Program-made: the position numbers and the translations under genes
In this document: positions 1 through 64,000 of the stretch, piece after piece
How positions within the stretch are numbered: the stretch's first letter is position 1
Layout of the letters: each line of letters starts with the position of its first letter
Assembly: GCF_025960985.1 (NCBI RefSeq)
Contig: NZ_JAOQMX010000005.1
Coordinates: forward strand, 1-64,000
Direction of reading: 5' to 3'
Source: Flavobacterium psychraerolatum
GTDB taxonomy: Bacteria > Bacteroidota > Bacteroidia > Flavobacteriales > Flavobacteriaceae
Length of the DNA: 64,000 nt
Notes under the pieces: model-generated
What the model was told of the DNA's origin: nothing
Database searches by the model: none
Seen by the model: the letters and a program-made list of their open reading frames with translations, nothing else

Positions 1-48
1 CCTACTGATAAGTCTTGAAGATCTAGATCTTCAAGACTTATCAGTAGG
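1..48. repeat. Perfect 48-bp palindrome at the window edge
   Basis: Bases 1-24 are the exact reverse complement of bases 25-48, with no spacer; the centre is a tandem AGATCT. It is followed by CTTTATTT, so read left to right it could act as a terminator hairpin. Because it begins at base 1, it may instead be a contig-end fold-back artefact. The match is certain; the biological role is not. Confidence 0.9.
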
Positions 49-394
49 CTTTATTTAAACAAATAAGGAGTGTTGCATTTATCACTTGAATCTAAAGCCT
101 AAAATATCACCTTTTAAATAAAAAAATATTCGAGAATAGCGGTTATAAACAATTTCATTTAATAAATTAGAAAGGTTTTGGTTTTTAATCAATTGAAATT
201 AAAGTGTAGTTCAGTTGAATATTTTATTTTTGTCTGTAGAAAACAGATTGATACTAGTTGAAATACCTCTGAATACTTGAAGCAATGTAAAATTCCATTA
301 AAGTAGGATTCAAAAAGATAACTAGACTATACTGCCATGATTTGTAGTTAGTGCTTTTTTGTATATTTCAAGTGAGAGTGATACAATTTAGTTA
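49..394. other. Gene-free stretch, nothing recognised
   Basis: About 350 AT-rich bases between the terminal palindrome and the 3' end of the AcpH-like gene. I see no long reading frame, tRNA, or convincing promoter or repeat. Confidence 0.5.
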
Positions 395-979
395 CTACAG
401 ACTAATAAGTTTTTGTTTTGAATGAGTGCGAAGGTCCTCAAAAAAAGCAGTAAACTCTTTTTCAAATTCATCGTAATAGTCTACTAATTCTTCAGTAGCA
501 AAACGCATTTTTGATTCATTTTTAGTTCGAAGGTCCATTTGTGTTAGAATATCTTTAATACCTTCTACCGTTTGATAACTCAATAGCCAGTTTTGTTTGA
601 TCATATAAGGCATATAATGGAGCGTTCGATCGGATAATATATCTTTATTCTGTTCTAATGAGTGATAAAAATTATTAATAAATACAGCCAAATTTTCATC
701 TGAATAGTTTTTCCAGTTTTTGGCTAAGAAATGATCATAAAAAATGTCAACAATCACACCTGCATAATGGTGGTATCGCTCGTGTAACTTTTTGGTGCTT
801 TCTCTAAAAATGGGATGTGAATCAGTAAAAGTATCTATTGTTCTATGGAGAATGATACCTTTTTGTATCCCAAGAGGATATGTTTCAAAGTGTTTACCTC
901 TAATACCATCGGCCATAAAGTTGCCAATTTTAATAAAATCGTTGTTTCCAGAAAGATAGATGTGTGCTAAAAAATTCAT
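395..979 (-). CDS. ACP phosphodiesterase-like protein (DUF479 family)
   Basis: The 194-residue protein matches the AcpH/DUF479 family over its full length: the start MNFLAHIYLSG, the GNFMAD motif at about residues 19-24, HRTIDTFTDSHP in the first third, and the later VDIFYDHFLAKNW. In E. coli AcpH removes the 4'-phosphopantetheine arm from acyl carrier protein; the family belongs to the HD-type metal hydrolases, and the spaced His and Asp residues fit that. It is cytosolic, with no signal peptide. It is divergent from glmM across a 94-bp gap. The substrate in this organism is inferred from the family only. Confidence 0.85.
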   Translation of the reverse strand: MNFLAHIYLSGNNDFIKIGNFMADGIRGKHFETYPLGIQKGIILHRTIDTFTDSHPIFRESTKKLHERYHHYAGVIVDIFYDHFLAKNWKNYSDENLAVFINNFYHSLEQNKDILSDRTLHYMPYMIKQNWLLSYQTVEGIKDILTQMDLRTKNESKMRFATEELVDYYDEFEKEFTAFFEDLRTHSKQKLISL

Positions 980-1026
980 TCGACTAAATTATGAATTCTA
1001 AACGACTTATTTCAACCTTCAATTAT

Positions 1027-1034
1027 TATATTTG
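1027..1034 (+). promoter_or_regulatory. Promoter -7 box for glmM
   Basis: An exact TATATTTG, the Bacteroidetes -7 box (TAnnTTTG), lies 39 bp before the glmM start. No good -33 TTTG is seen at the usual 19-bp spacing, so the upstream half is weak. Confidence 0.6.
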
Positions 1035-1073
1035 TGGAAATAATTAGAAATAAACAACTTTAAAAATATAGGA

Positions 1074-2462
1074 ATGACATTAATCAAATCAATTTCAGGA
1101 ATTCGTGGCACAATAGGAGGTAAAGTAGGAGAGAATTTAACTCCAGTTGATGCTGTAAAATTTGCATCAGCATACGGTACTTGGCTAAAAAACTATTCGG
1201 GTAAAGATAAATTAACTGTAGTAGTAGGACGTGATGCGCGTATTTCTGGGCCAATGATTCATAATTTGGTCGTAAACACCTTGATTGGATTAGGAATCGA
1301 TGTTATAGACTTAGGTTTATCTACCACTCCTACAGTAGAAATTGCTGTACCATTAGAAAAAGCTAATGGTGGAATTATTCTTACTGCATCACACAATCCA
1401 AAACAATGGAATGCTTTGAAGTTATTAAATGAGAAAGGAGAGTTTTTGAATGGAATTGAAGGAGAAAAAATTCTTAAAATCGCAGAAGATGAAGCTTTTG
1501 ATTTCTCAGATGTGGATAGCTTGGGTACTATTACGCTTAATGATGCCTACATGGACATTCATATTGATGAAGTTTTAAATTTATCTTTGGTAGATGTAGA
1601 AGCCGTAAAAGCAGCTAAGTTTAAAGTGGTAGTTGATGGAGTTAATTCATCTGGAGGAATTATAGTTCCTAAATTATTAGAATTAATGGGAGTTGAAGTT
1701 GTCGAATTATATTGTGAGCCTACAGGAGAATTTCCACATAACCCAGAACCATTAAAAGAACATTTAGGTGATATTTGCGAATTGGTAGTAAAAGAAAAAG
1801 CAGATTTTGGAATTGTAGTAGATCCAGATGTCGATCGTTTGGCATTTATATCAGAAGACGGAGAAATGTTTGGCGAAGAATATACTTTGGTCGCTTGTGC
1901 AGATTATGTACTGAGTAAAACACCAGGAAATACAGTTTCGAATATGTCGTCTTCACGTGCTTTGCGTGATGTGACTAATAGACATAACGGAACTTACGAA
2001 GCATCTGCAGTTGGAGAGGTGAATGTAGTAGATTTAATGAAGAAAAACAATGCCATCATTGGTGGTGAGGGAAATGGTGGAATTATTTATCCAGAATCTC
2101 ATTATGGTCGTGATAGCATGGTAGGAATTGCTTTGTTCTTGACTCATCTGGCGAACAAAAAAATGACTGTCTCTGCTTTGAGAGCTTCGTATCCTGAATA
2201 TTATATGAGTAAAAACAAAATCGAATTGACTCCTCAGATTGATGTAGATGCTATTTTGGTTGCCATGACTGAGAAATATAAAAATGAAGATATCACTACA
2301 ATTGACGGCGTGAAAATTGATTTTGCAGAGAATTGGGTACATTTAAGAAAATCTAATACAGAACCTATCATTCGTATTTATACAGAGGCATCTTCTCAGA
2401 CAAAAGCAGATGAGTTGGCAGTTCGTATCATTGATGAGATAAAAGTAATTGCTGGAATTTAA
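1074..2462 (+). CDS. glmM: Phosphoglucosamine mutase
   Basis: This 462-residue alpha-D-phosphohexomutase should interconvert glucosamine-6-phosphate and glucosamine-1-phosphate, which feeds UDP-GlcNAc for peptidoglycan and lipid A. The phosphoserine loop is TASHNP with Ser106. The metal-binding loop DPDVDR is in the middle third, the sugar-binding GEGNGG loop follows, and the phosphate-contact segment RKSNTEPIIRIY is near the C-terminus. Start ISGIRGTIGG is typical. Phosphomannomutase/phosphoglucomutase relatives share these motifs, so substrate rests on overall resemblance to Bacteroidetes GlmM. It ends at a strong shared terminator facing the next gene. Confidence 0.9.
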   Translation: MTLIKSISGIRGTIGGKVGENLTPVDAVKFASAYGTWLKNYSGKDKLTVVVGRDARISGPMIHNLVVNTLIGLGIDVIDLGLSTTPTVEIAVPLEKANGGIILTASHNPKQWNALKLLNEKGEFLNGIEGEKILKIAEDEAFDFSDVDSLGTITLNDAYMDIHIDEVLNLSLVDVEAVKAAKFKVVVDGVNSSGGIIVPKLLELMGVEVVELYCEPTGEFPHNPEPLKEHLGDICELVVKEKADFGIVVDPDVDRLAFISEDGEMFGEEYTLVACADYVLSKTPGNTVSNMSSSRALRDVTNRHNGTYEASAVGEVNVVDLMKKNNAIIGGEGNGGIIYPESHYGRDSMVGIALFLTHLANKKMTVSALRASYPEYYMSKNKIELTPQIDVDAILVAMTEKYKNEDITTIDGVKIDFAENWVHLRKSNTEPIIRIYTEASSQTKADELAVRIIDEIKVIAGI

Positions 2463-2486
2463 TTTCCCAATAGAATAAAAAACAAG

Positions 2487-2522
2487 AAACCCTTTCATAA
2501 TTTAATTTGAAAGGGTTTTTTA
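2487..2522. terminator. Bidirectional terminator, glmM / acyltransferase
   Basis: An 11-bp perfect stem pairs 2487-2497 with 2508-2518 around a 10-base loop. A T-run follows on the plus strand and an A-rich stretch precedes it. It serves the two convergent genes that end at 2462 and 2524. Confidence 0.85.
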
Positions 2523-2523
2523 T

Positions 2524-3408
2524 TTAGGCTTGCGTAGCTGCTTTTTGATGTTTCCAGCGTCTGTGAGTCCAAAAATAATATTCAGGAGCTTCAAGAATTT
2601 GCTTTTCTACTTCGTGAATATAATCATGGGTAATTTTAAAATCAGGAGTTTCTCTGGCATTTTTTGCAATCGAAATAAAAGTAGCTTCGTAAAATCCTCT
2701 TTTTACTTTTTTTACTTTTATAAATTCTACTCCTAGGCTATATTTTCTAGCAATCATTTCGGCACCTGTATGCACTGGAACTTCAATTCCCATAAAATCA
2801 TCATAATGAAGTATTCTATCTAGCTTTGGCGATTGATCACTTGCCAATCCATAAATGCAAGCAATATTTGCTTTTTCTTTTTTAGCAATAAAAGGAATAG
2901 TTTCTCTAGTAACAATCAATTCTGTACCGAATTTTGACCTTATATCTCGTACCATTTTATCAAAATAGACATTGTTTACTCTTTTATAAACCGCTGTTCC
3001 ATTTAGAGTAGTCTTATTATTTATCGTTAATAGCCATTCATAACTAGCATAATGTGATGCAAGCAGCATCATGCTTTTATTTTCTTGTTCGTATTGTTTG
3101 AAAATTTCTGGATTTGTAATATGAAACCTTTTACTCATTTCTTTTTCAGAAATAGTCATAGTTTTAATCATTTCAAGAAACATATCACACATATGATGAT
3201 ACGATTTTTTTTCTATCAAAAGGCGTTCTTTATCACTAAGGTTAGGTAATGTTAATTTTAGGTTGTACCGAACCGTATCTTTTCTATAACCAATCAAATA
3301 ATACACTATGATGTATATAAAATCAGAAAATAGATATAATATTCGAAAAGGAAGAATAGAGATAAACCAAAGAAATGGATAAGCGATAATGTAAACCAAA
3401 AATTGCAT
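2524..3408 (-). CDS. Lysophospholipid/lipid A acyltransferase (LpxL/HtrB family)
   Basis: This 294-residue protein belongs to the LpxL/HtrB family, which transfers an acyl chain from acyl-ACP to lipid A precursors at the inner membrane. The N-terminal 40 residues form one or two hydrophobic segments that anchor it. The catalytic HX4(D/E) motif is visible as LLASHYASYEW at about residues 115-125, and a later DQSPK segment matches the family's second block. The C-terminal WTHRRWK stretch is also typical. Which acyl position it fills cannot be told. It fits the large lipid A gene set at 52.8-57.7 kb. Confidence 0.85.
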   Translation of the reverse strand: MQFLVYIIAYPFLWFISILPFRILYLFSDFIYIIVYYLIGYRKDTVRYNLKLTLPNLSDKERLLIEKKSYHHMCDMFLEMIKTMTISEKEMSKRFHITNPEIFKQYEQENKSMMLLASHYASYEWLLTINNKTTLNGTAVYKRVNNVYFDKMVRDIRSKFGTELIVTRETIPFIAKKEKANIACIYGLASDQSPKLDRILHYDDFMGIEVPVHTGAEMIARKYSLGVEFIKVKKVKRGFYEATFISIAKNARETPDFKITHDYIHEVEKQILEAPEYYFWTHRRWKHQKAATQA

Positions 3409-3683
3409 GCAGTACGTTTTTTAGCAAATATAAGTCAAAAATGAATACCTATAAAAATTTTAGGGTAGGTATAGGGATTCATTTTAAAAAAGACAATTAC
3501 AGAATTTCTATTGATGAAATAAGTTTATAATACTAGATTATCCATCCAAATGAAATTAATCTTTTTGAAGTTATTAAATGTATGACTACTATTTTGTTTT
3601 TGTGTAAATAAAAAGTGAATACCCTAGAAATGGTTTGGGTCTTTATAGTTTTACTATATTTACAATTCACAAAAATACTTTTT

Positions 3684-4322
3684 ATGAATACTTTTTTGAT
3701 TGCAATAATTATTGCTAATGTTTTAATGAGTTTTAAAGGATTTAATGATCCTGTTTTTTTTAATAAATATAAGTTTCACATGGGGAGGTATCAGGCTGGC
3801 GAGCAGATAAGAATCATTTCTTCGGCTTTTTTGCATGCAGATATTAGCCATTTGGCATTTAATATGCTTACACTTTACTTTTTTGCTCCAGTGGTAATGA
3901 GTTATTTGGGAAATTTTCCTTTTCTAATTGTTTATTTTGGGAGTTTACTAGTAGGAGGAATGCTTACGGTTTACTTTCATAAAAGAGATTACAATTATAG
4001 TGCAATTGGAGCTTCAGGTGCAGTAACTGGGATTTTATATTCTGCTATTTTACTACGTCCCGATATGATGTTGGGAATATTTTTCATCATTCCAATGCCA
4101 GCATATCTCTTTGGGATATTGTATTTACTGTATTCTATTTATGGCATGAGAGCCAAAAATGATACTATTGGACATACAGCACATTTTGGAGGTGCAATAG
4201 GTGGTTACTTGATCACTTTGATACTTTATCCTAGTGTATTGGTAAATCATTTGTTCATGGTAGTATTACTAACGATCCCGATTGTGGTTCTTTTTGTAAT
4301 GGCCAAAATGGGGAAATTATAA
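3684..4322 (+). CDS. Rhomboid family intramembrane serine protease
   Basis: An open frame extends back to a GTG at 3615, but the ATG at 3684 is preferred: it gives a 212-residue protein starting MNTFLIAI and the extension adds only a divergent hydrophobic stretch. There are about six membrane helices. The catalytic serine is Ser111 in GASGAVTG and the partner histidine is His167 in HTAHFGGAIGG; the upstream HADISHLAFNM motif of rhomboids is also present. Rhomboids cleave membrane helices within the bilayer. The substrate is unknown. Confidence 0.9.
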   Translation: MNTFLIAIIIANVLMSFKGFNDPVFFNKYKFHMGRYQAGEQIRIISSAFLHADISHLAFNMLTLYFFAPVVMSYLGNFPFLIVYFGSLLVGGMLTVYFHKRDYNYSAIGASGAVTGILYSAILLRPDMMLGIFFIIPMPAYLFGILYLLYSIYGMRAKNDTIGHTAHFGGAIGGYLITLILYPSVLVNHLFMVVLLTIPIVVLFVMAKMGKL

Positions 4323-4371
4323 TGGCATAACTTTTGAAATGACTTTAATTATAAAATAAAAATCTATTACA

Positions 4372-5064
4372 ATGAAAAAATCATTAATCATTTTAGCAGT
4401 ACTATTTATGGCAGTATTAAACGCGCAAGAAACTAAATTAGTACCACAAATTAGTGTTTCGGGAGAAGGAAAAATTAAAGTAATTCCGGATCAAGCTTTA
4501 ATAACCGCCACTGTTGAAACTAAAGGAATTGTTGCTAAAGATGTAAAAAGAATAAATGATAATCAGGTGGAAGCCGTTTTGAAGGTTATCAAGAAAATGA
4601 ATTTAAGTCCTGCTGACTATAAAACGCAACGTGTAGCTCTGAATCCACAATATGATTACGAAAAAAAGAAACACAATTACAACGCTACACAAACAATCGA
4701 AATTACTTTGAGAGATTTATCTAAGTACGATGAATTAATGGAAGGTTTAGTAGATAATGGTATTAATAAAATTGACAATGTTACTTTTCAATCGTCAAAG
4801 ATGGCGCAATATGAATCTGAGGCTCGAAAGTTGGCAATGAAAGAAGCAAAGTTAAAAGCGGAAGATTATGTATCTGTATTGGTCCAAAAAGTAGGTAAGG
4901 CGGTAAGTGTTACTGATAATTCACAGGGATATCATCCGCAACCAGTTTATGCTCGTATGAAGACTATGGCAATGAATGATAACGAATCTACCACAAGAGA
5001 AACTTTAGCAGCAGGAGAAATTGAAATAACTGCTAACGTAAATGTTAGTTTTTTATTGGAATAA
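4372..5064 (+). CDS. SIMPL domain protein (DUF541), exported
   Basis: The 230-residue protein begins with a clear signal peptide (MKKSLIILAVLFMAVLNAQ) and is therefore periplasmic or surface-bound. The rest matches SIMPL/DUF541 (BP26-like): PQISVSGEGKIKVIPDQA near the N-terminus, the YKTQRVALNPQYDY block, and a closing strand EIEITANVNVSFLLE. Members form oligomeric channel-like assemblies, but the cellular role in Bacteroidetes is not established. It sits 49 bp after the rhomboid gene, so cotranscription is possible, and ends at a strong terminator. Confidence 0.85.
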   Translation: MKKSLIILAVLFMAVLNAQETKLVPQISVSGEGKIKVIPDQALITATVETKGIVAKDVKRINDNQVEAVLKVIKKMNLSPADYKTQRVALNPQYDYEKKKHNYNATQTIEITLRDLSKYDELMEGLVDNGINKIDNVTFQSSKMAQYESEARKLAMKEAKLKAEDYVSVLVQKVGKAVSVTDNSQGYHPQPVYARMKTMAMNDNESTTRETLAAGEIEITANVNVSFLLE

Positions 5065-5091
5065 CGAACAGAATCAAAGATAATTTAAATT

Positions 5092-5123
5092 AAAAAAAGC
5101 TGCAATTACTTGCAGCTTTTTTT
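5092..5123. terminator. Bidirectional terminator, SIMPL gene / tRNA-Tyr
   Basis: A 14-bp perfect stem pairs 5092-5105 with 5110-5123 around a four-base loop. It has an A-run on one side and a T-run on the other. It lies directly after the tRNA 3' end on the minus strand. Confidence 0.9.
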
Positions 5124-5124
5124 G

Positions 5125-5206
<82 letters not shown>

Positions 5207-5242
5207 GTGACCATTGTCTGTTTGCCTATTGCTAAGCGGTTG

Positions 5243-5273
5243 CAAATATAAGAACAGTTTCCGATTGCACAAA
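5243..5273 (-). promoter_or_regulatory. Consensus Bacteroidetes promoter of tRNA-Tyr
   Basis: On the minus strand a TTTG (5270-5273) is followed after exactly 19 bases by TATATTTG (5243-5250). This matches the published Bacteroidetes sigma-A consensus TTTG-N19-TAnnTTTG in full and lies about 37 bp upstream of the mature tRNA. Confidence 0.85.
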
Positions 5274-5529
5274 CAAAAAAGGACTAAAAAATTTCATTTT
5301 TTTTAATGTTTTTTTTAACCTACTGGTATTGAATTATATGAAAAAAGCATTATTTATACTTTTTTTTGATTTGTAAGAAAATAGACGATTAAACATTGCT
5401 TGAAATTTCATTTATATCAAAAGTGTGAATATTATGGTTAGCTATCTTAGTCTAGTACTACTTTATGGGTTAGCATCGGTATGTAATGGAATAGTATTAC
5501 TAAAATAAAATATGATTTCTTATTTTTTT

Positions 5530-5675
5530 GCGTGAGGGATTGAAGAGAAAAGCTCACAAACAAGTGCAGCGATAGCGGAACTTGTTGAGAACTTGTAACG
5601 AAAAGCCCGACACCCTTACCAAAAGGAGCTTCTTACCATGAACTGAATGGCTCCTTTTGGTAAGGGTGGCACGCC
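5530..5675. repeat. Structured intergenic repeat-like element
   Basis: About 146 bases fold into several nested stems. The outer ends pair as GCGTG (5530-5534) with CACGC (5670-5674). A second stem pairs 5553-5556 plus 5560-5565 with 5580-5589, with a three-base bulge. A third, perfect 18-bp stem pairs 5612-5629 with 5650-5667. It is richer in G+C than the flanks. The design (outer ends, GGGATTGAAG, AAAGCCCGAC, variable hairpin, GGCACGCCC) resembles dispersed intergenic repeats I recall from Flavobacterium genomes, but I cannot search for copies. No second copy is seen in this window. Confidence 0.6.
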
Positions 5676-5803
5676 CAAACAAATGCACCTCAGAAGATAT
5701 TATTCTCCTTAATTTTGGATTAAATTAACAAATAGGCATCCGACAAACTGAACATTTTTAAGTACTTTTGTCGGACTTTTTAAATTTATAATATTCCTAA
5801 AAA

Positions 5804-8800
5804 ATGGATAAAAAAATAGTTTCTATTTTGTTTTCGACCCGATTGATGGCGGTGCTTTTTTTGACTTTTGCAATTGCTATGGCTACGGGAACTTTTATTG
5901 AAAGCAAGTACAATACCGATACTGCTCGAATTTTGATTTACAATAGCTGGTGGTTTGAAGGTATTATGGTCTTCTTTATGATCAATTTTGCTGGTAACAT
6001 TAAACGCTACCAATTATGGAAGAAAGAAAAATGGGCTACTTTGATGTTGCATTTGGCTTTTGTATTTATTCTGCTAGGGGCTTTTGTAACTCGCTACATC
6101 AGTTTTGAAGGGGTGATGCCGATACGCGAGGGTGCTGCTGAAAATCAATTTTACTCAGACAAAACCTTTTTAACGGTTTTTGTAGATGGGGAGTACAAAG
6201 GGGAAATGAAACGTAAAGTTTTTGACAAATCAATTTTGCTTTCGCCTGCGACCAATAATGATTTTACCATTAAAGGGCAATTTGACGAAACTCCTTTTGT
6301 GGTCGAATATCAAAATTTTATCATGAATGCTACAGAGTATGTCAAAGAAGATAAAAATGGAATATTGTACATGAAAATTGTTGAAGCTGGTGATGGTGGA
6401 CGCCATGAGCATTTTTTGAAGGAAGGTGAGGTACAAAATATTCACAACGTTTTATTTTCATTAAATAAAACGACACAAGGTGCTATCAATATCAATACAA
6501 CGGGTAAAGAATTTACGATTCAAACACCATTTGAAGGAGACTTTATGCGTATGATTGACAAACTGAAAGGAAAAGTAACCAAGGATAATGTGCAACCTTT
6601 GATGATGCGTTCACTTTATAGCATTGGTGAAATGCGATTTGTATTACCAGATATGCCTGTAAAAGGTGTCATAGCTTATGAATCAAAAAATGATTATAAG
6701 GCTAAAGGTGGTGATAATGCATTGATCGTAAAAGTGAAAGCCGATGGTCAAGAAAAATTGGTGACACTTACTGGATCAAAAGGTAAAGTAGGGGAACCAC
6801 AAACGGTAAAAATTGGAGATAAAGAATACAGTATTTTTTATGGTAGTAAGGCTTATACTTTACCATTCAAAATTAAATTAAATGATTTTATTGCCAAAAA
6901 ATATCCCGGAACAGAGAAGAGTTATTCCTCTTTTGAAAGCTTAGTAACGGTTGAGGATACAAAATCATTTGACGCACATATTTTTATGAATAATGTACTT
7001 GATTATAAAGGATATCGCTTTTTTCAATCTTCATTTGATCCAGATGAAAAAGGAACGGTATTGTCTGTGAACCATGATTATTGGGGAACTAATATTACGT
7101 ATTTCGGTTATTTTATGTTATTCTTTTCGATGATGGCAATTATGTTTACCAAACATTCTCGTTTTGCCGATGTCAAACGTAAACTTGAAGTGGTAAAAAT
7201 GAAAAAAGAAAAATTGATTACTATTTTAGTTTTATTATTGAGTTTTAATGGTTTTTCACAAACACATGAACATAATCATGAACATAACCAAGCAGGTGTA
7301 AGTGATCATGTAGAGCGTGCTCCTACTGCAAAGGAGCTTGATTCTTTACTTACCAAATTTAAAGTATCTCCTGAGCATGCAGCCAAATTTGGTCGATTGA
7401 TTGTGCAAGATGCTGGTGGAAGAATGAAACCGATTAATACTTTTTCATCAGAATTATTGAGAAAAGTAAGTCATTCTAATGACTACAACGGAATGAATTC
7501 CGATCAAGTATTCTTGTCCATGTCTCAATATGCAAAATTATGGATTGAAGTACCAATTATTTATATTAAAGCTGGTAATGATAGTATTCGAAAAATAATT
7601 GGAATTGATTCGAAAGCAACATACGCACCTTTTATTTCTTTTTTTGATGCAAAAGGAAACTACAAATTGTCTCCATACTTGGACGAAGCTTACAAAACGG
7701 CAAATCCAAATCAATTTGATAAAGATTTTATCGAAACAGATAAGAAAGTAAATTTGATGGAATCAGCTTTGAGCGGTTCTATCATGAAAATTTTTCCAAT
7801 TCCAAATGACGCCAATAACAAATGGATCTCCTATTTGGAAATAGAAAATTCAGGATTGAAAGGAATGGATTCTACTTATACAAAAAGTATTTTACCTCTT
7901 TACTTTGGATCATTGAATAATGCTTCAATCTCAAATAATTATAAAAATGCTGATGATTTATTGGAAAGTTTGCATGGTTTTCAACGTAAATTCGGAGAAA
8001 AGGTAATGCCTTCTGATGACAAAGTGAATATGGAAATTTTGTACAATAAATACGATGTGTTCCAGAAGCTTCCATATTGGTATATTTATGCATCGATTTT
8101 GATGATGTTTTTTACAATTTTGCAGATTTTTAAAGAACGTAAAATTTTGAGAATTGCAGTAAACACAATGCACATCGTAATCGGACTTTTGTTTGCTTTG
8201 CATACTGCAGGTTTGATTGCACGTTGGTACATCTCTGGTCATGCACCTTGGAGTAATGCGTACGAATCGATTATTTATATTGCTTGGGCAACTATGTTTT
8301 TTGGTTTAGCGTTTGATATTAAGTCAAAGCTCACCGTGGCCTCATCTGCATTTGTTACAGCAATGATTTTGGCTGCTGCCTATATGAACTGGATAGATCC
8401 AGAAATCGCCAATTTACAACCTGTTCTTAATTCTTACTGGTTAATGATTCATGTTGCGGTTATTGTAGCAAGTTATGGTCCATTTGCGTTGGGAATGATT
8501 CTAGGATTTGTTTCGTTATTATTGATCTTTTTTACGAATGAAAAAAACAAAACCAAAATGGATTTGAACATTCAAGAGATTACTTATATTAATGAATTAT
8601 CATTAACAATTGGTTTGATCATGTTGACCATAGGTAACTTTTTGGGTGGACAATGGGCCAATGAAAGTTGGGGACGCTACTGGGGATGGGATCCAAAAGA
8701 AACCTGGGCATTGATTAGTATTATGGTTTATGCATTTGTAATTCATGCGCGTTTCGTACCATCATTACGAGGAAAATGGACTTTCAACTTGATGAGTATG

Positions 8801-8977
8801 TTTGCTTTTGTATCGATATTGTTTACCTATTATGGTGTGAATTTTCACTTAGTAGGATTGCACTCGTACGCAAGTGGTGAAGCAAAATCTTTAGATTGGA
8901 TTTACTATACTCTTGGAACGATTACCATTATAGGAGCAATTACATATCCTAAATACAAGAAGTATTATAAGAAATAA
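5804..8977 (+). CDS. ccsBA: Cytochrome c biogenesis protein, ResB-CcsA fusion (CcsBA)
   Basis: The 1057-residue membrane protein joins a ResB/CcsB-like half to a CcsA half (system II), which carries haem across the membrane and ligates it to apocytochrome c. The N-terminal half has membrane segments near residues 10-30, 45-65 and 75-95, then a large periplasmic domain ending in a helix near 440. A signal-like hydrophobic segment starts at Met466 and is followed by a His-rich stretch (THEHNHEHN). The C-terminal half has about eight helices and the haem-binding WWD motif, WGRYWGWDPKETWAL from about residue 956. It stands alone, with the structured element upstream and a terminator downstream. 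System II fusions are common in Bacteroidetes. Confidence 0.93.
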   Translation: MDKKIVSILFSTRLMAVLFLTFAIAMATGTFIESKYNTDTARILIYNSWWFEGIMVFFMINFAGNIKRYQLWKKEKWATLMLHLAFVFILLGAFVTRYISFEGVMPIREGAAENQFYSDKTFLTVFVDGEYKGEMKRKVFDKSILLSPATNNDFTIKGQFDETPFVVEYQNFIMNATEYVKEDKNGILYMKIVEAGDGGRHEHFLKEGEVQNIHNVLFSLNKTTQGAININTTGKEFTIQTPFEGDFMRMIDKLKGKVTKDNVQPLMMRSLYSIGEMRFVLPDMPVKGVIAYESKNDYKAKGGDNALIVKVKADGQEKLVTLTGSKGKVGEPQTVKIGDKEYSIFYGSKAYTLPFKIKLNDFIAKKYPGTEKSYSSFESLVTVEDTKSFDAHIFMNNVLDYKGYRFFQSSFDPDEKGTVLSVNHDYWGTNITYFGYFMLFFSMMAIMFTKHSRFADVKRKLEVVKMKKEKLITILVLLLSFNGFSQTHEHNHEHNQAGVSDHVERAPTAKELDSLLTKFKVSPEHAAKFGRLIVQDAGGRMKPINTFSSELLRKVSHSNDYNGMNSDQVFLSMSQYAKLWIEVPIIYIKAGNDSIRKIIGIDSKATYAPFISFFDAKGNYKLSPYLDEAYKTANPNQFDKDFIETDKKVNLMESALSGSIMKIFPIPNDANNKWISYLEIENSGLKGMDSTYTKSILPLYFGSLNNASISNNYKNADDLLESLHGFQRKFGEKVMPSDDKVNMEILYNKYDVFQKLPYWYIYASILMMFFTILQIFKERKILRIAVNTMHIVIGLLFALHTAGLIARWYISGHAPWSNAYESIIYIAWATMFFGLAFDIKSKLTVASSAFVTAMILAAAYMNWIDPEIANLQPVLNSYWLMIHVAVIVASYGPFALGMILGFVSLLLIFFTNEKNKTKMDLNIQEITYINELSLTIGLIMLTIGNFLGGQWANESWGRYWGWDPKETWALISIMVYAFVIHARFVPSLRGKWTFNLMSMFAFVSILFTYYGVNFHLVGLHSYASGEAKSLDWIYYTLGTITIIGAITYPKYKKYYKK

Positions 8978-8996
8978 AATGTTATCAGAATAAAAT

Positions 8997-9037
8997 AAAA
9001 AGCAAAGAATAGAAATTTTCTACTCGTTGCTTTTTTT
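8997..9037 (+). terminator. Terminator of ccsBA
   Basis: The outer stem AAAAAGCAA (8997-9005) pairs with TTGCTTTTT (9027-9035), with further self-complementary bases (TAGAAA/TTTCTA) in the loop, and a T-run follows. It lies 20 bp after the stop codon. Confidence 0.8.
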
Positions 9038-9323
9038 ATTCGATATATAATCTAAAACCGTTCACTACATTTATCTTGGCTCCAATTGACAATAAAATGA
9101 TTATAAATATGACTAATGGTTACTAGGTCTGTATATAAAAAAGACAATCAATGTTTGCAGATTTCTTTATAAATAAGAGCATGCGTTCAGCTAAAACCAG
9201 GAAAACCTGTTAACTATATTATTACACGACCTAAAGCAAACATTCATTAGTTTATAATTAGTATTGAAAAAAAGTTAGCTTTTTGACAGCTTCAAAATGA
9301 ATTGTAAAGGTTTGAAGCATAAA

Positions 9324-9347
9324 AAAGTCTGCTATGAAGCAGACTTT
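9324..9347 (-). terminator. Terminator of the E1 dehydrogenase gene
   Basis: A 10-bp perfect stem (9324-9333 with 9338-9347) with a four-base loop is followed, on the minus strand, by a T-run. It sits just downstream of the stop codon at 9353. Confidence 0.85.
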
Positions 9348-9352
9348 CTATT

Positions 9353-11767
9353 TTAATAAATACTTGGAAATTTATTCGGATTCGATTCGTTCATCATTGC
9401 ATAAACCTTTTCGTAAATATCTTCTATTGAAGGTTTCGAGAAGTAATCTCCATCAGTACCATAAGCAGGACGATGAGCTTTGGCTGATAATGTTTGTGGT
9501 CTACTGTCTAAATATTCATAAGCACCCTGATCGTCTATTATTTTCTGCAAAATATAAGCAGAGGCTCCACCAGGTACATCTTCATCGATAATCAAGAGTC
9601 GGTTGGTTTTTATAATACTTTTTACCAAATCATGTTTGATATCAAAAGGGAGTAGAGATTGTAAATCGATTACCTCACAATTAATTCCGTCTTCTGCTAA
9701 TTCAGAGGCAGCCTCCATTACCAAACGCAGAGTCGAGCCATAGGATACAAGCGTAATATCAGTACCTTTTCTTATGGTTTCTACTATACCAATTGGTGTT
9801 TTAAATTCTCCATAATTAGTAGGTGTTTTCTCTTTTAATCTATAACCATTTAAACATTCAATAACAATGGCAGGTTCATCACACTCCATTAAACTGTTAT
9901 AAAATCCAGCTGCTTTGGTCATATTTCTAGGTACTAAAACATGAATACCTCTCACAGCATTAATAATCATTCCCATTGGTGATCCAGAATGCCATACACC
10001 TTCAAGACGGTGTCCACGAGTACGAATGATTAAAGGTGCTTTTTGTCTACCAAAAGTACGGTACTGTAAAGTAGCTAAATCATCGCTTAAAATTTGAATC
10101 GCATATAGTAGGTAATCTAAGTATTGAATTTCGGCTATTGGCTTTAATCCTCTTAACGCCATACCAATTCCTTGCCCAATAATAGTTGCTTCACGAATAC
10201 CCACATCGGCTACACGTAATTCTCCAAATTTTTCTTGTAGTCCTTCAAGTCCTTGATTAACATCTCCTATATTTCCTGAATCCTCTCCAAATATTAAAGA
10301 TTCTGGATATTTAGTAAAAATAGCATCAAAGTTATCACGAATGATCATTCTACCGTCTGAGTCTTGTCTTTCATCTTCTTCAGAATAAGTTGGTGCTACT
10401 TCTTGTACAGAGGAAACGTTCCATTCTGATTCTGAAAACAAATGACGACTGAAAGCATCTTGGTATTTTTTAGTAAAGTTTGAAATCCATTGTAATAATT
10501 CTGCTTTTTCAATCCCAACTGGTAATAATCGCAACGATTTACGGGCAGAAACTAAGATTTCTTTTTTCAGAGGTTCTTTGATTCCGTTTAGTTTTTTGGC
10601 ATAGCTCAAAATTCCGTTTGGATTTTCAGCGGCTACAGCTATTTTTTCTAAGAGGAGTACAAGTTCTTTTTGTTCTGCAACAATTGGAGTAATAAAGCTT
10701 ATCCATGCTTTCTTTTTAGCTTCTAAAACCTCTTTTTTGGCAATGGCATCTATAGCATCTAATTCTTCAGGTGAAGCAATATTAATAGCAATCATCCACA
10801 AACGCATTTGTCGAACACAGTCATACTCTTTTTCCCAATCCAAACGCTGTTTGCTTTTATATCTTTCGTGAGAACCAGAACTAGAATGTCCTTGCGGTTG
10901 CGTTAATTGCTGCACGTGAATAAGTACTGGAATGTGCTTTTCTCGCGCAATATTATCTGCTCTTTGATATGCTGCAATTAGTTCCGAATAATCCCAGCCT
11001 TTTACTTTTATTATTTCTAGTCCATTAGTATTGTTTTCCTTTTGAAATCCTTTTAAAACCTCGGAGATATCTTCTTTAGTCGTTTGGTGTTTCGCATGAA
11101 CAGAAATTCCGTATTCATCATCCCATACACTTATTACCATTGGTACTTGTAAAACTCCAGCTGCATTGATAGTTTCAAAAAAAACGCCTTCGGTTGTGCT
11201 CGCGTTACCAATGGTTCCCCAAGCAATTTCATTTCCTTTATTAGAAAAATTTTCCTGATTCGGAATGTTATCAAAAGAACGGTAAATTTTGGATGCTTGT
11301 GCCAATCCTAATAATCGCGGCATTTGAGCAGCAGTAGGGGAGATGTCGGCACTAGAATTTTTTTGTTGTGCTAAATTTTTCCACGAGCCATCTTCGTTCA
11401 AACTGTGTGTTACAAAGTGACCACCCATTTGACGTCCTGCAGACATCGGTTCTTCATTAATATTGGTGTTACCATATAGACCGGCAAACAATTGTTCAAC
11501 AGTCAACTCACCAATGGCCATCATAAAAGTTTGATCACGATAATATCCTGAACGAAAATCACCATTTTTAAAAAATTTTGCCATGGTAATTTGTGGCAAT
11601 TCTTTTCCGTCACCAAAAATTCCAAACTTAGCTTTACCTGTCAACACTTCCTTCCGCCCCAATAAACTACATTCTCGACTAGTAATAGCGATAGTATAGT
11701 CTTTCAGTACTTCGGTTTTGAAATCTTCAAACGTTAAGGCAGTATTGCTTTTTTCTTTTATCATCAT
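9353..11767 (-). CDS. Fused 2-oxoacid dehydrogenase E1 (alpha + beta), thiamine diphosphate dependent
   Basis: The 804-residue protein is an alpha-type half (to about residue 430) fused to a beta-type transketolase half. It should decarboxylate a 2-oxoacid and pass the acyl group to a lipoyl E2; branched-chain 2-oxoacids are the usual annotation, but pyruvate cannot be excluded. The thiamine-binding segment reads GNASTTEG ... VWDDEYGIS, where classical E1-alpha has GDG ... ENNQYAIS, so both the GD and the NN signature are altered. The beta half carries FGEDSGNIGDVNQGL, the region around TRGHRLEGVWHSGSPMG, and a transketolase C-terminal domain. No E2 or E3 gene is nearby. Confidence 0.85.
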   Translation of the reverse strand: MMIKEKSNTALTFEDFKTEVLKDYTIAITSRECSLLGRKEVLTGKAKFGIFGDGKELPQITMAKFFKNGDFRSGYYRDQTFMMAIGELTVEQLFAGLYGNTNINEEPMSAGRQMGGHFVTHSLNEDGSWKNLAQQKNSSADISPTAAQMPRLLGLAQASKIYRSFDNIPNQENFSNKGNEIAWGTIGNASTTEGVFFETINAAGVLQVPMVISVWDDEYGISVHAKHQTTKEDISEVLKGFQKENNTNGLEIIKVKGWDYSELIAAYQRADNIAREKHIPVLIHVQQLTQPQGHSSSGSHERYKSKQRLDWEKEYDCVRQMRLWMIAINIASPEELDAIDAIAKKEVLEAKKKAWISFITPIVAEQKELVLLLEKIAVAAENPNGILSYAKKLNGIKEPLKKEILVSARKSLRLLPVGIEKAELLQWISNFTKKYQDAFSRHLFSESEWNVSSVQEVAPTYSEEDERQDSDGRMIIRDNFDAIFTKYPESLIFGEDSGNIGDVNQGLEGLQEKFGELRVADVGIREATIIGQGIGMALRGLKPIAEIQYLDYLLYAIQILSDDLATLQYRTFGRQKAPLIIRTRGHRLEGVWHSGSPMGMIINAVRGIHVLVPRNMTKAAGFYNSLMECDEPAIVIECLNGYRLKEKTPTNYGEFKTPIGIVETIRKGTDITLVSYGSTLRLVMEAASELAEDGINCEVIDLQSLLPFDIKHDLVKSIIKTNRLLIIDEDVPGGASAYILQKIIDDQGAYEYLDSRPQTLSAKAHRPAYGTDGDYFSKPSIEDIYEKVYAMMNESNPNKFPSIY

Positions 11768-11952
11768 TTAGTAAGGTATGGCTTTATTGCGCAAATTTAC
11801 TGAAAAACTAGGGAAATTCATAACACAATAAAAAAATATAACATTATTATTGTTGTCGATTTTGTAATAAAATCTACTTTTTATAGCTATTTTGGTTCGA
11901 AAGTAAATTAAAAAAATATATAGTATAAAAAAACATCAAATAATTGATAATT

Positions 11953-14784
11953 CTAAAACCACTTTCTATTAAAAAGATTCAAGACAATTGTTGGTGAAAA
12001 AGTAATTATAAAACGAATTTTTTCATTGTATTTATTGTCATTAAATTCCCAACCATTTGAAGAATAGACTGGAAGATAAACTTCAAAATAATCCGTTACT
12101 AAATTTAGCCTAATTCCACTATCAAATAATAATTGATCTTTGCGGTATTTGTTTTTCAAAAAACCTATATCACCATATACTTCGACCCAGTTCCATAATG
12201 TATAACCTCCATTAACGGCAGTAATCCACTGGTTTGCATATGGAGTCCCAAGTTTTGATTTAAAGCCTCCTTCGGCTATTATTAATTGTTGACTAAAGAA
12301 TCCTGAGTTTTCAGATCGACCATAATAATTGTAATCAAACATATAATCAGTAGGACGGTCCAGTGAAAAGCTAAAATAATCAGACTTAGTATTATTGTGC
12401 AAAAAACTAGCTGCATATAAACGTAGATTCACTCGGCGATTATTTTCGAATAATTCACGATAAGAAACTTCGACAATAGCTTTGCTAAATTTACTTGAAG
12501 CCTGTAGCTCCGTCATGAAACTAAAATGATTGGTTACTTCTGTTTTTGTATTGTAATATTTAGCATTAAATATTGAATAATTTTCTACAAAATCAGTCGG
12601 TGCTATTTTACTCACTTCTCTATTAACGATAACTTGTCGTAAATAGATTAATTCTTTTCTATTGTCTCTAAAGTTATCTTTGTTTCGAATATGAAGTTGT
12701 ATCGAAGGATTAAATTTCATGTAGGCGGCATCAGGAGCATAATGAAAATAAGAACCCGAAAATGTGTATCGAGCATTGTACAAAGCACTATTTCTGTAAT
12801 TGTGATTCACAGCTACAAAACCGGATCCAGATAATGTCTCCGACTTGGTTGAAAAAGAAGGGGTAACATCAAAAATAAAGGGTTTCTCCAAGATGGTTTT
12901 ATTATGTAAACGCATTCCTAAAATAAAACCGTCATACAAGTTATATTCCACTGTAGGGACATAAAGAATTTGGTTATAGTAGGGGTCTTCTAAATCCTTC
13001 ATAAAGACAAATTTTACTGGTCGATTGTTTGGGAAAAAACCTTTTAATGATTTCCAGTTATTTCTCAAGTTATACTCAGGAACTTCGTTTTTATAGTTCA
13101 AAACAATTTTATCAACTCCTTTTCTATTCATCGAATAAATACTATCTGTTGCTTGAGGATCAATCCACTTTTTGAAAATGATCTCCCCATCTTTCAACCC
13201 ATAGATGGGTACTGGTACAATAAATCCAGTTTTATTTCTAATCGAAAATGAAATGCTATCTTTTGTTTTTGAAACATTTACAAATTTGTAGTCAATTGCT
13301 TTTCTTGAATTAATGATAGTACTAAAAAACCAATTAATATCTTTTGGAGAATTCTTTTTTAAGATGTTTTCAAATTCATTTTCAAAAACTGCTTGCCCCA
13401 TTTTGGTAGCATAAAGTTCATGGATACTGTTTTCTACAACTTGATTTTCTAGATAATTGTCTAAGTATCGCAAGCTCAATCCTGCTCGATATTTACTAGC
13501 TATTTGCTCATTAAATTTAATCAAAGCATCCTTTGGAGTGTTCAATGGTTGGTCTAGGTTTTTTCTAGCCATCAACATATAAAAATAGCTGTATTGATCA
13601 TTAAAATCGATATTTGTCAAATTAAAGCTTTTCAATAACTTATAGTTGGCTGCACTCCCAAGCATTTTGGTATCTGCATGATTACTTTCGATGTACTTCA
13701 TCATGGTATAAATTTGGATAGCATCGTGTACCCAAGCTTCTTTTCTTTCGTCCAAAGCCAAACTATTTTTTAGGAAAACATTTAAGTAAGCCTTCATAAA
13801 TTTGATTTCATAGGCAAACGTATCCGAAAACGGACTGATAAAAGACGGCAATTGATTTAGACCATAAAAAGGATTTCGTTCATAATCCGTTTGGGTAACT
13901 ACTATTTTTTCAAAAGGATATTTACCTATAAAATTTTCTGCATAATGTGTAATACAGTCAATGATCAATGCTTTTTGGTTAGTCGATAATTTGGTATCTA
14001 CAATATTTGTTAGTATTTCTAATTCCTTATTTTGGTAACTAGTAAAAGTATTTTCTGTTTCTACTATCAAATTAAAATCTAATCTATTTTTTCCTTTTAG
14101 ATCATAATACGCATAACCATATTTTTCAAAAGAAAGACTACTATTTAAATCGGTTGTGACGGTATATTTTTTTGGGATTTTTAATGAAATATCATAATCT
14201 GAAATGGCATTGACAATATCGTCTAAGTTTTCATTATTATATTTTATAAAATTATGATTGCTGTAACGTGCTGGCGCAAGAAACCAGTTTTTTAAAGTCA
14301 TATTATCTTTCGAATCATATCCATACTTGGTAAAAGTATCGCTAGGTATTTTTACAAAATAGGTTAAGATCAAAGTTACTTTTTGATTGGGTGCTACTTT
14401 TTGTCTCAATCGTATGTGAATAACATCAGGTACATCCGTATTTCTTTCCCATGCCAATGGTAGTTTATTTTGATCAACTACAGTTATGCTTTGTGTACTT
14501 CCACGTTCTTCTTCTTTAGCCAAATGAAATCCTCTATAAAACTCATCAGAAAAACGTCGTGCCAATGGAGAATTAACATTGGAATATGCATTGTTCCAAT
14601 CATTCAAAATAATTGTACTCAACGAATCTGTAGATTGATTAAAATAGGTAATTTCTTGTTCTACATTTAAAATATGTGCATACGAATTGACTTCAACAAT
14701 CATTTTTGAATGATGCTGTCCGTATTGCTTCATGGAGTACAGAAGTATACAAGCTAGAAAGAAAGTTTTAGTAGATAAATTCAA
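11953..14784 (-). CDS. M1 aminopeptidase-like exported protein lacking HExxH, with barrel-like C-terminus
   Basis: This 943-residue protein starts with a signal peptide (residues 1-22). Residues about 25-500 resemble the N-terminal and catalytic regions of M1 metallopeptidases, including a W351-V-H-D354 segment where active enzymes have W-x-x-E-G. No HExxH is present in the expected place before it, so the zinc site seems lost. Residues from about 600 on alternate hydrophobic and polar residues like outer-membrane beta strands, and the protein ends in Phe, as many outer-membrane barrels do. It may be an inactive binding or assembly protein. The function is unknown and the family assignment is moderate. 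Confidence 0.6.
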   Translation of the reverse strand: MNLSTKTFFLACILLYSMKQYGQHHSKMIVEVNSYAHILNVEQEITYFNQSTDSLSTIILNDWNNAYSNVNSPLARRFSDEFYRGFHLAKEEERGSTQSITVVDQNKLPLAWERNTDVPDVIHIRLRQKVAPNQKVTLILTYFVKIPSDTFTKYGYDSKDNMTLKNWFLAPARYSNHNFIKYNNENLDDIVNAISDYDISLKIPKKYTVTTDLNSSLSFEKYGYAYYDLKGKNRLDFNLIVETENTFTSYQNKELEILTNIVDTKLSTNQKALIIDCITHYAENFIGKYPFEKIVVTQTDYERNPFYGLNQLPSFISPFSDTFAYEIKFMKAYLNVFLKNSLALDERKEAWVHDAIQIYTMMKYIESNHADTKMLGSAANYKLLKSFNLTNIDFNDQYSYFYMLMARKNLDQPLNTPKDALIKFNEQIASKYRAGLSLRYLDNYLENQVVENSIHELYATKMGQAVFENEFENILKKNSPKDINWFFSTIINSRKAIDYKFVNVSKTKDSISFSIRNKTGFIVPVPIYGLKDGEIIFKKWIDPQATDSIYSMNRKGVDKIVLNYKNEVPEYNLRNNWKSLKGFFPNNRPVKFVFMKDLEDPYYNQILYVPTVEYNLYDGFILGMRLHNKTILEKPFIFDVTPSFSTKSETLSGSGFVAVNHNYRNSALYNARYTFSGSYFHYAPDAAYMKFNPSIQLHIRNKDNFRDNRKELIYLRQVIVNREVSKIAPTDFVENYSIFNAKYYNTKTEVTNHFSFMTELQASSKFSKAIVEVSYRELFENNRRVNLRLYAASFLHNNTKSDYFSFSLDRPTDYMFDYNYYGRSENSGFFSQQLIIAEGGFKSKLGTPYANQWITAVNGGYTLWNWVEVYGDIGFLKNKYRKDQLLFDSGIRLNLVTDYFEVYLPVYSSNGWEFNDNKYNEKIRFIITFSPTIVLNLFNRKWF

Positions 14785-14902
14785 TTGAAAGAAGTTTGAT
14801 TGTTACTAATATACAGTAATAAAAAACTTTTAAATGGTTATCTAACAAAGCTTTTTAATAATTAAGATACGTATAAAAGTAATGAGAAGGTTTTATAAAA
14901 CC

Positions 14903-14928
14903 AAAAAGCTGCTTAAAGAAGCAGCTTT
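14903..14928 (-). terminator. Terminator of the LOG-family gene
   Basis: A 10-bp stem pairs 14905-14914 with 14919-14928 around a four-base loop; read on the minus strand a T-run follows. It sits five bases past the stop codon at 14933. Confidence 0.8.
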
Positions 14929-14932
14929 CGTA

Positions 14933-15661
14933 TTAAAAGTTTGGTTTTAAATTGTATTTCTTATAGAATGTATCCAATACATCAACTACTTCTTCAGCAG
15001 TATCCACAATTTTGATAATATTCAAATCTTGAGGACTGACAGTTTTTTCAGTTTCGATTAATATTAATTTAATCCAGTCGACCAAACCAGACCAGAAGGT
15101 ACTACCAACTAATATAATTGGGAATTTTGCAATTTTTTTGGTTTGTATCAAAGTTAGTGCTTCAAACAATTCATCCATAGTCCCGAATCCACCTGGCATC
15201 ACTACAAATCCTTGAGAATACTTTACGAAAATTACTTTTCGAACAAAGAAATAATCAAAATTCAAATTTTTATCCGTATCAATATAAGGATTGTAATGTT
15301 GTTCAAAAGGCAATACAATGTTCAATCCTACCGAAGGTGAACCAGCTAAATGCGCACCTTTATTACCAGCTTCCATAATTCCAGGACCTCCGCCAGTAAT
15401 CACACCGTAACCTGCTTTACCAATTTTGAAAGCGATGTCTTCCGCTAATCTGTAATACGGTTCGTCTGGTTTTGTCCTTGCAGAACCAAATATCGTCACG
15501 CAGGGTCCGATACGCCCCATAGTTTCATATCCATTTACAAATTCTGCCATGATTTTGAAAATCGCCCAGCTGTCATTGGTACGAATCTCATTCCATGTTT
15601 TTTGTTTTAAACTATCTTGAATTACTTTATCTTCATCATTATCAAAATCTTGAAGTCTCAT
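14933..15661 (-). CDS. LOG family protein (nucleoside 5'-monophosphate phosphoribohydrolase-like)
   Basis: The 242-residue cytosolic protein carries the LOG/lysine decarboxylase-like signature PGGFGTMDE and the nucleotide-binding GGGPGIMEAGNKGA loop in a Rossmann-like fold. LOG enzymes hydrolyse N6-substituted AMP to the free base and ribose-5-phosphate; bacterial members often act as AMP or purine nucleotide hydrolases (PpnN-like). The start MRLQDFDNDEDK and length suit this branch. It stands alone between two minus-strand genes. The physiological substrate is unknown. Confidence 0.88.
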   Translation of the reverse strand: MRLQDFDNDEDKVIQDSLKQKTWNEIRTNDSWAIFKIMAEFVNGYETMGRIGPCVTIFGSARTKPDEPYYRLAEDIAFKIGKAGYGVITGGGPGIMEAGNKGAHLAGSPSVGLNIVLPFEQHYNPYIDTDKNLNFDYFFVRKVIFVKYSQGFVVMPGGFGTMDELFEALTLIQTKKIAKFPIILVGSTFWSGLVDWIKLILIETEKTVSPQDLNIIKIVDTAEEVVDVLDTFYKKYNLKPNF

Positions 15662-15893
15662 ATATTTTTATTTTTTAAATTAAGGAAATAAGATAGAACC
15701 GTTATCAACAGATGAAATTGGAAAAATAGCTATAAAGAATTCTCATCACAAGTGATATAACGGTTGTAATCGACTAACGAATATAGTGTGTTTTTGTCTA
15801 TTAACAAACAAAAAATAGACTGATTTTTTGGTTTATGATGAAAAAAAAAGTGATTTTTATCTAAAAATAAATTATTGTTACTAAAAAATGAAT

Positions 15894-16310
15894 TTAAAGT
15901 AAAAATTTTGATTTGAGTGCAGGGGTAGGAATCATACAACTCTCTTTTTTACCAAACCAGTGGTATCTATTTTTGGCGATATAATCATAAATCCAGTTGC
16001 TGATTACTGTTGGAATAAACTGAAACACACCTATAACGGGTAAAAAACTACTCAAATCGGCTGCGATTTTTAATGCCGCTTGTGATTTGTAATAGTAGGC
16101 TTTTTGAGGAAGATATAGAATGATACTATCTATTTTTGAAGTATCTATGCCTATATAAGCAATGATTTCTTTTCCCAGATTAGACTGAATGGCTACAAAA
16201 CGAAATACATCTTTTTTATCATGCGTGATTATATAATTGACAGCGTTGTTACAAAGGTTACAAACGCCATCAAAAAGAATTATTTTTTTATTTTCAGGAA
16301 GATTCATCAT
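15894..16310 (-). CDS. DCC family thiol-disulfide oxidoreductase-like protein (DUF393)
   Basis: The 138-residue protein begins with FDGVCNLCN (about residues 13-21), the DxxCxxC motif that defines the DCC/DUF393 family, in a thioredoxin-like fold. The conserved RF.A.QS block follows (FRFVAIQSNLG), and the C-terminus has YDYIAKNRYHWFGKKESC. The family is predicted to be redox-active; no substrate is known. It follows mutS2 on the same strand after a 96-bp gap. Two ATG codons in tandem open the frame, so the start is uncertain by one residue. Confidence 0.85.
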   Translation of the reverse strand: MMNLPENKKIILFDGVCNLCNNAVNYIITHDKKDVFRFVAIQSNLGKEIIAYIGIDTSKIDSIILYLPQKAYYYKSQAALKIAADLSSFLPVIGVFQFIPTVISNWIYDYIAKNRYHWFGKKESCMIPTPALKSKFLL

Positions 16311-16406
16311 TTTTTTTTTTATAAATCAGCTATTCGAAAATTAAGTATAACAGTTGTAACTACAATGATACGATTCAAGGTATTTTTTGAAAACAAGATA
16401 TGTATT

Positions 16407-18575
16407 TTACTTCTTCTTAACAGCTTCTACCAGCTCCAATTCGTCTAAATTAACCTTGGAAGTAAAGATACCATAATTTACCGTAGCTTTCTTTTTCTCA
16501 ATACTATCAATGCTTCCCACCGCTTTTCCTTCAATCATACGGACTCTGTCACCTACTTTTAGTATATGTGTCGGTTTCACCACTATAGGTTTCAATTTCT
16601 TTTCTTTCTTTTCTTTACGTATTTCTTCTACTTGGACTTCTACTTCCTTGATTACTTCCTTTTTCTTTTCGACAATTGCTTTTGCTTCTTTTGGAGTTGC
16701 TTTTTTACGTTTTGAATTTTCTATTTCGATAATCTTTAAAAATTCACCAATAAGGTCTTTTTTATTTTTGTTATTAAAATATTTCTCCGAAATATCTTCA
16801 ATCTTTTGCCCAATGTAAATTGTCTTTTGATTACTGTCGTAGAGTTCTTGGTAGCTTTCTAGTTTTTGTTTGATTTTGACATTGATAGTCTCCATTTTTT
16901 TTCCTTCTTCGCGCGCTCTAGATTCTTCTTCTTTTAGCGTTTGTGACGTTTTTTCCATTTTAGAACGTTCCTTTTGCAAAGTAGCGATGGTTTTATCAAA
17001 ACGTACTTTTCCAACTTCGATCTTCTTTTTGGCTCGATTGATTAAACTAAATGGAATTCCGTTTTTCAAAGCGACCTCAAAAGTAAACGAACTTCCAGCT
17101 TGCCCAAGAACCAATTTATACATTGGTTCCAACGATTTTTCGTCAAAAAGCATATTGGCATTGGTAGCAAAAGGCAATTCATTAGCCAAAATTTTCAAGT
17201 TGGAGTAGTGGGTAGTAATGATTCCGAAAGCTTCACGATGGTAAAATTCTTCCAAGAAAATTTCAGCCAAAGCACCACCTAATTCAGGATCCGAACCGGT
17301 ACCAAATTCGTCAATCAAGAACATCGTTTTGTTGTTGCACTTCTTTAAAAAGTAGTTCATGTTTTTCAAACGGTAACTATAAGTACTTAAATGATTTTCA
17401 ATAGATTGATTATCTCCAATATCAGTAAGTATTCGATCGAAAAGAAAGGTTTCAGAACGCTCATGTACCGGAATTAACATTCCAGACTGCAGCATCAATT
17501 GTAATAATCCCACTGTTTTTAATGAGATCGTTTTTCCTCCCGCATTGGGTCCCGATATTACAATTATTCTATTTTCTTGTAAAAGTTCGATAGTTTGAGG
17601 ATGGGTAATTTCCTTTTTTTGTTTGTTATTCAAATACAAAATAGGATGGTAGGCATCTCTAAAATATAACCTTCTATTATCACTAATGGTTGGCATAATT
17701 CCGTTAATTCGATCAGCATATTTTGCTTTTGCCGCAATGACATCAATATCACTTAAAAAGTCTTGATATTGTTTCATTAAAGGTAAAAATGGGCGAACAC
17801 CGTTGGATAAGTTCTTTAGAATCCGCATGATTTCCTCTGCTTCCTCATATTCCAAATTACTTAACTCACGAGAGTACCTCAAGGTAGCTTCGGGTTCTAC
17901 ATAAGCGATACTTCCTGTTTTTGAACTTCCTAGAATTGTTCCTCGTACCTTACGGCGATACATGGCCAATACAGCCAAAACACGACGATTTTGTACAAAA
18001 CTTTCTTTAATATCATCCAAGTATCCCAAACCGTTGTATTGTGTCAAAGCGATGCCAAAACTCTGATTTACTTTCCCACGAACTGAGTTGATATTTCTTC
18101 GAATGTCAACCAACATAGGAGATGCATTGTCTTTTATTTCGCCATATTTGTCTACCACGGCATCAATTTGACTAATAAGATCCTTGGTCAATTCTACCTG
18201 AGATGCTCGTTTATTAATTTGTGGATAATAGTCATCAAATTTTCTTAGAAAATTCAATAAAAAATTGACTGTTGATGATAGGTTGGCTATTTTTCTAAAG
18301 CCACCAACTTCTAAAAAACTATCTTCTATGGATAGAAATTTAATTTCGTGCGTAATCGCCTCAAAACCATGGTTAGGAATGGCATTATTATTTTGAAAAG
18401 AAGACACGTATTCTGAAGTTTGCATCAAGGCATCCATCAGGCTTTCTTTGTCTCTAAAGGGAGTTATTTCGAGTGCTTTTTGCTTTCCTATATCTGTATT
18501 ACACATGTCTGAGATAGTCTCGAGTACGGTAGGAAATTGTAAGTCTTGTAATGTTTTTTCGGTAATGGATATCAT
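16407..18575 (-). CDS. mutS2: MutS2-family ATPase lacking the Smr nuclease domain
   Basis: The 722-residue protein has the MutS core and clamp region, then the ATPase with Walker A GPNAGGKT and Walker B FLIDEFGTGSDPE, followed by a long coiled coil rich in Lys and Glu (about 515-640). MutS2 proteins bind branched DNA or stalled ribosomes and usually end in an Smr endonuclease domain near residue 780. Here the protein ends after a small beta-rich domain (VGDRVRMIEGKAVGSIDSI) and no Smr motif is visible. Nuclease activity is therefore doubtful. The ATG at 18575 gives the usual start. The frame shows no sign of truncation by frameshift. Confidence 0.88.
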   Translation of the reverse strand: MISITEKTLQDLQFPTVLETISDMCNTDIGKQKALEITPFRDKESLMDALMQTSEYVSSFQNNNAIPNHGFEAITHEIKFLSIEDSFLEVGGFRKIANLSSTVNFLLNFLRKFDDYYPQINKRASQVELTKDLISQIDAVVDKYGEIKDNASPMLVDIRRNINSVRGKVNQSFGIALTQYNGLGYLDDIKESFVQNRRVLAVLAMYRRKVRGTILGSSKTGSIAYVEPEATLRYSRELSNLEYEEAEEIMRILKNLSNGVRPFLPLMKQYQDFLSDIDVIAAKAKYADRINGIMPTISDNRRLYFRDAYHPILYLNNKQKKEITHPQTIELLQENRIIVISGPNAGGKTISLKTVGLLQLMLQSGMLIPVHERSETFLFDRILTDIGDNQSIENHLSTYSYRLKNMNYFLKKCNNKTMFLIDEFGTGSDPELGGALAEIFLEEFYHREAFGIITTHYSNLKILANELPFATNANMLFDEKSLEPMYKLVLGQAGSSFTFEVALKNGIPFSLINRAKKKIEVGKVRFDKTIATLQKERSKMEKTSQTLKEEESRAREEGKKMETINVKIKQKLESYQELYDSNQKTIYIGQKIEDISEKYFNNKNKKDLIGEFLKIIEIENSKRKKATPKEAKAIVEKKKEVIKEVEVQVEEIRKEKKEKKLKPIVVKPTHILKVGDRVRMIEGKAVGSIDSIEKKKATVNYGIFTSKVNLDELELVEAVKKK

Positions 18576-18705
18576 TGGTGGTATGAGATTCTTTTGTGCA
18601 AAAATAGTTAATAGAAAAGATTATATAGCAGACATTGACGAAGTTTTCACAAATGTTTAAAGGAGATACTATATGACTTTTGTGGATCTTTGTATTTTCT
18701 CTATG

Positions 18706-18713
18706 TATATTTG
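18706..18713 (+). promoter_or_regulatory. Promoter -7 box for ung
   Basis: An exact TATATTTG, with a TTTG at 18679-18682 (23-base spacing), predicts a transcript start near 18720. This falls after the upstream in-frame ATG at 18690 and before the one at 18732, so it decides the start of ung. Confidence 0.7.
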
Positions 18714-18731
18714 CAAAATAACTTTGAAACT

Positions 18732-19403
18732 ATGCAAGTATTATTACCTCCAGATTGGCAAACTATTTTAAAAGAAGAAACTCAAAAACCATATTTTCAA
18801 GCGTTACAGCAAGCTGTGACTACTGCTTATCAAGAAAACACATGTTTTCCGCCACAGGAATTAATTTTCTCCACCTTTGAACGTTGTTCATTTGAAGATA
18901 TTAAAGTAGTTATAATTGGCCAAGATCCCTATCATGGAGATGGTGAAGCCAATGGGTTAAGTTTTTCTGTGAACGATGGAGTTCGAATTCCACCTTCTTT
19001 GCGAAATATTAATAGGGAGCTATGCGATGACTTGGATTCTATCTTTATGCCGACCTCGGGTAATTTGGAACATTGGGCCAAACAAGGCGTTTTACTTTTG
19101 AATGCTACTTTGACTGTTCAAAAAGATATTCCTAACAGTCATAAACATCTTAAATGGAATTTATTTACAGATGCTGTGATTCAAAAAATATCTGATGAAA
19201 AGGAAAATGTGATCTTTTTACTTTGGGGTGGATTTGCACATAAAAAAGGAGCTAAAATTGATAGAAATAAACATCTTGTTCTAACATCTGGACATCCTTC
19301 ACCCATGAGTGCTAATCAAGGAAAATGGTTTGGAAATAAACATTTCAGTCAAACTAATACCTATTTAAAAACGAAAGGGTTACAAACTATTATTTGGCTG
19401 TAA
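18732..19403 (+). CDS. ung: Uracil-DNA glycosylase, family 1
   Basis: The enzyme excises uracil from DNA. The frame opens at 18690, but the predicted transcript begins near 18720, so I place the start at 18732 (MQVLLPPDW), giving 224 residues, the normal family length. The water-activating motif is VIIGQDPYHG, the DNA-intercalation loop is GHPSPMSANQG with the catalytic His, and the uracil-binding LLLNATLTV is present. It is a lone gene, ending at a terminator shared with mscS. Confidence 0.95.
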   Translation: MQVLLPPDWQTILKEETQKPYFQALQQAVTTAYQENTCFPPQELIFSTFERCSFEDIKVVIIGQDPYHGDGEANGLSFSVNDGVRIPPSLRNINRELCDDLDSIFMPTSGNLEHWAKQGVLLLNATLTVQKDIPNSHKHLKWNLFTDAVIQKISDEKENVIFLLWGGFAHKKGAKIDRNKHLVLTSGHPSPMSANQGKWFGNKHFSQTNTYLKTKGLQTIIWL

Positions 19404-19498
19404 AAGATTATCGTTATTACATCCAATTTTAAGGATTTAGTACACTTTAGGTAATTATTATAAATAAATCACCTTAAGTCATCTTGAGATAAAACAAC

Positions 19499-19525
19499 AA
19501 AAGCAACTCACTACAAGTTGCTTTT
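19499..19525. terminator. Bidirectional terminator, ung / mscS
   Basis: A 10-bp perfect stem pairs 19499-19508 with 19516-19525 around a seven-base loop. It ends in T-rich sequence on both strands, between the convergent stop codons at 19403 and 19571. Confidence 0.8.
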
Positions 19526-19570
19526 ATTATATCTTAAGTTCATATTTAATTGAAAGCAAAAAATAAACTA

Positions 19571-20470
19571 TTATTCTTTTTCGTTGGTTATATGTACGGG
19601 TATTTCGCTTAAAGATACACCTCCTTTAATACCAAAATCTAGAGTTCTGATAGGGAAAGGAATCATAATATCATTAGCGTCATATGCTTTCTTAATTTTA
19701 ATTATAGCTTCACTTCCAACTTTGTTATAAACAGATTGTTCAGGAGTATTAATCCACATTCTTATTGATAAATTGACAGAACTATCACCAAATTCAACAA
19801 AAATAACAGTTACTTCATCTTCTTTAGAAAGTTCAACTATATCACTAACTGCATTTAAAGTAATATCTCTAACCTTTTCTAAATCATCACCATAAGAAAC
19901 TCCTACACTCAAATCAAAGCGCCTTTTCTGTAAAATTGTATAATTTTCGATAGGATTTTGAAAGACTTCTTTGTTTGGTATTATAACTGTTTTTCCTTGA
20001 AAAGTTTCTAAAACGGTGTCACGAAGATTAATCATGATGACTTTCCCCATGTAATCCTTAATTTGGACTATATCACCAACTTTTAGAGGTTTTCTAAAAG
20101 ATATAAATATTCCAGACATAAAATTGGCTGCAATATCCTGAAATGCAAATGCTAATGCTAGTCCTAATATACCAGCACCCGCTAATATCGAAGTTACTGC
20201 TTTATCCAAATTTAGAATAGTTAACACAGTAAAAAGTACTATTCCTATAAATGTAAAGTAAACTATTGTACTGAATAGATTATTAAGTGTAAGGTTGTTG
20301 GAAATTTTAGCTATTAATTTTCTAGTTATTTTTCTCACGAATTTAGCAATAAAAAAACCAATTGCAAACACGACGGCTGCCATTGCTATATTGGGTAATA
20401 GCATAATTAAAGCTTCAAGCCAATCTGTTATTTTTACAGCGATTAAGGAATAAATTTTATCGATATCCAT
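19571..20470 (-). CDS. Small-conductance mechanosensitive channel (MscS family)
   Basis: The frame extends to a TTG at 20494, but the ATG at 20470 (MDIDKIYSL) is the likely start, giving 299 residues. There are three hydrophobic N-terminal helices; the third, pore-lining one is rich in Gly and Ala (ILAGAGILGLALAFAFQDIAA). The beta domain with FRKPLKVGDIV and the cytoplasmic PNKEVFQNPIENYT block follow, as in MscS. The channel releases solutes on hypo-osmotic shock at the inner membrane. It is the last gene of a minus-strand series and may have its own promoter in the 350-bp gap upstream. Confidence 0.92.
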   Translation of the reverse strand: MDIDKIYSLIAVKITDWLEALIMLLPNIAMAAVVFAIGFFIAKFVRKITRKLIAKISNNLTLNNLFSTIVYFTFIGIVLFTVLTILNLDKAVTSILAGAGILGLALAFAFQDIAANFMSGIFISFRKPLKVGDIVQIKDYMGKVIMINLRDTVLETFQGKTVIIPNKEVFQNPIENYTILQKRRFDLSVGVSYGDDLEKVRDITLNAVSDIVELSKEDEVTVIFVEFGDSSVNLSIRMWINTPEQSVYNKVGSEAIIKIKKAYDANDIMIPFPIRTLDFGIKGGVSLSEIPVHITNEKE

Positions 20471-20494
20471 TTTTATTTTAGATTTTAATGTCAA

Positions 20495-20821
20495 TTTTTG
20501 ACGTTCATAAATAACTAAGGTAATAAATCATTTTATCGGTCGCAACTTAATAAGGATTGATTATCAAATAAATACTTATGTTATTGAAAATTAGACATAT
20601 ACTATTATTTATAATCTTAATTATAATAATAGAAGTCGGAATGAGCTATTAATTTGCTAAATATTTTTATTAATAGATTAAAATGAAATAACCATATCTT
20701 TCTACAAAAATACCCCCAAATAGTCTCTAACTTTTTGGGGGCAGTGTATTGTTGTAAAATAAAAAAGTGTTTTTATATAAATTTTCATTTTTTTTAAATA
20801 GAAAATCACCCTGTGAGCTTC
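20495..20821. other. Gene-free gap between the DUF4258-like gene and mscS
   Basis: Very AT-rich. The only structure I can support is the hairpin at 20713-20741, listed separately. The rest probably holds the mscS leader, but no clear TAnnTTTG box was found. Confidence 0.4.
20713..20741 (-). terminator. Probable terminator after the DUF4258-like gene
   Basis: CCCCCAAA (20713-20720) pairs with TTTGGGGG (20734-20741) around a 13-base loop; on the minus strand a T-run follows. It is the most GC-rich stem in the region and lies about 80 bp beyond the stop codon. Confidence 0.6.
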
Positions 20822-21199
20822 TTATTTTTTGATAATCTCTTCCAAAACTGCTTTATTAGAGCGGTTGATTACTTTTAATATGATAGGTTGATCTTTGGTA
20901 GTTTTCCCCTCAATTACATACATTTTATTATTTTTTCCAAACTCAGTATTACTTTGATCAAAATCTATATCTCCAAACTCTAAGGTGTTTTTGATATCAA
21001 TGGTATCAATCCAAGGTTGAGCCAATACAGCAGATGCTTTTGGAGAATATACGAATGGTTTGTTGCGCAGGTCATTAAGTACTCTGGCATTGGGAAAATA
21101 GTTGCAACGAGTATCTTTTCCGCTAAAAACCATCGCGACAAAGAATAAGCCCATTACTAATCCGACTAAATAGTAGGCAAAACGGTGAAAGAAATTCAT
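20822..21199 (-). CDS. Small membrane-anchored protein, DUF4258-like
   Basis: The 125-residue protein has one N-terminal membrane helix (about residues 8-26) followed by a short soluble domain, probably outside the cytosol. The segment NYFPNARVLNDLRNKP and the later pattern ending KVINRSNKAVLEEIIKK recall DUF4258 proteins of Flavobacteria, though I cannot confirm that. It follows ald by 38 bp on the same strand and is probably cotranscribed with it. No catalytic motif is seen. The function is unknown. Confidence 0.6.
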   Translation of the reverse strand: MNFFHRFAYYLVGLVMGLFFVAMVFSGKDTRCNYFPNARVLNDLRNKPFVYSPKASAVLAQPWIDTIDIKNTLEFGDIDFDQSNTEFGKNNKMYVIEGKTTKDQPIILKVINRSNKAVLEEIIKK

Positions 21200-21237
21200 G
21201 TAATTTTATTTTGGTGCAAAGGTAAAATAAAGATTCT

Positions 21238-22443
21238 TTAAAATACAATTAAATTGATATCGTTATTGGGTAAATTAAACCAATCTCCAATGGCTTTGTT
21301 TGTCAAAATGCCGTGATAGAGGTAAACCCCATTTTTGAGTCCCACATCGCAGCGAATTGCCGACTCAATACCACCATCTTCTGCAATTTGCATTAAATAA
21401 GGGGTAATGATATTACTTATGGATAAGGAAGCGGTCTTGGAATAGCGAGATGCAATATTGGGTACACAATAATGCAAGACATTACTTTTTATAAAAGTAG
21501 GTTTTTCGTGTGTAGTAACTTCAGATGTTTCAAAACAGCCTCCAGTGTCGATACTCACGTCTACAATTATAGCCCCTTTTTTCATGTGTTCGACCATGGT
21601 CTCAGACACTACTACTGGGCAGCGTTGCACACCACGCAAAGCACCAATAGCCACATCACAACGTCGCAAAGCTTTAGTTAATGCTTTTGTTTGAATTGTA
21701 GATGTAAAAATTCTCTGATTCAATGTATTTTGCAGCCTACGCAATTTTGTAATAGAATTATCAAATACCTTAACACTTGCACCTAGTCCTAGAGCTGTTT
21801 TAGCTGCAAATTCAGCGACAGTTCCAGCACCTATAATTACGATTTCGGTTGGGGGAACTCCTGTAATATTTCCAATTAAGAGTCCTTTTCCAAAATCATT
21901 GGTAATCATTAATTCGGCAGCAATGAGTATTGATGCGGTTCCTGCGATTTCGCTTGTTGAACGCACAGCAGGATAGGATCCATCTTCATCTTTAATATAT
22001 TCAAATGCTAGTGCAGTTATTTTCTTTTTGCTCAGCGCTTCAAAATAGGCTTTACTTTTGGTTTTTAATTGTATGGATGAAATAAGAATTGTTTTGGGAT
22101 TCATCATTTCGATTTCTCCAATAGTAGGTGCACCAATCTTCAGAACCATAGGACAACCAAAAACTTTTTGGGTATCATGTGTAATTTCGGCTCCAGCATC
22201 ACTATATTCTTTGTCTGTATAACTAGAGTTTTCACCTGCACCAGACTCAATCATCACACGATGTCCGTGATGCGTTAGGGTATTAACAGCATCTGGTGTC
22301 AAACAAATGCGGCGCTCTTGGTAACTAGTCTCACTAGGAATACCTATAAAAAGTTCGCTCTTTCGCTTGGATACTTCCAGTTTTTCTTCTTGCGGGAGTA
22401 ACTGCTCTTTGGTAAATGGTGTAATCGCTATAGATATTGACAT
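21238..22443 (-). CDS. ald: Alanine dehydrogenase
   Basis: The 401-residue protein matches the alanine dehydrogenase / transhydrogenase-alpha family: IGIPSETSYQERRICLTPDAV near the start binds substrate (the Arg and following Lys region), and VVIIGAGTVAEFAAKTALGLGA is the Rossmann NAD-binding loop. It should interconvert L-alanine and pyruvate plus ammonia. About 20 extra residues precede the usual start. It differs from the pyridine nucleotide transhydrogenase in having no membrane part and no beta partner beside it. Upstream lie tsaE and porX on the same strand. Confidence 0.87.
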   Translation of the reverse strand: MSISIAITPFTKEQLLPQEEKLEVSKRKSELFIGIPSETSYQERRICLTPDAVNTLTHHGHRVMIESGAGENSSYTDKEYSDAGAEITHDTQKVFGCPMVLKIGAPTIGEIEMMNPKTILISSIQLKTKSKAYFEALSKKKITALAFEYIKDEDGSYPAVRSTSEIAGTASILIAAELMITNDFGKGLLIGNITGVPPTEIVIIGAGTVAEFAAKTALGLGASVKVFDNSITKLRRLQNTLNQRIFTSTIQTKALTKALRRCDVAIGALRGVQRCPVVVSETMVEHMKKGAIIVDVSIDTGGCFETSEVTTHEKPTFIKSNVLHYCVPNIASRYSKTASLSISNIITPYLMQIAEDGGIESAIRCDVGLKNGVYLYHGILTNKAIGDWFNLPNNDINLIVF

Positions 22444-22656
22444 TGTTTACTGTGATAATTGAAAAGTAAAATTACATAAAAAGTTTAAAATAAGCGATTA
22501 CAGTGGCTAATATTAACCAATTGTTTTAACTAGAACATATTTGACAGTTTTAGTTTACCTTAAAATCATTTTAGATCACTTTCAGGAAGTAATTATAAGT
22601 TTAAAATAAAAGAGTAATCTGTAATTTGTATTTTTTTTTTAATACAAAGTACCTAT

Positions 22657-23064
22657 TTACTGCAATTCTAAAACGCGCTTACCATCTGCTAAGGTTTTTA
22701 TTGTAATGACAGAATGTTTCTCCGGTATCAGATTCGGAATGTTTTCAGCCCATTCGATAAAACACCAATGACCAGAATATAAATACTCATCTACCCCCAT
22801 ATCCATTGCTTCTGTCTCATTTTTTAGACGGTAAAAATCAAAATGATAAATCAATTGATTTTCAGATGCTTCGTATTCATTTACTAAAGAAAAAGTTGGA
22901 CTACTTGTAGCACCCTTAACTCCAAGTTTATTAGTCAATGCTTTAATAAAAGTCGTTTTTCCAGCCCCCATATCCCCGTGAAAAAGAATCACTCTTTCTG
23001 GATTTTGGGCTACTACTTTTTCTGCTACTGAGGTAATTTCTTCTAATGAAAAAATAAATTCCAT
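22657..23064 (-). CDS. tsaE: tRNA threonylcarbamoyladenosine biosynthesis ATPase TsaE
   Basis: The 135-residue P-loop ATPase has Walker A GDMGAGKTTFIKAL and the family segments TSSPTFSLVNEY and FIEWAEN. TsaE cycles the TsaB-TsaD complex that makes the t6A modification on tRNAs decoding ANN codons. Length is as expected. It lies 82 bp after porX, and ald follows after 213 bp. tsaB and tsaD are not in the window. Confidence 0.93.
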   Translation of the reverse strand: MEFIFSLEEITSVAEKVVAQNPERVILFHGDMGAGKTTFIKALTNKLGVKGATSSPTFSLVNEYEASENQLIYHFDFYRLKNETEAMDMGVDEYLYSGHWCFIEWAENIPNLIPEKHSVITIKTLADGKRVLELQ

Positions 23065-23146
23065 ACTCTTAATTTTTATTATATTAAATACTTTGTCCTT
23101 GGTCGTAAAAATAAGAGATCAAGGACAATGTATAGGCCTATAGTAA

Positions 23147-24700
23147 CTATTTTGGATTAAATACTAAGCACGGTATAATCATTTCTTCCAATGAGATTCC
23201 ACCATGTTGGTATGTATTCTTATAATAGCCTACATAATGGTTGTAGTTATTGACATAAGCCAAGAACAAATCATTTTTGGCAAAAATATACGAACTAGTC
23301 ATATTTATTATCGGTAAACCAATCTTTTTTGGGTCCTTTACAGCATATACATCTTTTTGCTCGTAAGTCAAGCTTCGCCCAGTTTTATAACGTAGGTTAA
23401 GACTTGTATTTTTGTCGCCCACCACTTTTGATGGGTTGCGAACATTAATCGTTCCGTGATCAGTGGTAAGTACCATTTTGAAACCCAATGCTTGTGCTTG
23501 TTGAATAATCTCAAGCAAAGGCGAATTTTTAAACCAGCTTAATGTCAACGATCGGTAGGCTTTGTCATCAGATGCCAATTCTTTAACCACATCCATTTCG
23601 GTTTTTGCGTGCGACAGCATATCAACAAAATTATAGACAATAGTCACCAAATCATTACTTTTTAACGCCTTGAAGTTCTCAGATAATTTCTTTCCACTCG
23701 CCAAATTGGTGATTTTAAAATAATCTTCTTTGATATTCAACCCCAAACGCTTCAATTGTGCAGTAAGTAACTCGGCTTCATACAGGTTTTTTCCGCCTTC
23801 CTCTGGGTCATTTTTCCAATATTGCGGAAATTTTTTCTCAATATCTACTGGTAATAAACCAGCAAAAATCGCATTTCTTGCATACTGCGTTGCAGTAGGC
23901 AGGATAGAGTAGTATGGAATTTCTTTTTCTAATTTGTAATGGTTAGCCACCACTTCTTCAAAAACCTTCCATTGATCGTAACGCAAATTGTCAATCACTA
24001 CAAAAAGTACAGGTTTGTCTTTTTTTACCAATTCGGGTACTACAACTTCTTTGAATAGAGTATGTGATTGCACTGGCTTATCAGCTTTTGGTTCGAACCA
24101 ATCTTCATAATTACGCTCTATGAATTTTCCAAATTGGGAATTGGCCTCTTGTTTTTGAGATTCCAATATTTCGGTAAGCGAGTGGTCGTTAATGTTTTCT
24201 AAATTAAGTTCCCAGAAAATCAATTTTTTATACAACTCAATCCAATCTTCGTAGGAATTAACCATTCCCATCTCCATCGAAATCTTACGAAATTCCTTTT
24301 GATAGTCTAACGTTGTTTTCTCGGTAACCAAACGAGAATGATCTAGGTTTTTCTTCAGACTTAACAAAATCTGATTTGGATTTACCGGTTTGATTAAATA
24401 ATCGGCAATTTTAGAGCCTATGGCTTCCTCCATAATATATTCTTCCTCACTCTTGGTAATCATAATCATGGGTACCGCAGATTTTTTCTCCTTCATTTCT
24501 GCAAGCGTTTCCAATCCGCTCATCCCGGGCATATTTTCATCTAAAAAAACAATATCAAAAGATTCGTTTTCAAATATTTCAATGGCATCACGGCCATTAT
24601 TACAAGTGGTTACACTGTAATTTTTTTTTTCCAAAAATAGGATGTGTGGTTTGAGATAATCAATTTCATCATCAACCCAAAGTATTTTTATTTTGTCCAT
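23147..24700 (-). CDS. porX: PorX: response regulator with PglZ/alkaline-phosphatase-like domain
   Basis: The 517-residue protein has an N-terminal receiver domain with acidic pocket Asp10/Asp11, phosphoacceptor Asp54 (FLDENMPGMSG) and the conserved Lys in LIKPVNP, then a linker and a C-terminal PglZ domain. The nucleophile region is TATQYARNAIFAGLLP and the metal-ligand block is TTDHGTINVRNP. This architecture is PorX, which regulates the type IX secretion system in Bacteroidetes and, by published work, has phosphodiesterase activity on oligonucleotides. No porY kinase is adjacent. It heads a same-strand series with tsaE and ald. Confidence 0.92.
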   Translation of the reverse strand: MDKIKILWVDDEIDYLKPHILFLEKKNYSVTTCNNGRDAIEIFENESFDIVFLDENMPGMSGLETLAEMKEKKSAVPMIMITKSEEEYIMEEAIGSKIADYLIKPVNPNQILLSLKKNLDHSRLVTEKTTLDYQKEFRKISMEMGMVNSYEDWIELYKKLIFWELNLENINDHSLTEILESQKQEANSQFGKFIERNYEDWFEPKADKPVQSHTLFKEVVVPELVKKDKPVLFVVIDNLRYDQWKVFEEVVANHYKLEKEIPYYSILPTATQYARNAIFAGLLPVDIEKKFPQYWKNDPEEGGKNLYEAELLTAQLKRLGLNIKEDYFKITNLASGKKLSENFKALKSNDLVTIVYNFVDMLSHAKTEMDVVKELASDDKAYRSLTLSWFKNSPLLEIIQQAQALGFKMVLTTDHGTINVRNPSKVVGDKNTSLNLRYKTGRSLTYEQKDVYAVKDPKKIGLPIINMTSSYIFAKNDLFLAYVNNYNHYVGYYKNTYQHGGISLEEMIIPCLVFNPK

Positions 24701-25143
24701 AGTATAGTCGTTTTAAGTTGTCACATGTAGCAATCAATGTGCCAATTTACAGTATTTAGAAGTGTAATATTCCTAATTTTATTATAAAAATAATGAAAAA
24801 GATACAATTCTGTTTTGGTAACATTAATTGTATTTTGGGTTCCCGATAGCTATCAGAAAGAAAAAAGCGGATTGTCACATTCGTTTTAATTCCTTAATTC
24901 GTTTTACTAGTTTTTGGGCTTTTTACTACTATACTTCAGCTTAAAAAATGTCAATTTACAAAACAAGTATTTAACGAATTTGTCAGTAGAAGGAGACTTA
25001 GATAATTGATTATAAAACTACTACCTGAATTTATCCCAAAATAATACCTTTTTTTACTTTCGATAAAAAACAATTTGTATTTCAATTTTAGTTACTTTTA
25101 GGTATTCTATTTTTTTCTAAAAATTAGATTAAAAATAAATATC
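24701..25143. other. Gene-free gap upstream of the SatD operon
   Basis: AT-rich sequence with a 10-bp perfect palindrome GATAGCTATC at 24845-24854, flanked by CCC on one side only. It may be a decayed copy of a longer palindrome. Nothing else is supported before the repeats at 25144. Confidence 0.45.
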
Positions 25144-25215
25144 TGCTATTAACTGGATATTGTTTTTTATATGCTTTTTAGTATATAATTTTCATTATCT
25201 GCTTTTAAGTATATA
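25144..25215 (+). promoter_or_regulatory. Three 16-bp direct repeats, 28 bp apart, over the SatD promoter
   Basis: Repeats start at 25144, 25172 and 25200, exactly 28 bp apart. Copies 2 and 3 agree at 15 of 16 bases (TGCTTTTAAGTATATA in copy 3); copy 1 agrees with copy 3 at 12 of 16. Copy 3 overlaps a -7-like TATATTTA at 25214-25221, and copy 2 lies next to the -33 region. This layout suits an operator, plausibly bound by the helix-turn-helix of the first gene downstream. The binding protein is inferred. Confidence 0.6.
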
Positions 25216-25239
25216 TATTTACAAACTAAACACCAATTT

Positions 25240-25842
25240 ATGTTTGCAGTACTCACAGGAGACATCATTCAATCACAACAAACCGCTGTATCGATTTGGA
25301 TCACCGCTTTGAAGGACATTTTGAATCAATATGGCACTAGTCCAAAAGATTGGGAGATTTACCGCGGGGATAGTTTTCAAATTATAAGCACTCCAGAAAA
25401 TGTTTTAAATTTGAGTTTAATTATCAAATCCTATCTAAAAAGCAAAAATATCAACGTACGCATGGCCATTGGTATTGGAGATATTAACTATAGAACCGAT
25501 AAAGCAACAGAGTCTAATGGGAGCGCTTTTATAAATTCAGGAACTTGTTTTGATAGCTTGAAAAAACAAACCCTAGCGTTGCAAACCCCTTGGAATACCA
25601 TGAACGCCGTATTGCGTATCATGTTGGATTTGGCCTTACTTACCATGGATAAATGGACTGTAAAAACAGCTGAAGCAGTTTGCTATAAACTTCAAAATCC
25701 AACAATGAATCAAAAAGAGATTGCCCAAAAATTGGGTAATAAAGGGCAAGGAAACATCAGCGAAGCTCTGAAAAGGGGAGGCTATGACGAAATTAACCAA
25801 CTGTTACATTATTACCAAAAAAGTATTCTTGAATTATGTTAA
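25240..25842 (+). CDS. SatD-family protein: cyclase-like domain plus helix-turn-helix
   Basis: The 200-residue protein matches SatD-related proteins, whose role is unknown. Residues 1-110 follow the order of a class III nucleotide cyclase core: a strand ending in Gly7-Asp8-Ile, a hairpin with Gly43-Asp44-Ser-Phe, then VRMAIGIGDI (73-82) and a segment NGSAFINSG (93-101) where cyclases have GPxVNxAxR. The transition-state Arg of cyclases is not evident, so it may bind rather than convert a nucleotide. Residues about 150-190 (NQKEIAQKLG ... NISEALKRGGY) form a helix-turn-helix. Its stop overlaps the next start by 7 bp. The cyclase reading is my inference. Confidence 0.75.
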   Translation: MFAVLTGDIIQSQQTAVSIWITALKDILNQYGTSPKDWEIYRGDSFQIISTPENVLNLSLIIKSYLKSKNINVRMAIGIGDINYRTDKATESNGSAFINSGTCFDSLKKQTLALQTPWNTMNAVLRIMLDLALLTMDKWTVKTAEAVCYKLQNPTMNQKEIAQKLGNKGQGNISEALKRGGYDEINQLLHYYQKSILELC

Positions 25843-26540
25843 CACTATTCATCCCTTTTTTATTGGCACATTTTGTAGGCGATTTTTTATTGCAACCCAA
25901 TAAATGGGTCAAAGCAAAATCCGTGGCCAAACAAAGACCAAAATACTTATCCTATCATACAATTGTACATGGAGTAGTACTCGTGGTAGCATTGCAATTT
26001 CAGCTGCAGTATTGGGTCGGGATTCTCGCCGTACTCCTCACGCATTTTGCAATTGATTGGTTCAAATTAGAATACCAAAACAAACAAAATGAAATCTCAT
26101 TATTCTTTGGTGATCAATTGGCTCACCTACTTGTGATTGTCACTGTCGTATATTGCTATGAACCATTTGTATATGATCCTACAATAATTTCATTCGCTCA
26201 AATACTATTATTATTGATGGCAATACTGTTGCAAACAGAGGTCTCAGCTATCATCATGCGGATTTTATTGTCCAAATGGAAAATGAAAGAGGAATATCCC
26301 AACCAAGCCGGTAAGTATATCGGAATTTTGGAACGCCTCTTTATTTTTGGTTTTATAGTAATGAATTATTGGGAAGGAATCGGTTTTTTATTGGCTGCCA
26401 AATCTATATTTCGTTTTGGTGACCTAAACAATGCCAAGGACCGTAATTTAACCGAATATGTATTAATTGGAACATTGATTAGTTTTGGACTAGCGATGCT
26501 AATTGCACTTGGTTATCAATACGTAAACATATATTTATAA
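25836..26540 (+). CDS. DUF3307 membrane protein with paired His/Asp motifs
   Basis: The 234-residue protein has about five or six membrane helices and matches DUF3307. Four short motifs stand out: H12-x3-D16, H41-x3-H45, H70-x3-D74 and D93-x3-H97. Such spacing puts two polar ligands on one helix face each and suggests a metal site inside the membrane, as in membrane-bound metal-dependent hydrolases such as the YdjM/DUF457 group. That comparison is inference. The gene overlaps the SatD gene by 7 bp, so the two are almost surely cotranscribed and perhaps translationally coupled. The function is unknown. Confidence 0.85.
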   Translation: MLTLFIPFLLAHFVGDFLLQPNKWVKAKSVAKQRPKYLSYHTIVHGVVLVVALQFQLQYWVGILAVLLTHFAIDWFKLEYQNKQNEISLFFGDQLAHLLVIVTVVYCYEPFVYDPTIISFAQILLLLMAILLQTEVSAIIMRILLSKWKMKEEYPNQAGKYIGILERLFIFGFIVMNYWEGIGFLLAAKSIFRFGDLNNAKDRNLTEYVLIGTLISFGLAMLIALGYQYVNIYL

Positions 26541-26551
26541 AACACCACTAT

Positions 26552-27499
26552 ATGATAAAGAAAAATTACTTTTTGGTTATTGTACTAAGTTTATTAACAA
26601 TGAATATATCCTTAAAACTACTAGCACAAGAACGCGCAGTAGAAGTTAGCTCAATTCGTAATTCGGATAAATCGGTAGATATCCTATACCAAAAAAACAA
26701 ACCAGGTAGTTATACTATAAAAGTAAAATTCTCTAACATAACCAATACATTTGTATCCGATTATGAAGATGTTATTCAATATGATTCTGGAACATTATTA
26801 ACTTTAAGACCGCAAAACAGTAATCAGGATATTGGATATAGTTATAACTACAGCTATAGTATGGGGAACCAAAAACCAAAAGTAGACAGCTTATTTCAAT
26901 ATTTACTACCATTCAAAAAAGGAAAAAAAGTAACTGTTTACGAAAGCACTAATTTAAATGAAGAATACTTTGGTGCTGAAAAATTAGACAGTTGGAAATC
27001 TTATCACATCACAAGTACAACAGCTGACAGTATTTTTGCTATGCGTAAAGGAATTGTGGTAGAGTTAAAAAATGAATACCAAACGGATACTATAACTAAT
27101 ATGGTATACACCAGTAAAAAAAATACACTAATTATTGAACATGAAGATGGTACATATGCCGCCTATAAAGGTTTAAAAAAAGATAGTTTTAAAGTCAAAT
27201 TGGGAGATATAGTCTACCCAAGTACAATGTTAGGAGTATTAGATCGATTCAATAATAAAAGATATGTTTTGCATTTTAATATTTATTACCACGACCTAAG
27301 TCGTAACGTTGACAATACAAATGCAACTCTTAAAACAGCCAAGAGTAGATATGCTTTTATAGCACCCTATTTTTTCACCAAAGAAGGATTAATCAAAATT
27401 GTACCCAAAAGTAGTTTTACCGCTGAAACAAAGGAAACAATCATCAGAAAAGAGATGTCCAAAAAAGAGATTAAACAACAAATGAAAAATGAAATTTAA
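26552..27499 (+). CDS. Exported LytM/M23-like protein, catalytic residues degenerate
   Basis: The 315-residue protein has a signal peptide (about residues 1-25). Residues 150-260 follow the LytM (M23) order: a strand FAMRKGIVVEL, the NTLIIEHEDGTYAAY block, the KVKLGDIVYPSTMLGVLD block, and a VLHFNIYY strand. In active M23 endopeptidases these carry HxxxD, YxH and HxH zinc ligands; here the first motif reads YHITSTTADS, the second has lost its His, and only one His remains in the last. It is probably a non-catalytic scaffold, like EnvC or NlpD, which activate other hydrolases. It starts 11 bp after the DUF3307 gene, so it likely belongs to the operon. Confidence 0.65.
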   Translation: MIKKNYFLVIVLSLLTMNISLKLLAQERAVEVSSIRNSDKSVDILYQKNKPGSYTIKVKFSNITNTFVSDYEDVIQYDSGTLLTLRPQNSNQDIGYSYNYSYSMGNQKPKVDSLFQYLLPFKKGKKVTVYESTNLNEEYFGAEKLDSWKSYHITSTTADSIFAMRKGIVVELKNEYQTDTITNMVYTSKKNTLIIEHEDGTYAAYKGLKKDSFKVKLGDIVYPSTMLGVLDRFNNKRYVLHFNIYYHDLSRNVDNTNATLKTAKSRYAFIAPYFFTKEGLIKIVPKSSFTAETKETIIRKEMSKKEIKQQMKNEI

Positions 27500-27642
27500 T
27501 TATTCTATAAAAAAACTCAAGCTATTTACTTCTTGATTTTTTTTGTGTTTACCTGACGAAATAAAGACAAATAAATAACACTTTTTTATAGTATTAAACA
27601 GATTTTTTTATTAAATTTAAGGGTAACATAAAACTATCTAAT

Positions 27643-28080
27643 ATGACTGTAGATCAAATATTAAGCGAAAAAGGAAACGAAGTTCATTCTATACTTTCTA
27701 CCATTACAGTATATGAAGCTTTGAGGATAATGGGGGAAAGGAATGTTGGTGCAGTACTAGTTATTGAAAATGATATTTTGAAAGGAATATTATCAGAAAG
27801 AGACTATGCTCGAAAAGTGGTTCTAAAAAATAAAGCATCAAAGGAAACATTTGTCCATGAAATCATGGATATGGAGATTATTACTGTAAAGCCAACAGAT
27901 GATATCAATTATTGTATGGATCTAATTACAAATAAAAGGGTCCGACATTTACCTGTTCTGTTTGAGGAACGAGTAATCGGAATTGTGTCAATTGGTGATG
28001 TAGTAAAATCTATTATTGCCTTACAAAAAAACACAATTGATCACCTTGATTCCTATATCCACGGTACAAAAGCACAGTAG
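27643..28080 (+). CDS. CBS-domain protein (tandem CBS pair)
   Basis: The 145-residue protein consists of two CBS motifs (about residues 10-65 and 75-135), a Bateman module. The recognisable blocks are ALRIMGERNVGAVLVIEN, GILSERDYARKV, and RHLPVLFEERVIGIVSIGDVV in the second. Such modules bind adenine nucleotides or SAM and regulate partner proteins. No fused effector is present, so the partner is unknown. It sits between the degenerate LytM gene and the candidate nqrM, with its own 143-bp upstream gap. Confidence 0.92.
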   Translation: MTVDQILSEKGNEVHSILSTITVYEALRIMGERNVGAVLVIENDILKGILSERDYARKVVLKNKASKETFVHEIMDMEIITVKPTDDINYCMDLITNKRVRHLPVLFEERVIGIVSIGDVVKSIIALQKNTIDHLDSYIHGTKAQ

Positions 28081-28112
28081 TCATTAATTAATTCAATCAT
28101 AAAGAAAATTGT

Positions 28113-28298
28113 ATGGTCACTATTATGCTTTCGATTCTACTTTTAGGACTAGGAATTGCTGGAATAGCCATCAAACTGTTAGTTAAAAAAAACGGACGCT
28201 TTTCGGGTACATGTAGTAGTAATAATCCGCTGCTACAAGGCGATGGGGAGTCGTGTGGAATATGTGGAGCCAAACCACAGGAAAGATGCAAATCTTAA
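28113..28298 (+). CDS. Candidate NqrM, small Cys-rich membrane protein
   Basis: The 61-residue protein has one membrane helix (about residues 5-24), a basic stretch, then a soluble tail with Cys34, Cys48, Cys51 and Cys59. NqrM (DUF539) of Vibrio is a small membrane protein with one helix, a GSCGG-type segment and a Cys cluster, and it delivers iron to NqrDE. Here GRFSGTCSSNNP followed by CGICG resembles that plan. The position next to the nqr-apbE cluster supports it. An in-frame ATG at 28125 is an alternative start. The stop codon overlaps that of apbE on the other strand by four bases. NqrM is inferred, not proven. Confidence 0.65.
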   Translation: MVTIMLSILLLGLGIAGIAIKLLVKKNGRFSGTCSSNNPLLQGDGESCGICGAKPQERCKS

Positions 28299-29299
28299 TT
28301 TAATTGTTTAATTTGTTTCTTTAAACTCTCCGAAGCATAGGTTTTCCATTTTCCTTTTTCGTCATAAATGAAATATACTTCCAATTTTAAACTTTTATTT
28401 TTTTCTAAAAAAGCAATTGATTTTTGCAATCCCATTACCATAAAAGCAGTAGCATATGCATCGGCTGTAATTCCATCATCGGCAATTACAGTAGTGCTTA
28501 GTAAATTGTGTTTGGCAGGATAACCTGTTTTGGGATTAATAATGTGGGACAGTTTTTGATTTCCTTCTATATAAAATTTTCGATAATTTCCAGATGTAGC
28601 TAGTGCTTTATTATTTAAATTAATAATGGCTTCTAGTTGCCTTCCTTCTGATTCCTCTTCAGTAGGTTGATCAATACCTACTTTCCATTCATCATTTTCT
28701 TTTTTTCCTTTGGCTCTTAATTCTCCTCCCAATTCGACTAAATAGTTATTTATGCCTTTCTCTTCAAGAAAATTAGCTATAATATCTACAGAATATCCTT
28801 GTGCAATAGCATTAAAATCAATTTTAATAGCTGGTTTTTCTTTTATGATTTTATTTCCCTTCAAGAAAACTAATTTATAATCTACCAATTCTAATAAACT
28901 ATCTATTTGGGATGTGTTTAAAGTTTTTTTTGTAGAAGGACCAAATCCCAAAGAATTCACTAAGGGACCGACAGTAATATCAAAATTTCCATCTGTTTTT
29001 TGAGAAACTTCTTTAGATTTGTTAAAAACAGTTTTAAAATAGTCATCGACAACAACATTCTTTTCGTTATTGTTTATCCTAGAAATGATAGAGGTAGGAA
29101 TCCATGTAGACATCGAGCCATCAATGGTAGCGAGTAGTGAATCAATTTCTTTTTTATAATCAATTCCGTTCTCACATAAATAAGTGATATGATAGGTAGT
29201 TCCTTGTGAATTCCCTTCAAGCTTTATTATTTTTTTATTGAACGAACAACTCGTTAATAGTACTAAAATACTAAGAAGTAGAAAAAGTGTTTTTGTCAT
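28295..29299 (-). CDS. apbE: FAD:protein FMN transferase (ApbE), lipoprotein
   Basis: A GTG at 29320 is in frame, but the ATG at 29299 gives a normal lipoprotein signal (lipobox LTSC, lipidated Cys18) and 334 residues. ApbE moves FMN from FAD to a threonine in DxSGAT-type motifs. Both expected targets occur upstream in this cluster: Thr219 of NqrB and Thr212 of NqrC. The protein shows the family's flavin-binding blocks such as IDFNAIAQGYSVD and ELGGELRAKG, and HIINPKTGYPA, ITADAYATAFMVMG near the C-terminus. It is the last gene of the nqr operon. Confidence 0.93.
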   Translation of the reverse strand: MTKTLFLLLSILVLLTSCSFNKKIIKLEGNSQGTTYHITYLCENGIDYKKEIDSLLATIDGSMSTWIPTSIISRINNNEKNVVVDDYFKTVFNKSKEVSQKTDGNFDITVGPLVNSLGFGPSTKKTLNTSQIDSLLELVDYKLVFLKGNKIIKEKPAIKIDFNAIAQGYSVDIIANFLEEKGINNYLVELGGELRAKGKKENDEWKVGIDQPTEEESEGRQLEAIINLNNKALATSGNYRKFYIEGNQKLSHIINPKTGYPAKHNLLSTTVIADDGITADAYATAFMVMGLQKSIAFLEKNKSLKLEVYFIYDEKGKWKTYASESLKKQIKQLN

Positions 29300-29407
29300 A
29301 AAATTATTTTGTTGTGCCACGCAGCCAGTAAGATTTTATGTTTTTAAAATGATTAGAAAGGTAAATATTTTTTAGATGCCCTTAAAATTTCATTACGAAT
29401 GAATTCG

Positions 29408-30673
29408 TTAACTTCCAAAATCATCAAAGGCAATATTTTCTGCAGGGACGCCGAGTTGATCCAACATTTTGAGCACGGCAGCATTCATCATTGGTGGACC
29501 ACAAATATAATATTCAATGTCTTCGGGAGCTTCATGCTCTTTCAAATAATTCTCGAATAATACATTATGAATAAACCCCGTATATCCCGTCCAATTGTCT
29601 TCTGGTAAAGGCTCTGACAAAGCGATATTATAATGGAAATTCGTGAAATTTTCTTCAATTTCCTTGTATTCATTGGTGTAAAAAACCTCTTTGGAAGACC
29701 TTCCTCCATACCAAAAACTCACTTTTCTATCTTTTTCTTTTAAGGTATGAAAAAGGTGGAATAAATGAGATCGTAAAGGTGCCATTCCTGCTCCTCCACC
29801 TATATAAATCATTTCTTTTTTACTAGGCTTAATATGGAAATCACCAAATGGACCTGCAATATTTACTTTATCACCTGGTTTCAGTGAAAAAACATATGAA
29901 GAGGCAACACCAGGATTCAGTTTCATAAAACCACCATTTTTTCGGTCAAATGGAGGAGTCGCCAACCGAACGTTGAGCATAACAATATTTCCTTCCGCTG
30001 GGTGATTTGCCATCGAATAGGCTCTAAAGATTTCTTCTGTATTTTTCATTTTTAAATCCCAAATCCCAAATTTGTCATAGTCACTCTTAAATTGGTCTGC
30101 AATCTTATATAATTCTGTTTTAAAATTTACTTCGACCTCAGGAATGTCAATTTGAATGTAAGACCCTGACTCAAAATTAAGAAATTCACCCTCAGGTAAT
30201 TTAACCACTAATTCTTTGATATATGTAGCTACATTGTTATTGGATACTACTTCGCATTCCCATTTTTGGATGCCCAGAATACTGGCAGGAATAACGATTT
30301 CCATATCTTGCTTTACTTTTACTTGGCATCCTAATCTCCAATTATTTTGCTGTTCTTTTCTCGAAAAATAAGGAGTTTCGGTTGGTAATATTTCACCACC
30401 ACCAGATAAAACTTGACATTTACACGTTCCACAAGTTCCACCACCACCACAAGCAGAGGGTAAAAATATTTTTTTATTAGACAAAGTTGTTAGTAAGGAT
30501 GAACCTGCTACAGTTTCAATTTCATCATCTTCGTTGATGATAATTTTGACTAATCCCGAAGGAGTAAGTTTTGATTTAGCAAACAGAATTAAAGAGACCA
30601 ATAATGTAATGAAAAGTAAAAATACAAGTACGCTACTAATTATCGTTGTGCTATTTATATCTAATTGTATCAT
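29408..30673 (-). CDS. nqrF: Na+-translocating NADH:quinone reductase subunit F
   Basis: This 421-residue subunit takes electrons from NADH. It has an N-terminal membrane helix (about 10-30), a plant-type 2Fe-2S ferredoxin domain with CGGGGTCGTCKC and a later Cys in RLGCQVK, then an FAD domain (RAYSMANHP) and an NAD domain (YIGGGAGMAPLRSH, YYICGPPMMNAAV). It ends with the typical FDDFGS. It follows nqrE after 19 bp. Confidence 0.97.
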   Translation of the reverse strand: MIQLDINSTTIISSVLVFLLFITLLVSLILFAKSKLTPSGLVKIIINEDDEIETVAGSSLLTTLSNKKIFLPSACGGGGTCGTCKCQVLSGGGEILPTETPYFSRKEQQNNWRLGCQVKVKQDMEIVIPASILGIQKWECEVVSNNNVATYIKELVVKLPEGEFLNFESGSYIQIDIPEVEVNFKTELYKIADQFKSDYDKFGIWDLKMKNTEEIFRAYSMANHPAEGNIVMLNVRLATPPFDRKNGGFMKLNPGVASSYVFSLKPGDKVNIAGPFGDFHIKPSKKEMIYIGGGAGMAPLRSHLFHLFHTLKEKDRKVSFWYGGRSSKEVFYTNEYKEIEENFTNFHYNIALSEPLPEDNWTGYTGFIHNVLFENYLKEHEAPEDIEYYICGPPMMNAAVLKMLDQLGVPAENIAFDDFGS

Positions 30674-30692
30674 TTTTAATTTGATTATAGAT

Positions 30693-31307
30693 TTATATCG
30701 AAATCCCCATAAAGCTCATAAATGCAATTGCCATCAAACCCGTTAAAATAAACGTAATACCCAAGCCTCTCAAAGGGGCAGGTACATTTGAATAGCGTAA
30801 TTTCTCTCTACTAGCGGCCAATGCTACAATTGCCAAAAACCAGCCTACACCAGAACCAAAGGCAAAAACAGTTGCTTCTACTACACTTGCATATTCTCTT
30901 TCTTGCATGAATAATGCACCTCCCAAAATTGAACAGTTAACCGCAATTAGTGGTAAAAATATTCCTAAAGAGGAGTATAATGCAGGAGCATATTTTTCAA
31001 CAATCATCTCTACCAATTGTACGATAGAAGCAATGGTTGCAATAAACATTATAAAACTCAAAAAACTAAGATCTACTGTTTTAAATTCCGGCGATAACCA
31101 TTGCAAAGCACCCGCTTTCAAAACAAATTTTTCTAAAATATAACATACTGGAACAGAAATTGTTAATACAAAGGTAACTGCAAGTCCTAATCCAACAGCG
31201 CTTTTTACGGTTTTTGAAATGGCCAAGTAGGAACACATACCTAGGAAATAGGCAAATATCATGTTCTCAATAAAAACCGCTTTTATAAAAATATTAATAT
31301 TTTCCAT
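30693..31307 (-). CDS. nqrE: Na+-translocating NADH:quinone reductase subunit E
   Basis: The 204-residue, six-helix membrane protein is half of the NqrD/NqrE pair that holds the intramembrane iron centre between symmetry-related cysteines. The helix with MCSYLAISK and the NCSILGGALFM stretch carry these Cys residues. It is homologous to nqrD and RnfA. It is 30 bp downstream of nqrD. Confidence 0.96.
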   Translation of the reverse strand: MENINIFIKAVFIENMIFAYFLGMCSYLAISKTVKSAVGLGLAVTFVLTISVPVCYILEKFVLKAGALQWLSPEFKTVDLSFLSFIMFIATIASIVQLVEMIVEKYAPALYSSLGIFLPLIAVNCSILGGALFMQEREYASVVEATVFAFGSGVGWFLAIVALAASREKLRYSNVPAPLRGLGITFILTGLMAIAFMSFMGISI

Positions 31308-31337
31308 AATGAAATGTTTAATTCTTTCTGTAGATAA

Positions 31338-32018
31338 TTATTTAGATTCAATAAGTTTTTGATTTCGACTTCTTTGAATCCAAATAAGAATGCCTACAAT
31401 GATTAGTGCCATGGGCGGCATAATGACAAGGCTATTATTGAAATACCCCATATCATAAATGGATTGCGGAATAATACGATAACCCATCAATTCTCCTGAT
31501 CCAAATAACTCTCTTATCATAGAAACGATGACCAAAATTAAGCCATAACCAAATCCGTTTCCAATGCCGTCCAAAAACGATGGCCAAGGTTTGTTCGCCA
31601 TTGCAAAGGCTTCCAAACGTCCCATGATTATGCAATTGGTAATGATTAACCCCACAAATACAGATAATTGTTTACTAACATCAAAGACAAAAGCTTTTAA
31701 AAATTGATCTACTAGAATCACCATCGCTGCAACCACCGTTAGCTGAACGATAATCCGAATCCGATTTGGGATAATATTTCGAATCAATGAAATAATCACA
31801 TTTGAAAAAGCACAAACGACAATTACCGCTAGTGCCATCACAATAGATGGTTTCATTTTTACAGTTACAGCAAGTGCAGAGCAAATCCCCAATACTTGTA
31901 CCGTAATGGGATTAGTATCATTCAATGGATCATATAAAAGTCTTTTGTTTTTTATCGAAAACAAAGGCTTTTTATCTTTTTTTTGTTTTGCAGGAACTGC
32001 GATTGTTTCTTTACTCAT
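31338..32018 (-). CDS. nqrD: Na+-translocating NADH:quinone reductase subunit D
   Basis: The 226-residue membrane subunit, partner of NqrE. GICSALAVTVKMKPSI and ITNCIIMGRLEAFAMA carry the conserved Cys residues of the iron site. It has an N-terminal extension of about 20 mostly charged residues (SKETIAVPAKQKKDKKP) before the common core. It sits 11 bp after nqrC. Confidence 0.96.
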   Translation of the reverse strand: MSKETIAVPAKQKKDKKPLFSIKNKRLLYDPLNDTNPITVQVLGICSALAVTVKMKPSIVMALAVIVVCAFSNVIISLIRNIIPNRIRIIVQLTVVAAMVILVDQFLKAFVFDVSKQLSVFVGLIITNCIIMGRLEAFAMANKPWPSFLDGIGNGFGYGLILVIVSMIRELFGSGELMGYRIIPQSIYDMGYFNNSLVIMPPMALIIVGILIWIQRSRNQKLIESK

Positions 32019-32029
32019 ATCCTGATCTT

Positions 32030-32761
32030 TTAGTTTGTAGAAGCTACTGCGTCTTGTTTTTTGAAATACGGAATGTAATTTTTAACGGTTCTTTTGATCA
32101 TTTCAGAGACACCTTTACTGGTGATAGTTGCACCTGATATTGCATCAACAGCATGTGTATCTCCTGGTTTTGCACCACCTTTGATTGCAGTAACCGAAAC
32201 AAATTTACCCGATTTATCTAATATTTTTTTGCCAACATATTGCTGCTGGAATTTTTCAGTTGCTATCTCAGCCCCCAATCCAGGTGTTTCACTTTTATGA
32301 GCAAAACTAACACCGTACACCGTATTCATATCACTTTCAAGCGAAATAAACCCCCAAATAGGTCCCCACAATCCTTTTCCTCTTATCGGTATAATGTAAA
32401 AAGTTTTTCCATCTTTAGTACAAAGGAAGAGTGGGAACAACTGATTGTTCGCCTCTCCAGTTTTGGCTTTATCCAATTCTTTTTTAAGGTCAATATCAAA
32501 GGCAGGCGTACCACCTTTTACCTCTTCTCCTTTAGTATTCAATACAATTTGTTTGGTGATGTATTGCTTAAAAGTAGCTTCGGTATCGGTAGTCTCTGTT
32601 GGAATCGAAACACTCGTTAAAATATTTTTCATTTTTTCAATCCGAACATTTTTATCTTGGTAAGGCGCTAGGCTAATTGCCGTTACCGATAGCAATACGG
32701 CAATGACAACCACCATAACGGAGGAAAAAATAAACGTGGCTTTGTTACTGTCTTTATCCAT
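32030..32761 (-). CDS. nqrC: Na+-translocating NADH:quinone reductase subunit C
   Basis: The 243-residue protein has one N-terminal membrane helix (about 10-30) and a periplasmic FMN-binding domain. Covalent FMN should sit on Thr212 in DAISGAT, a match to the ApbE target motif. GLGAEI and the GLWGPIWGF block are typical of the family. It follows nqrB after 9 bp. Confidence 0.97.
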   Translation of the reverse strand: MDKDSNKATFIFSSVMVVVIAVLLSVTAISLAPYQDKNVRIEKMKNILTSVSIPTETTDTEATFKQYITKQIVLNTKGEEVKGGTPAFDIDLKKELDKAKTGEANNQLFPLFLCTKDGKTFYIIPIRGKGLWGPIWGFISLESDMNTVYGVSFAHKSETPGLGAEIATEKFQQQYVGKKILDKSGKFVSVTAIKGGAKPGDTHAVDAISGATITSKGVSEMIKRTVKNYIPYFKKQDAVASTN

Positions 32762-32770
32762 TTTAATTTT

Positions 32771-33934
32771 TTATTGAGGAACTCTTTTTAGTCTTCTTTT
32801 GATATTAGCTTCTACAATATAATGGTCGATTAATGGCGCCATTACATTCATAAATAAAATCGCCAACATCATTCCTTCTGGATATGCAGGATTGAAAACT
32901 CGAAAGAGAATCGCTAGTAATCCTATCAAAAAACCATAGATGTATTTTCCAGTATTCGTTTGCGTTGCACTTACAGGATCAGTAGCCATAAAAATTGCTC
33001 CAAAGGCAAAACCTCCTAGTACCAAGTGATGCAGTGGACTGATTTGCATTAACGTATTCAATCCAAAAAAATTAAAAATTAACGCCATCAAAAAACCACC
33101 TGCAAAAACAGATCCCATAATCCGCCAACTCCCAATTCCTGTATACAATAAAATGGCCGCTCCAATCAAGCAAGCAAGGGTAGAAGTTTCCCCAATAGAA
33201 CCTGGAATAGTACCCAGAAAGGACTCCATAACACTCGGTATTTTATTTGCAAAACCAGAAGCTGCATTTCCCAAAGCCGTGGCACCACTATAAGCATCAG
33301 CTACTACTTGTCCATTTTCAGTACTTGTATTGATCCAAACATCGTTTCCAGACATTTTACTTGGGTAGGCAAAAAATAAAAATGCTCTAGCAGTAAGCGC
33401 GGGATTTAAAATATTCATTCCAGTACCTCCGAAAACTTCTTTTCCTATAATGACTGCAAAAATTGTTGCCACAGCTAGCATCCATAAAGGGACATCAATC
33501 GGCATAATGAGGGGAATCAACATCCCTGAGACCAAAAAACCCTCATTAATGGTATGTTTGCTTATAATGGCAAAAATAAACTCCGTAGTTAATCCAGCTC
33601 CATAAGAGACCAAGATTAGTGGTACTACTTTTATGGCTCCAAAAATAAAATTATCCATCAGAGGAACATTCATAATTCCTAAGGCTTGGTGGTGTTGGTA
33701 GCCTATATTCCACATTCCAAATAGTAAACATGGAACGAGAGAAAGCACGACCAAAATCATGGTTCGTTTTAGGTCAATCGCATCACGTACATGTGTACCT
33801 TTACTTTTTGTGGTATGGTTGGGCACAAACAAAAAGGATTCAAACGCATCAAATGCTGGAAAGAATTTCTCTAGTTTTCCTCCTTTTTCAAAATTAGGTT
33901 TGAGGTTGTTTAGTAAGTTTCTAAGTGGCTTCAA
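32771..33934 (-). CDS. nqrB: Na+-translocating NADH:quinone reductase subunit B
   Basis: The 387-residue, multi-helix subunit is the main Na+-conducting part. FMN should be attached to Thr219 in DAYSGAT, an ApbE target. The blocks GKEVFGGTGMNILNPALTAR and GAIFMATDPVSATQTNTGK are diagnostic. A 213-bp gap separates it from nqrA, long for this operon. Confidence 0.97.
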   Translation of the reverse strand: MKPLRNLLNNLKPNFEKGGKLEKFFPAFDAFESFLFVPNHTTKSKGTHVRDAIDLKRTMILVVLSLVPCLLFGMWNIGYQHHQALGIMNVPLMDNFIFGAIKVVPLILVSYGAGLTTEFIFAIISKHTINEGFLVSGMLIPLIMPIDVPLWMLAVATIFAVIIGKEVFGGTGMNILNPALTARAFLFFAYPSKMSGNDVWINTSTENGQVVADAYSGATALGNAASGFANKIPSVMESFLGTIPGSIGETSTLACLIGAAILLYTGIGSWRIMGSVFAGGFLMALIFNFFGLNTLMQISPLHHLVLGGFAFGAIFMATDPVSATQTNTGKYIYGFLIGLLAILFRVFNPAYPEGMMLAILFMNVMAPLIDHYIVEANIKRRLKRVPQ

Positions 33935-34147
33935 ATTCAGTTTTTTTTTAATGATTAAATTTGGTAACTATTAGATTATATTGGTATTATGTATGTTTAA
34001 ATAAGTGACTACTTTAATTAATTATAGTTAGCTGAGCTTATTAATATCCTTTTGATTATATTTAAGTATAACAGCTTATATGGTCTTAAATTAAAAATTC
34101 ACTTTAAACTTTTATAGATAAAATTATATGTATTATATGATTAAATG

Positions 34148-35503
34148 CTAACTAAACTCCTTCCGTACCCTATCCAGACCACGACGAATAATTTCTTGCG
34201 ATTTAATTTTTGAGGTACAAACCAGTTCGCAGAGGGCAAAATCTTCTTCTGCTACTTCATAAATTCCTAGTTTTTCCATCATGTCGATATCTTCAATAAG
34301 TATAGATTTCAAAAGTTGAACGGGATAAATATCCATCGGAAACACTTTTTCATATTGTCCCGTTATTACAAAGGGGCGTTCCTCACCGTGTAAATTGGTA
34401 TTTAGATCGTATTTTTTGTTAGGATTTAGCCAAGAGAAAAAAGTACGAGATACACTAAATTTCTCAAGTCCAGGAGTTAACCAACCCATAAATTCATACT
34501 CATTTCCTTCGGGGATTACCGTGATTTGTGAATCATAAAAGCCTAAATAACCATCCGCTAGAGTTTGGCTACCCGACAATATAGAACCGCTTATAATTCG
34601 GTTATTTCCACTTTTAAGACCAACGTCAGCAAGTATATTTTTTATAGAAGTCCCTACAATCGTTTTATAATATTTTGGATTGTCCACCTGAGATCCTGTT
34701 ACTGCAATTGTTCTGGACGCATCAAAAATCCCTTCGGTAAACAATTTACCAATGATCACTACGTCTTGAGGATTAAGATACCAAACCACTTCACCCTTAT
34801 TTATAGGGTCAATGTGGTGAATTTGGACGCCCACGTTTCCAGCAGGATGAGGACCTGATATGGTATTGATTTGCACTTTTTTTGCTTGACTAAAAACTGG
34901 AGCAGGGGAGTTACTCTCTTGAACATTCAAATGGATTTTCCCAGTAGTCAATTTAGCCAAAGCATCAATCCCAGTTTGAAAATGAGACTCTTCTGCAGAG
35001 AGAACGAAATCAATATCTGGAGCTAACGGATTTGTATCAAAGGCCGAAATAAATATGGCTTTGGGGTCATCATTAGGATTTGCAATTGTACCATACGGTC
35101 GTTGGCGAATCAATGGCCATATACCACTTTGTAATAGTTGTTCGGTAATTTGATTTCGAAAAAGTGAGTTGGGATCTGCTTTGGGAAATGAAACATATTT
35201 TATATCATGGTCAGTACGTATTTTAATTGCCAAAATAACTCTTTTGTCACCACGTACAATCTCAATGAGTTTTCCACTCACGGGAGCACAAAAAAGAAGG
35301 TGTTCGTTGTTTTTATCATAAAACAAAGGAGTTCCAGCTTCTACGGTAGTCCCTATTTCAAGTAGTAGCTTGGGAATCATACCCACAAAATCACTTGGTT
35401 GTATAGCAAATACCTCGGCGACAGGCAGGTCAATTATAAACTTCACTGCTTCACCTATCAATTTGAGGTTCATTCCCTGTTTAATTTTAATATATTCACT
35501 CAT
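34148..35503 (-). CDS. nqrA: Na+-translocating NADH:quinone reductase subunit A
   Basis: The 451-residue peripheral subunit binds quinone. It is a cytosolic protein with the RnfC-like barrel-sandwich region near the start (GMIPKLLLEIGTTVEAGTPL), the SGPHPAGNVGVQIHHIDP block and the FFSWLNPNKKYDLNTNLHG block. It is the first gene of the operon; the 558-bp gap upstream should hold the promoter, which I could not pin down. Confidence 0.96.
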   Translation of the reverse strand: MSEYIKIKQGMNLKLIGEAVKFIIDLPVAEVFAIQPSDFVGMIPKLLLEIGTTVEAGTPLFYDKNNEHLLFCAPVSGKLIEIVRGDKRVILAIKIRTDHDIKYVSFPKADPNSLFRNQITEQLLQSGIWPLIRQRPYGTIANPNDDPKAIFISAFDTNPLAPDIDFVLSAEESHFQTGIDALAKLTTGKIHLNVQESNSPAPVFSQAKKVQINTISGPHPAGNVGVQIHHIDPINKGEVVWYLNPQDVVIIGKLFTEGIFDASRTIAVTGSQVDNPKYYKTIVGTSIKNILADVGLKSGNNRIISGSILSGSQTLADGYLGFYDSQITVIPEGNEYEFMGWLTPGLEKFSVSRTFFSWLNPNKKYDLNTNLHGEERPFVITGQYEKVFPMDIYPVQLLKSILIEDIDMMEKLGIYEVAEEDFALCELVCTSKIKSQEIIRRGLDRVRKEFS

Positions 35504-36061
35504 ACATAAACTAGTTTTTTGTGGATAGTATTATTATGGACGAAATTCTTATATGCGATAATAATTTTTTGTAATTGTTATAAAACAGAAGTATAAAACA
35601 CTAATTTACTGAATTTGTGTAGATTAAACAACTATTAACTCAATTTTAATTAAAGATAATAGTTGAGTAGATGAAAAGTAATTATTGCTAAAAGCAAGTC
35701 AAAGGAAAAGGATTATAATAATTGAAAAAGCCCATTAAATCCTATTGAAGCTCATTCACTTCATAAATTGATTTCAGTTGCAGAATTATTATTTTGTTAT
35801 GTAGTTTCAACGATAAAAATAAGTGAAGAGGTTACTAGAAGGAATAGCTCAATAAGTCACTATTTTCTATAAACTAATTTTCACGAACTATAATTAGGAA
35901 GTGCCATTTGAAAATTATTCTCAATTTGAAATTACAAGTTATAAGTAATTGTTTGTTACTTAATTTAAATCGGTGCAAAAAAGTAAGATTTAAATGGTGT
36001 TTTTTAGCCATAATTAATTTAAAATGTTTATTTTTAGGTAATACTTTATAGGATAAAATTT
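35504..36061. other. Divergent gene-free gap between nqrA and the PocR kinase
   Basis: About 560 AT-rich bases that must contain promoters for nqrA (leftward) and the sensor kinase (rightward). I found no convincing TTTG-N19-TAnnTTTG pair, repeat or RNA gene. Confidence 0.5.
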
Positions 36062-39000
36062 ATGAAGAATATTTTACTTAACTATATAGATTTTAAAAAA
36101 ATAGAATCACTACTTAAAGGATTTAAAACTAGCACTGGACTTTCAGTGGCTATTTTAGATCTTGGGGGTCTACTTTTAGCACAATGTGAATGGCAAAAAT
36201 TACAGCAGAGTTTCTATAATATAAATTCTGATGCATCCCACTGGGATACCAATATAAAAATGAACTGTCCAACGACAGAAAATTTTAGTTGTTTTAAGAA
36301 TTTAAATGGAATAGTGGAGATAACGATTCCTTTGTTTTTCGATAATAAACATATTGCCAATCTATTTTCTGGTTATTTCATTAGCGATAAATCATCCTTA
36401 CTTTCTTGTAAAAAAGAGGCGGAAAAACAGGGTTTTGACCAACATAAGTACGATACTGCGCTACATAGTTTACCTATCTATTCGATAGAAGAAATTAAAA
36501 AAACGTTGGCATTTTTGATCGATACACTTCATTTTACTTTTGATATGACCTCTGATAATAGAAAGCAAATAGAATTGAACGAATCATTGATCAACAACAC
36601 ATTATTTCTGGAAAACATTATTGATAATAGCCCTGCTTTAATATATGTAGCCGATTTGGACGGCAAAATTAAGCTAGTAAACAATGAATTTGGAAATATT
36701 TTTCAATTAGATAAAAGCGATATTATAGGCAAGTATCGCAAAGATATTATGCCTCCAGCAATTGCAGAGCAACATCGCAATAATGATATTAAAGTAATTA
36801 ACCAAAAAGAATCAATAGTTAACCAAGAGGAAAATATGGAAGCCGATGGGAAACACTATTACATTTCTCAAAAATTTCCTCTTTTTGATTCCAAGGGAAT
36901 TATTCAAGCCGTAGGAGGTATTTCTACTGATATAACAGCTATAAAACGAACAAAAGAAGCATTGCTTAAAAGTGAAGATAAATATAAAAGTCTCTTCAAT
37001 AATTCAGCAGACGGTATTATTGTTCTGAATGAACAAAGTGATATTTTAGAGCTAAATAATCAGATTTGTAATATATTAGAATACAGCCGAGAAGAGTTGT
37101 CAAAGTTGAAAGGATTTGAACTTATACATATCGAAGATGTAACCAACAAAGATCATGAAACTGTACTAACTCAATTAAAACAAGGAAAAACGATTATTTC
37201 TCACTACCGATTGCGCAAAAAAAATGGGGATTATGTACCTACCGAATTTAGTATTAAGATGATTGGCGAAGACCAATTTTTAAATATTGTTCGAGATATA
37301 ACTGAACGTAAATTGGCAGAAAAAATCATTCATGATAGTGAGTTGAAATACCGTTCTTTTTTTGAAAATAGTATTGATGCCATATTATTAGGTAATCTTG
37401 AAGGACAAATATTATCGGCAAATCCTGCTGCTTGTCTTATGTATGGGTGCTCTGAGGAAGAACTCAAGAAAATTGGACGTGCTGGAGTTATCGACACTTC
37501 AGATCCTCGCTTAGAAGCTATAACAGCTAAAAGAAATAAAAAGGAAAAAGTCCGTGCAGAAATTACTTCATTACGAAAAGATGGTAGCCCATTTGAAAGT
37601 GAAATTTCAGCTTCTTATTTTCTTAATATCGACAATATTCAAATTACTAGTATGATTGTAAGAGATATTACCGAACGAAAAAAAGCGGAAAAAGACTTAC
37701 TTGAAAGCGAAAGAATCCTTTCTGTTGTTTTCAACAATCATACCGACCTCCAGCTATTAATAGGTGTCCAAGATAATGATGAATTTTATGTGGATATTAT
37801 TAATAAACCTTACATAGATACTATTAATAGTTTTATGATCCCGTTAAATAGTGAAGCGATTATAGGTAAATCTGTTCGCGTATTAAATACAAAACTTGGT
37901 TTAGGTGATGCCTATTTTGAACATGCTATTATTAATTATAAAAATGTTGTTACTACAAAAAAAACACTTTGTTATACGGAAATTTTGGAGATCAATGGTT
38001 TTGCCTATACTTCAGAAATCACTCTTATTCCTATAATGGATGATAGCGGAAAATGTCAATATATACTCTTTAACTCACATAATATCACTGAACAAAAAAA
38101 AGCAAAAAATGCTTTGATCGAAAGTGAAGAAAAATTCAAAAAAATCTTTTTAACAAGTCCTGATCTAGTAACAATTACTCAAATTGATGATGGTATGTAT
38201 ATTGATGTTAGTGAAAATTTTATCCAAATATCGGGATATACACGCGAAGAAATTATAGGAAAAACATCCAATGAATTAAATATTTGGTCGGATCCAAAAG
38301 ATAGAATTCGTATGATTTCGAAACTAAAAGAATTTGGTAAAGTTGAAAATATGGAAGCACAATTTACCTTTAAAGGAGGTCAAGGTATCAATGGACTTTT
38401 GTCTGCTTCAATATTAATAATCAATAATAAAGAACATATTCTAACCATAACTAGGGACATAACAGAACTTATAGTAACAGAGCAAGCATTGAAGGAAACA
38501 GTCGCTAACTTGAGATCAATGATTGAAAATAGAGAGGATTCTATTTACTCAATTGATCGTGACTTTAACTATATTATTTTCAATAGAGCATTTGAAAATA
38601 ACATTAATAATGAATATAATATTGTATTAAAAAAAGGGATGAGTGCTATTGAAAACCTCACCCAACAACAAGCTGATTTTTGGGTACCAAAACTTAATTC
38701 AGTATTTGAAGGACAGAGTGATACATTTGAATTTACGTTTACAATAGATGAAAAAATTCATTATTTTCAAACCACGCTAAACCCAATTTTTGAAGATCAA
38801 AAAATTACTGGAGCATCTGGAATTAGTATTGATATCACCAAACGTAAATTAATCGAAGAAGCACTTAAAATATCAGAAGAAAAATTTGAGAAAACATTTA
38901 GATTAAGCCCTTATTTAGTTTCGCTTTCAACCAGTGAAGGAGAAATAATTGAAGTGAATAATCGTGTGGTATCTACTCTTGGGTATACAAGGGAAGAGTT

Positions 39001-39997
39001 TTTGGGAATTAATACAACCAGAGTTCCCCTTTGGGTAAACCTTGATGATAGAAAAAACTTTGCCGATCTATTGCAAAAAAATGGGGCTGTACATGATATT
39101 GAAATACAGCTGAGGAAAAAATCAGGAGAAATCAGTGATTTTTTACTATCAGCTTGTATTATTGAGGTCAATGGAAAGGAACTCTTTCTTAACATTGTTC
39201 ATGATATAACGGAACGTAAAATTGCCGAGAAAGAAATTATAAAGCTAAATAATGAATTGGAAGAAAAAGTGACGCTACGTACTGCCCAGCTTGAAGCAAT
39301 GAATAAAGAATTGGAAACGTTCACTTATTCAGTTTCTCATGATTTAAAGGCACCTTTACGTGGTATAGACGGCTACAGTAAGTTATTATCCGATATCTAT
39401 AAACTAGAGTTAAATCCCGAAGCACAATCTTTCATTCAAAAAATACGCAGTTCAACCTTGCAAATGAATCAAATTATTGATGACCTTTTGGATTATTCTA
39501 GACTTGAAAGAAGTAAATTGAACATTGGAAAAATAAAAATAAAAGAACTGATTGAAACGGTACTTTCTAGCTATATCGAAGAATCTGAAGCTGGTTATTT
39601 TAAAATAAACTCAAAGAATACTGATATCGAAATCAATGCTGATCCTAAAGGATTTGTAATTGCATTTCGAAATCTTATTGAAAATGCTATTAAATTTAAA
39701 AAAGAAAAAACTATTCCTACAATCTTAATCAATATTGTTGAGAAAGAATTATCTTGGATCATCAGTGTGAATGATAACGGAATTGGTTTTGATATGAAAT
39801 ACCATCATAAGATTTTTGATATATTTCAACGCTTACAGCGAGTTGAGGATTTTCCTGGAACGGGTATAGGATTAGCTCTTGTGAGCAAAGCGATGCAAAG
39901 AATGAATGGAAAAGCATGGGCCGAAAGTACACCCAATGTTGGTTCTACTTTTTATTTAGAAATACCGAAAAAAATTAAATATGACTACAAAAAATAG
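36062..39997 (+). CDS. PocR-domain, seven-PAS sensor histidine kinase
   Basis: The 1311-residue cytosolic protein starts with a PocR-type ligand-binding domain (about 10-165, with the Cys-bearing CPTTENFSCFKNLNG and IPLFFDNKHIANLFSGYF blocks). Seven PAS modules follow, each opened by a segment such as ALLKSEDKYKSLFNNSADGI and several closed by DITERK. The HisKA phosphoacceptor is His1093 (SVSHDLKAPLRG), then a HATPase domain with DNGIGFD and GTGIGLALV; the style is that of phytochrome-like kinases. No membrane helix is seen. The response regulator gene starts 17 bases before its end, so the two form a unit. The ligand is unknown. Confidence 0.9.
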   Translation: MKNILLNYIDFKKIESLLKGFKTSTGLSVAILDLGGLLLAQCEWQKLQQSFYNINSDASHWDTNIKMNCPTTENFSCFKNLNGIVEITIPLFFDNKHIANLFSGYFISDKSSLLSCKKEAEKQGFDQHKYDTALHSLPIYSIEEIKKTLAFLIDTLHFTFDMTSDNRKQIELNESLINNTLFLENIIDNSPALIYVADLDGKIKLVNNEFGNIFQLDKSDIIGKYRKDIMPPAIAEQHRNNDIKVINQKESIVNQEENMEADGKHYYISQKFPLFDSKGIIQAVGGISTDITAIKRTKEALLKSEDKYKSLFNNSADGIIVLNEQSDILELNNQICNILEYSREELSKLKGFELIHIEDVTNKDHETVLTQLKQGKTIISHYRLRKKNGDYVPTEFSIKMIGEDQFLNIVRDITERKLAEKIIHDSELKYRSFFENSIDAILLGNLEGQILSANPAACLMYGCSEEELKKIGRAGVIDTSDPRLEAITAKRNKKEKVRAEITSLRKDGSPFESEISASYFLNIDNIQITSMIVRDITERKKAEKDLLESERILSVVFNNHTDLQLLIGVQDNDEFYVDIINKPYIDTINSFMIPLNSEAIIGKSVRVLNTKLGLGDAYFEHAIINYKNVVTTKKTLCYTEILEINGFAYTSEITLIPIMDDSGKCQYILFNSHNITEQKKAKNALIESEEKFKKIFLTSPDLVTITQIDDGMYIDVSENFIQISGYTREEIIGKTSNELNIWSDPKDRIRMISKLKEFGKVENMEAQFTFKGGQGINGLLSASILIINNKEHILTITRDITELIVTEQALKETVANLRSMIENREDSIYSIDRDFNYIIFNRAFENNINNEYNIVLKKGMSAIENLTQQQADFWVPKLNSVFEGQSDTFEFTFTIDEKIHYFQTTLNPIFEDQKITGASGISIDITKRKLIEEALKISEEKFEKTFRLSPYLVSLSTSEGEIIEVNNRVVSTLGYTREEFLGINTTRVPLWVNLDDRKNFADLLQKNGAVHDIEIQLRKKSGEISDFLLSACIIEVNGKELFLNIVHDITERKIAEKEIIKLNNELEEKVTLRTAQLEAMNKELETFTYSVSHDLKAPLRGIDGYSKLLSDIYKLELNPEAQSFIQKIRSSTLQMNQIIDDLLDYSRLERSKLNIGKIKIKELIETVLSSYIEESEAGYFKINSKNTDIEINADPKGFVIAFRNLIENAIKFKKEKTIPTILINIVEKELSWIISVNDNGIGFDMKYHHKIFDIFQRLQRVEDFPGTGIGLALVSKAMQRMNGKAWAESTPNVGSTFYLEIPKKIKYDYKK

Positions 39998-40409
39998 CGA
40001 AAAACCCATCTTATTAGTTGAGGATAATCCTATCGATATTGATCTAACTTTGCGTGCTTTTGCTGTAAAAAATATATCAAATAAGATTCAGGTAGCACGA
40101 GATGGTGAAGAAGCTTTAGAATATTTTGAACGATGGGAAAATGGGGAAACAACACCTATTGTAATTTTACTTGATTTGAATATGCCAAAAGTGAATGGGC
40201 TAGAAGTACTTGAACAACTAAAATCACATCCCAAATTTAAGACTATTCCAGTTGTAATTTTAACCACTTCTGCTGAATCGTCAGATTTGAAAACGGCCTA
40301 TGAACTAGGCGTAAACTCCTATATTGTAAAACCTGTAAGTTTTGAAAAATTCCTAGATGTTGTAGGTCATATTGACTTATATTGGAGACTAACCAATAAG
40401 ACAGTATAA
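39981..40409 (+). CDS. Rcp-type single-domain response regulator
   Basis: The 142-residue protein is a receiver domain alone: acidic pocket Glu14/Asp15, phosphoacceptor Asp65 (LLDLNMPKVNG) and the conserved Lys in YIVKPVSF. The long loop before Asp65 and the C-terminal HIDLYWRLTN tail are typical of Rcp1-like regulators that pair with phytochrome-style kinases. It overlaps the upstream kinase by 17 bp, which makes that kinase its likely partner. Confidence 0.94.
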   Translation: MTTKNSEKPILLVEDNPIDIDLTLRAFAVKNISNKIQVARDGEEALEYFERWENGETTPIVILLDLNMPKVNGLEVLEQLKSHPKFKTIPVVILTTSAESSDLKTAYELGVNSYIVKPVSFEKFLDVVGHIDLYWRLTNKTV

Positions 40410-40442
40410 AATACCTTTACCATAATTTAAACCAAAAGTTGC

Positions 40443-43172
40443 ATGAAAATTTTACTCCTTGAAGATAATTCATTAGATGCCGATTTAACAATTATAAGTC
40501 TCTCTCGACTTTTACCAAATAGTACCATTGAGCATGCTTCAACATTATTGAAAGCTAGGAGTTTATTGTCCGTAAATAATTCCTTTGATATTGCGTTGCT
40601 AGACGTTAATTTACCAGATGGAAATGGTCTTGAAATACTCATAGAAATTAGAAAGCAAGATCTTAGTTTCCCAGTGATAATGTTAACAGGTGCAGGTGAT
40701 GAAGAAACTGCTGTTACTGCACTAAAATCTGGTGCGGAAGATTATATTATAAAACGAGGTGACTATATAGCAAACTTACCAGAATATATACATCAAGCAA
40801 TAATTAATTTTAAAGAAAATACATTTACAAAATCAGAAGTCATAGAAGTACTTTACATCGAGCATCATGCTGCTGATATTGATTTTACAATTCGTCATTG
40901 TGCACAGTATGCTCCTTATATTCATATAGACGCAATTGCATCTGCAAAAGAAGCTTTACTTATATTAAAAAATGAAAGGTACAAAAAATACAAGCTAATC
41001 TTGATGGATTATAGATTGTCTGGTATGGATGCTCTAGAACTTATAAAAACGATACGACAAACTATAAAACTTAAAATTCCAATCATTTTAGTTACGGGTC
41101 AAGGGAATGAAGAATTGGCTGTCCAAGCGCTAAAACTTGGTGCAAATGATTATCTAACAAAGACTGAAAATTACTTGATAAAATTACCCTCAGTAATAGT
41201 AAATTGTTATCAACTTTACGAATTAAAAAAAAGACAATTAGCCCAAGTAGAAAGCGAATCAAAATACCGTCTTTTAGCTGATAATTCAGGGGATATTATT
41301 TTCACTCTGGATATGGACCTTAATTATACTTACATAAGCCCAGCAGTTAAAACTATGACAGGTTATGAACCTGAGGAGGCTATTAAACATAAACTTAATG
41401 ATGTTTTGACACCTATGTCCTTTCAGAAAATGATAAAATTAATTGAAAATCTCCAATCTGAAAGTACAACTGTCTCAAGTAAAGATTGTATTGTCAATGC
41501 AGTAGAATTAGAAATGTATTTAAAAGATGGAAGCACTATTTGGACAGAGATAAAAGTATCATTGATCTTAGATAAAAATAAAAATCCAGTGGGTATTTTA
41601 GGAGTAACAAGAGATATATCTACTCGTAAAGCTATTTCAGATAAATTACTTCAACTTTCTCATGCTGTAGAACAAAGTCCTACACTTATGGAATTAACAG
41701 ATAACCAGGGTAATATAGAATATGTTAATCCAAAGTTTACCGAAACAACTGGGTATACACTAGAAGAGGTAGTTGGTAAAAACCCTAGTTTTTTAAAATC
41801 TGGTTTTACTACAGATAGTGAATATGAAATTTTATGGAAAACGATATCTGCTGGTAAAGAATGGCAAGGTGAATTTCTTAATAAAAGAAAAGATGGCTCT
41901 TTATATTGGGTAGAAGCTTTAATCTCCTCAATAAAAAATTTAGATGGGGATATCACACATTATTTAGCAGTAAAATCTGATATTACTGAAAAGAAGAAAA
42001 TTGTTGATGAACTCCTAAAAGCTAAAGAGAAAGCAGAAGAAAGTGATCGATTAAAATCGGCATTTTTGGCCAATATAAGTCATGAAATTCGAACTCCAAT
42101 GAATGGAATTTTAGGATTTTCTGCACTATTGAGTGACCCCGGATTGGGTAAAGAAGAGCAGCAAGAATATATAAAACTTATTCAAATAAGTGGAGCACGT
42201 ATGTTAAACCTAATTTCTGAAATTATCGATATTTCTAAGATTGAATCAGGAATGATGGAAGTTAGTATTCAAGAAGTAAATGTTACTGAAAAGGTGAATT
42301 TTGTATTCGAACTTTTGAAATTAGATGCTGCACAAAAATCTATTAAAATAGTAAACAAAAGCAATCAATCTTTTAATCTTTTTTTAAATACAGATCCAGA
42401 AAAGCTATATGCTATTTTAACCAATTTAGTAAAAAATGCTATTAAATATACAGATAACGGTTCAGTAGAGTTTGGCTATACTATTAAAGAGTCTACAGTA
42501 GAGTTCTTTGTAAAAGATAGTGGAATTGGAATACCTTTAGATAAACAAGCTGCTATATTTGAACGTTTTATACAAGTAGATATTGCAAATATAGAAGCAC
42601 GTCATGGTGCCGGTTTAGGCCTTGCAATTACTAAGTCCTTTGTTCAATTATTAGATGGCAAAATATGGTTGGAAAGTCAAATAGGAATCGGAACTACTTT
42701 TTATTTCTCTTTACCCTACAATATGCAGGGAAAAAAAACAAAATTAGAAGAAAATTCAATTATAAAAAAAGAGCAAGATATTGTTACTCCACTCAATTCA
42801 AAATTAAAAATATTGATTGTAGATGACGATGCCATTTCACGAAAATTGATTTCAAAATCAGTAAATGATTTTGGAAAAGAAATTATTCAAGCTAAAAATG
42901 GTCTTGAGGCTGTTACTAAATTTAAAGAAAATACTGGAATTGATTTAATATTAATGGACGTTCAAATGCCAGAAATGAATGGTTATGAAGCTATTAAAGA
43001 AATACGGAAATTTGATCGCGAAATCATTATTATAACACAATCTGCGTTTGGACTTACTGGTGATAGAGAAAAAGCAATTTTAGCAGGATCAAATGATTAT
43101 ATTACCAAACCAATTAATAAAAGTGAGTTAACTCTTTTAATTAATAATTATTTTTTTTCAACAAAAGTATAA
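40443..43172 (+). CDS. Hybrid sensor: REC-REC-PAS-PAS-HisKA-HATPase-REC
   Basis: The 909-residue soluble protein begins with two receiver domains (phosphoacceptors Asp54 and Asp189), then two PAS domains (about 270-400 and 400-525), a HisKA with His547 (ANISHEIRTPMNG), a HATPase, and a C-terminal receiver (Asp839 in MDVQMPEMNG). The second receiver has Glu-His in place of the usual acidic pair at its first strand, so it may be less active. It lies 33 bp after the Rcp-type gene, suggesting a phosphorelay with the first kinase. No DNA-binding output is present in the three proteins. Confidence 0.92.
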   Translation: MKILLLEDNSLDADLTIISLSRLLPNSTIEHASTLLKARSLLSVNNSFDIALLDVNLPDGNGLEILIEIRKQDLSFPVIMLTGAGDEETAVTALKSGAEDYIIKRGDYIANLPEYIHQAIINFKENTFTKSEVIEVLYIEHHAADIDFTIRHCAQYAPYIHIDAIASAKEALLILKNERYKKYKLILMDYRLSGMDALELIKTIRQTIKLKIPIILVTGQGNEELAVQALKLGANDYLTKTENYLIKLPSVIVNCYQLYELKKRQLAQVESESKYRLLADNSGDIIFTLDMDLNYTYISPAVKTMTGYEPEEAIKHKLNDVLTPMSFQKMIKLIENLQSESTTVSSKDCIVNAVELEMYLKDGSTIWTEIKVSLILDKNKNPVGILGVTRDISTRKAISDKLLQLSHAVEQSPTLMELTDNQGNIEYVNPKFTETTGYTLEEVVGKNPSFLKSGFTTDSEYEILWKTISAGKEWQGEFLNKRKDGSLYWVEALISSIKNLDGDITHYLAVKSDITEKKKIVDELLKAKEKAEESDRLKSAFLANISHEIRTPMNGILGFSALLSDPGLGKEEQQEYIKLIQISGARMLNLISEIIDISKIESGMMEVSIQEVNVTEKVNFVFELLKLDAAQKSIKIVNKSNQSFNLFLNTDPEKLYAILTNLVKNAIKYTDNGSVEFGYTIKESTVEFFVKDSGIGIPLDKQAAIFERFIQVDIANIEARHGAGLGLAITKSFVQLLDGKIWLESQIGIGTTFYFSLPYNMQGKKTKLEENSIIKKEQDIVTPLNSKLKILIVDDDAISRKLISKSVNDFGKEIIQAKNGLEAVTKFKENTGIDLILMDVQMPEMNGYEAIKEIRKFDREIIIITQSAFGLTGDREKAILAGSNDYITKPINKSELTLLINNYFFSTKV

Positions 43173-43395
43173 AGTAATTTATTTAATTTAAAAAAAATTA
43201 CTCATAATTATTAGGAAAAATAAAAATCATACTCAGATATTTTAGAAAATCTTATATAGATACTCGAGAATAAAGTAGTAATTACAGACAAAGTAAAATT
43301 TGTTCGTGCAGTATGATACAAACTAAGAATGAGAATCCAGAAGCATTTGGTATGAATAAAATTTTTACTTTTCACCAAAAAAAGATCATAAAATT

Positions 43396-44808
43396 ATGAA
43401 TAAAGATATTAAAATGTATGGGGCCGAATGGTGTCCCGATTGTAGAAGAACTAAAGAATTTTTCACTAAAAACAATATTGAATTTAAATATATAAATATT
43501 GACATCACTCCAGAAGCTTCACAACTAGTCGAAGGTTATAATAAAGGCAAAAGGATTATACCAACTGTATTAATTGATGATGTAGCATATAGTAATCCTC
43601 AAAATTTTGAGTTAGCACAACAATTAGGAATTAATAAATTAGGGCGCATCAAATTATTTGGTGCCGATTGGTGCCCAGATTGTAGAAGAGCGAAACGTTT
43701 TTTACAAGACAATCAAATTAATTTTGAATTTATAGACGTAGAAAAAATAGAAGGAGCAAGTGAATATGTGATGAAAGTTAACAAAGGTAAAAGAATTATA
43801 CCTACTATTTTGTTTAACGACAAAGCCTATTCAAATCCTGATAATGCTACACTTACCAACTTGTTGGGTATAGATCAAGTAACAGATTCTCGAATATATG
43901 ATGTACTTATTGTAGGTGGTGGTGCAGCAGGACTTACAACCTCAATCTATGCACAGAGAGATCGATTTGATAGCATTATACTCGAAAAGAAAAATATTGG
44001 AGGCAATGCATTTATAACAAAAAAAATAGAAAACTACCCCGGATTTAAAGAAGTTTCCGGTCCAGATTTAATGGATCGAATGGCAGATCAAGCCGAAACA
44101 CTAGGAGCTAAAATTGAAACTGGGGAAGAAATAGTAAATATCGAAAAGAAAGAAAACTTTTTTAAAATCGCTACCAAAATGCAAGAATACCGAGCCAAAT
44201 CAATTGTATTAAGTACAGGTAGTACGTATCGAACTCTTGGTATTGAAGGGGAGCAAGAATTGATTGGCTCTGGAATACATTTTTGTGCTACATGTGATGG
44301 TGCTTTTTATCGAGATAAAGAAGTTATCGTTATTGGTGGTGGAAATAGTGCACTTGAAGAAGGAATGTTTTTAGCCGGTTTTTGTAAAAAAATAAATATT
44401 ATTCATCGAGGTGAAAAATTTTCAGCAAATGAAATTTATACTGAAAAATTAGCTTCGTTTTCAAATATTAAAATATTTTTGAATAAAACTCCAAAAGCAT
44501 TTATTGCTAATCAATCAGGGAATTTTGAAAAATTAGTTTATACTGATAATGAAACGAAGAATGAAGCTGAAATTAAAGCCGATGGGGTATTTGTATTTAT
44601 TGGGTTAATCCCAAATACAAAACCTTTTGAAGGTCTAATTAACCTATCTCAAAGTGGACACATTTTGACAAAAGGGTTAAATGAAACGAATATTTCTGGA
44701 ATATTTGCAGCTGGTGATTGTAGATTTGGTGCTATTGCACAAGTTGCAGCCGCGACTGGAGAAGGAGTGGTAGCTAGTTATGGGGTAAGAGATTATTTAA
44801 AAAAGTAA
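43396..44808 (+). CDS. Double glutaredoxin/mycoredoxin-like domains fused to thioredoxin reductase
   Basis: The 470-residue protein has two tandem glutaredoxin-type domains (about 1-78 and 83-160). Each has a CPDC redox pair (Cys13/Cys16 and Cys93/Cys96) and a KGKRIIPT segment with the cis-proline. A thioredoxin reductase-like domain follows (about 167-470), with an FAD loop VGGGAAGLTTS, redox pair Cys297/Cys300 in CATCDG, an NADPH loop IGGGNSALEEG, and the closing GIFAAGDCRFGAIAQVA. Electrons should flow NADPH to FAD to CATC to the N-terminal CPDC sites. It is alone, between the kinase genes and an efflux operon. The substrate is unknown. Confidence 0.9.
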   Translation: MNKDIKMYGAEWCPDCRRTKEFFTKNNIEFKYINIDITPEASQLVEGYNKGKRIIPTVLIDDVAYSNPQNFELAQQLGINKLGRIKLFGADWCPDCRRAKRFLQDNQINFEFIDVEKIEGASEYVMKVNKGKRIIPTILFNDKAYSNPDNATLTNLLGIDQVTDSRIYDVLIVGGGAAGLTTSIYAQRDRFDSIILEKKNIGGNAFITKKIENYPGFKEVSGPDLMDRMADQAETLGAKIETGEEIVNIEKKENFFKIATKMQEYRAKSIVLSTGSTYRTLGIEGEQELIGSGIHFCATCDGAFYRDKEVIVIGGGNSALEEGMFLAGFCKKINIIHRGEKFSANEIYTEKLASFSNIKIFLNKTPKAFIANQSGNFEKLVYTDNETKNEAEIKADGVFVFIGLIPNTKPFEGLINLSQSGHILTKGLNETNISGIFAAGDCRFGAIAQVAAATGEGVVASYGVRDYLKK

Positions 44809-44943
44809 AAAGAAGATTTAAAGAATATGATTTTACTGCCAATACTAAATTTAGTAACGCTAGGGAAAGTTCTAACTATGACAATATAATTTATAGCAAG
44901 AGGTAAGTACTATTAAATAATAAATGTCCTTTTCTTAAAGAAC

Positions 44944-44975
44944 AAAAGCCACTAGGAACAACCCTAGTGGCTTTT
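44944..44975. terminator. Bidirectional terminator, redox fusion / efflux operon
   Basis: A 13-bp perfect stem pairs 44944-44956 with 44963-44975 around a six-base loop. T-runs lie on both outer sides. It separates the convergent stop codons at 44808 and 45019. Confidence 0.9.
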
Positions 44976-45018
44976 TATCATAATTAACCAATCATAATTT
45001 CATAAAGAAACTATTCCT

Positions 45019-46425
45019 TTATTGCCATCCACCACCTAAGGCTCTGTACAATTGAATTATCGATTTATATTGTTGATATTTATTATCTGCAAGATTCAAT
45101 TGTGCATTTAATGCATCATTTTTTGCAGTCAATACCTCAAGGTAATTTGCTAATCCGTAGATTAATAATTCCTCAGAATAACTTGAAGCTTTTGTCAAAG
45201 CAGCTACTTGTTTCTCACGAACACTAATTTTATACGTCTCATTTTTATATTGTGCTAAAGCATCAGATACTTCTTTCCCTGCTGTTAACAACGATTGTTC
45301 AAATTGCAAATAGGCCTTTTCTTGATTGGATTTTGCAATTTCATATTTCGTTTTTATTTGTCTTTGGTTAAAAATCGGTTGTGTTAACCCAGTAATAATA
45401 GAAGCAAAGATAGAATTGGCAGAAAATAATTTTTTAATATCAATACTTTGTAATCCAGAGTTAGCTGTTACAGTCAAAGCAGGATAAAAACTACTTTTAG
45501 CAACATTCGTCATTTCGAAATTAGTAATCAAATTGTATTCGGCAGCAATTACATCAGGTCTATTGCGCAATAATCCAGAAGCAATACCAACATTAATATC
45601 AGTTTGTAACGGATAAGCATCAAAATTTGAACGTTCAATTTTATTTGCTCCTTTCCCCATTAAGATACTAAGCGTATTTTCTAAGAGAATACTATTATTT
45701 TTGAGATCTGCAATGATTAACTCTGTAGCATATTTCTGAGCTTCTGTTTGTTTTACACCTACTTCGGTTACGTTTCCTGCTTTTTTCAAAGCATAAATAG
45801 TTTCAATACTTTGAGTCCTATTAACCAATGTATTTTCAGCAATTTTAATTTGCTCATCAACGGCTAATAATTGATAATAAGTACTAGCAATAGAAGCTAT
45901 AAGCTGCGTTTTGATAGCTTGGTTAGCTGCTTGGGTTTGTAAATAAGCAGCCTGAGCTCCTCTTTTATTACTTCGAATTTTCCCCCAAATATCAGCTTCC
46001 CAGCTTAAACCACCAACCAATTGATATTGATCTGTAGTAGTCTTCTTTACAATTGCTCCAATTTGTGTATTTCTAGACAACTCTTGGTGCGTCCAATTTG
46101 TAGTTACATTTAAAGTAGGGAAATAGCCTGCTTTTCCTTGTAGCATACTAGCTTCTGCGGCAGTTAATGTTTGCATTGCAATACGCACATCAAGATTGTT
46201 TTCTAATCCTTTTTTTATGTATCCTTGAAGCAAAGGATCGGTAAACATTTTGTCCCAACTAAGATTCGCTATGGATAGCGAATCATTACTTGGTGTTTCT
46301 GTGCGGTATAAATCTTGCGTTTTTACATCCGGTCGTTGGTAATCTTTTGCAACAAAGCAGGATTGCATTAGGGTAGTAGTCACGACTAATACCCCTATCT
46401 TATATATATTATTTTTCATTTTCAT
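45019..46425 (-). CDS. Outer membrane efflux channel (TolC/NodT family lipoprotein)
   Basis: The 468-residue protein has a lipoprotein signal ending in LMQSC, and two outer membrane efflux repeats rich in long amphipathic helices; the segment LLRNRPDVIAAEYNL is diagnostic of the NodT group. It forms the exit duct for the RND pump. The start overlaps the pump gene's stop by 17 bp, or 11 bp if the third-codon ATG is used. Last gene of the operon. Confidence 0.95.
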   Translation of the reverse strand: MKMKNNIYKIGVLVVTTTLMQSCFVAKDYQRPDVKTQDLYRTETPSNDSLSIANLSWDKMFTDPLLQGYIKKGLENNLDVRIAMQTLTAAEASMLQGKAGYFPTLNVTTNWTHQELSRNTQIGAIVKKTTTDQYQLVGGLSWEADIWGKIRSNKRGAQAAYLQTQAANQAIKTQLIASIASTYYQLLAVDEQIKIAENTLVNRTQSIETIYALKKAGNVTEVGVKQTEAQKYATELIIADLKNNSILLENTLSILMGKGANKIERSNFDAYPLQTDINVGIASGLLRNRPDVIAAEYNLITNFEMTNVAKSSFYPALTVTANSGLQSIDIKKLFSANSIFASIITGLTQPIFNQRQIKTKYEIAKSNQEKAYLQFEQSLLTAGKEVSDALAQYKNETYKISVREKQVAALTKASSYSEELLIYGLANYLEVLTAKNDALNAQLNLADNKYQQYKSIIQLYRALGGGWQ

Positions 46426-49400
46426 TGTCTAAAGATGGAACATCCGAATTATTAGTAGTTGGCAAAGGTTTTACCGAAATCTTTTCTTGCAAAGTTTGGA
46501 AAACAATAAACAAAATTGGCACTACGAAAACCCCCAAAACAGTACCGATTAACATTCCGCCAATCGCTCCAGTTCCAATTGCATTATTTCCAACTGCACC
46601 TGCACCTTTTGCTAACATCAAAGGTAATAAACCAAGTATAAAAGCAAATGAAGTCATCAAGATTGGACGCAAACGGGCTACAGATCCTGTTATCGCAGCT
46701 TGTGTAATACTCAATCCTTTTCGTCTAGCATCGGCTGCAAATTCAACAATCAAAATGGCATTTTTGGCGAGTAACCCAATCAACATGATTAAAGTAATCT
46801 GGAGGTAAATATTGTTACTAATATTAAAGAAGAAAGCAAAAATATAAGCTCCTGCCAATCCAATTGGTAACGATATCAATACAGCAAACGGCAAGATGTA
46901 ACTTTCATATTGTGCGGCAAGTAAAAAGTAAACAAATACCAAACAAAGTATAAATATATACAAGGTTTGACCACCTGCACTAATTTCTTCACGAGTCATA
47001 CCAGAAAACTCATACCCATACCCAATTGGCAAACTTTGGCTGGCCACTTCTTCAACAGCTTTAATCGCATCTCCAGTACTATACCCATCTTTTGGTGCAC
47101 CGGTAACTTTAACAGATGTAAATAAGTTAAAACGATCAATGGCTTGTGGACCAAAGGTTTTTTCTAGTTTTAAAAATTGCGAAATAGGAGCCATTTGTCC
47201 TTTGTTATTTCGAACCATAACTTGATTTAATGATTCAGGGTCACGTCTAAATTGTGGCTCTGATTGGTATACAACTCTAAATTGTTTTCCAAACTTATTA
47301 AAATTAGAAGCATATACACCACCATAATATCCTTGCATCGTTCCCAAAACATCAGTAACTGTAAGCCCCGATTTTTTAATAGCAGCAACATTCAAGTCAA
47401 TACGGTATTGCGGATAATTTGGAGAGAAAGAAGTAGCAGCATACTTAATTTCGGGACGGCTATTTAAAGCGGCCAAAAATTTATTGTTTACATCACTTAA
47501 TTCTTGTATTGTTCCCCCTTTTTGGTCTTGTAACTGAAATTCAAAACCATTTGTAAATCCAAATCCAACTAGAGTAGGACGAGCAAAAAACAATACTTTG
47601 GCATTTTTAACAGCAGCAGCACGTTTGAACAACTCTCCAACAATTACAGATATCTCTTGATTGGCTTCTTTACGAACACCCCAAGTTTTCAATTTTACAA
47701 TTACCATTCCGTAGTTACTTCCAGTACCACTAATTAAACTACGACCAGAAATACGAAGTATTTCCTTGATCTCAGGAATATCTTTAATTTTATTTTCGAT
47801 TTCAAGTAAAACTTTCTCTGTATTTTCTAATGAGGTACCAGGAGGTAAACTTACATCAGATAAAATAGCTCCTGTATCTTCTCCAGGTACAAATGCTTTT
47901 GGTGTGATATTTAATAATAATACAAATATTCCAGCAAAGACTGCAATTCCTAAGAAAGCCAACCATTTTCTTTTCACTAGAAATTCTACTGATCGTTTGT
48001 ATTTTGACGTTGTAGCATCAAACCCCACATTAAATGCAGTATAGAAACGATCCAAAAATCCTGAATTTTGTTTCTCGCCATGATTTTTTAGGAAAATTGC
48101 ACACAAAGCAGGGGATAAGGTTAAGGCATTAATGGCAGATAAAACAATAGCAATTGCCAAGGTTAATCCAAATTGTTTATAGAAAACACCTGCAGAACCG
48201 CTAATAAATGAAACCGGAATAAATACTGCAGACATTACCAATGTAATTGATATAATAGCACTACTAATGTCTGCCATCGCACTATGAGCAGCTTTTCGAG
48301 GATCATGTTCACCCGCTTCCATTTTGGCATGTACGGCTTCGACAACCACAATCGCATCATCGACCACAATTCCTACGGCGAGCACCAAAGCAAATAAAGT
48401 CAATAAGTTAATAGTAAAACCAAATAAACTTAGGAAAAAGAAAGTACCTATAATCGCAACTGGTACTGAAATTGCTGGTATCAAAGTAGATCTCCAATCT
48501 TGCAAAAAGACAAAAACAACAATAAAAACCAATATAAAGGCTTCGATCAATGTATGGACTACTTTGGTTATCGATTCCTCCAAAAAGTCATTGGCATTAA
48601 TTAAAGTAGTATAATTAACTCCTTTTGGGAAGTTAACTTTTGCATCATCTAATACTTTTAAGGAACCTTCAATAACCTCTTGTGCATTTGATCCTGCTGT
48701 TTGCGCAATTGCAATTGCTACCGACTGATTGCCATTGGTCAATGTATTACTAGCATAGTTTACAGCCCCCAATTCAATTTTGGCTACATCTCCAAGTTTA
48801 AGAATCTCTCCATTTTCTGTAGAGCGAACTATAATATCTTCAAACTCCTTGGTATCTTGTAAACGACCTTTGTATTTCAAAGTATATTGAAAAGACTGAT
48901 CGCTATTTTCACCCAATTGTCCAGGCGCAGCTTCAATATTCTGTTCTGCCAATAAAGCGGTAATATCAGCAGGAACCAAACCATAAGCTCCCATAATATC
49001 TGGCTTCAACCAAATGCGCATTGAGTAATCTTTTTGACCAAAAATAACAGCTTCACCAACACCTGGAACCCTTTTTATTTTGGGTAAAATATTAATATTA
49101 GCATAATTTTGTAAAAAAGTCATATCATAATCAGGATTTTCACTATAAAGAGAGAAAATCAAGATGTTATCACTTTGTCTTTTTGAAGTAGTTACACCCG
49201 CTTTGGTAACCTCTTGAGGTAATAAAGGAGTAGCGCGAGATACACGATTCTGTACATTCACAGCTGCCAAATCAGGATTAGTTCCCAATTTGAAATAAAT
49301 ACTTATAGTAGCAGATCCATCATTATTAGAAGTTGAAGTCATATACGACATATCTTCAACACCATTAATTTGTTCTTCTAGTGGGATTACGACCGAGTTC

Positions 49401-49573
49401 ATTACAACTTCGGCACTTGCTCCTTGATAATTAGCAGCAACAGTAACTGTTGGTGGTGCGATTTCGGGATATTGTGAAACGGGAAGAGAGACTAACCCTA
49501 ATACTCCCAGTATAACGATGATAATAGAAATTACCGTTGACAATACAGGCCTGTCAATGAATTTTGAAAACAT
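46409..49573 (-). CDS. RND efflux pump, inner membrane transporter (HAE1 family)
   Basis: The 1054-residue pump has twelve membrane helices and two large periplasmic loops. The proton-relay Asp pair is in GIVVDDAIVVVEAV, and helix 1 is followed by the PEIAPPTVTV segment; the second half has LAKNAILIVEFA. HAE1 pumps, such as AcrB, use the proton gradient to export drugs, bile salts or similar compounds. It lies 27 bp after the adaptor gene and overlaps the channel gene. Confidence 0.97.
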   Translation of the reverse strand: MFSKFIDRPVLSTVISIIIVILGVLGLVSLPVSQYPEIAPPTVTVAANYQGASAEVVMNSVVIPLEEQINGVEDMSYMTSTSNNDGSATISIYFKLGTNPDLAAVNVQNRVSRATPLLPQEVTKAGVTTSKRQSDNILIFSLYSENPDYDMTFLQNYANINILPKIKRVPGVGEAVIFGQKDYSMRIWLKPDIMGAYGLVPADITALLAEQNIEAAPGQLGENSDQSFQYTLKYKGRLQDTKEFEDIIVRSTENGEILKLGDVAKIELGAVNYASNTLTNGNQSVAIAIAQTAGSNAQEVIEGSLKVLDDAKVNFPKGVNYTTLINANDFLEESITKVVHTLIEAFILVFIVVFVFLQDWRSTLIPAISVPVAIIGTFFFLSLFGFTINLLTLFALVLAVGIVVDDAIVVVEAVHAKMEAGEHDPRKAAHSAMADISSAIISITLVMSAVFIPVSFISGSAGVFYKQFGLTLAIAIVLSAINALTLSPALCAIFLKNHGEKQNSGFLDRFYTAFNVGFDATTSKYKRSVEFLVKRKWLAFLGIAVFAGIFVLLLNITPKAFVPGEDTGAILSDVSLPPGTSLENTEKVLLEIENKIKDIPEIKEILRISGRSLISGTGSNYGMVIVKLKTWGVRKEANQEISVIVGELFKRAAAVKNAKVLFFARPTLVGFGFTNGFEFQLQDQKGGTIQELSDVNNKFLAALNSRPEIKYAATSFSPNYPQYRIDLNVAAIKKSGLTVTDVLGTMQGYYGGVYASNFNKFGKQFRVVYQSEPQFRRDPESLNQVMVRNNKGQMAPISQFLKLEKTFGPQAIDRFNLFTSVKVTGAPKDGYSTGDAIKAVEEVASQSLPIGYGYEFSGMTREEISAGGQTLYIFILCLVFVYFLLAAQYESYILPFAVLISLPIGLAGAYIFAFFFNISNNIYLQITLIMLIGLLAKNAILIVEFAADARRKGLSITQAAITGSVARLRPILMTSFAFILGLLPLMLAKGAGAVGNNAIGTGAIGGMLIGTVLGVFVVPILFIVFQTLQEKISVKPLPTTNNSDVPSLDNENEK

Positions 49574-49600
49574 ACTCTGTTATTTATTCAAATTAATTAA

Positions 49601-50704
49601 TTACTTTTTATCTGCCTCCATGATGGTAGAATAATCGACCACTTCTGGTTTGATTTGTGTTCCTTCAGAAACGATTCCAACACCTTCGATCAAAATTTTA
49701 TCACCAACGTTCAATCCTTTATCAACTACAAAAAAGCGACCACCTGGAACAGTACGTACTTCTACAGGAACAGCTTTTACTTTATTTTCTTTGTCTGTAA
49801 TAAGTACAATACGTTTGTCTTGCAATTCCAATGTTGCATTTTGAGGGATCAAAATAACATTTTGTAAATCAGTTGGAATTTGAATTGTTCCACTTCCTCC
49901 AGAACGTAATAAATGATTACTATTTGCAAAACTTGCTCTTACATTAAAGGAACCTGTTTGAGTATTGGCTTGACCACTGAAAGTTTCAATTTTACCCTTT
50001 TGATCAAATAAGCTTCCGTTACTTAAAATCAAATTAACTCTTGGCATTTTGGCTATTTTGGATTGAAAGCTAGTTCCTTCAGCATTCATCATAATATCCA
50101 ATTGTTGTTTTTCATTCACAGAAAAATAAGCAAAAATCGTACTTACATCAGAGACACGTGTCATTGGCTCAGCTGTTTGACTGTTTACATAACTACCTAC
50201 TTTAAGTGGTAAATTACCAACAATACCATTCACAGGACTTTTGATAGTGGCATAATTAATTTTGGCTACAATACTTTGATACGTACTTTTAGCACTTGCC
50301 AAATTTGCTTTGGCTGTTTCTAGTTGCACATCACTAATAATATTGCGATCTACCAAGGGTTTCAAACGATTCACTTCTACTTGACTAGCTGACATTTTTG
50401 CTTTGGCAGCATTCGCTTCTTGATTTGCCGTTTGTGTTTCTAGTTTAAAAAGAATTTGACCAGCTTTCACTTCTTGTCCTTCTTGAACATATATTTTTTC
50501 AATATAACCGTCAACTTTAGCACGAATGTCGACGTCGCTAGCTCCTTCTAGAGTTGCTGGGTATTCAGCCAATAGGGTAGTGTTGGATGGAGCAACAGCA
50601 ACTACTTTATAAGGCATTACTGGAGGAGCTGCTTTTTCTTCGTTTTTTTTACCGCATGCTACTAGCAATACTAAACTTATAATTGTTAGTGAAATTTTCT
50701 TCAT
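49601..50704 (-). CDS. RND efflux periplasmic adaptor (membrane fusion protein)
   Basis: The 367-residue lipoprotein (lipobox LVAC, Cys17) has the barrel-sandwich strands (DIRAKVDGYIEKIYVQEGQEVKAGQIL), an alpha-helical hairpin at about 95-145 and the returning strand TIKSPVNGIVGN. It bridges the pump and the outer membrane channel. It begins 14 bp after the regulator gene, so all four genes are one operon. Confidence 0.96.
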   Translation of the reverse strand: MKKISLTIISLVLLVACGKKNEEKAAPPVMPYKVVAVAPSNTTLLAEYPATLEGASDVDIRAKVDGYIEKIYVQEGQEVKAGQILFKLETQTANQEANAAKAKMSASQVEVNRLKPLVDRNIISDVQLETAKANLASAKSTYQSIVAKINYATIKSPVNGIVGNLPLKVGSYVNSQTAEPMTRVSDVSTIFAYFSVNEKQQLDIMMNAEGTSFQSKIAKMPRVNLILSNGSLFDQKGKIETFSGQANTQTGSFNVRASFANSNHLLRSGGSGTIQIPTDLQNVILIPQNATLELQDKRIVLITDKENKVKAVPVEVRTVPGGRFFVVDKGLNVGDKILIEGVGIVSEGTQIKPEVVDYSTIMEADKK

Positions 50705-50718
50705 TGAGATAGATTATT

Positions 50719-51240
50719 TTAAAGGTTTTTATTATTATGTTCTATATGTTGGTGATTGTGATTCTTAATTTCGATTTTTTTAAATTCAGCGATCGTCTGC
50801 TGAAATGACTTTTCAATTTTCTGAATGTGTTTTTTATAAGATATAATATTTTCGAGGTTGTCTATTTCTTCAGTGCAAGAAGCTGATTTATGGCGATAAT
50901 CATGCATCTTGTCAATTATATTTCTCTCAGCCTCAATTAGTTTTAGATAATTACTTAGTCGATCGCTTAAAGATGCTGATTTGAAATATTTTTTTCGATC
51001 ACCACTTATTGTAAAGTAGTACACCTTTTCCATACTTAACAATAGTTTTAAATTAGTTGAAATCGAACTTTTACTAGCTGATAATTTATCAATCAACTGT
51101 TCGAATGTCAGACCAGATCTACAACCGTCAATAATTAAAACCCCCAAAATTCTAGCAGCCAAGGGAGGAATTTGATATAATGACTCAAAATGAATTCCAA
51201 ATAGTTCTATGATTTCTTCTCTTTCTTTTTCGATTTCCAT
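50719..51240 (-). CDS. GbsR/MarR-family transcriptional regulator of the efflux operon
   Basis: The 173-residue protein has a winged helix: the recognition region LTFEQLIDKLSASKSSISTNL is at about 60-80, followed by the wing YFTISGDRKKYFK, and a C-terminal coiled helix for dimerisation. GbsR-type regulators form dimers that bind palindromes. It heads the operon, and its own promoter overlaps a perfect 26-bp palindrome, so it is likely an autorepressor released by an efflux substrate. The predicted transcript start is only about ten bases before the ATG, so the message is almost leaderless. Confidence 0.9.
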   Translation of the reverse strand: MEIEKEREEIIELFGIHFESLYQIPPLAARILGVLIIDGCRSGLTFEQLIDKLSASKSSISTNLKLLLSMEKVYYFTISGDRKKYFKSASLSDRLSNYLKLIEAERNIIDKMHDYRHKSASCTEEIDNLENIISYKKHIQKIEKSFQQTIAEFKKIEIKNHNHQHIEHNNKNL

Positions 51241-51254
51241 CTAGATTTTTTTTG

Positions 51255-51285
51255 CAAATTTAAGGTTAGTTCGGTAATTACCGAA
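51255..51285 (-). promoter_or_regulatory. Promoter of the efflux operon
   Basis: On the minus strand TTCG (51282-51285) is followed after 19 bases by TAAATTTG (51255-51262). This is the Bacteroidetes layout with one mismatch in the -33 box. It is overlapped by the palindromic operator. Confidence 0.65.
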
Positions 51286-51296
51286 CTAACCGAACT
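51265..51296. promoter_or_regulatory. Palindromic operator, probably for the GbsR-type regulator
   Basis: Bases 51265-51290 are a perfect 26-bp palindrome built from AGTTCGGT (51268-51275) and its inverse ACCGAACT (51280-51287). A third ACCGAACT half-site follows directly at 51289-51296, nine bases on. It covers the -33 box and spacer of the operon promoter. Confidence 0.8.
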
Positions 51297-51398
51297 TAAA
51301 TTAATGTTAAACTATCGTTTAATAATTAATAATAATTTAACAAATACCAAAAACAAAGGAAAGACCAAGCAGATACGTGATTTGAAATCTAATTTTTA

Positions 51399-51406
51399 TA
51401 TATTTG
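51399..51406 (+). promoter_or_regulatory. Promoter -7 box for the HD-domain gene
   Basis: Exact TATATTTG, 22 bp before the GTG start at 51429. The nearest TTTG upstream (51381-51384) is at 14-base spacing, shorter than normal. Confidence 0.55.
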
Positions 51407-51428
51407 TGGACCTAAAATAAAAGTTCTT

Positions 51429-52670
51429 GTGAGTCAAATCAACAAACTAAAAATATTCAATGACCCTATTTATGGGTTTATTTCGATTCCTAATGCATTA
51501 ATTTATGATTTGATCCAGCATCCTTATTTTCAAAGGCTGCGAAGAATAACTCAAATGGGATTATCATATTTAGTATATCCTGGTGCGCATCATACTCGTT
51601 TTCATCATGCTTTGGGCTGTATGCACTTAATGCAAAAAGCAGTAGACGTATTACGATTCAAAGGTGTAGAGATCTCTCCCGAAGAAGAAAATGCTTTATA
51701 TATTGCTATATTACTTCATGATATTGGTCATGGTCCATTTTCACATACTATGGAAAAAACTATAGTAGAAGACGTGCATCACGAACAAATTTCATTACTC
51801 TTCATGGAACAAATGAATATTGAGTTTGACGGAAAATTAGATTTAGCTATTCAAGTTTTCAAAGGTGACTATCATAGAAAATTCATGCTACAGTTGATTT
51901 CGAGTCAATTAGATATGGATCGTATGGATTATTTAAAAAGAGATAGTTTTTATTCTGGCGTAGCCGAAGGTAATGTCAACTCTGAACGTTTAATTCAGAT
52001 GATGAATGTAGTTGACGAAGTTTTAGTAATTGAAGAAAAGGGTATTTACTCTGTTGAAAAATTCCTAATGTCCAGACGTTTAATGTACTGGCAAGCCTAC
52101 CTACACAAAACAAGCTTAGCAGCTGAATTAACATTGACCAAAGTATTAAAACGAGCTAAAGAATTGACCAGTAAAGGAATTAATCTACCTTGTAGTATTC
52201 CATTACAATTCTTTATGAAAAATAAAATTGATCTAGCTTCGTTTGATGCAGAAAATCTAAATTTATTTTCGCAATTAGACGATGTTGATATCGTGAGCGC
52301 CTTGAAGTCTTGGCAATATGATGACGACTATATTCTATCTACTTTGAGTAAGATGATTATCAATCGAGACTTACCAAAAATAAAATTATCAAGTGAAAAG
52401 CCCACAATTGATGATATAGAATTACTAAAAGAACAATTCGCAAAAGAGCATAATTTGAGTTTATTGGATACAAATTATTTTATATTCAAGGGAAAAATAA
52501 AAAATCAAGCCTACAGCAAAGAAGCAGAACCTATTCATATTTTAAAAAAAGACCGTTCTGTCGAAGATGTTTTTGAGTCAGCAGATCAATTGAACTTAAA
52601 ATCATTATCGAAGCTTGTAACGAAATATTATATTTGTTTCCCAAAACAACTTGAACAAATAAAGATTTAA
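51429..52670 (+). CDS. HD-domain phosphohydrolase (dNTPase-like)
   Basis: The 413-residue protein starts with GTG and has the metal motif of HD hydrolases: HHTRFHHALGCMHLM, then ILLHDIGHGPFSHTME with the HD pair, and LDMDRMDYLKRDSFYSG with the last Asp. The combination is that of SAMHD1/YwfO-like proteins, which cleave deoxynucleoside triphosphates or related nucleotides. The start FNDPIYGFI and the later half are of this family too. The physiological substrate is not known. A promoter -7 box lies 22 bp upstream, and lpxD follows after 98 bp on the same strand. Confidence 0.9.
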   Translation: MSQINKLKIFNDPIYGFISIPNALIYDLIQHPYFQRLRRITQMGLSYLVYPGAHHTRFHHALGCMHLMQKAVDVLRFKGVEISPEEENALYIAILLHDIGHGPFSHTMEKTIVEDVHHEQISLLFMEQMNIEFDGKLDLAIQVFKGDYHRKFMLQLISSQLDMDRMDYLKRDSFYSGVAEGNVNSERLIQMMNVVDEVLVIEEKGIYSVEKFLMSRRLMYWQAYLHKTSLAAELTLTKVLKRAKELTSKGINLPCSIPLQFFMKNKIDLASFDAENLNLFSQLDDVDIVSALKSWQYDDDYILSTLSKMIINRDLPKIKLSSEKPTIDDIELLKEQFAKEHNLSLLDTNYFIFKGKIKNQAYSKEAEPIHILKKDRSVEDVFESADQLNLKSLSKLVTKYYICFPKQLEQIKI

Positions 52671-52684
52671 CATCAATTTTTTTA

Positions 52685-52692
52685 TATTTTTG
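52685..52692 (+). promoter_or_regulatory. Possible -7 box for the lipid A cluster
   Basis: TATTTTTG fits TAnnTTTG, 76 bp before lpxD. No good -33 element was found at 19 bases, so confidence is low. Confidence 0.4.
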
Positions 52693-52768
52693 TCAAAATC
52701 AAAATACAATCATTTTTTTATAACACTTAAAAGGTATTATAAGGTTATGAAAAAATAATTTAATTACA

Positions 52769-53812
52769 ATGAAATTTACAGCAGAACAAATAGCGGGTAT
52801 TTTAGAAGGAGAAGTAATTGGTAATCCGAATGCTGAAGTTCATCAATTGTCTAAAATTGAAGAAGGACAGACTGGTTCTTTGACTTTTTTAGCCAATCCA
52901 AAATACAATCATTTTATTTATACTACAAAAGCAACAATTACGATTGTAAACAAAACTTTTGTAGCAGAATCAAAATTAAATACTACTTTGATAAAAGTAG
53001 ACGATGCTTATTTATCTTTTACCAAATTATTAGAATTTTACGACTCCGTTAAGGGACTCAAAAACGGAATTGAACAACCTGTTGTAATTTCTGAAGGAGT
53101 TGTGTACGGAGAAAATTTTTATTTAGGAAGTTTTAGCTATATTGGTACCAACGTAAAAATAGGGGACAATGTAAAGATTTATCCTAATTGCTATATAGGT
53201 GATAATGTAAAAATAGGTGATAATGTCACCCTTTTTGCTGGAGCAAAAATCTATTCTGAGACCGAAATAGGGAATCAATGTAAAATACATTCGGGTTCTA
53301 TAATTGGTTCGGATGGTTTTGGTTTTGCACCAAATGCAGATGGATCTTTTAAAAAAATTCCTCAAATAGGAAATGTTATTATAGAAGATGATGTCGAAAT
53401 AGGTTCTTGTACTACTATCGATAGAGCTACAATGGGCTCTACGATTATAAGAAAAGGAGTTAAATTAGACAATCAGATACAAGTAGCACATAATGTCGAA
53501 ATAGGAGAGAATACCGTAATAGCAGCTCAAACAGGAATTGCAGGTTCAACTAAAATTGGTAAAAACGGAATGATTGGTGGGCAAGTTGGAATTGCTGGGC
53601 ATTTAACTATTGGAAACAATGTTCGCATTCAAGCACAATCAGGTGTTGGTAGAAATATAAAAGATAGTGAAGTATTGCAAGGTAGTCCAACATTTGGATA
53701 CAATGATTTTAGTAAATCATATGTTCATTTCAAGAATCTGCCAAAAATAATTACAGAAATTGAAGAGTTAAAGAAACAAATATTAAACACAAAAAACGGA
53801 AACAATGGTTAA
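52769..53812 (+). CDS. lpxD: UDP-3-O-acylglucosamine N-acyltransferase
   Basis: The 347-residue enzyme adds the N-linked acyl chain to UDP-3-O-acyl-GlcN in lipid A synthesis. It has the N-terminal uridine-binding domain ([20 protein letters not shown]), then about ten hexapeptide repeats forming a left-handed beta helix. The catalytic His region is [16 protein letters not shown]. It overlaps lpxC/fabZ by 8 bp. A second LpxD-like gene lies at 56757; this one is the longer and the more typical. Confidence 0.94.
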
Positions 53813-55199
53813 ACAGAAGACCATCAAAACAGAAATCTCTTTAACAGGGGTTGGATTGCACACAGGTAAAGAAGTTATTATGACTTTTAAACCTGCTCCA
53901 GTAAATAACGGATTTACTTTTGTTAGAATTGATCTAGAAGGACATCCTGTTGTTGAAGCAGATGCAAATTATGTGGTAAATACACAAAGAGGAACTAATT
54001 TGGAAAAATTAGGAGTAAAAATCCAAACTCCTGAGCATGTACTTGCTGCATTAGTTGGCTGTGATTTAGACAACGTAATTATTGAGCTAAATGCTTCAGA
54101 ATTACCTATAATGGATGGGTCCTCTAAATATTTTGTTGAAGCACTAGAGAGCGCTGGTGTTGATGAACAAAATACAAAAAGAAACGTTTATGTTGTGAAA
54201 GAAGTTATTTCGTTTACAGATGAAGCATCTGGAAGTGAAATTCTAGTAATGCCTAGTGACTCTTATAGCATAACTACAATGGTTGATTTTGGCACTAAAA
54301 TATTAGGTACTCAAAATGCCACTCTTAAAAATATGGATGATTTCAAAACTGAAATCTCTAACTCGAGAACCTTTAGTTTCCTGCATGAATTAGAATCACT
54401 CTTAGAGAACGGTTTAATTAAAGGTGGAGACTTAAATAATGCAATTGTTTATGTAGATAAAGAAATATCTGCCAGCACAATGGAGAAATTAAAAGTTTCT
54501 TTTGGTAAAGACACTTTGAATGTAAAACCAAATGGTATTTTAGACAATCTTACATTGCACTACCCAAATGAAGCTGCAAGACATAAATTACTTGATGTAG
54601 TGGGAGATTTAGCTTTGATTGGAACAAGAATTCAAGGAAAAGTTATTGCTAACAAACCTGGTCATTTTGTAAATACACAATTTGCTAAAAAAATGGCCAA
54701 AATTATTAAAATAGAACAACGTAATTTTGTTCCAACTTTTGATTTACATCAAGAACCATTAATGGATGTTAATAAAATCATGTCAGTTTTACCACATAGA
54801 CCTCCATTTTTATTAATTGATAGAATTATTGAAATGTCTGAAAATCATGTAGTGGGAATGAAAAATGTTACTATGAATGAAAATTTCTTCGTAGGGCATT
54901 TTCCAGAAGCACCAGTAATGCCAGGAGTTTTAATCGTTGAAGCAATGGCCCAAACAGGTGGTATATTAGTTTTAAGTACTGTTCCTGATCCAGAAAATTA
55001 CCTGACTTATTTCATGAAAATGGATAATGTGAAATTTAAACACAAAGTTTTACCAGGGGATACTTTGCTTTTCAAATGTGATTTAATTACACCTATTCGT
55101 AGGGGGATTTGTCACATGCAGGCCAATGCATACGCTAACGGAAAATTAGTAGCAGAAGCTGAATTAATGGCTCAGATAGCTTTAAAACCACAACACTAA
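53805..55199 (+). CDS. lpxC/fabZ: Fused UDP-3-O-acyl-GlcNAc deacetylase / 3-hydroxyacyl-ACP dehydratase
   Basis: The 464-residue protein joins LpxC (about 1-305) to FabZ (about 315-464), a fusion known from Bacteroidetes. The LpxC half shows [21 protein letters not shown] with a zinc His, and the active-site segment NPGHFVNT-like VIANKPGHF. The FabZ half shows [13 protein letters not shown], the catalytic [19 protein letters not shown], and [12 protein letters not shown]. It commits UDP-acyl-GlcNAc to lipid A and dehydrates hydroxyacyl-ACP, placing two users of the same acyl pool on one chain. Confidence 0.95.
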
Positions 55200-55251
55200 G
55201 TGAAATTTAAGAGCTAATGCTCTACAAATTAAATAATTTAAAAAAAAGTAG

Positions 55252-56040
55252 ATGAATCAACCATTAGCTTATGTTCATCCAGGTGCAAAAATCGCTAAAA
55301 ATGTGGTTATAGAACCTTTTACAACTATTCATAATAATGTTATCATTGGTGATGGTACTTGGATTGGATCCAACGTAACCATCATGGAAGGTGCTAGAAT
55401 TGGTAAAAATTGTAACATCTTTCCAGGTGCTGTTATTTCTGCTGTACCCCAAGATTTAAAATTTGGAGGAGAAGACTCTCTTGCCATTATAGGTGATAAT
55501 TGCACTATTAGAGAATGTGTTACCATTAATAGAGGTACAATTGCATCCGGACAAACGACCATTGGAAACAATTGTTTAATCATGGCTGCAGCTCATATTG
55601 CACACGATTGTCACGTTGGTAATAATGCAATTATTGTTAATGGTGTTTTACTTGGAGGACATGTTACCGTTGGTAATTATGCAGTAATCGGCGGATTATC
55701 AGCTGTTCATCAATTTATAAGTATTGGAGATCATGCAATGATTTCTGGTGGCTCATTGTTAAGAAAAGACGTACCTCCCTTTACGAAAGCGGCTAAAGAG
55801 CCCTTATCGTATGTAGGTATTAACTCCGTAGGATTGAGAAGAAGAGGTTTTACACCTGAAAAAATTAGAGAAATTCAAGATATCTATCGTATTCTTTATC
55901 AAAAGAATTACAATACAACTCAGGCAATAGGCATTATAGAAGCAGAAATGGAAGCTACTCCAGAACGGGATGAAATTTTAGATTTTATTCGCAATTCATC
56001 TAGAGGAGTAATGAAGGGGTACACGAGTAGTACCTTATAG
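55252..56040 (+). CDS. lpxA: UDP-GlcNAc O-acyltransferase
   Basis: The 262-residue enzyme makes the first step of lipid A: an acyl chain from hydroxyacyl-ACP to UDP-GlcNAc. Most of it is a beta helix of hexapeptide repeats (for example IGDGTWIGSNVTIMEGARIG), with the catalytic His in IMAAAHIAHDCHVGNN and the C-terminal helical domain (RRGFTPEKIREIQDIYRIL). It lies 52 bp after lpxC/fabZ. Confidence 0.95.
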   Translation: MNQPLAYVHPGAKIAKNVVIEPFTTIHNNVIIGDGTWIGSNVTIMEGARIGKNCNIFPGAVISAVPQDLKFGGEDSLAIIGDNCTIRECVTINRGTIASGQTTIGNNCLIMAAAHIAHDCHVGNNAIIVNGVLLGGHVTVGNYAVIGGLSAVHQFISIGDHAMISGGSLLRKDVPPFTKAAKEPLSYVGINSVGLRRRGFTPEKIREIQDIYRILYQKNYNTTQAIGIIEAEMEATPERDEILDFIRNSSRGVMKGYTSSTL

Positions 56041-56099
56041 TACATAATTAAATATAAATTGCTAATAGACAAAAGCTATTAGCCAAAAGCAACATAATA

Positions 56100-56666
56100 A
56101 TGGCATCTACATCAGATATTAAAAACGGACTTTGTATAAAACACAATCACGATATTTACAAAATCATTGAATTTCTTCATGTTAAACCAGGTAAAGGCCC
56201 TGCATTTGTAAGAACGAAATTGAGATCATTGACCAATGGTAAAGTTTTGGACAATACTTTTTCTGCAGGACATAAAATTGAAGCAGTACGAGTAGAAACT
56301 CATACTTTTCAATTTTTATATCCAGAAGGAGATGATTTTCATTTTATGAACACAGAGACTTTTGAGCAAATTACTTTGGATAGAAATGTTTTAGATTCTC
56401 CAGGTTTGTTAAAGGAAGGAGAAAATGTAATGGTTCAAATTAATACTGAAACAGAACTTCCTTTATCAGTCGATATGGCTCCTTCTGTAATATTAGAAGT
56501 TACCTATACAGAACCAGGTTTAAAAGGAAATACTGCTACAAATGCAACAAAACCAGCAACGGTTGAAACGGGTGCAACAGTAAATGTACCTTTATTTATT
56601 AACGAAGGTGATAAAATTAAAATTGATACTGCTTCCTGTTCTTATATGGAGCGTGTAAAAGAGTAA
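56100..56666 (+). CDS. efp: Elongation factor P
   Basis: The 188-residue, three-domain OB-fold protein relieves ribosome stalling at polyproline. The tip loop is VKPGKGPAF with Lys32, corresponding to the modified Lys34 of E. coli EF-P. The C-terminal signature VNVPLFINEGDKIKIDT is present. Its place between lpxA and an lpxD-like gene is common in Flavobacteria. The lysine-modifying enzymes EpmA/EpmB are not in the window. Confidence 0.96.
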   Translation: MASTSDIKNGLCIKHNHDIYKIIEFLHVKPGKGPAFVRTKLRSLTNGKVLDNTFSAGHKIEAVRVETHTFQFLYPEGDDFHFMNTETFEQITLDRNVLDSPGLLKEGENVMVQINTETELPLSVDMAPSVILEVTYTEPGLKGNTATNATKPATVETGATVNVPLFINEGDKIKIDTASCSYMERVKE

Positions 56667-56756
56667 TGTTTTTTCAGTTTTCGATTTCAATCTTTCTATC
56701 ATTCTAGTGTTGAAATCGAAAACTTACTATTTATACATTTAATACCTAAGTCCAGT

Positions 56757-57686
56757 ATGAAATTTCAAAAAGTAACCACTTTAGAAGAAATTGCAAATTT
56801 ACTTCAATGTGAATTTGTCGGAGATAAAGATTTTCCTGTTCTTGGCATGAATGAAATTCATGTGGTAGAAGCAGGAGATATTGTTTTTGTAGATCATCCT
56901 AAGTATTATGACAAAGCACTTCAATCTGCTGCAACTATTGTATTAATTAATAAAAAAGTTGATTGCCCTGAAGGAAAAGGACTTTTAATCTCTGATGATC
57001 CTTTTAGAGATTTTAATACATTAACTAATTATTTCAAACCTTTTCAATCGTCCTCAACTTCCATTTCGCCTTCAGCAAAAATAGGAGTAGGGACTATCAT
57101 TCAACCCAATGTTTTTATTGGCCATAATGTAATTATTGGAGATCATTGCTTAATTCATTCTAATGTATCCATTTATGACCATACAATCATAGGGGACAAT
57201 GTAATCATCCATGCTGGAACGATCTTAGGAGCTGATGCTTTTTATTATAAAAAAAGAGTATCCGGTTTTGATCAATTAATTTCTGGAGGTAGAGTTGTTA
57301 TTGAAGATAACGTTGGAATTGGTGCCTTGTGTACTATCGACAAAGGTGTTACAGGTGATACCACTATTGGTGAAGGAACCAAAATAGACAATCAAGTTCA
57401 TGTTGGTCATGACACTGTTATAGGTAAAAAATGCTTAATAGCATCACAGACTGGAATTGCAGGATGTGTAATTATTGAAGATGAAGTTACGTTGTGGGGA
57501 CAAGTAGGAACCACAAGCGGTATTACTATAGGATCGAAGGCAGTTATTATGGGACAAACAGGTGTAACCAAATCGGTTGCAGGAGGGAAATCTTATTTTG
57601 GAACTCCCATACAAGAATCAAGAGAGCAGTTAAAACAACTTGCTAATCTTAAAAAAATTCCTGAAATTTTAACCAAATTACGATAG
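56757..57686 (+). CDS. Second LpxD-like N-acyltransferase homologue
   Basis: This 309-residue protein resembles LpxD: an N-terminal uridine-binding-like domain ([21 protein letters not shown]) and a hexapeptide beta helix with [19 protein letters not shown] at the catalytic position. It is about 40 residues shorter than lpxD at 52769 and lacks its C-terminal helical tail. Presence of both in one cluster suggests specialised acyl choice or a related sugar substrate. It overlaps nothing and is followed after 2 bp by the NTF2-like gene. Confidence 0.85.
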
Positions 57687-57688
57687 TT

Positions 57689-58051
57689 ATGACTGCAAAA
57701 GAATTAGTTCTTGATTTTTACAAATCTGATGCCTTGATTGATTGTGAAGTAATGAAACAATATATCCATCCGGATATTCATATCGATTGGAATAATAGTA
57801 ATGGATTCTTAGAATTAAACTATGAAGCTATTTTAGCTTTCACAAGTAACTTAAGTTCGGGTTATGTAAGATCAAAAGCTAAAATAAGTCATATTATTGC
57901 AGAAAATAATCTAGTTTCAGTTCACTATTCACATGTTGTTAAGACGATAGAAAATCCAAGAGAAGACATGTTGGTTGGTCATTTTATGGTAATCTGGGAG
58001 ATAAAAGACAATAAATTATTCCGTGGGTTTCAAATCAGTCAAAAACCTTGA
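57689..58051 (+). CDS. NTF2-like / SnoaL-like small protein
   Basis: The 120-residue protein looks like an NTF2 fold: an N-terminal helix pair (TAKELVLDFYKSDALIDCEVMKQY), HPDIHIDWNNSNG, then strands such as NNLVSVHYSHVVKT and FMVIWEIKDNKLFRGFQIS. Such cones bind small ligands or act as enzymes; none can be named here. It starts two bases after the LpxD-like gene, so cotranscription is almost certain. Confidence 0.8.
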   Translation: MTAKELVLDFYKSDALIDCEVMKQYIHPDIHIDWNNSNGFLELNYEAILAFTSNLSSGYVRSKAKISHIIAENNLVSVHYSHVVKTIENPREDMLVGHFMVIWEIKDNKLFRGFQISQKP

Positions 58052-58103
58052 TTTTTGTTTTAAAAAATCGAAAGTTCTACACAGTTTAATGCCTACTATT
58101 TTA

Positions 58104-58111
58104 TATTTTTG
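58104..58111 (+). promoter_or_regulatory. Possible -7 box for sucD
   Basis: TATTTTTG fits TAnnTTTG, 36 bp before the start codon. The -33 side is poor. Confidence 0.45.
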
Positions 58112-58147
58112 CAACACAAAATTTAAAAACTACATAAAATATATATC

Positions 58148-59020
58148 ATGAGTGTTTTAGTTAATAAAGATTCCAAAATAATTGTTCAAGGATTTACAGG
58201 AAGCGAAGGTACATTCCATGCTTCTCAAATGATTGAATACGGTACAAACGTTGTTGGAGGAGTTACTCCAGGAAAAGGTGGTACTACACATTTAGACCGT
58301 CCAGTTTTTAATACAGTAAAAGATGCTGTTGATCAAGTTGGAGCTGATACTACAATCATTTTTGTACCACCAGCTTTTGCCGCTGATGCAATCATGGAAG
58401 CTGCAGATGCAGGTATCAAGGTAATCATCGCTATAACAGAAGGAATTCCTGTTGCAGATATGATTAAAGCAAATGGATATGTAAAAGAAAGAAATGCTAG
58501 ATTGATCGGACCTAACTGTCCAGGAGTTATTACTCCAGGTGAAGCCAAAGTTGGTATTATGCCAGGTTTCGTTTTCAAAAAAGGAACTGTTGGTATTGTT
58601 TCTAAATCTGGAACTTTAACATACGAAGCTGCTGATCAAGTAGTTAAACAAGGTCTAGGTATCACTACTGCTATTGGTATTGGTGGAGATCCAATCATTG
58701 GAACTACAACAAAAGAAGCAGTCGAATTGTTGATGAATGATCCAGAAACAGAATGTATCATCATGATTGGTGAAATTGGTGGTCAATTGGAAGCTGATGC
58801 TGCAAAATGGATTAAAGCTGATGGTAACCGTAAGCCAGTTATTGGTTTTATCGCTGGAGAAACTGCTCCTGCTGGTAGAACAATGGGTCATGCAGGTGCT
58901 ATTGTTGGAGGTACTGATGATACAGCTGCTGCCAAAAAACAAATTATGAGAGACAACGGAATTCATGTTGTTGATTCACCAGCTGAAATTGGTAAAAAAG
59001 TAAAAGAAATTTTAGGATAA
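58148..59020 (+). CDS. sucD: Succinyl-CoA synthetase alpha subunit
   Basis: The 290-residue subunit carries the CoA-binding fold ([13 protein letters not shown]), the [12 protein letters not shown] segment, [18 protein letters not shown], and the phosphohistidine loop [13 protein letters not shown]. With the beta subunit it makes ATP or GTP from succinyl-CoA in the TCA cycle. The beta gene sucC is not next to it. It ends at a clear terminator. Confidence 0.96.
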
Positions 59021-59046
59021 ACTTTTCTTGAAATTAAAATACAAGG

Positions 59047-59072
59047 AGCCTCACATTTGTGGGGCTTTTTTA
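59047..59072 (+). terminator. Terminator of sucD
   Basis: An 8-bp stem (59047-59054 with 59059-59066, one G-T pair) with a four-base loop and a T-run, 26 bp after the stop codon. Confidence 0.85.
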
Positions 59073-59237
59073 GTATAAAAATGAAATTAAAGAAATACAT
59101 TTGCACTTTATTAAAAAGGACTGTTTTATCAGTAGTAATTATAAATGTAACAGAGACAAACGATTGATTTTGACGAGACCTTACGAATTGGTGAGAGTTT
59201 ATTGTGTCAAAAATTTCAAAATAAAAAACAAAGAATT

Positions 59238-59663
59238 ATGTACAAAGAATTAGAAAAATACAAAGAAAACAATAGTTTTACAATTGCAGTTGATGATAGC
59301 TTAGAAGATGCGTGTAATGCATCTGAAGGAAGTGGTGTTTTTATTGTAAACGCAATCAACGGAGATGACAAAGAATTAATCATGGTAGGTTCTACTGGAA
59401 CGGTACAAAATGATGGTTCTTTGAAAAGTAAAAATGGTGGTTTGTATGATAAAATTGTAAACGGACATCAATTTGCAAAAACAGGAAGAAAATATTCTTG
59501 GCCAGCACAAATGAAAATAGAAAACATCGAAAGACTTGAGGTTCTTTGGTTTGAAACTTTTAATGATACTGATAAAGGAATTCCAACATCTGTTGAAGGT
59601 CAAATTTTACAAAATTTCTTATCTGAAAATGGTAAATTACCAAGATGGAATGTGGCTTTCTAG
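59238..59663 (+). CDS. Small conserved-looking protein, possibly GIY-YIG-like
   Basis: A TTG at 59202 is in frame, but the ATG at 59238 (MYKELEKYKENN) is preferred, giving 141 residues. It has no signal or membrane segment. I do not recognise the family with certainty. The order GVFIVNAI, ELIMVGSTG, a charged helix, then SVEGQILQNFLSENG resembles a GIY-YIG nuclease fold, but the paired tyrosines are replaced (VFI, IMV). It may be a non-catalytic relative or something else. It stands alone between two terminators. Confidence 0.7.
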   Translation: MYKELEKYKENNSFTIAVDDSLEDACNASEGSGVFIVNAINGDDKELIMVGSTGTVQNDGSLKSKNGGLYDKIVNGHQFAKTGRKYSWPAQMKIENIERLEVLWFETFNDTDKGIPTSVEGQILQNFLSENGKLPRWNVAF

Positions 59664-59683
59664 TCCACTTTCTTTAAATTAAT

Positions 59684-59713
59684 AAAAAGCTCCATAACTA
59701 TGGGGCTTTTTCT
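59684..59713 (+). terminator. Terminator of the 141-residue gene
   Basis: A stem of about 11 bp (59684-59694 with 59701-59711, one G-T pair), loop of six bases, and a T-run, 20 bp past the stop codon. Confidence 0.85.
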
Positions 59714-59723
59714 ATTTAACTTA

Positions 59724-59754
59724 TTTTATAAAACACTTAAATAATCTATATTTG
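59724..59754 (+). promoter_or_regulatory. Promoter of fabG
   Basis: TTTT (59724-59727), then 19 bases, then exact TATATTTG (59747-59754). This is the Bacteroidetes consensus with one change in the -33 box. It lies 33 bp before fabG. Confidence 0.7.
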
Positions 59755-59787
59755 TATTTCCAAATACAATAAAAATATACTTAAAAT

Positions 59788-60534
59788 ATGAAATTACTAG
59801 AAGGAAAAGTTGCCATCATTACTGGTGCAAGTCGTGGAATTGGAAGAGGAGTAGCAGAAGTTTTTGCTAAGCATGGAGCAAATGTAGCTTTTACATACAG
59901 TTCATCTGCAGCATCAGCTTTGGAATTAGAAAATGAATTGAATGCATTAGGAATTAAAGCTAAAGGGTACCAATCTAACGCAGCAGATTTTAATGAAGCA
60001 CAAATTTTAGTGGATAAAGTTTTGGAAGATTTTGGAACTATTGATATCTTAATTAACAATGCTGGAATTACAAAAGACAACTTATTAATGCGTATCTCGG
60101 AAGCTGATTTTGATTCTGTTATAGCAGTTAATTTGAAATCTGTATTTAATATGACTAAAGCGGTTCAAAAAACATTTTTGAAAAAACGTGCTGGATCTAT
60201 CATCAACATGAGTAGTGTTGTAGGAGTAAAAGGAAATGCTGGTCAAACTAATTATGCAGCTTCAAAAGCGGGAGTGATTGGTTTTACAAAATCAGTAGCT
60301 CTTGAACTAGGTTCTCGTAATATCCGTTGTAATGCTATTGCTCCAGGTTTTATTGAAACAGAGATGACAGGAAAATTAAGTGAAGAGGTTGTGCAAGGAT
60401 GGAGAGATGGAATTCCGTTGAAACGTGGTGGTACAACAGAAGATGTTGCTAACGCTTGTCTATTTTTAGCCTCAGATATGAGTGCATATGTTACAGGGCA
60501 AACCCTAAATGTATGTGGTGGAATGTTAACATAG
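59788..60534 (+). CDS. fabG: 3-oxoacyl-ACP reductase
   Basis: The 248-residue short-chain dehydrogenase has the cofactor loop TGASRGIGRG, the NNAG motif (INNAGITKDNLLMR), and catalytic Ser/Tyr/Lys (MSSVVG, NYAASKAGV). ITKDNLLMRM-like sequence after NNAG is characteristic of FabG. It reduces 3-oxoacyl-ACP with NADPH in fatty acid elongation. It has its own promoter and sits outside a fab cluster. Confidence 0.93.
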   Translation: MKLLEGKVAIITGASRGIGRGVAEVFAKHGANVAFTYSSSAASALELENELNALGIKAKGYQSNAADFNEAQILVDKVLEDFGTIDILINNAGITKDNLLMRISEADFDSVIAVNLKSVFNMTKAVQKTFLKKRAGSIINMSSVVGVKGNAGQTNYAASKAGVIGFTKSVALELGSRNIRCNAIAPGFIETEMTGKLSEEVVQGWRDGIPLKRGGTTEDVANACLFLASDMSAYVTGQTLNVCGGMLT

Positions 60535-60600
60535 TAAAAAGTTATCCGTATCGGCTTACAATTCTGTACTGATAATTATAACTAAAGTGTATTATTAAAT

Positions 60601-62628
60601 ATGAATAAATCAACGATTCTACTTCTTTTACTTTCTTTGCTAATTGCAGGTAGTTTGTCATATTTTCAATACTTATATAAAGCCAAAGACAATTCAAAAC
60701 TGAATTTGTTTTTGGCTTTTTTACGATTTCTAACTATTTTGGGTATTTTTATCTTACTTATCAATCCCGTTATAACGAGGAAAACTCTAGAAGTTGTAAA
60801 GCCTCCACTGGCTATTGTAGTAGATAATTCGAGTTCTATTGTAAACCTAAAGGCCTCAAAGGAAACAATGGATACTTATAATTTTTTAAAAAATAATAAA
60901 AAAATAGCCGATAAGTATACCATTCAAACCTATCAATTTGATGCTAATTTTAAATCAGGAAACATATTTGATTTCGAAGGGACTCAGACTAATTTTGATG
61001 GAATTGCAAAAAACTTAAAAAATTACAATCGTAATCAAATTTATCCTACTGTAATTATTACCGATGGAAACCAAACTCAAGGTAATGATTATGTATTTAC
61101 ATTCGATAAAACAAATAAAATTTTTCCAGTAGTTGTAGGTGATACGACAAAAGTTTTGGATCTAAAAATTAATCAACTCAACGTTAATAAATATGCTTTC
61201 TACAAGAATAAATTTCCTGTAGAGGTATTTATGAATTATACTGGTAAAAAAAACATTCAAGCAGAATTAACTATTACGGAAGGTAATTCTGTTGTTATAA
61301 AACAAAAAGTTTCTTTTTCAAATACAAATAAAAGTACTATTGTCAACTTACTTTTACCAGCGGATAGAGTAGGAGTTTGTGTTTTCAAAGCGACGCTTTC
61401 TTCGGTAGAAAAAGAAAAAAATACCTATAATAATAGTAAAAATTTTGCTGTTGAAATACTAAATCAGAAAACGAATATCCTTATAATTTCAGAGATCAAT
61501 CATCCAGATATTGCTGCATTAAAACGTGCAATTGAATCTAATGAACAACGTAAGGTAACTATAGTTAAACCTAGTGAAATTAAAGTATTAAATAGTTATG
61601 CAGTTTGTATTCTTTACCAGCCAACTGCAAATTTTAAAACTATTTTTGATCAAATTAAAAAAGCAGGAGTTAATGCGTTTATCATAACTGGAATGCATAC
61701 AAATTTTAATTATTTAAATCAAAACCAAAATTATTTTGAGTTTAAAATGAGTGGACAACCTGAAGATTTTACTGCTAAATTTGAAGATCAGTTTAATCTT
61801 TTTGCGTTAGAAAATAATGGTTTTGAAATCTTACCACCGTTAGAAAATCCATTTGGGAAAATTATATCCAAAAGTGCTATATCTGATTTATTAACTGCCA
61901 AAATTAGAAACATCGAAACTGGCATTCCTTTATTATCTTTTGCTGAGAGTCATGGAGAAAGAATGGCATTTCTATTTGGTGAAAATAGTTGGAGATGGCG
62001 ATTTCAGTCCAACATCAATAATCAAACCTTTGATAAATATGATTTATTTATAGATAAAATTATTCAATACTTAGCTTCTGATAATTCAAAAAAATCATTA
62101 GTGGTTAATCATGAACATTTTTATAATTCTGGAGAATCACTTGAAATTAATGCACAATTTTTTAATAAAAATTATGAGTTTGATGAAAAAGCCCATATAA
62201 CCATTACGGTAAAAAATAAAAAAACGAATCAAACTAAAAATTATGATTTACTAAAATCAAACAGTTCCTACAAGGTAAACTTAGAAGGACTCTATCCTGG
62301 TGTATATGATTTTACAGTAAAAGAATTAAATACCAACAGTAAGTATACCAATAAGTTTGAGATTTTGGACTTTAATATCGAAAAGCAGTTTGTAAATTCT
62401 GATTCTGAAAAACTAAAACAATTAGCCAATCAAACTGGAGCAGAATTGTATTTTCCAAATCAAATGGAAAAGTTGGAAAAAACACTTCTAAATGATGAAG
62501 ATTACAAGTCAATACAGAAAAATACTGTAAATAGATTCCCAATAATTGAGTGGTATTGGTTATTAATCATTCTTACACTACTACTATCAATTGAATGGTT
62601 TACACGAAAATACAATGGACTACTTTAA
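60601..62628 (+). CDS. Membrane protein with a von Willebrand A-like domain
   Basis: The 675-residue protein has two N-terminal membrane helices (about 5-22 and 35-57), a large periplasmic part, and a C-terminal helix near 650-665. The part after the second helix begins with PPLAIVVDNSSSI, a MIDAS motif (DxSxS) of vWA domains, and PTVIITDGNQTQG supplies its later metal Asp. The middle has Ig-like strands. It resembles the BatA-like and glutamine-amidotransferase-like membrane proteins of Bacteroidetes. It is 66 bp after fabG, and its function is unknown. Confidence 0.8.
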   Translation: MNKSTILLLLLSLLIAGSLSYFQYLYKAKDNSKLNLFLAFLRFLTILGIFILLINPVITRKTLEVVKPPLAIVVDNSSSIVNLKASKETMDTYNFLKNNKKIADKYTIQTYQFDANFKSGNIFDFEGTQTNFDGIAKNLKNYNRNQIYPTVIITDGNQTQGNDYVFTFDKTNKIFPVVVGDTTKVLDLKINQLNVNKYAFYKNKFPVEVFMNYTGKKNIQAELTITEGNSVVIKQKVSFSNTNKSTIVNLLLPADRVGVCVFKATLSSVEKEKNTYNNSKNFAVEILNQKTNILIISEINHPDIAALKRAIESNEQRKVTIVKPSEIKVLNSYAVCILYQPTANFKTIFDQIKKAGVNAFIITGMHTNFNYLNQNQNYFEFKMSGQPEDFTAKFEDQFNLFALENNGFEILPPLENPFGKIISKSAISDLLTAKIRNIETGIPLLSFAESHGERMAFLFGENSWRWRFQSNINNQTFDKYDLFIDKIIQYLASDNSKKSLVVNHEHFYNSGESLEINAQFFNKNYEFDEKAHITITVKNKKTNQTKNYDLLKSNSSYKVNLEGLYPGVYDFTVKELNTNSKYTNKFEILDFNIEKQFVNSDSEKLKQLANQTGAELYFPNQMEKLEKTLLNDEDYKSIQKNTVNRFPIIEWYWLLIILTLLLSIEWFTRKYNGLL

Positions 62629-62656
62629 AATATAATGTTTCTAATATAATATACAA

Positions 62657-63550
62657 ATGGATTTTAGACTTCAAGTTTTTGTCACTGTCGCTAACCGCTT
62701 AAGTTTTACTAAGGCAGCAGGTGAATTGTATATTACCCAACCAGCGGTAAGCAAGCACATTCAGGAACTAGAGGAGAGCTATAAAATTAAGCTTTTTGAT
62801 CGAAAAGGTTCTAAGGTAGCACTTACGCAAGCTGGTGAAATATTACTAAAACATTGTAAAAACATTTTTGATATTTATAGAACCATTGATTTTGAGATGA
62901 GTACTTTGACCAAAGAACGAAAAGGTTCATTGCGATTGGGAGCAAGTACCACTATATCTCAATATGTTATTTCGCCTTTGCTAGCTAATTTTCATTCGAA
63001 ACTAAAAGATATAAAAATCAATCTCCGAAATGGAAACACAGAACATATTGAAAATGCATTGGTTAACAAAGAAATTGAAGTTGGAATTGTAGAAGGGCAA
63101 TCCAAAAATACTTCAATCAAGTACGTCCCTTTTTTAAAAGATGAAATTGTTTTGATCTGTAGAGCAAATCATGATTTAGTGAATCAAAAAAATATTTCGA
63201 TATCAACTCTAGAAAAATTAAAATTCTTAACAAGAGAAATAGGTTCTGGGACATTGGAAGTTATCGAGCATAGTTTGAAAGCACATTCTATATCACTTCA
63301 AAAATTGACTATTGAAATGCAATTGGGAAGTACAGAAAGTATTAAATCTTATTTATTAAGTTCTAATTGCGTAGCATTTATGTCTATTCATGCTGTAAGC
63401 AAGGAGCTAGCAAACAACGAATTAACGATTGTAGATGTTGATAATCTAGTCATTGAACGGAATTTCTATATTATTACTTTACAAGGATGTCAAAACCCAT
63501 TAACAACTTTGTTTATTCAAAACTTAAACACCTATTATAATCTTAAGTAA
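62657..63550 (+). CDS. LysR-family transcriptional regulator
   Basis: The 297-residue protein has the LysR N-terminal winged helix (LSFTKAAGELYITQPAVSKHIQELE) and a periplasmic-binding-protein-like effector domain. Its position directly before a YeiH-type exporter on the same strand matches yeiE-yeiH of E. coli, where YeiE is LysR-type; that makes the exporter its likely target. The effector is unknown. No clear LysR box was found in the gap to the next gene. Confidence 0.93.
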   Translation: MDFRLQVFVTVANRLSFTKAAGELYITQPAVSKHIQELEESYKIKLFDRKGSKVALTQAGEILLKHCKNIFDIYRTIDFEMSTLTKERKGSLRLGASTTISQYVISPLLANFHSKLKDIKINLRNGNTEHIENALVNKEIEVGIVEGQSKNTSIKYVPFLKDEIVLICRANHDLVNQKNISISTLEKLKFLTREIGSGTLEVIEHSLKAHSISLQKLTIEMQLGSTESIKSYLLSSNCVAFMSIHAVSKELANNELTIVDVDNLVIERNFYIITLQGCQNPLTTLFIQNLNTYYNLK

Positions 63551-63628
63551 TAGCGTATCGTAATTATGAATAATAATTATCAATAAAAAGTACGCACCTT
63601 TGTATTCAAGAAACAAAGTTAACTTATC

Positions 63629-64000
63629 ATGGAAAATACAAACCCCTTCATAAAAATAAATCCAAGATTTCAGAAACTAATATTTATAGTATTGTTAATA
63701 CTATGTTTAACAGTTGGTATTACACCACCTATAGCATTATTATTAGGACTGGTTGTTGCCAATGTATCGGGGCATCCCTTTTTACCTTTTAATCATATTG
63801 CAATTCGGTATTTACTACAATTTTCAGTAGTAGGGTTGGGGTTTGGTATGAATGTTTATCAAGCGATGGCAATTGGTTCTACTAGTTTTTTGTTTACTGT
63901 GATTTCAATAATTAGTACGATTACGATTGGAATTATAATAGGAAAATGGTTTATGATCGATAAGAAAACAGTTCATCTAATCTCTTGCGGTACTGCTATT
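63629..64000 (+). CDS. YeiH-family putative exporter, 5' part (cut by the window edge)
   Basis: An ATG at 63629 opens a frame that stays open for 124 codons to the last base. The visible part starts MENTNPFIKINPRFQK, then has three to four hydrophobic helices with TPPIALLLGLVVANVSGHP and LLQFSVVGLGFGMN, which are typical of the UPF0324/YeiH family (putative sulfate or sulfite exporters). It follows the LysR gene after 78 bp. The 3' end is missing, so length is unknown. Confidence 0.85.
   Translation, partial: MENTNPFIKINPRFQKLIFIVLLILCLTVGITPPIALLLGLVVANVSGHPFLPFNHIAIRYLLQFSVVGLGFGMNVYQAMAIGSTSFLFTVISIISTITIGIIIGKWFMIDKKTVHLISCGTAI

Follow-up and report, generated by a model that had tools for sequence, protein, structure and literature searches.

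SatD-like proteins with a predicted palm domain and helix-turn-helix, their membrane partners and a putative operator array: a candidate toxin-antitoxin-like module

Organization of the satD locus

We analysed a stretch of 64,000 nucleotides from Flavobacterium psychraerolatum (hereinafter the window), in which a gene for a protein with a predicted C-terminal helix-turn-helix (HTH) is preceded by a putative operator array and followed by a gene for a membrane protein (Table 1); the array and the partner gene are additions to the initial annotation of this region. The first protein matches the Pfam SatD family (PF16264) with 21.6 bits (E 1.8e-4), under the curated cut-off of 29, and is hence called SatD-like here, although its architecture is that of the family; the Pfam SatD search of its own genome and of 14 control genomes gave no match. 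Higher scores were found for relatives that likewise have the partner, namely those of Haloplanus (110.9 bits), locus L218 (59.7), Fusobacterium (53.5) and two alphaproteobacteria (52.3 and 51.6). The above-cut-off loci L168, L171, L172, L173 and L218 all have the partner, and all but L171 have arrays.

Table 1. Features of the satD locus, numbered by position in the window
Feature	Coordinates	Strand	Details	Basis
Operator array (putative)	25140..25215	+	six 6-bp half-sites, alternating orientation, every 14 bp	sequence
Half-sites of the array	25140, 25154, 25168, 25182, 25196, 25210	+	TATCTG, TGGATA, TATATG, TATATA, TATCTG, TATATA, respectively	sequence
SatD-like protein	25240..25842	+	200 aa, ATG start	ORF translation
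SatD palm domain (predicted)			residues 1 to about 118; strands 2-9, 38-41, 45-50, 73-80, 112-115; metal-type D8, D44
SatD C-terminal HTH (predicted)			helices 158-165 and 170-179	predicted model
HTH recognition helix (predicted)	25747..25776	+	residues 170-179; E175 at 25762-25764	model helix and covariation
Membrane partner	25836..26540	+	234 aa; DUF3307 (about 4-108) and C-terminal core	ORF, Pfam, model
Partner core motifs	within 25836..26540	+	GxxER, AKSxFRFGDL, TEYxxIGTxxS; C-terminal	sequence

The family name comes, according to secondary statements and reference titles, from the S. mutans sat operon, and this name is what would recommend a role in secretion and acid tolerance; the title of the 2001 paper on the S. 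mutans sat genes, however, reportedly credits Ffh, and we regard such a role as scarcely credible. Among the matches listed by a search of the open literature there was no description of the SatD fold, the partner or the operator, which is no proof of absence; as far as the accessible text of these sources goes, DUF3307 is mentioned in a Ralstonia phage paper and the "SatD family" in a Fusobacterium annotation paper. In S. pyogenes, according to the accessible part of one report, satD is present in 178 of 249 genomes, and it alone among the accessory genes reaches the upper quarter of the essentiality scores (PMC11323703).

The N-terminal domain of SatD is predicted to adopt a palm fold

The AlphaFold2 model of SatD, computed from the window protein aligned with 81 relatives (pLDDT 96.8, pTM 0.92), runs through a strand (residues 2-9), a helix (17-31), a hairpin (38-41/45-50), a helix (52-67), a strand (73-80), a helix (95-105) and a strand (112-115), and continues with helices that include the HTH. 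The initial annotation had read the protein as a degenerate class III cyclase domain with a palm/ferredoxin-like core joined to an HTH. Structure prediction and fold search recovered both the palm and the HTH, and the sequence motifs stand in the order that it had claimed (TGDII at 6-10, YRGDSF at 41-46, VRMAIGIGDI at 73-82 and NGSAFINSG at 93-101).

In a Foldseek search of the PDB the top match was the class III adenylyl cyclase Ma1120 (4wp9; E 3.9e-4, probability 1.00, TM-score 0.44 by query length), with Cas10/Csm1, Rv1900c, cUMP synthase, GTP cyclohydrolase III, Pycsar cyclases (7r65, 8jsz) and GGDEF domains below it; three matches reached E <= 0.001. The mCpol structures were absent among the 50 fold matches listed, which has no bearing either way. 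Superposition with VIA-align placed GTP cyclohydrolase III (Z 9.6, rmsd 2.7, 104 residues) beside the cyclases (Z 8.0-9.4; Rv1625c at Z 9.4, rmsd 2.4, 117 residues), GGDEF domains (about 8.5), and Cmr2 and Y-family polymerases (about 8), all of them within 1.6 Z units.

Profile comparisons point in the same direction. An hhalign comparison of 27 SatD-like proteins with 14 class III cyclases (E 2.7e-4, probability 42%, 84 columns) pairs D8, D44 and R74 of SatD with the D, GD and RxGI positions of the cyclases, and a 23-sequence SatD profile searched against PDB sequences recovers Ma1120 (E 7.7e-4, profile positions 4-93) beside HTH regulators. In whole genomes the SatD profile reaches, at the edge of detection, a class III cyclase (genome G235) and a Y-family polymerase (G247), both identified with Pfam. 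The window protein alone found no match among PDB sequences; it has no match to the class III cyclase model PF00211 up to E 10, a search in which the HMMER filters drop most weak matches, and its own genome has no PF00211 match at E <= 0.001. Based on the predicted model, we conclude that the N-terminal domain of SatD is a palm domain of this superfamily, but not clearly a class III cyclase: the palm part of the earlier reading stands, whereas the narrower label is not fixed by these comparisons, because GTP cyclohydrolase III, GGDEF, Cas10 and Y-family polymerases score nearly alike.

Conservation of active-site-like residues

D8, S12, G43 and D44 are the sole columns invariant in all 23 of a set of SatD-like proteins chosen for their diversity (from Bacteroidota, alpha- and gammaproteobacteria, Fusobacteriota and haloarchaea), and Q47 and R74 are kept in at least 90% of them. 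The retention of both metal-type aspartates had been noted in the initial annotation, and indeed they are invariant not only in this set but also in 82 aligned SatD members. Outside the set of 23, the SatD of locus L225 lacks both, with GK in place of GD8 and GN in place of GD44, and in an Aerococcus SatD-like protein the tblastn match starts past the D8 region.

The catalytic arginine was likewise correctly described as not evident in the window protein: the class III position, for which we follow the definition of the transition-state arginine in the accessible part of PMC4886424, is occupied by T102, and there is no arginine in residues 95-111. By pattern count, position 102 is E in 55 and R in two of 80 members of the window clade, and in the 23 diverse members it is R in 11 and K in two when read by motif; the register is read in this way as the hhalign alignment ends before position 102. 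For the transition-state asparagine, with the register set by eye, I98 lies at the expected spacing and N99 one place off. Since diverse SatD members share few invariant residues and both aspartates belong to these, the description of the domain as "degenerate" is doubtful, even if the missing arginine of the window protein agrees with it. We propose, from this conservation and the predicted fold, that the palm domain has, most likely, a nucleotide as its ligand or substrate. DUF2652 is, in the accessible text of PMC4886424, a different class III-like family.

A near-obligate membrane partner

The start of the partner gene overlaps the satD stop by 7 bp. Residues 4-108 of its product match DUF3307 with 96 bits, and its predicted model is all helical, with no beta strand (pLDDT 88.2, pTM 0.66); compared with PDB folds, this model gave nothing convincing (best E 2.4; best Z 7.4 over 81 residues).

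All 130 satD loci of our collection, in which species are partly repeated and which includes 20 loci hand-picked from 86 genomes of the window's family, have a DUF3307-type ORF downstream of satD on the same strand. It lies within -20 to +60 bp of satD in 126 of them, and the two reading frames overlap in 117 (4 bp in 68 loci, 7 bp in 42). In a sample of 198 genomes from the window's phylum (Bacteroidota, as judged by relatives), the partner stands beside 61 of 62 SatD loci, the sole exception being L225, whose SatD lacks the partner, the array and both aspartates. In the class to which a Kangiella genome belongs, SatD was found in eight of 321 genomes, Kangiella included, with the partner in all eight loci.

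The phylum count was obtained by correcting 64 profile matches in the 198 genomes to 62 SatD loci: two HTH-only matches (G294:C12, G227:C3) and two other palm proteins (the Y-family polymerase of G247 and the class III cyclase of G235) were removed, and two SatD genes located next to partners (G227:C7, G294:C36) were included. Coordinates supplied 49 of the 61 partners and individually read loci the other 12. For the shortest partners, whose profile matches are weak (E about 1e-4 to 4e-4, small ORF sets), position and the motif in common decided; the G160 partner, counted among the 61, has an in-frame stop, and G249:C74 was taken as the complementary half of a partner that contig ends interrupt.

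The DUF3307 domain itself is optional: the partner has about 105-138 residues in about a dozen loci that were read, in Sphingomonas parapaucimobilis and in Agrobacterium. These short partners retain three hydrophobic segments and a core of GxxER, A(A/L)KxxxR and (E/D)YxxxGxxxS, with a few departures. The genomes G200 (L227, L207) and G306 (L249, L206) each carry two SatD-partner modules of differing type, one with a DUF3307 partner and one with a 105-residue core partner. At L117 (6597-7311) the partner gene seems to be split into two ORFs.

Conversely, the partner occurs without SatD as an intact-looking gene in two genomes (G190, G244) and as a fragment in one (G263), and its retention there disfavours strict addiction. 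Intact-looking partners with neither SatD nor array were observed at L213 (1937-2623) and L214 (1669-2439), which belong to one genus, several other members of which carry the SatD-partner pair. In Aerococcus (L175, 5917-8709) a SatD-like protein without a Pfam SatD match lies beside a 644-residue DUF975 membrane protein and a ribonuclease/barstar pair; the DUF975 protein is perhaps a swapped partner.

A putative operator array upstream of satD

The array of the window consists of three imperfect palindromes with a 28-bp period, and it includes a 21-nt repeat pair 56 bp apart. Its score of 0.76 compares with a best of 0.69 in 101 shuffles. The pattern derived from it, searched with up to three mismatches in its own genome (4.2 Mb), occurs only at 25140-25215, and the reversed control occurs nowhere.

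To place this array in a wider context we scanned the 150-bp region upstream of satD for self-repeats in 101 loci, a set from which L001-L030 were left out on account of species overlap with L051-L130. The best offset was 28 bp in 77 loci, 56 bp in 10 and 29 bp in eight, and the mean best 20-base self-match was 16.7 at offset 28 and 14.4 at offset 56 (shuffled, 10.4 and 10.0), against 9.6 to 11.3 at the remaining offsets from 10 to 59. The repeats are palindromes whose half-sites alternate in orientation every 14 bp. The array score, which tests the 28-bp period only, lies above the best of 101 shuffles in 90 loci and below it in 11. Among 30 further satD loci, many of them from other lineages, which had no shuffle control, the best repeat lies at 28-29 or 56-58 bp in 22, including those of Vibrio, Salinivibrio, Agrobacterium and haloarchaea, and eight have no such best repeat (L159, L160, L163, L164, L171, L175, L225 and L229). 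In 10 genomes picked for a CCGATA half-site type, the corresponding 24-base array pattern (up to three mismatches) is found at one place in each, which by coordinates is the satD promoter, and the reversed pattern in none.

The consensus of the Bacteroidota-type -7 box is TAnnTTTG. A copy is present in 58 of the 90 array loci, for which the random expectation used a crude composition model, and it overlaps or abuts the array in 46, an arrangement that fits repression; the window array has no exact copy there.

A putative recognition code linking residue 175 to the half-site

Species differ in the three bases that lie inside the ATA of the half-site. In 72 of the 82 aligned loci, mutual information with the half-site is highest for residue 175 of the predicted recognition helix (z 13.1), followed by residue 169 (z 10.1); residues 171, 176 and 172 reach z 6 to 8, mixed with the columns 146, 200, 145 and 58 outside the HTH. 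Shared ancestry was considered as the cause of the covariation and disfavoured: residue 175 stays first in de-replicated sets of 61, 35 and even 21 sequences (0 of 500 permutations in each), from which loci with a score below 0.7 or an unreadable half-site had been dropped, though the good scores of columns 146, 200 and 58 outside the HTH temper this.

Within the 61 sequences, E175 goes with a half-site ending in GATA in 29 of 31 cases, Q175 with CTAATA in eight of 11, K/R175 with GTAATA or GGAATA in five of five and T/Y175 with CATATA in four of four. The window has E175 together with two TATCTG half-sites (CAGATA on the other strand), as the E175 group predicts; the remaining ones are degenerate, and TATATA, the half-site assigned to it automatically, places it among the two exceptions to the E175 rule. 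Such a code would allow the prediction of sites and the design of binding tests.

As the half-site covaries with recognition-helix residue 175, SatD very probably reads the sites of the array, and we propose on these sequence patterns that it very probably controls its own operon through this row of matching DNA sites. The transcription-factor part of the earlier idea is supported by this covariation across species and by the single occurrence of the operator array in the genome.

Phyletic patterns and genomic contexts

SatD is patchy in its distribution, being found in 86 of 149 genomes of the window's family and, by match count, in 61 of the 198 phylum genomes (59 after removal of the two other palm proteins). 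Yet the SatD-partner module is widespread, occurring on plasmids as small as 3.8 kb and in archaea. In 82 loci (the window, 80 genomic loci and a viral one), the commonest neighbour family beyond SatD and its partner is present in 17; the idea that SatD is a defence gene, on neighbourhood alone, was rejected. The window's other neighbours recur in none of the other 81 loci, and the chromosomal regions around the loci of the Kangiella class look ordinary by eye.

These ordinary contexts would suit an alternative that we consider possible though doubtful, in which SatD is a plain ligand-sensing repressor with a dead NTP-sensor palm, and the partner a harmless envelope or transport protein tuned to nucleotide state and devoid of toxicity. 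The HTH with its operators, the absence of the class III arginine in the window and most of its clade, and the occurrence of the partner alone in two genomes are all consistent with it. Against this stand the metal aspartates, invariant in 82 and in 23 members and lost in the sole partnerless SatD, and the published essentiality of an accessory satD (PMC11323703, in its accessible part).

In a 3.77-kb plasmid type of E. coli and Klebsiella the SatD-partner pair is the main cargo; in its representative pEC34A (L159, 1792-3481) a SatD-like and DUF3307 pair is accompanied by few other annotated genes besides Rop and MobA. Seven records represent this plasmid type, including one of 4.4 kb, and the pair of pEC34A had no match in E. 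coli genomes. Near plasmid-borne satD we observed PycC, PycTM and a ThsB-like gene in Sphingomonas insulae, GajA/GajB in Enterobacter kobei and HerA in Agrobacterium; 15 plasmid regions were viewed, and seven of 10 hand-picked neighbours from three regions match PADLOC, a tally made with no control. Two unrelated plasmids (L161, 9506-12594, Enterobacter; L173, 4083-5873, Agrobacterium) each have a DUF4365 protein in the vicinity of the pair, and these proteins had no PADLOC match. A viral contig (L165) carries the pair beside ORFs that resemble phage structural genes by eye; further viral-contig scans with three single proteins of other SatD clades found no match, nor did the window SatD, the window partner and the Fusobacterium SatD in 50,697 phage records.

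Given these contexts, we weighed a Panoptes-like function, in which the palm would be an active synthase whose constitutive nucleotide keeps the partner closed and phage removal of this nucleotide would trigger it. The logic would be that of mCpol-2TMbeta (accessible portions of PMC12657218 and PMC12657230), and the invariant metal pair, the small plasmid carrying the pair and the defence genes near three plasmid copies agree with it. However, no nucleotide-binding domain is recognised in the partner, as its model has no beta strand and no convincing solved fold; an HTH with operators is not described for Panoptes in the accessible text of those papers, neither of which mentions there DUF3307 or the SatD family; and no defence genes are evident by eye near the chromosomal copies. 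We hold this function to be improbable. Still less should SatD be expected to produce a messenger upon infection that opens the partner, as in activating Pycsar- or CBASS-like signalling: the cyclase-like fold adjoining a membrane protein and the Pycsar cyclases among the fold matches would be in keeping with this, but restraint accords better than activation with the essentiality of satD and with the operator array, and PADLOC 2.0.0, including its PycC/PycTM models, yielded E 0.14 at best for three SatD-partner pairs. We consider it very improbable.

Proposed function of the SatD-partner module

We favour, with slightly better than an even chance, the proposal that SatD is dedicated to its membrane partner, regulating their common operon and restraining the partner, so that the two genes form a toxin-antitoxin-like module. 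Under this proposal the HTH would bind the tandem palindromes over its own promoter and repress the operon, a step to which the sequence patterns point strongly; the palm would bind an NTP and metal at D8/D44, possibly with catalysis; the nucleotide state would set DNA binding, directly keep the three-TM core of the partner inactive, or both; and the partner would be released if SatD or its nucleotide were lost or diverted. That a harmful partner is restrained is suggested chiefly by satD being accessory and yet essential in S. pyogenes (PMC11323703, accessible part), because a gene that is accessory but indispensable to its carriers has the look of an antitoxin or immunity gene. The link from that gene to the SatD-partner pair is indirect, and the single Firmicutes copy encountered, that of Aerococcus, has a DUF975 neighbour. 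Against the favoured proposal count the partners without SatD (G190, G244 and the fragment of G263), the weak arrays in 11 of 101 loci, the eight of 30 loci lacking a best repeat at 28 or 29 bp, the imperfect array of the window with its exceptional automatic half-site call, and the missing class III arginine of its SatD.

More speculatively, SatD might be both an autorepressing antitoxin and a palm nucleotide synthase whose product keeps the three-TM partner closed. We think this combination rather unlikely; if true, it would constitute a class of inhibitory nucleotide signalling that is distinct from Panoptes and present in bacteria and archaea, and would explain the essential accessory satD of S. 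pyogenes, which the SatD module may account for in any case. A family known only by an inherited name gains a predicted fold with a centre that resembles an active site, together with a near-obligate partner and a putative DNA-recognition code.

Comparison with known systems

Like the class III cyclases (Ma1120, Pycsar PycC), SatD has a predicted palm fold, two metal-type aspartates and an RxxIG strand; the window protein differs from them in its lack of the catalytic arginine, its fused HTH and the absence of a PF00211 match. In type II toxin-antitoxin operons the first gene autoregulates via palindromes and overlaps the second, and such operons are accessory and found on plasmids. The SatD module shares these features, with autoregulation by palindromic operators predicted from sequence, but it has a membrane partner, whose toxicity is only putative, and a nucleotide-enzyme fold. 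With the mCpol-2TMbeta systems of Panoptes, as these appear in the accessible portions of their descriptions, it shares a two-gene operon of a palm protein and a small membrane protein, and it differs from them in a partner that is all helical in the model rather than a 2TM protein with a beta-barrel, and in its HTH and operator array.
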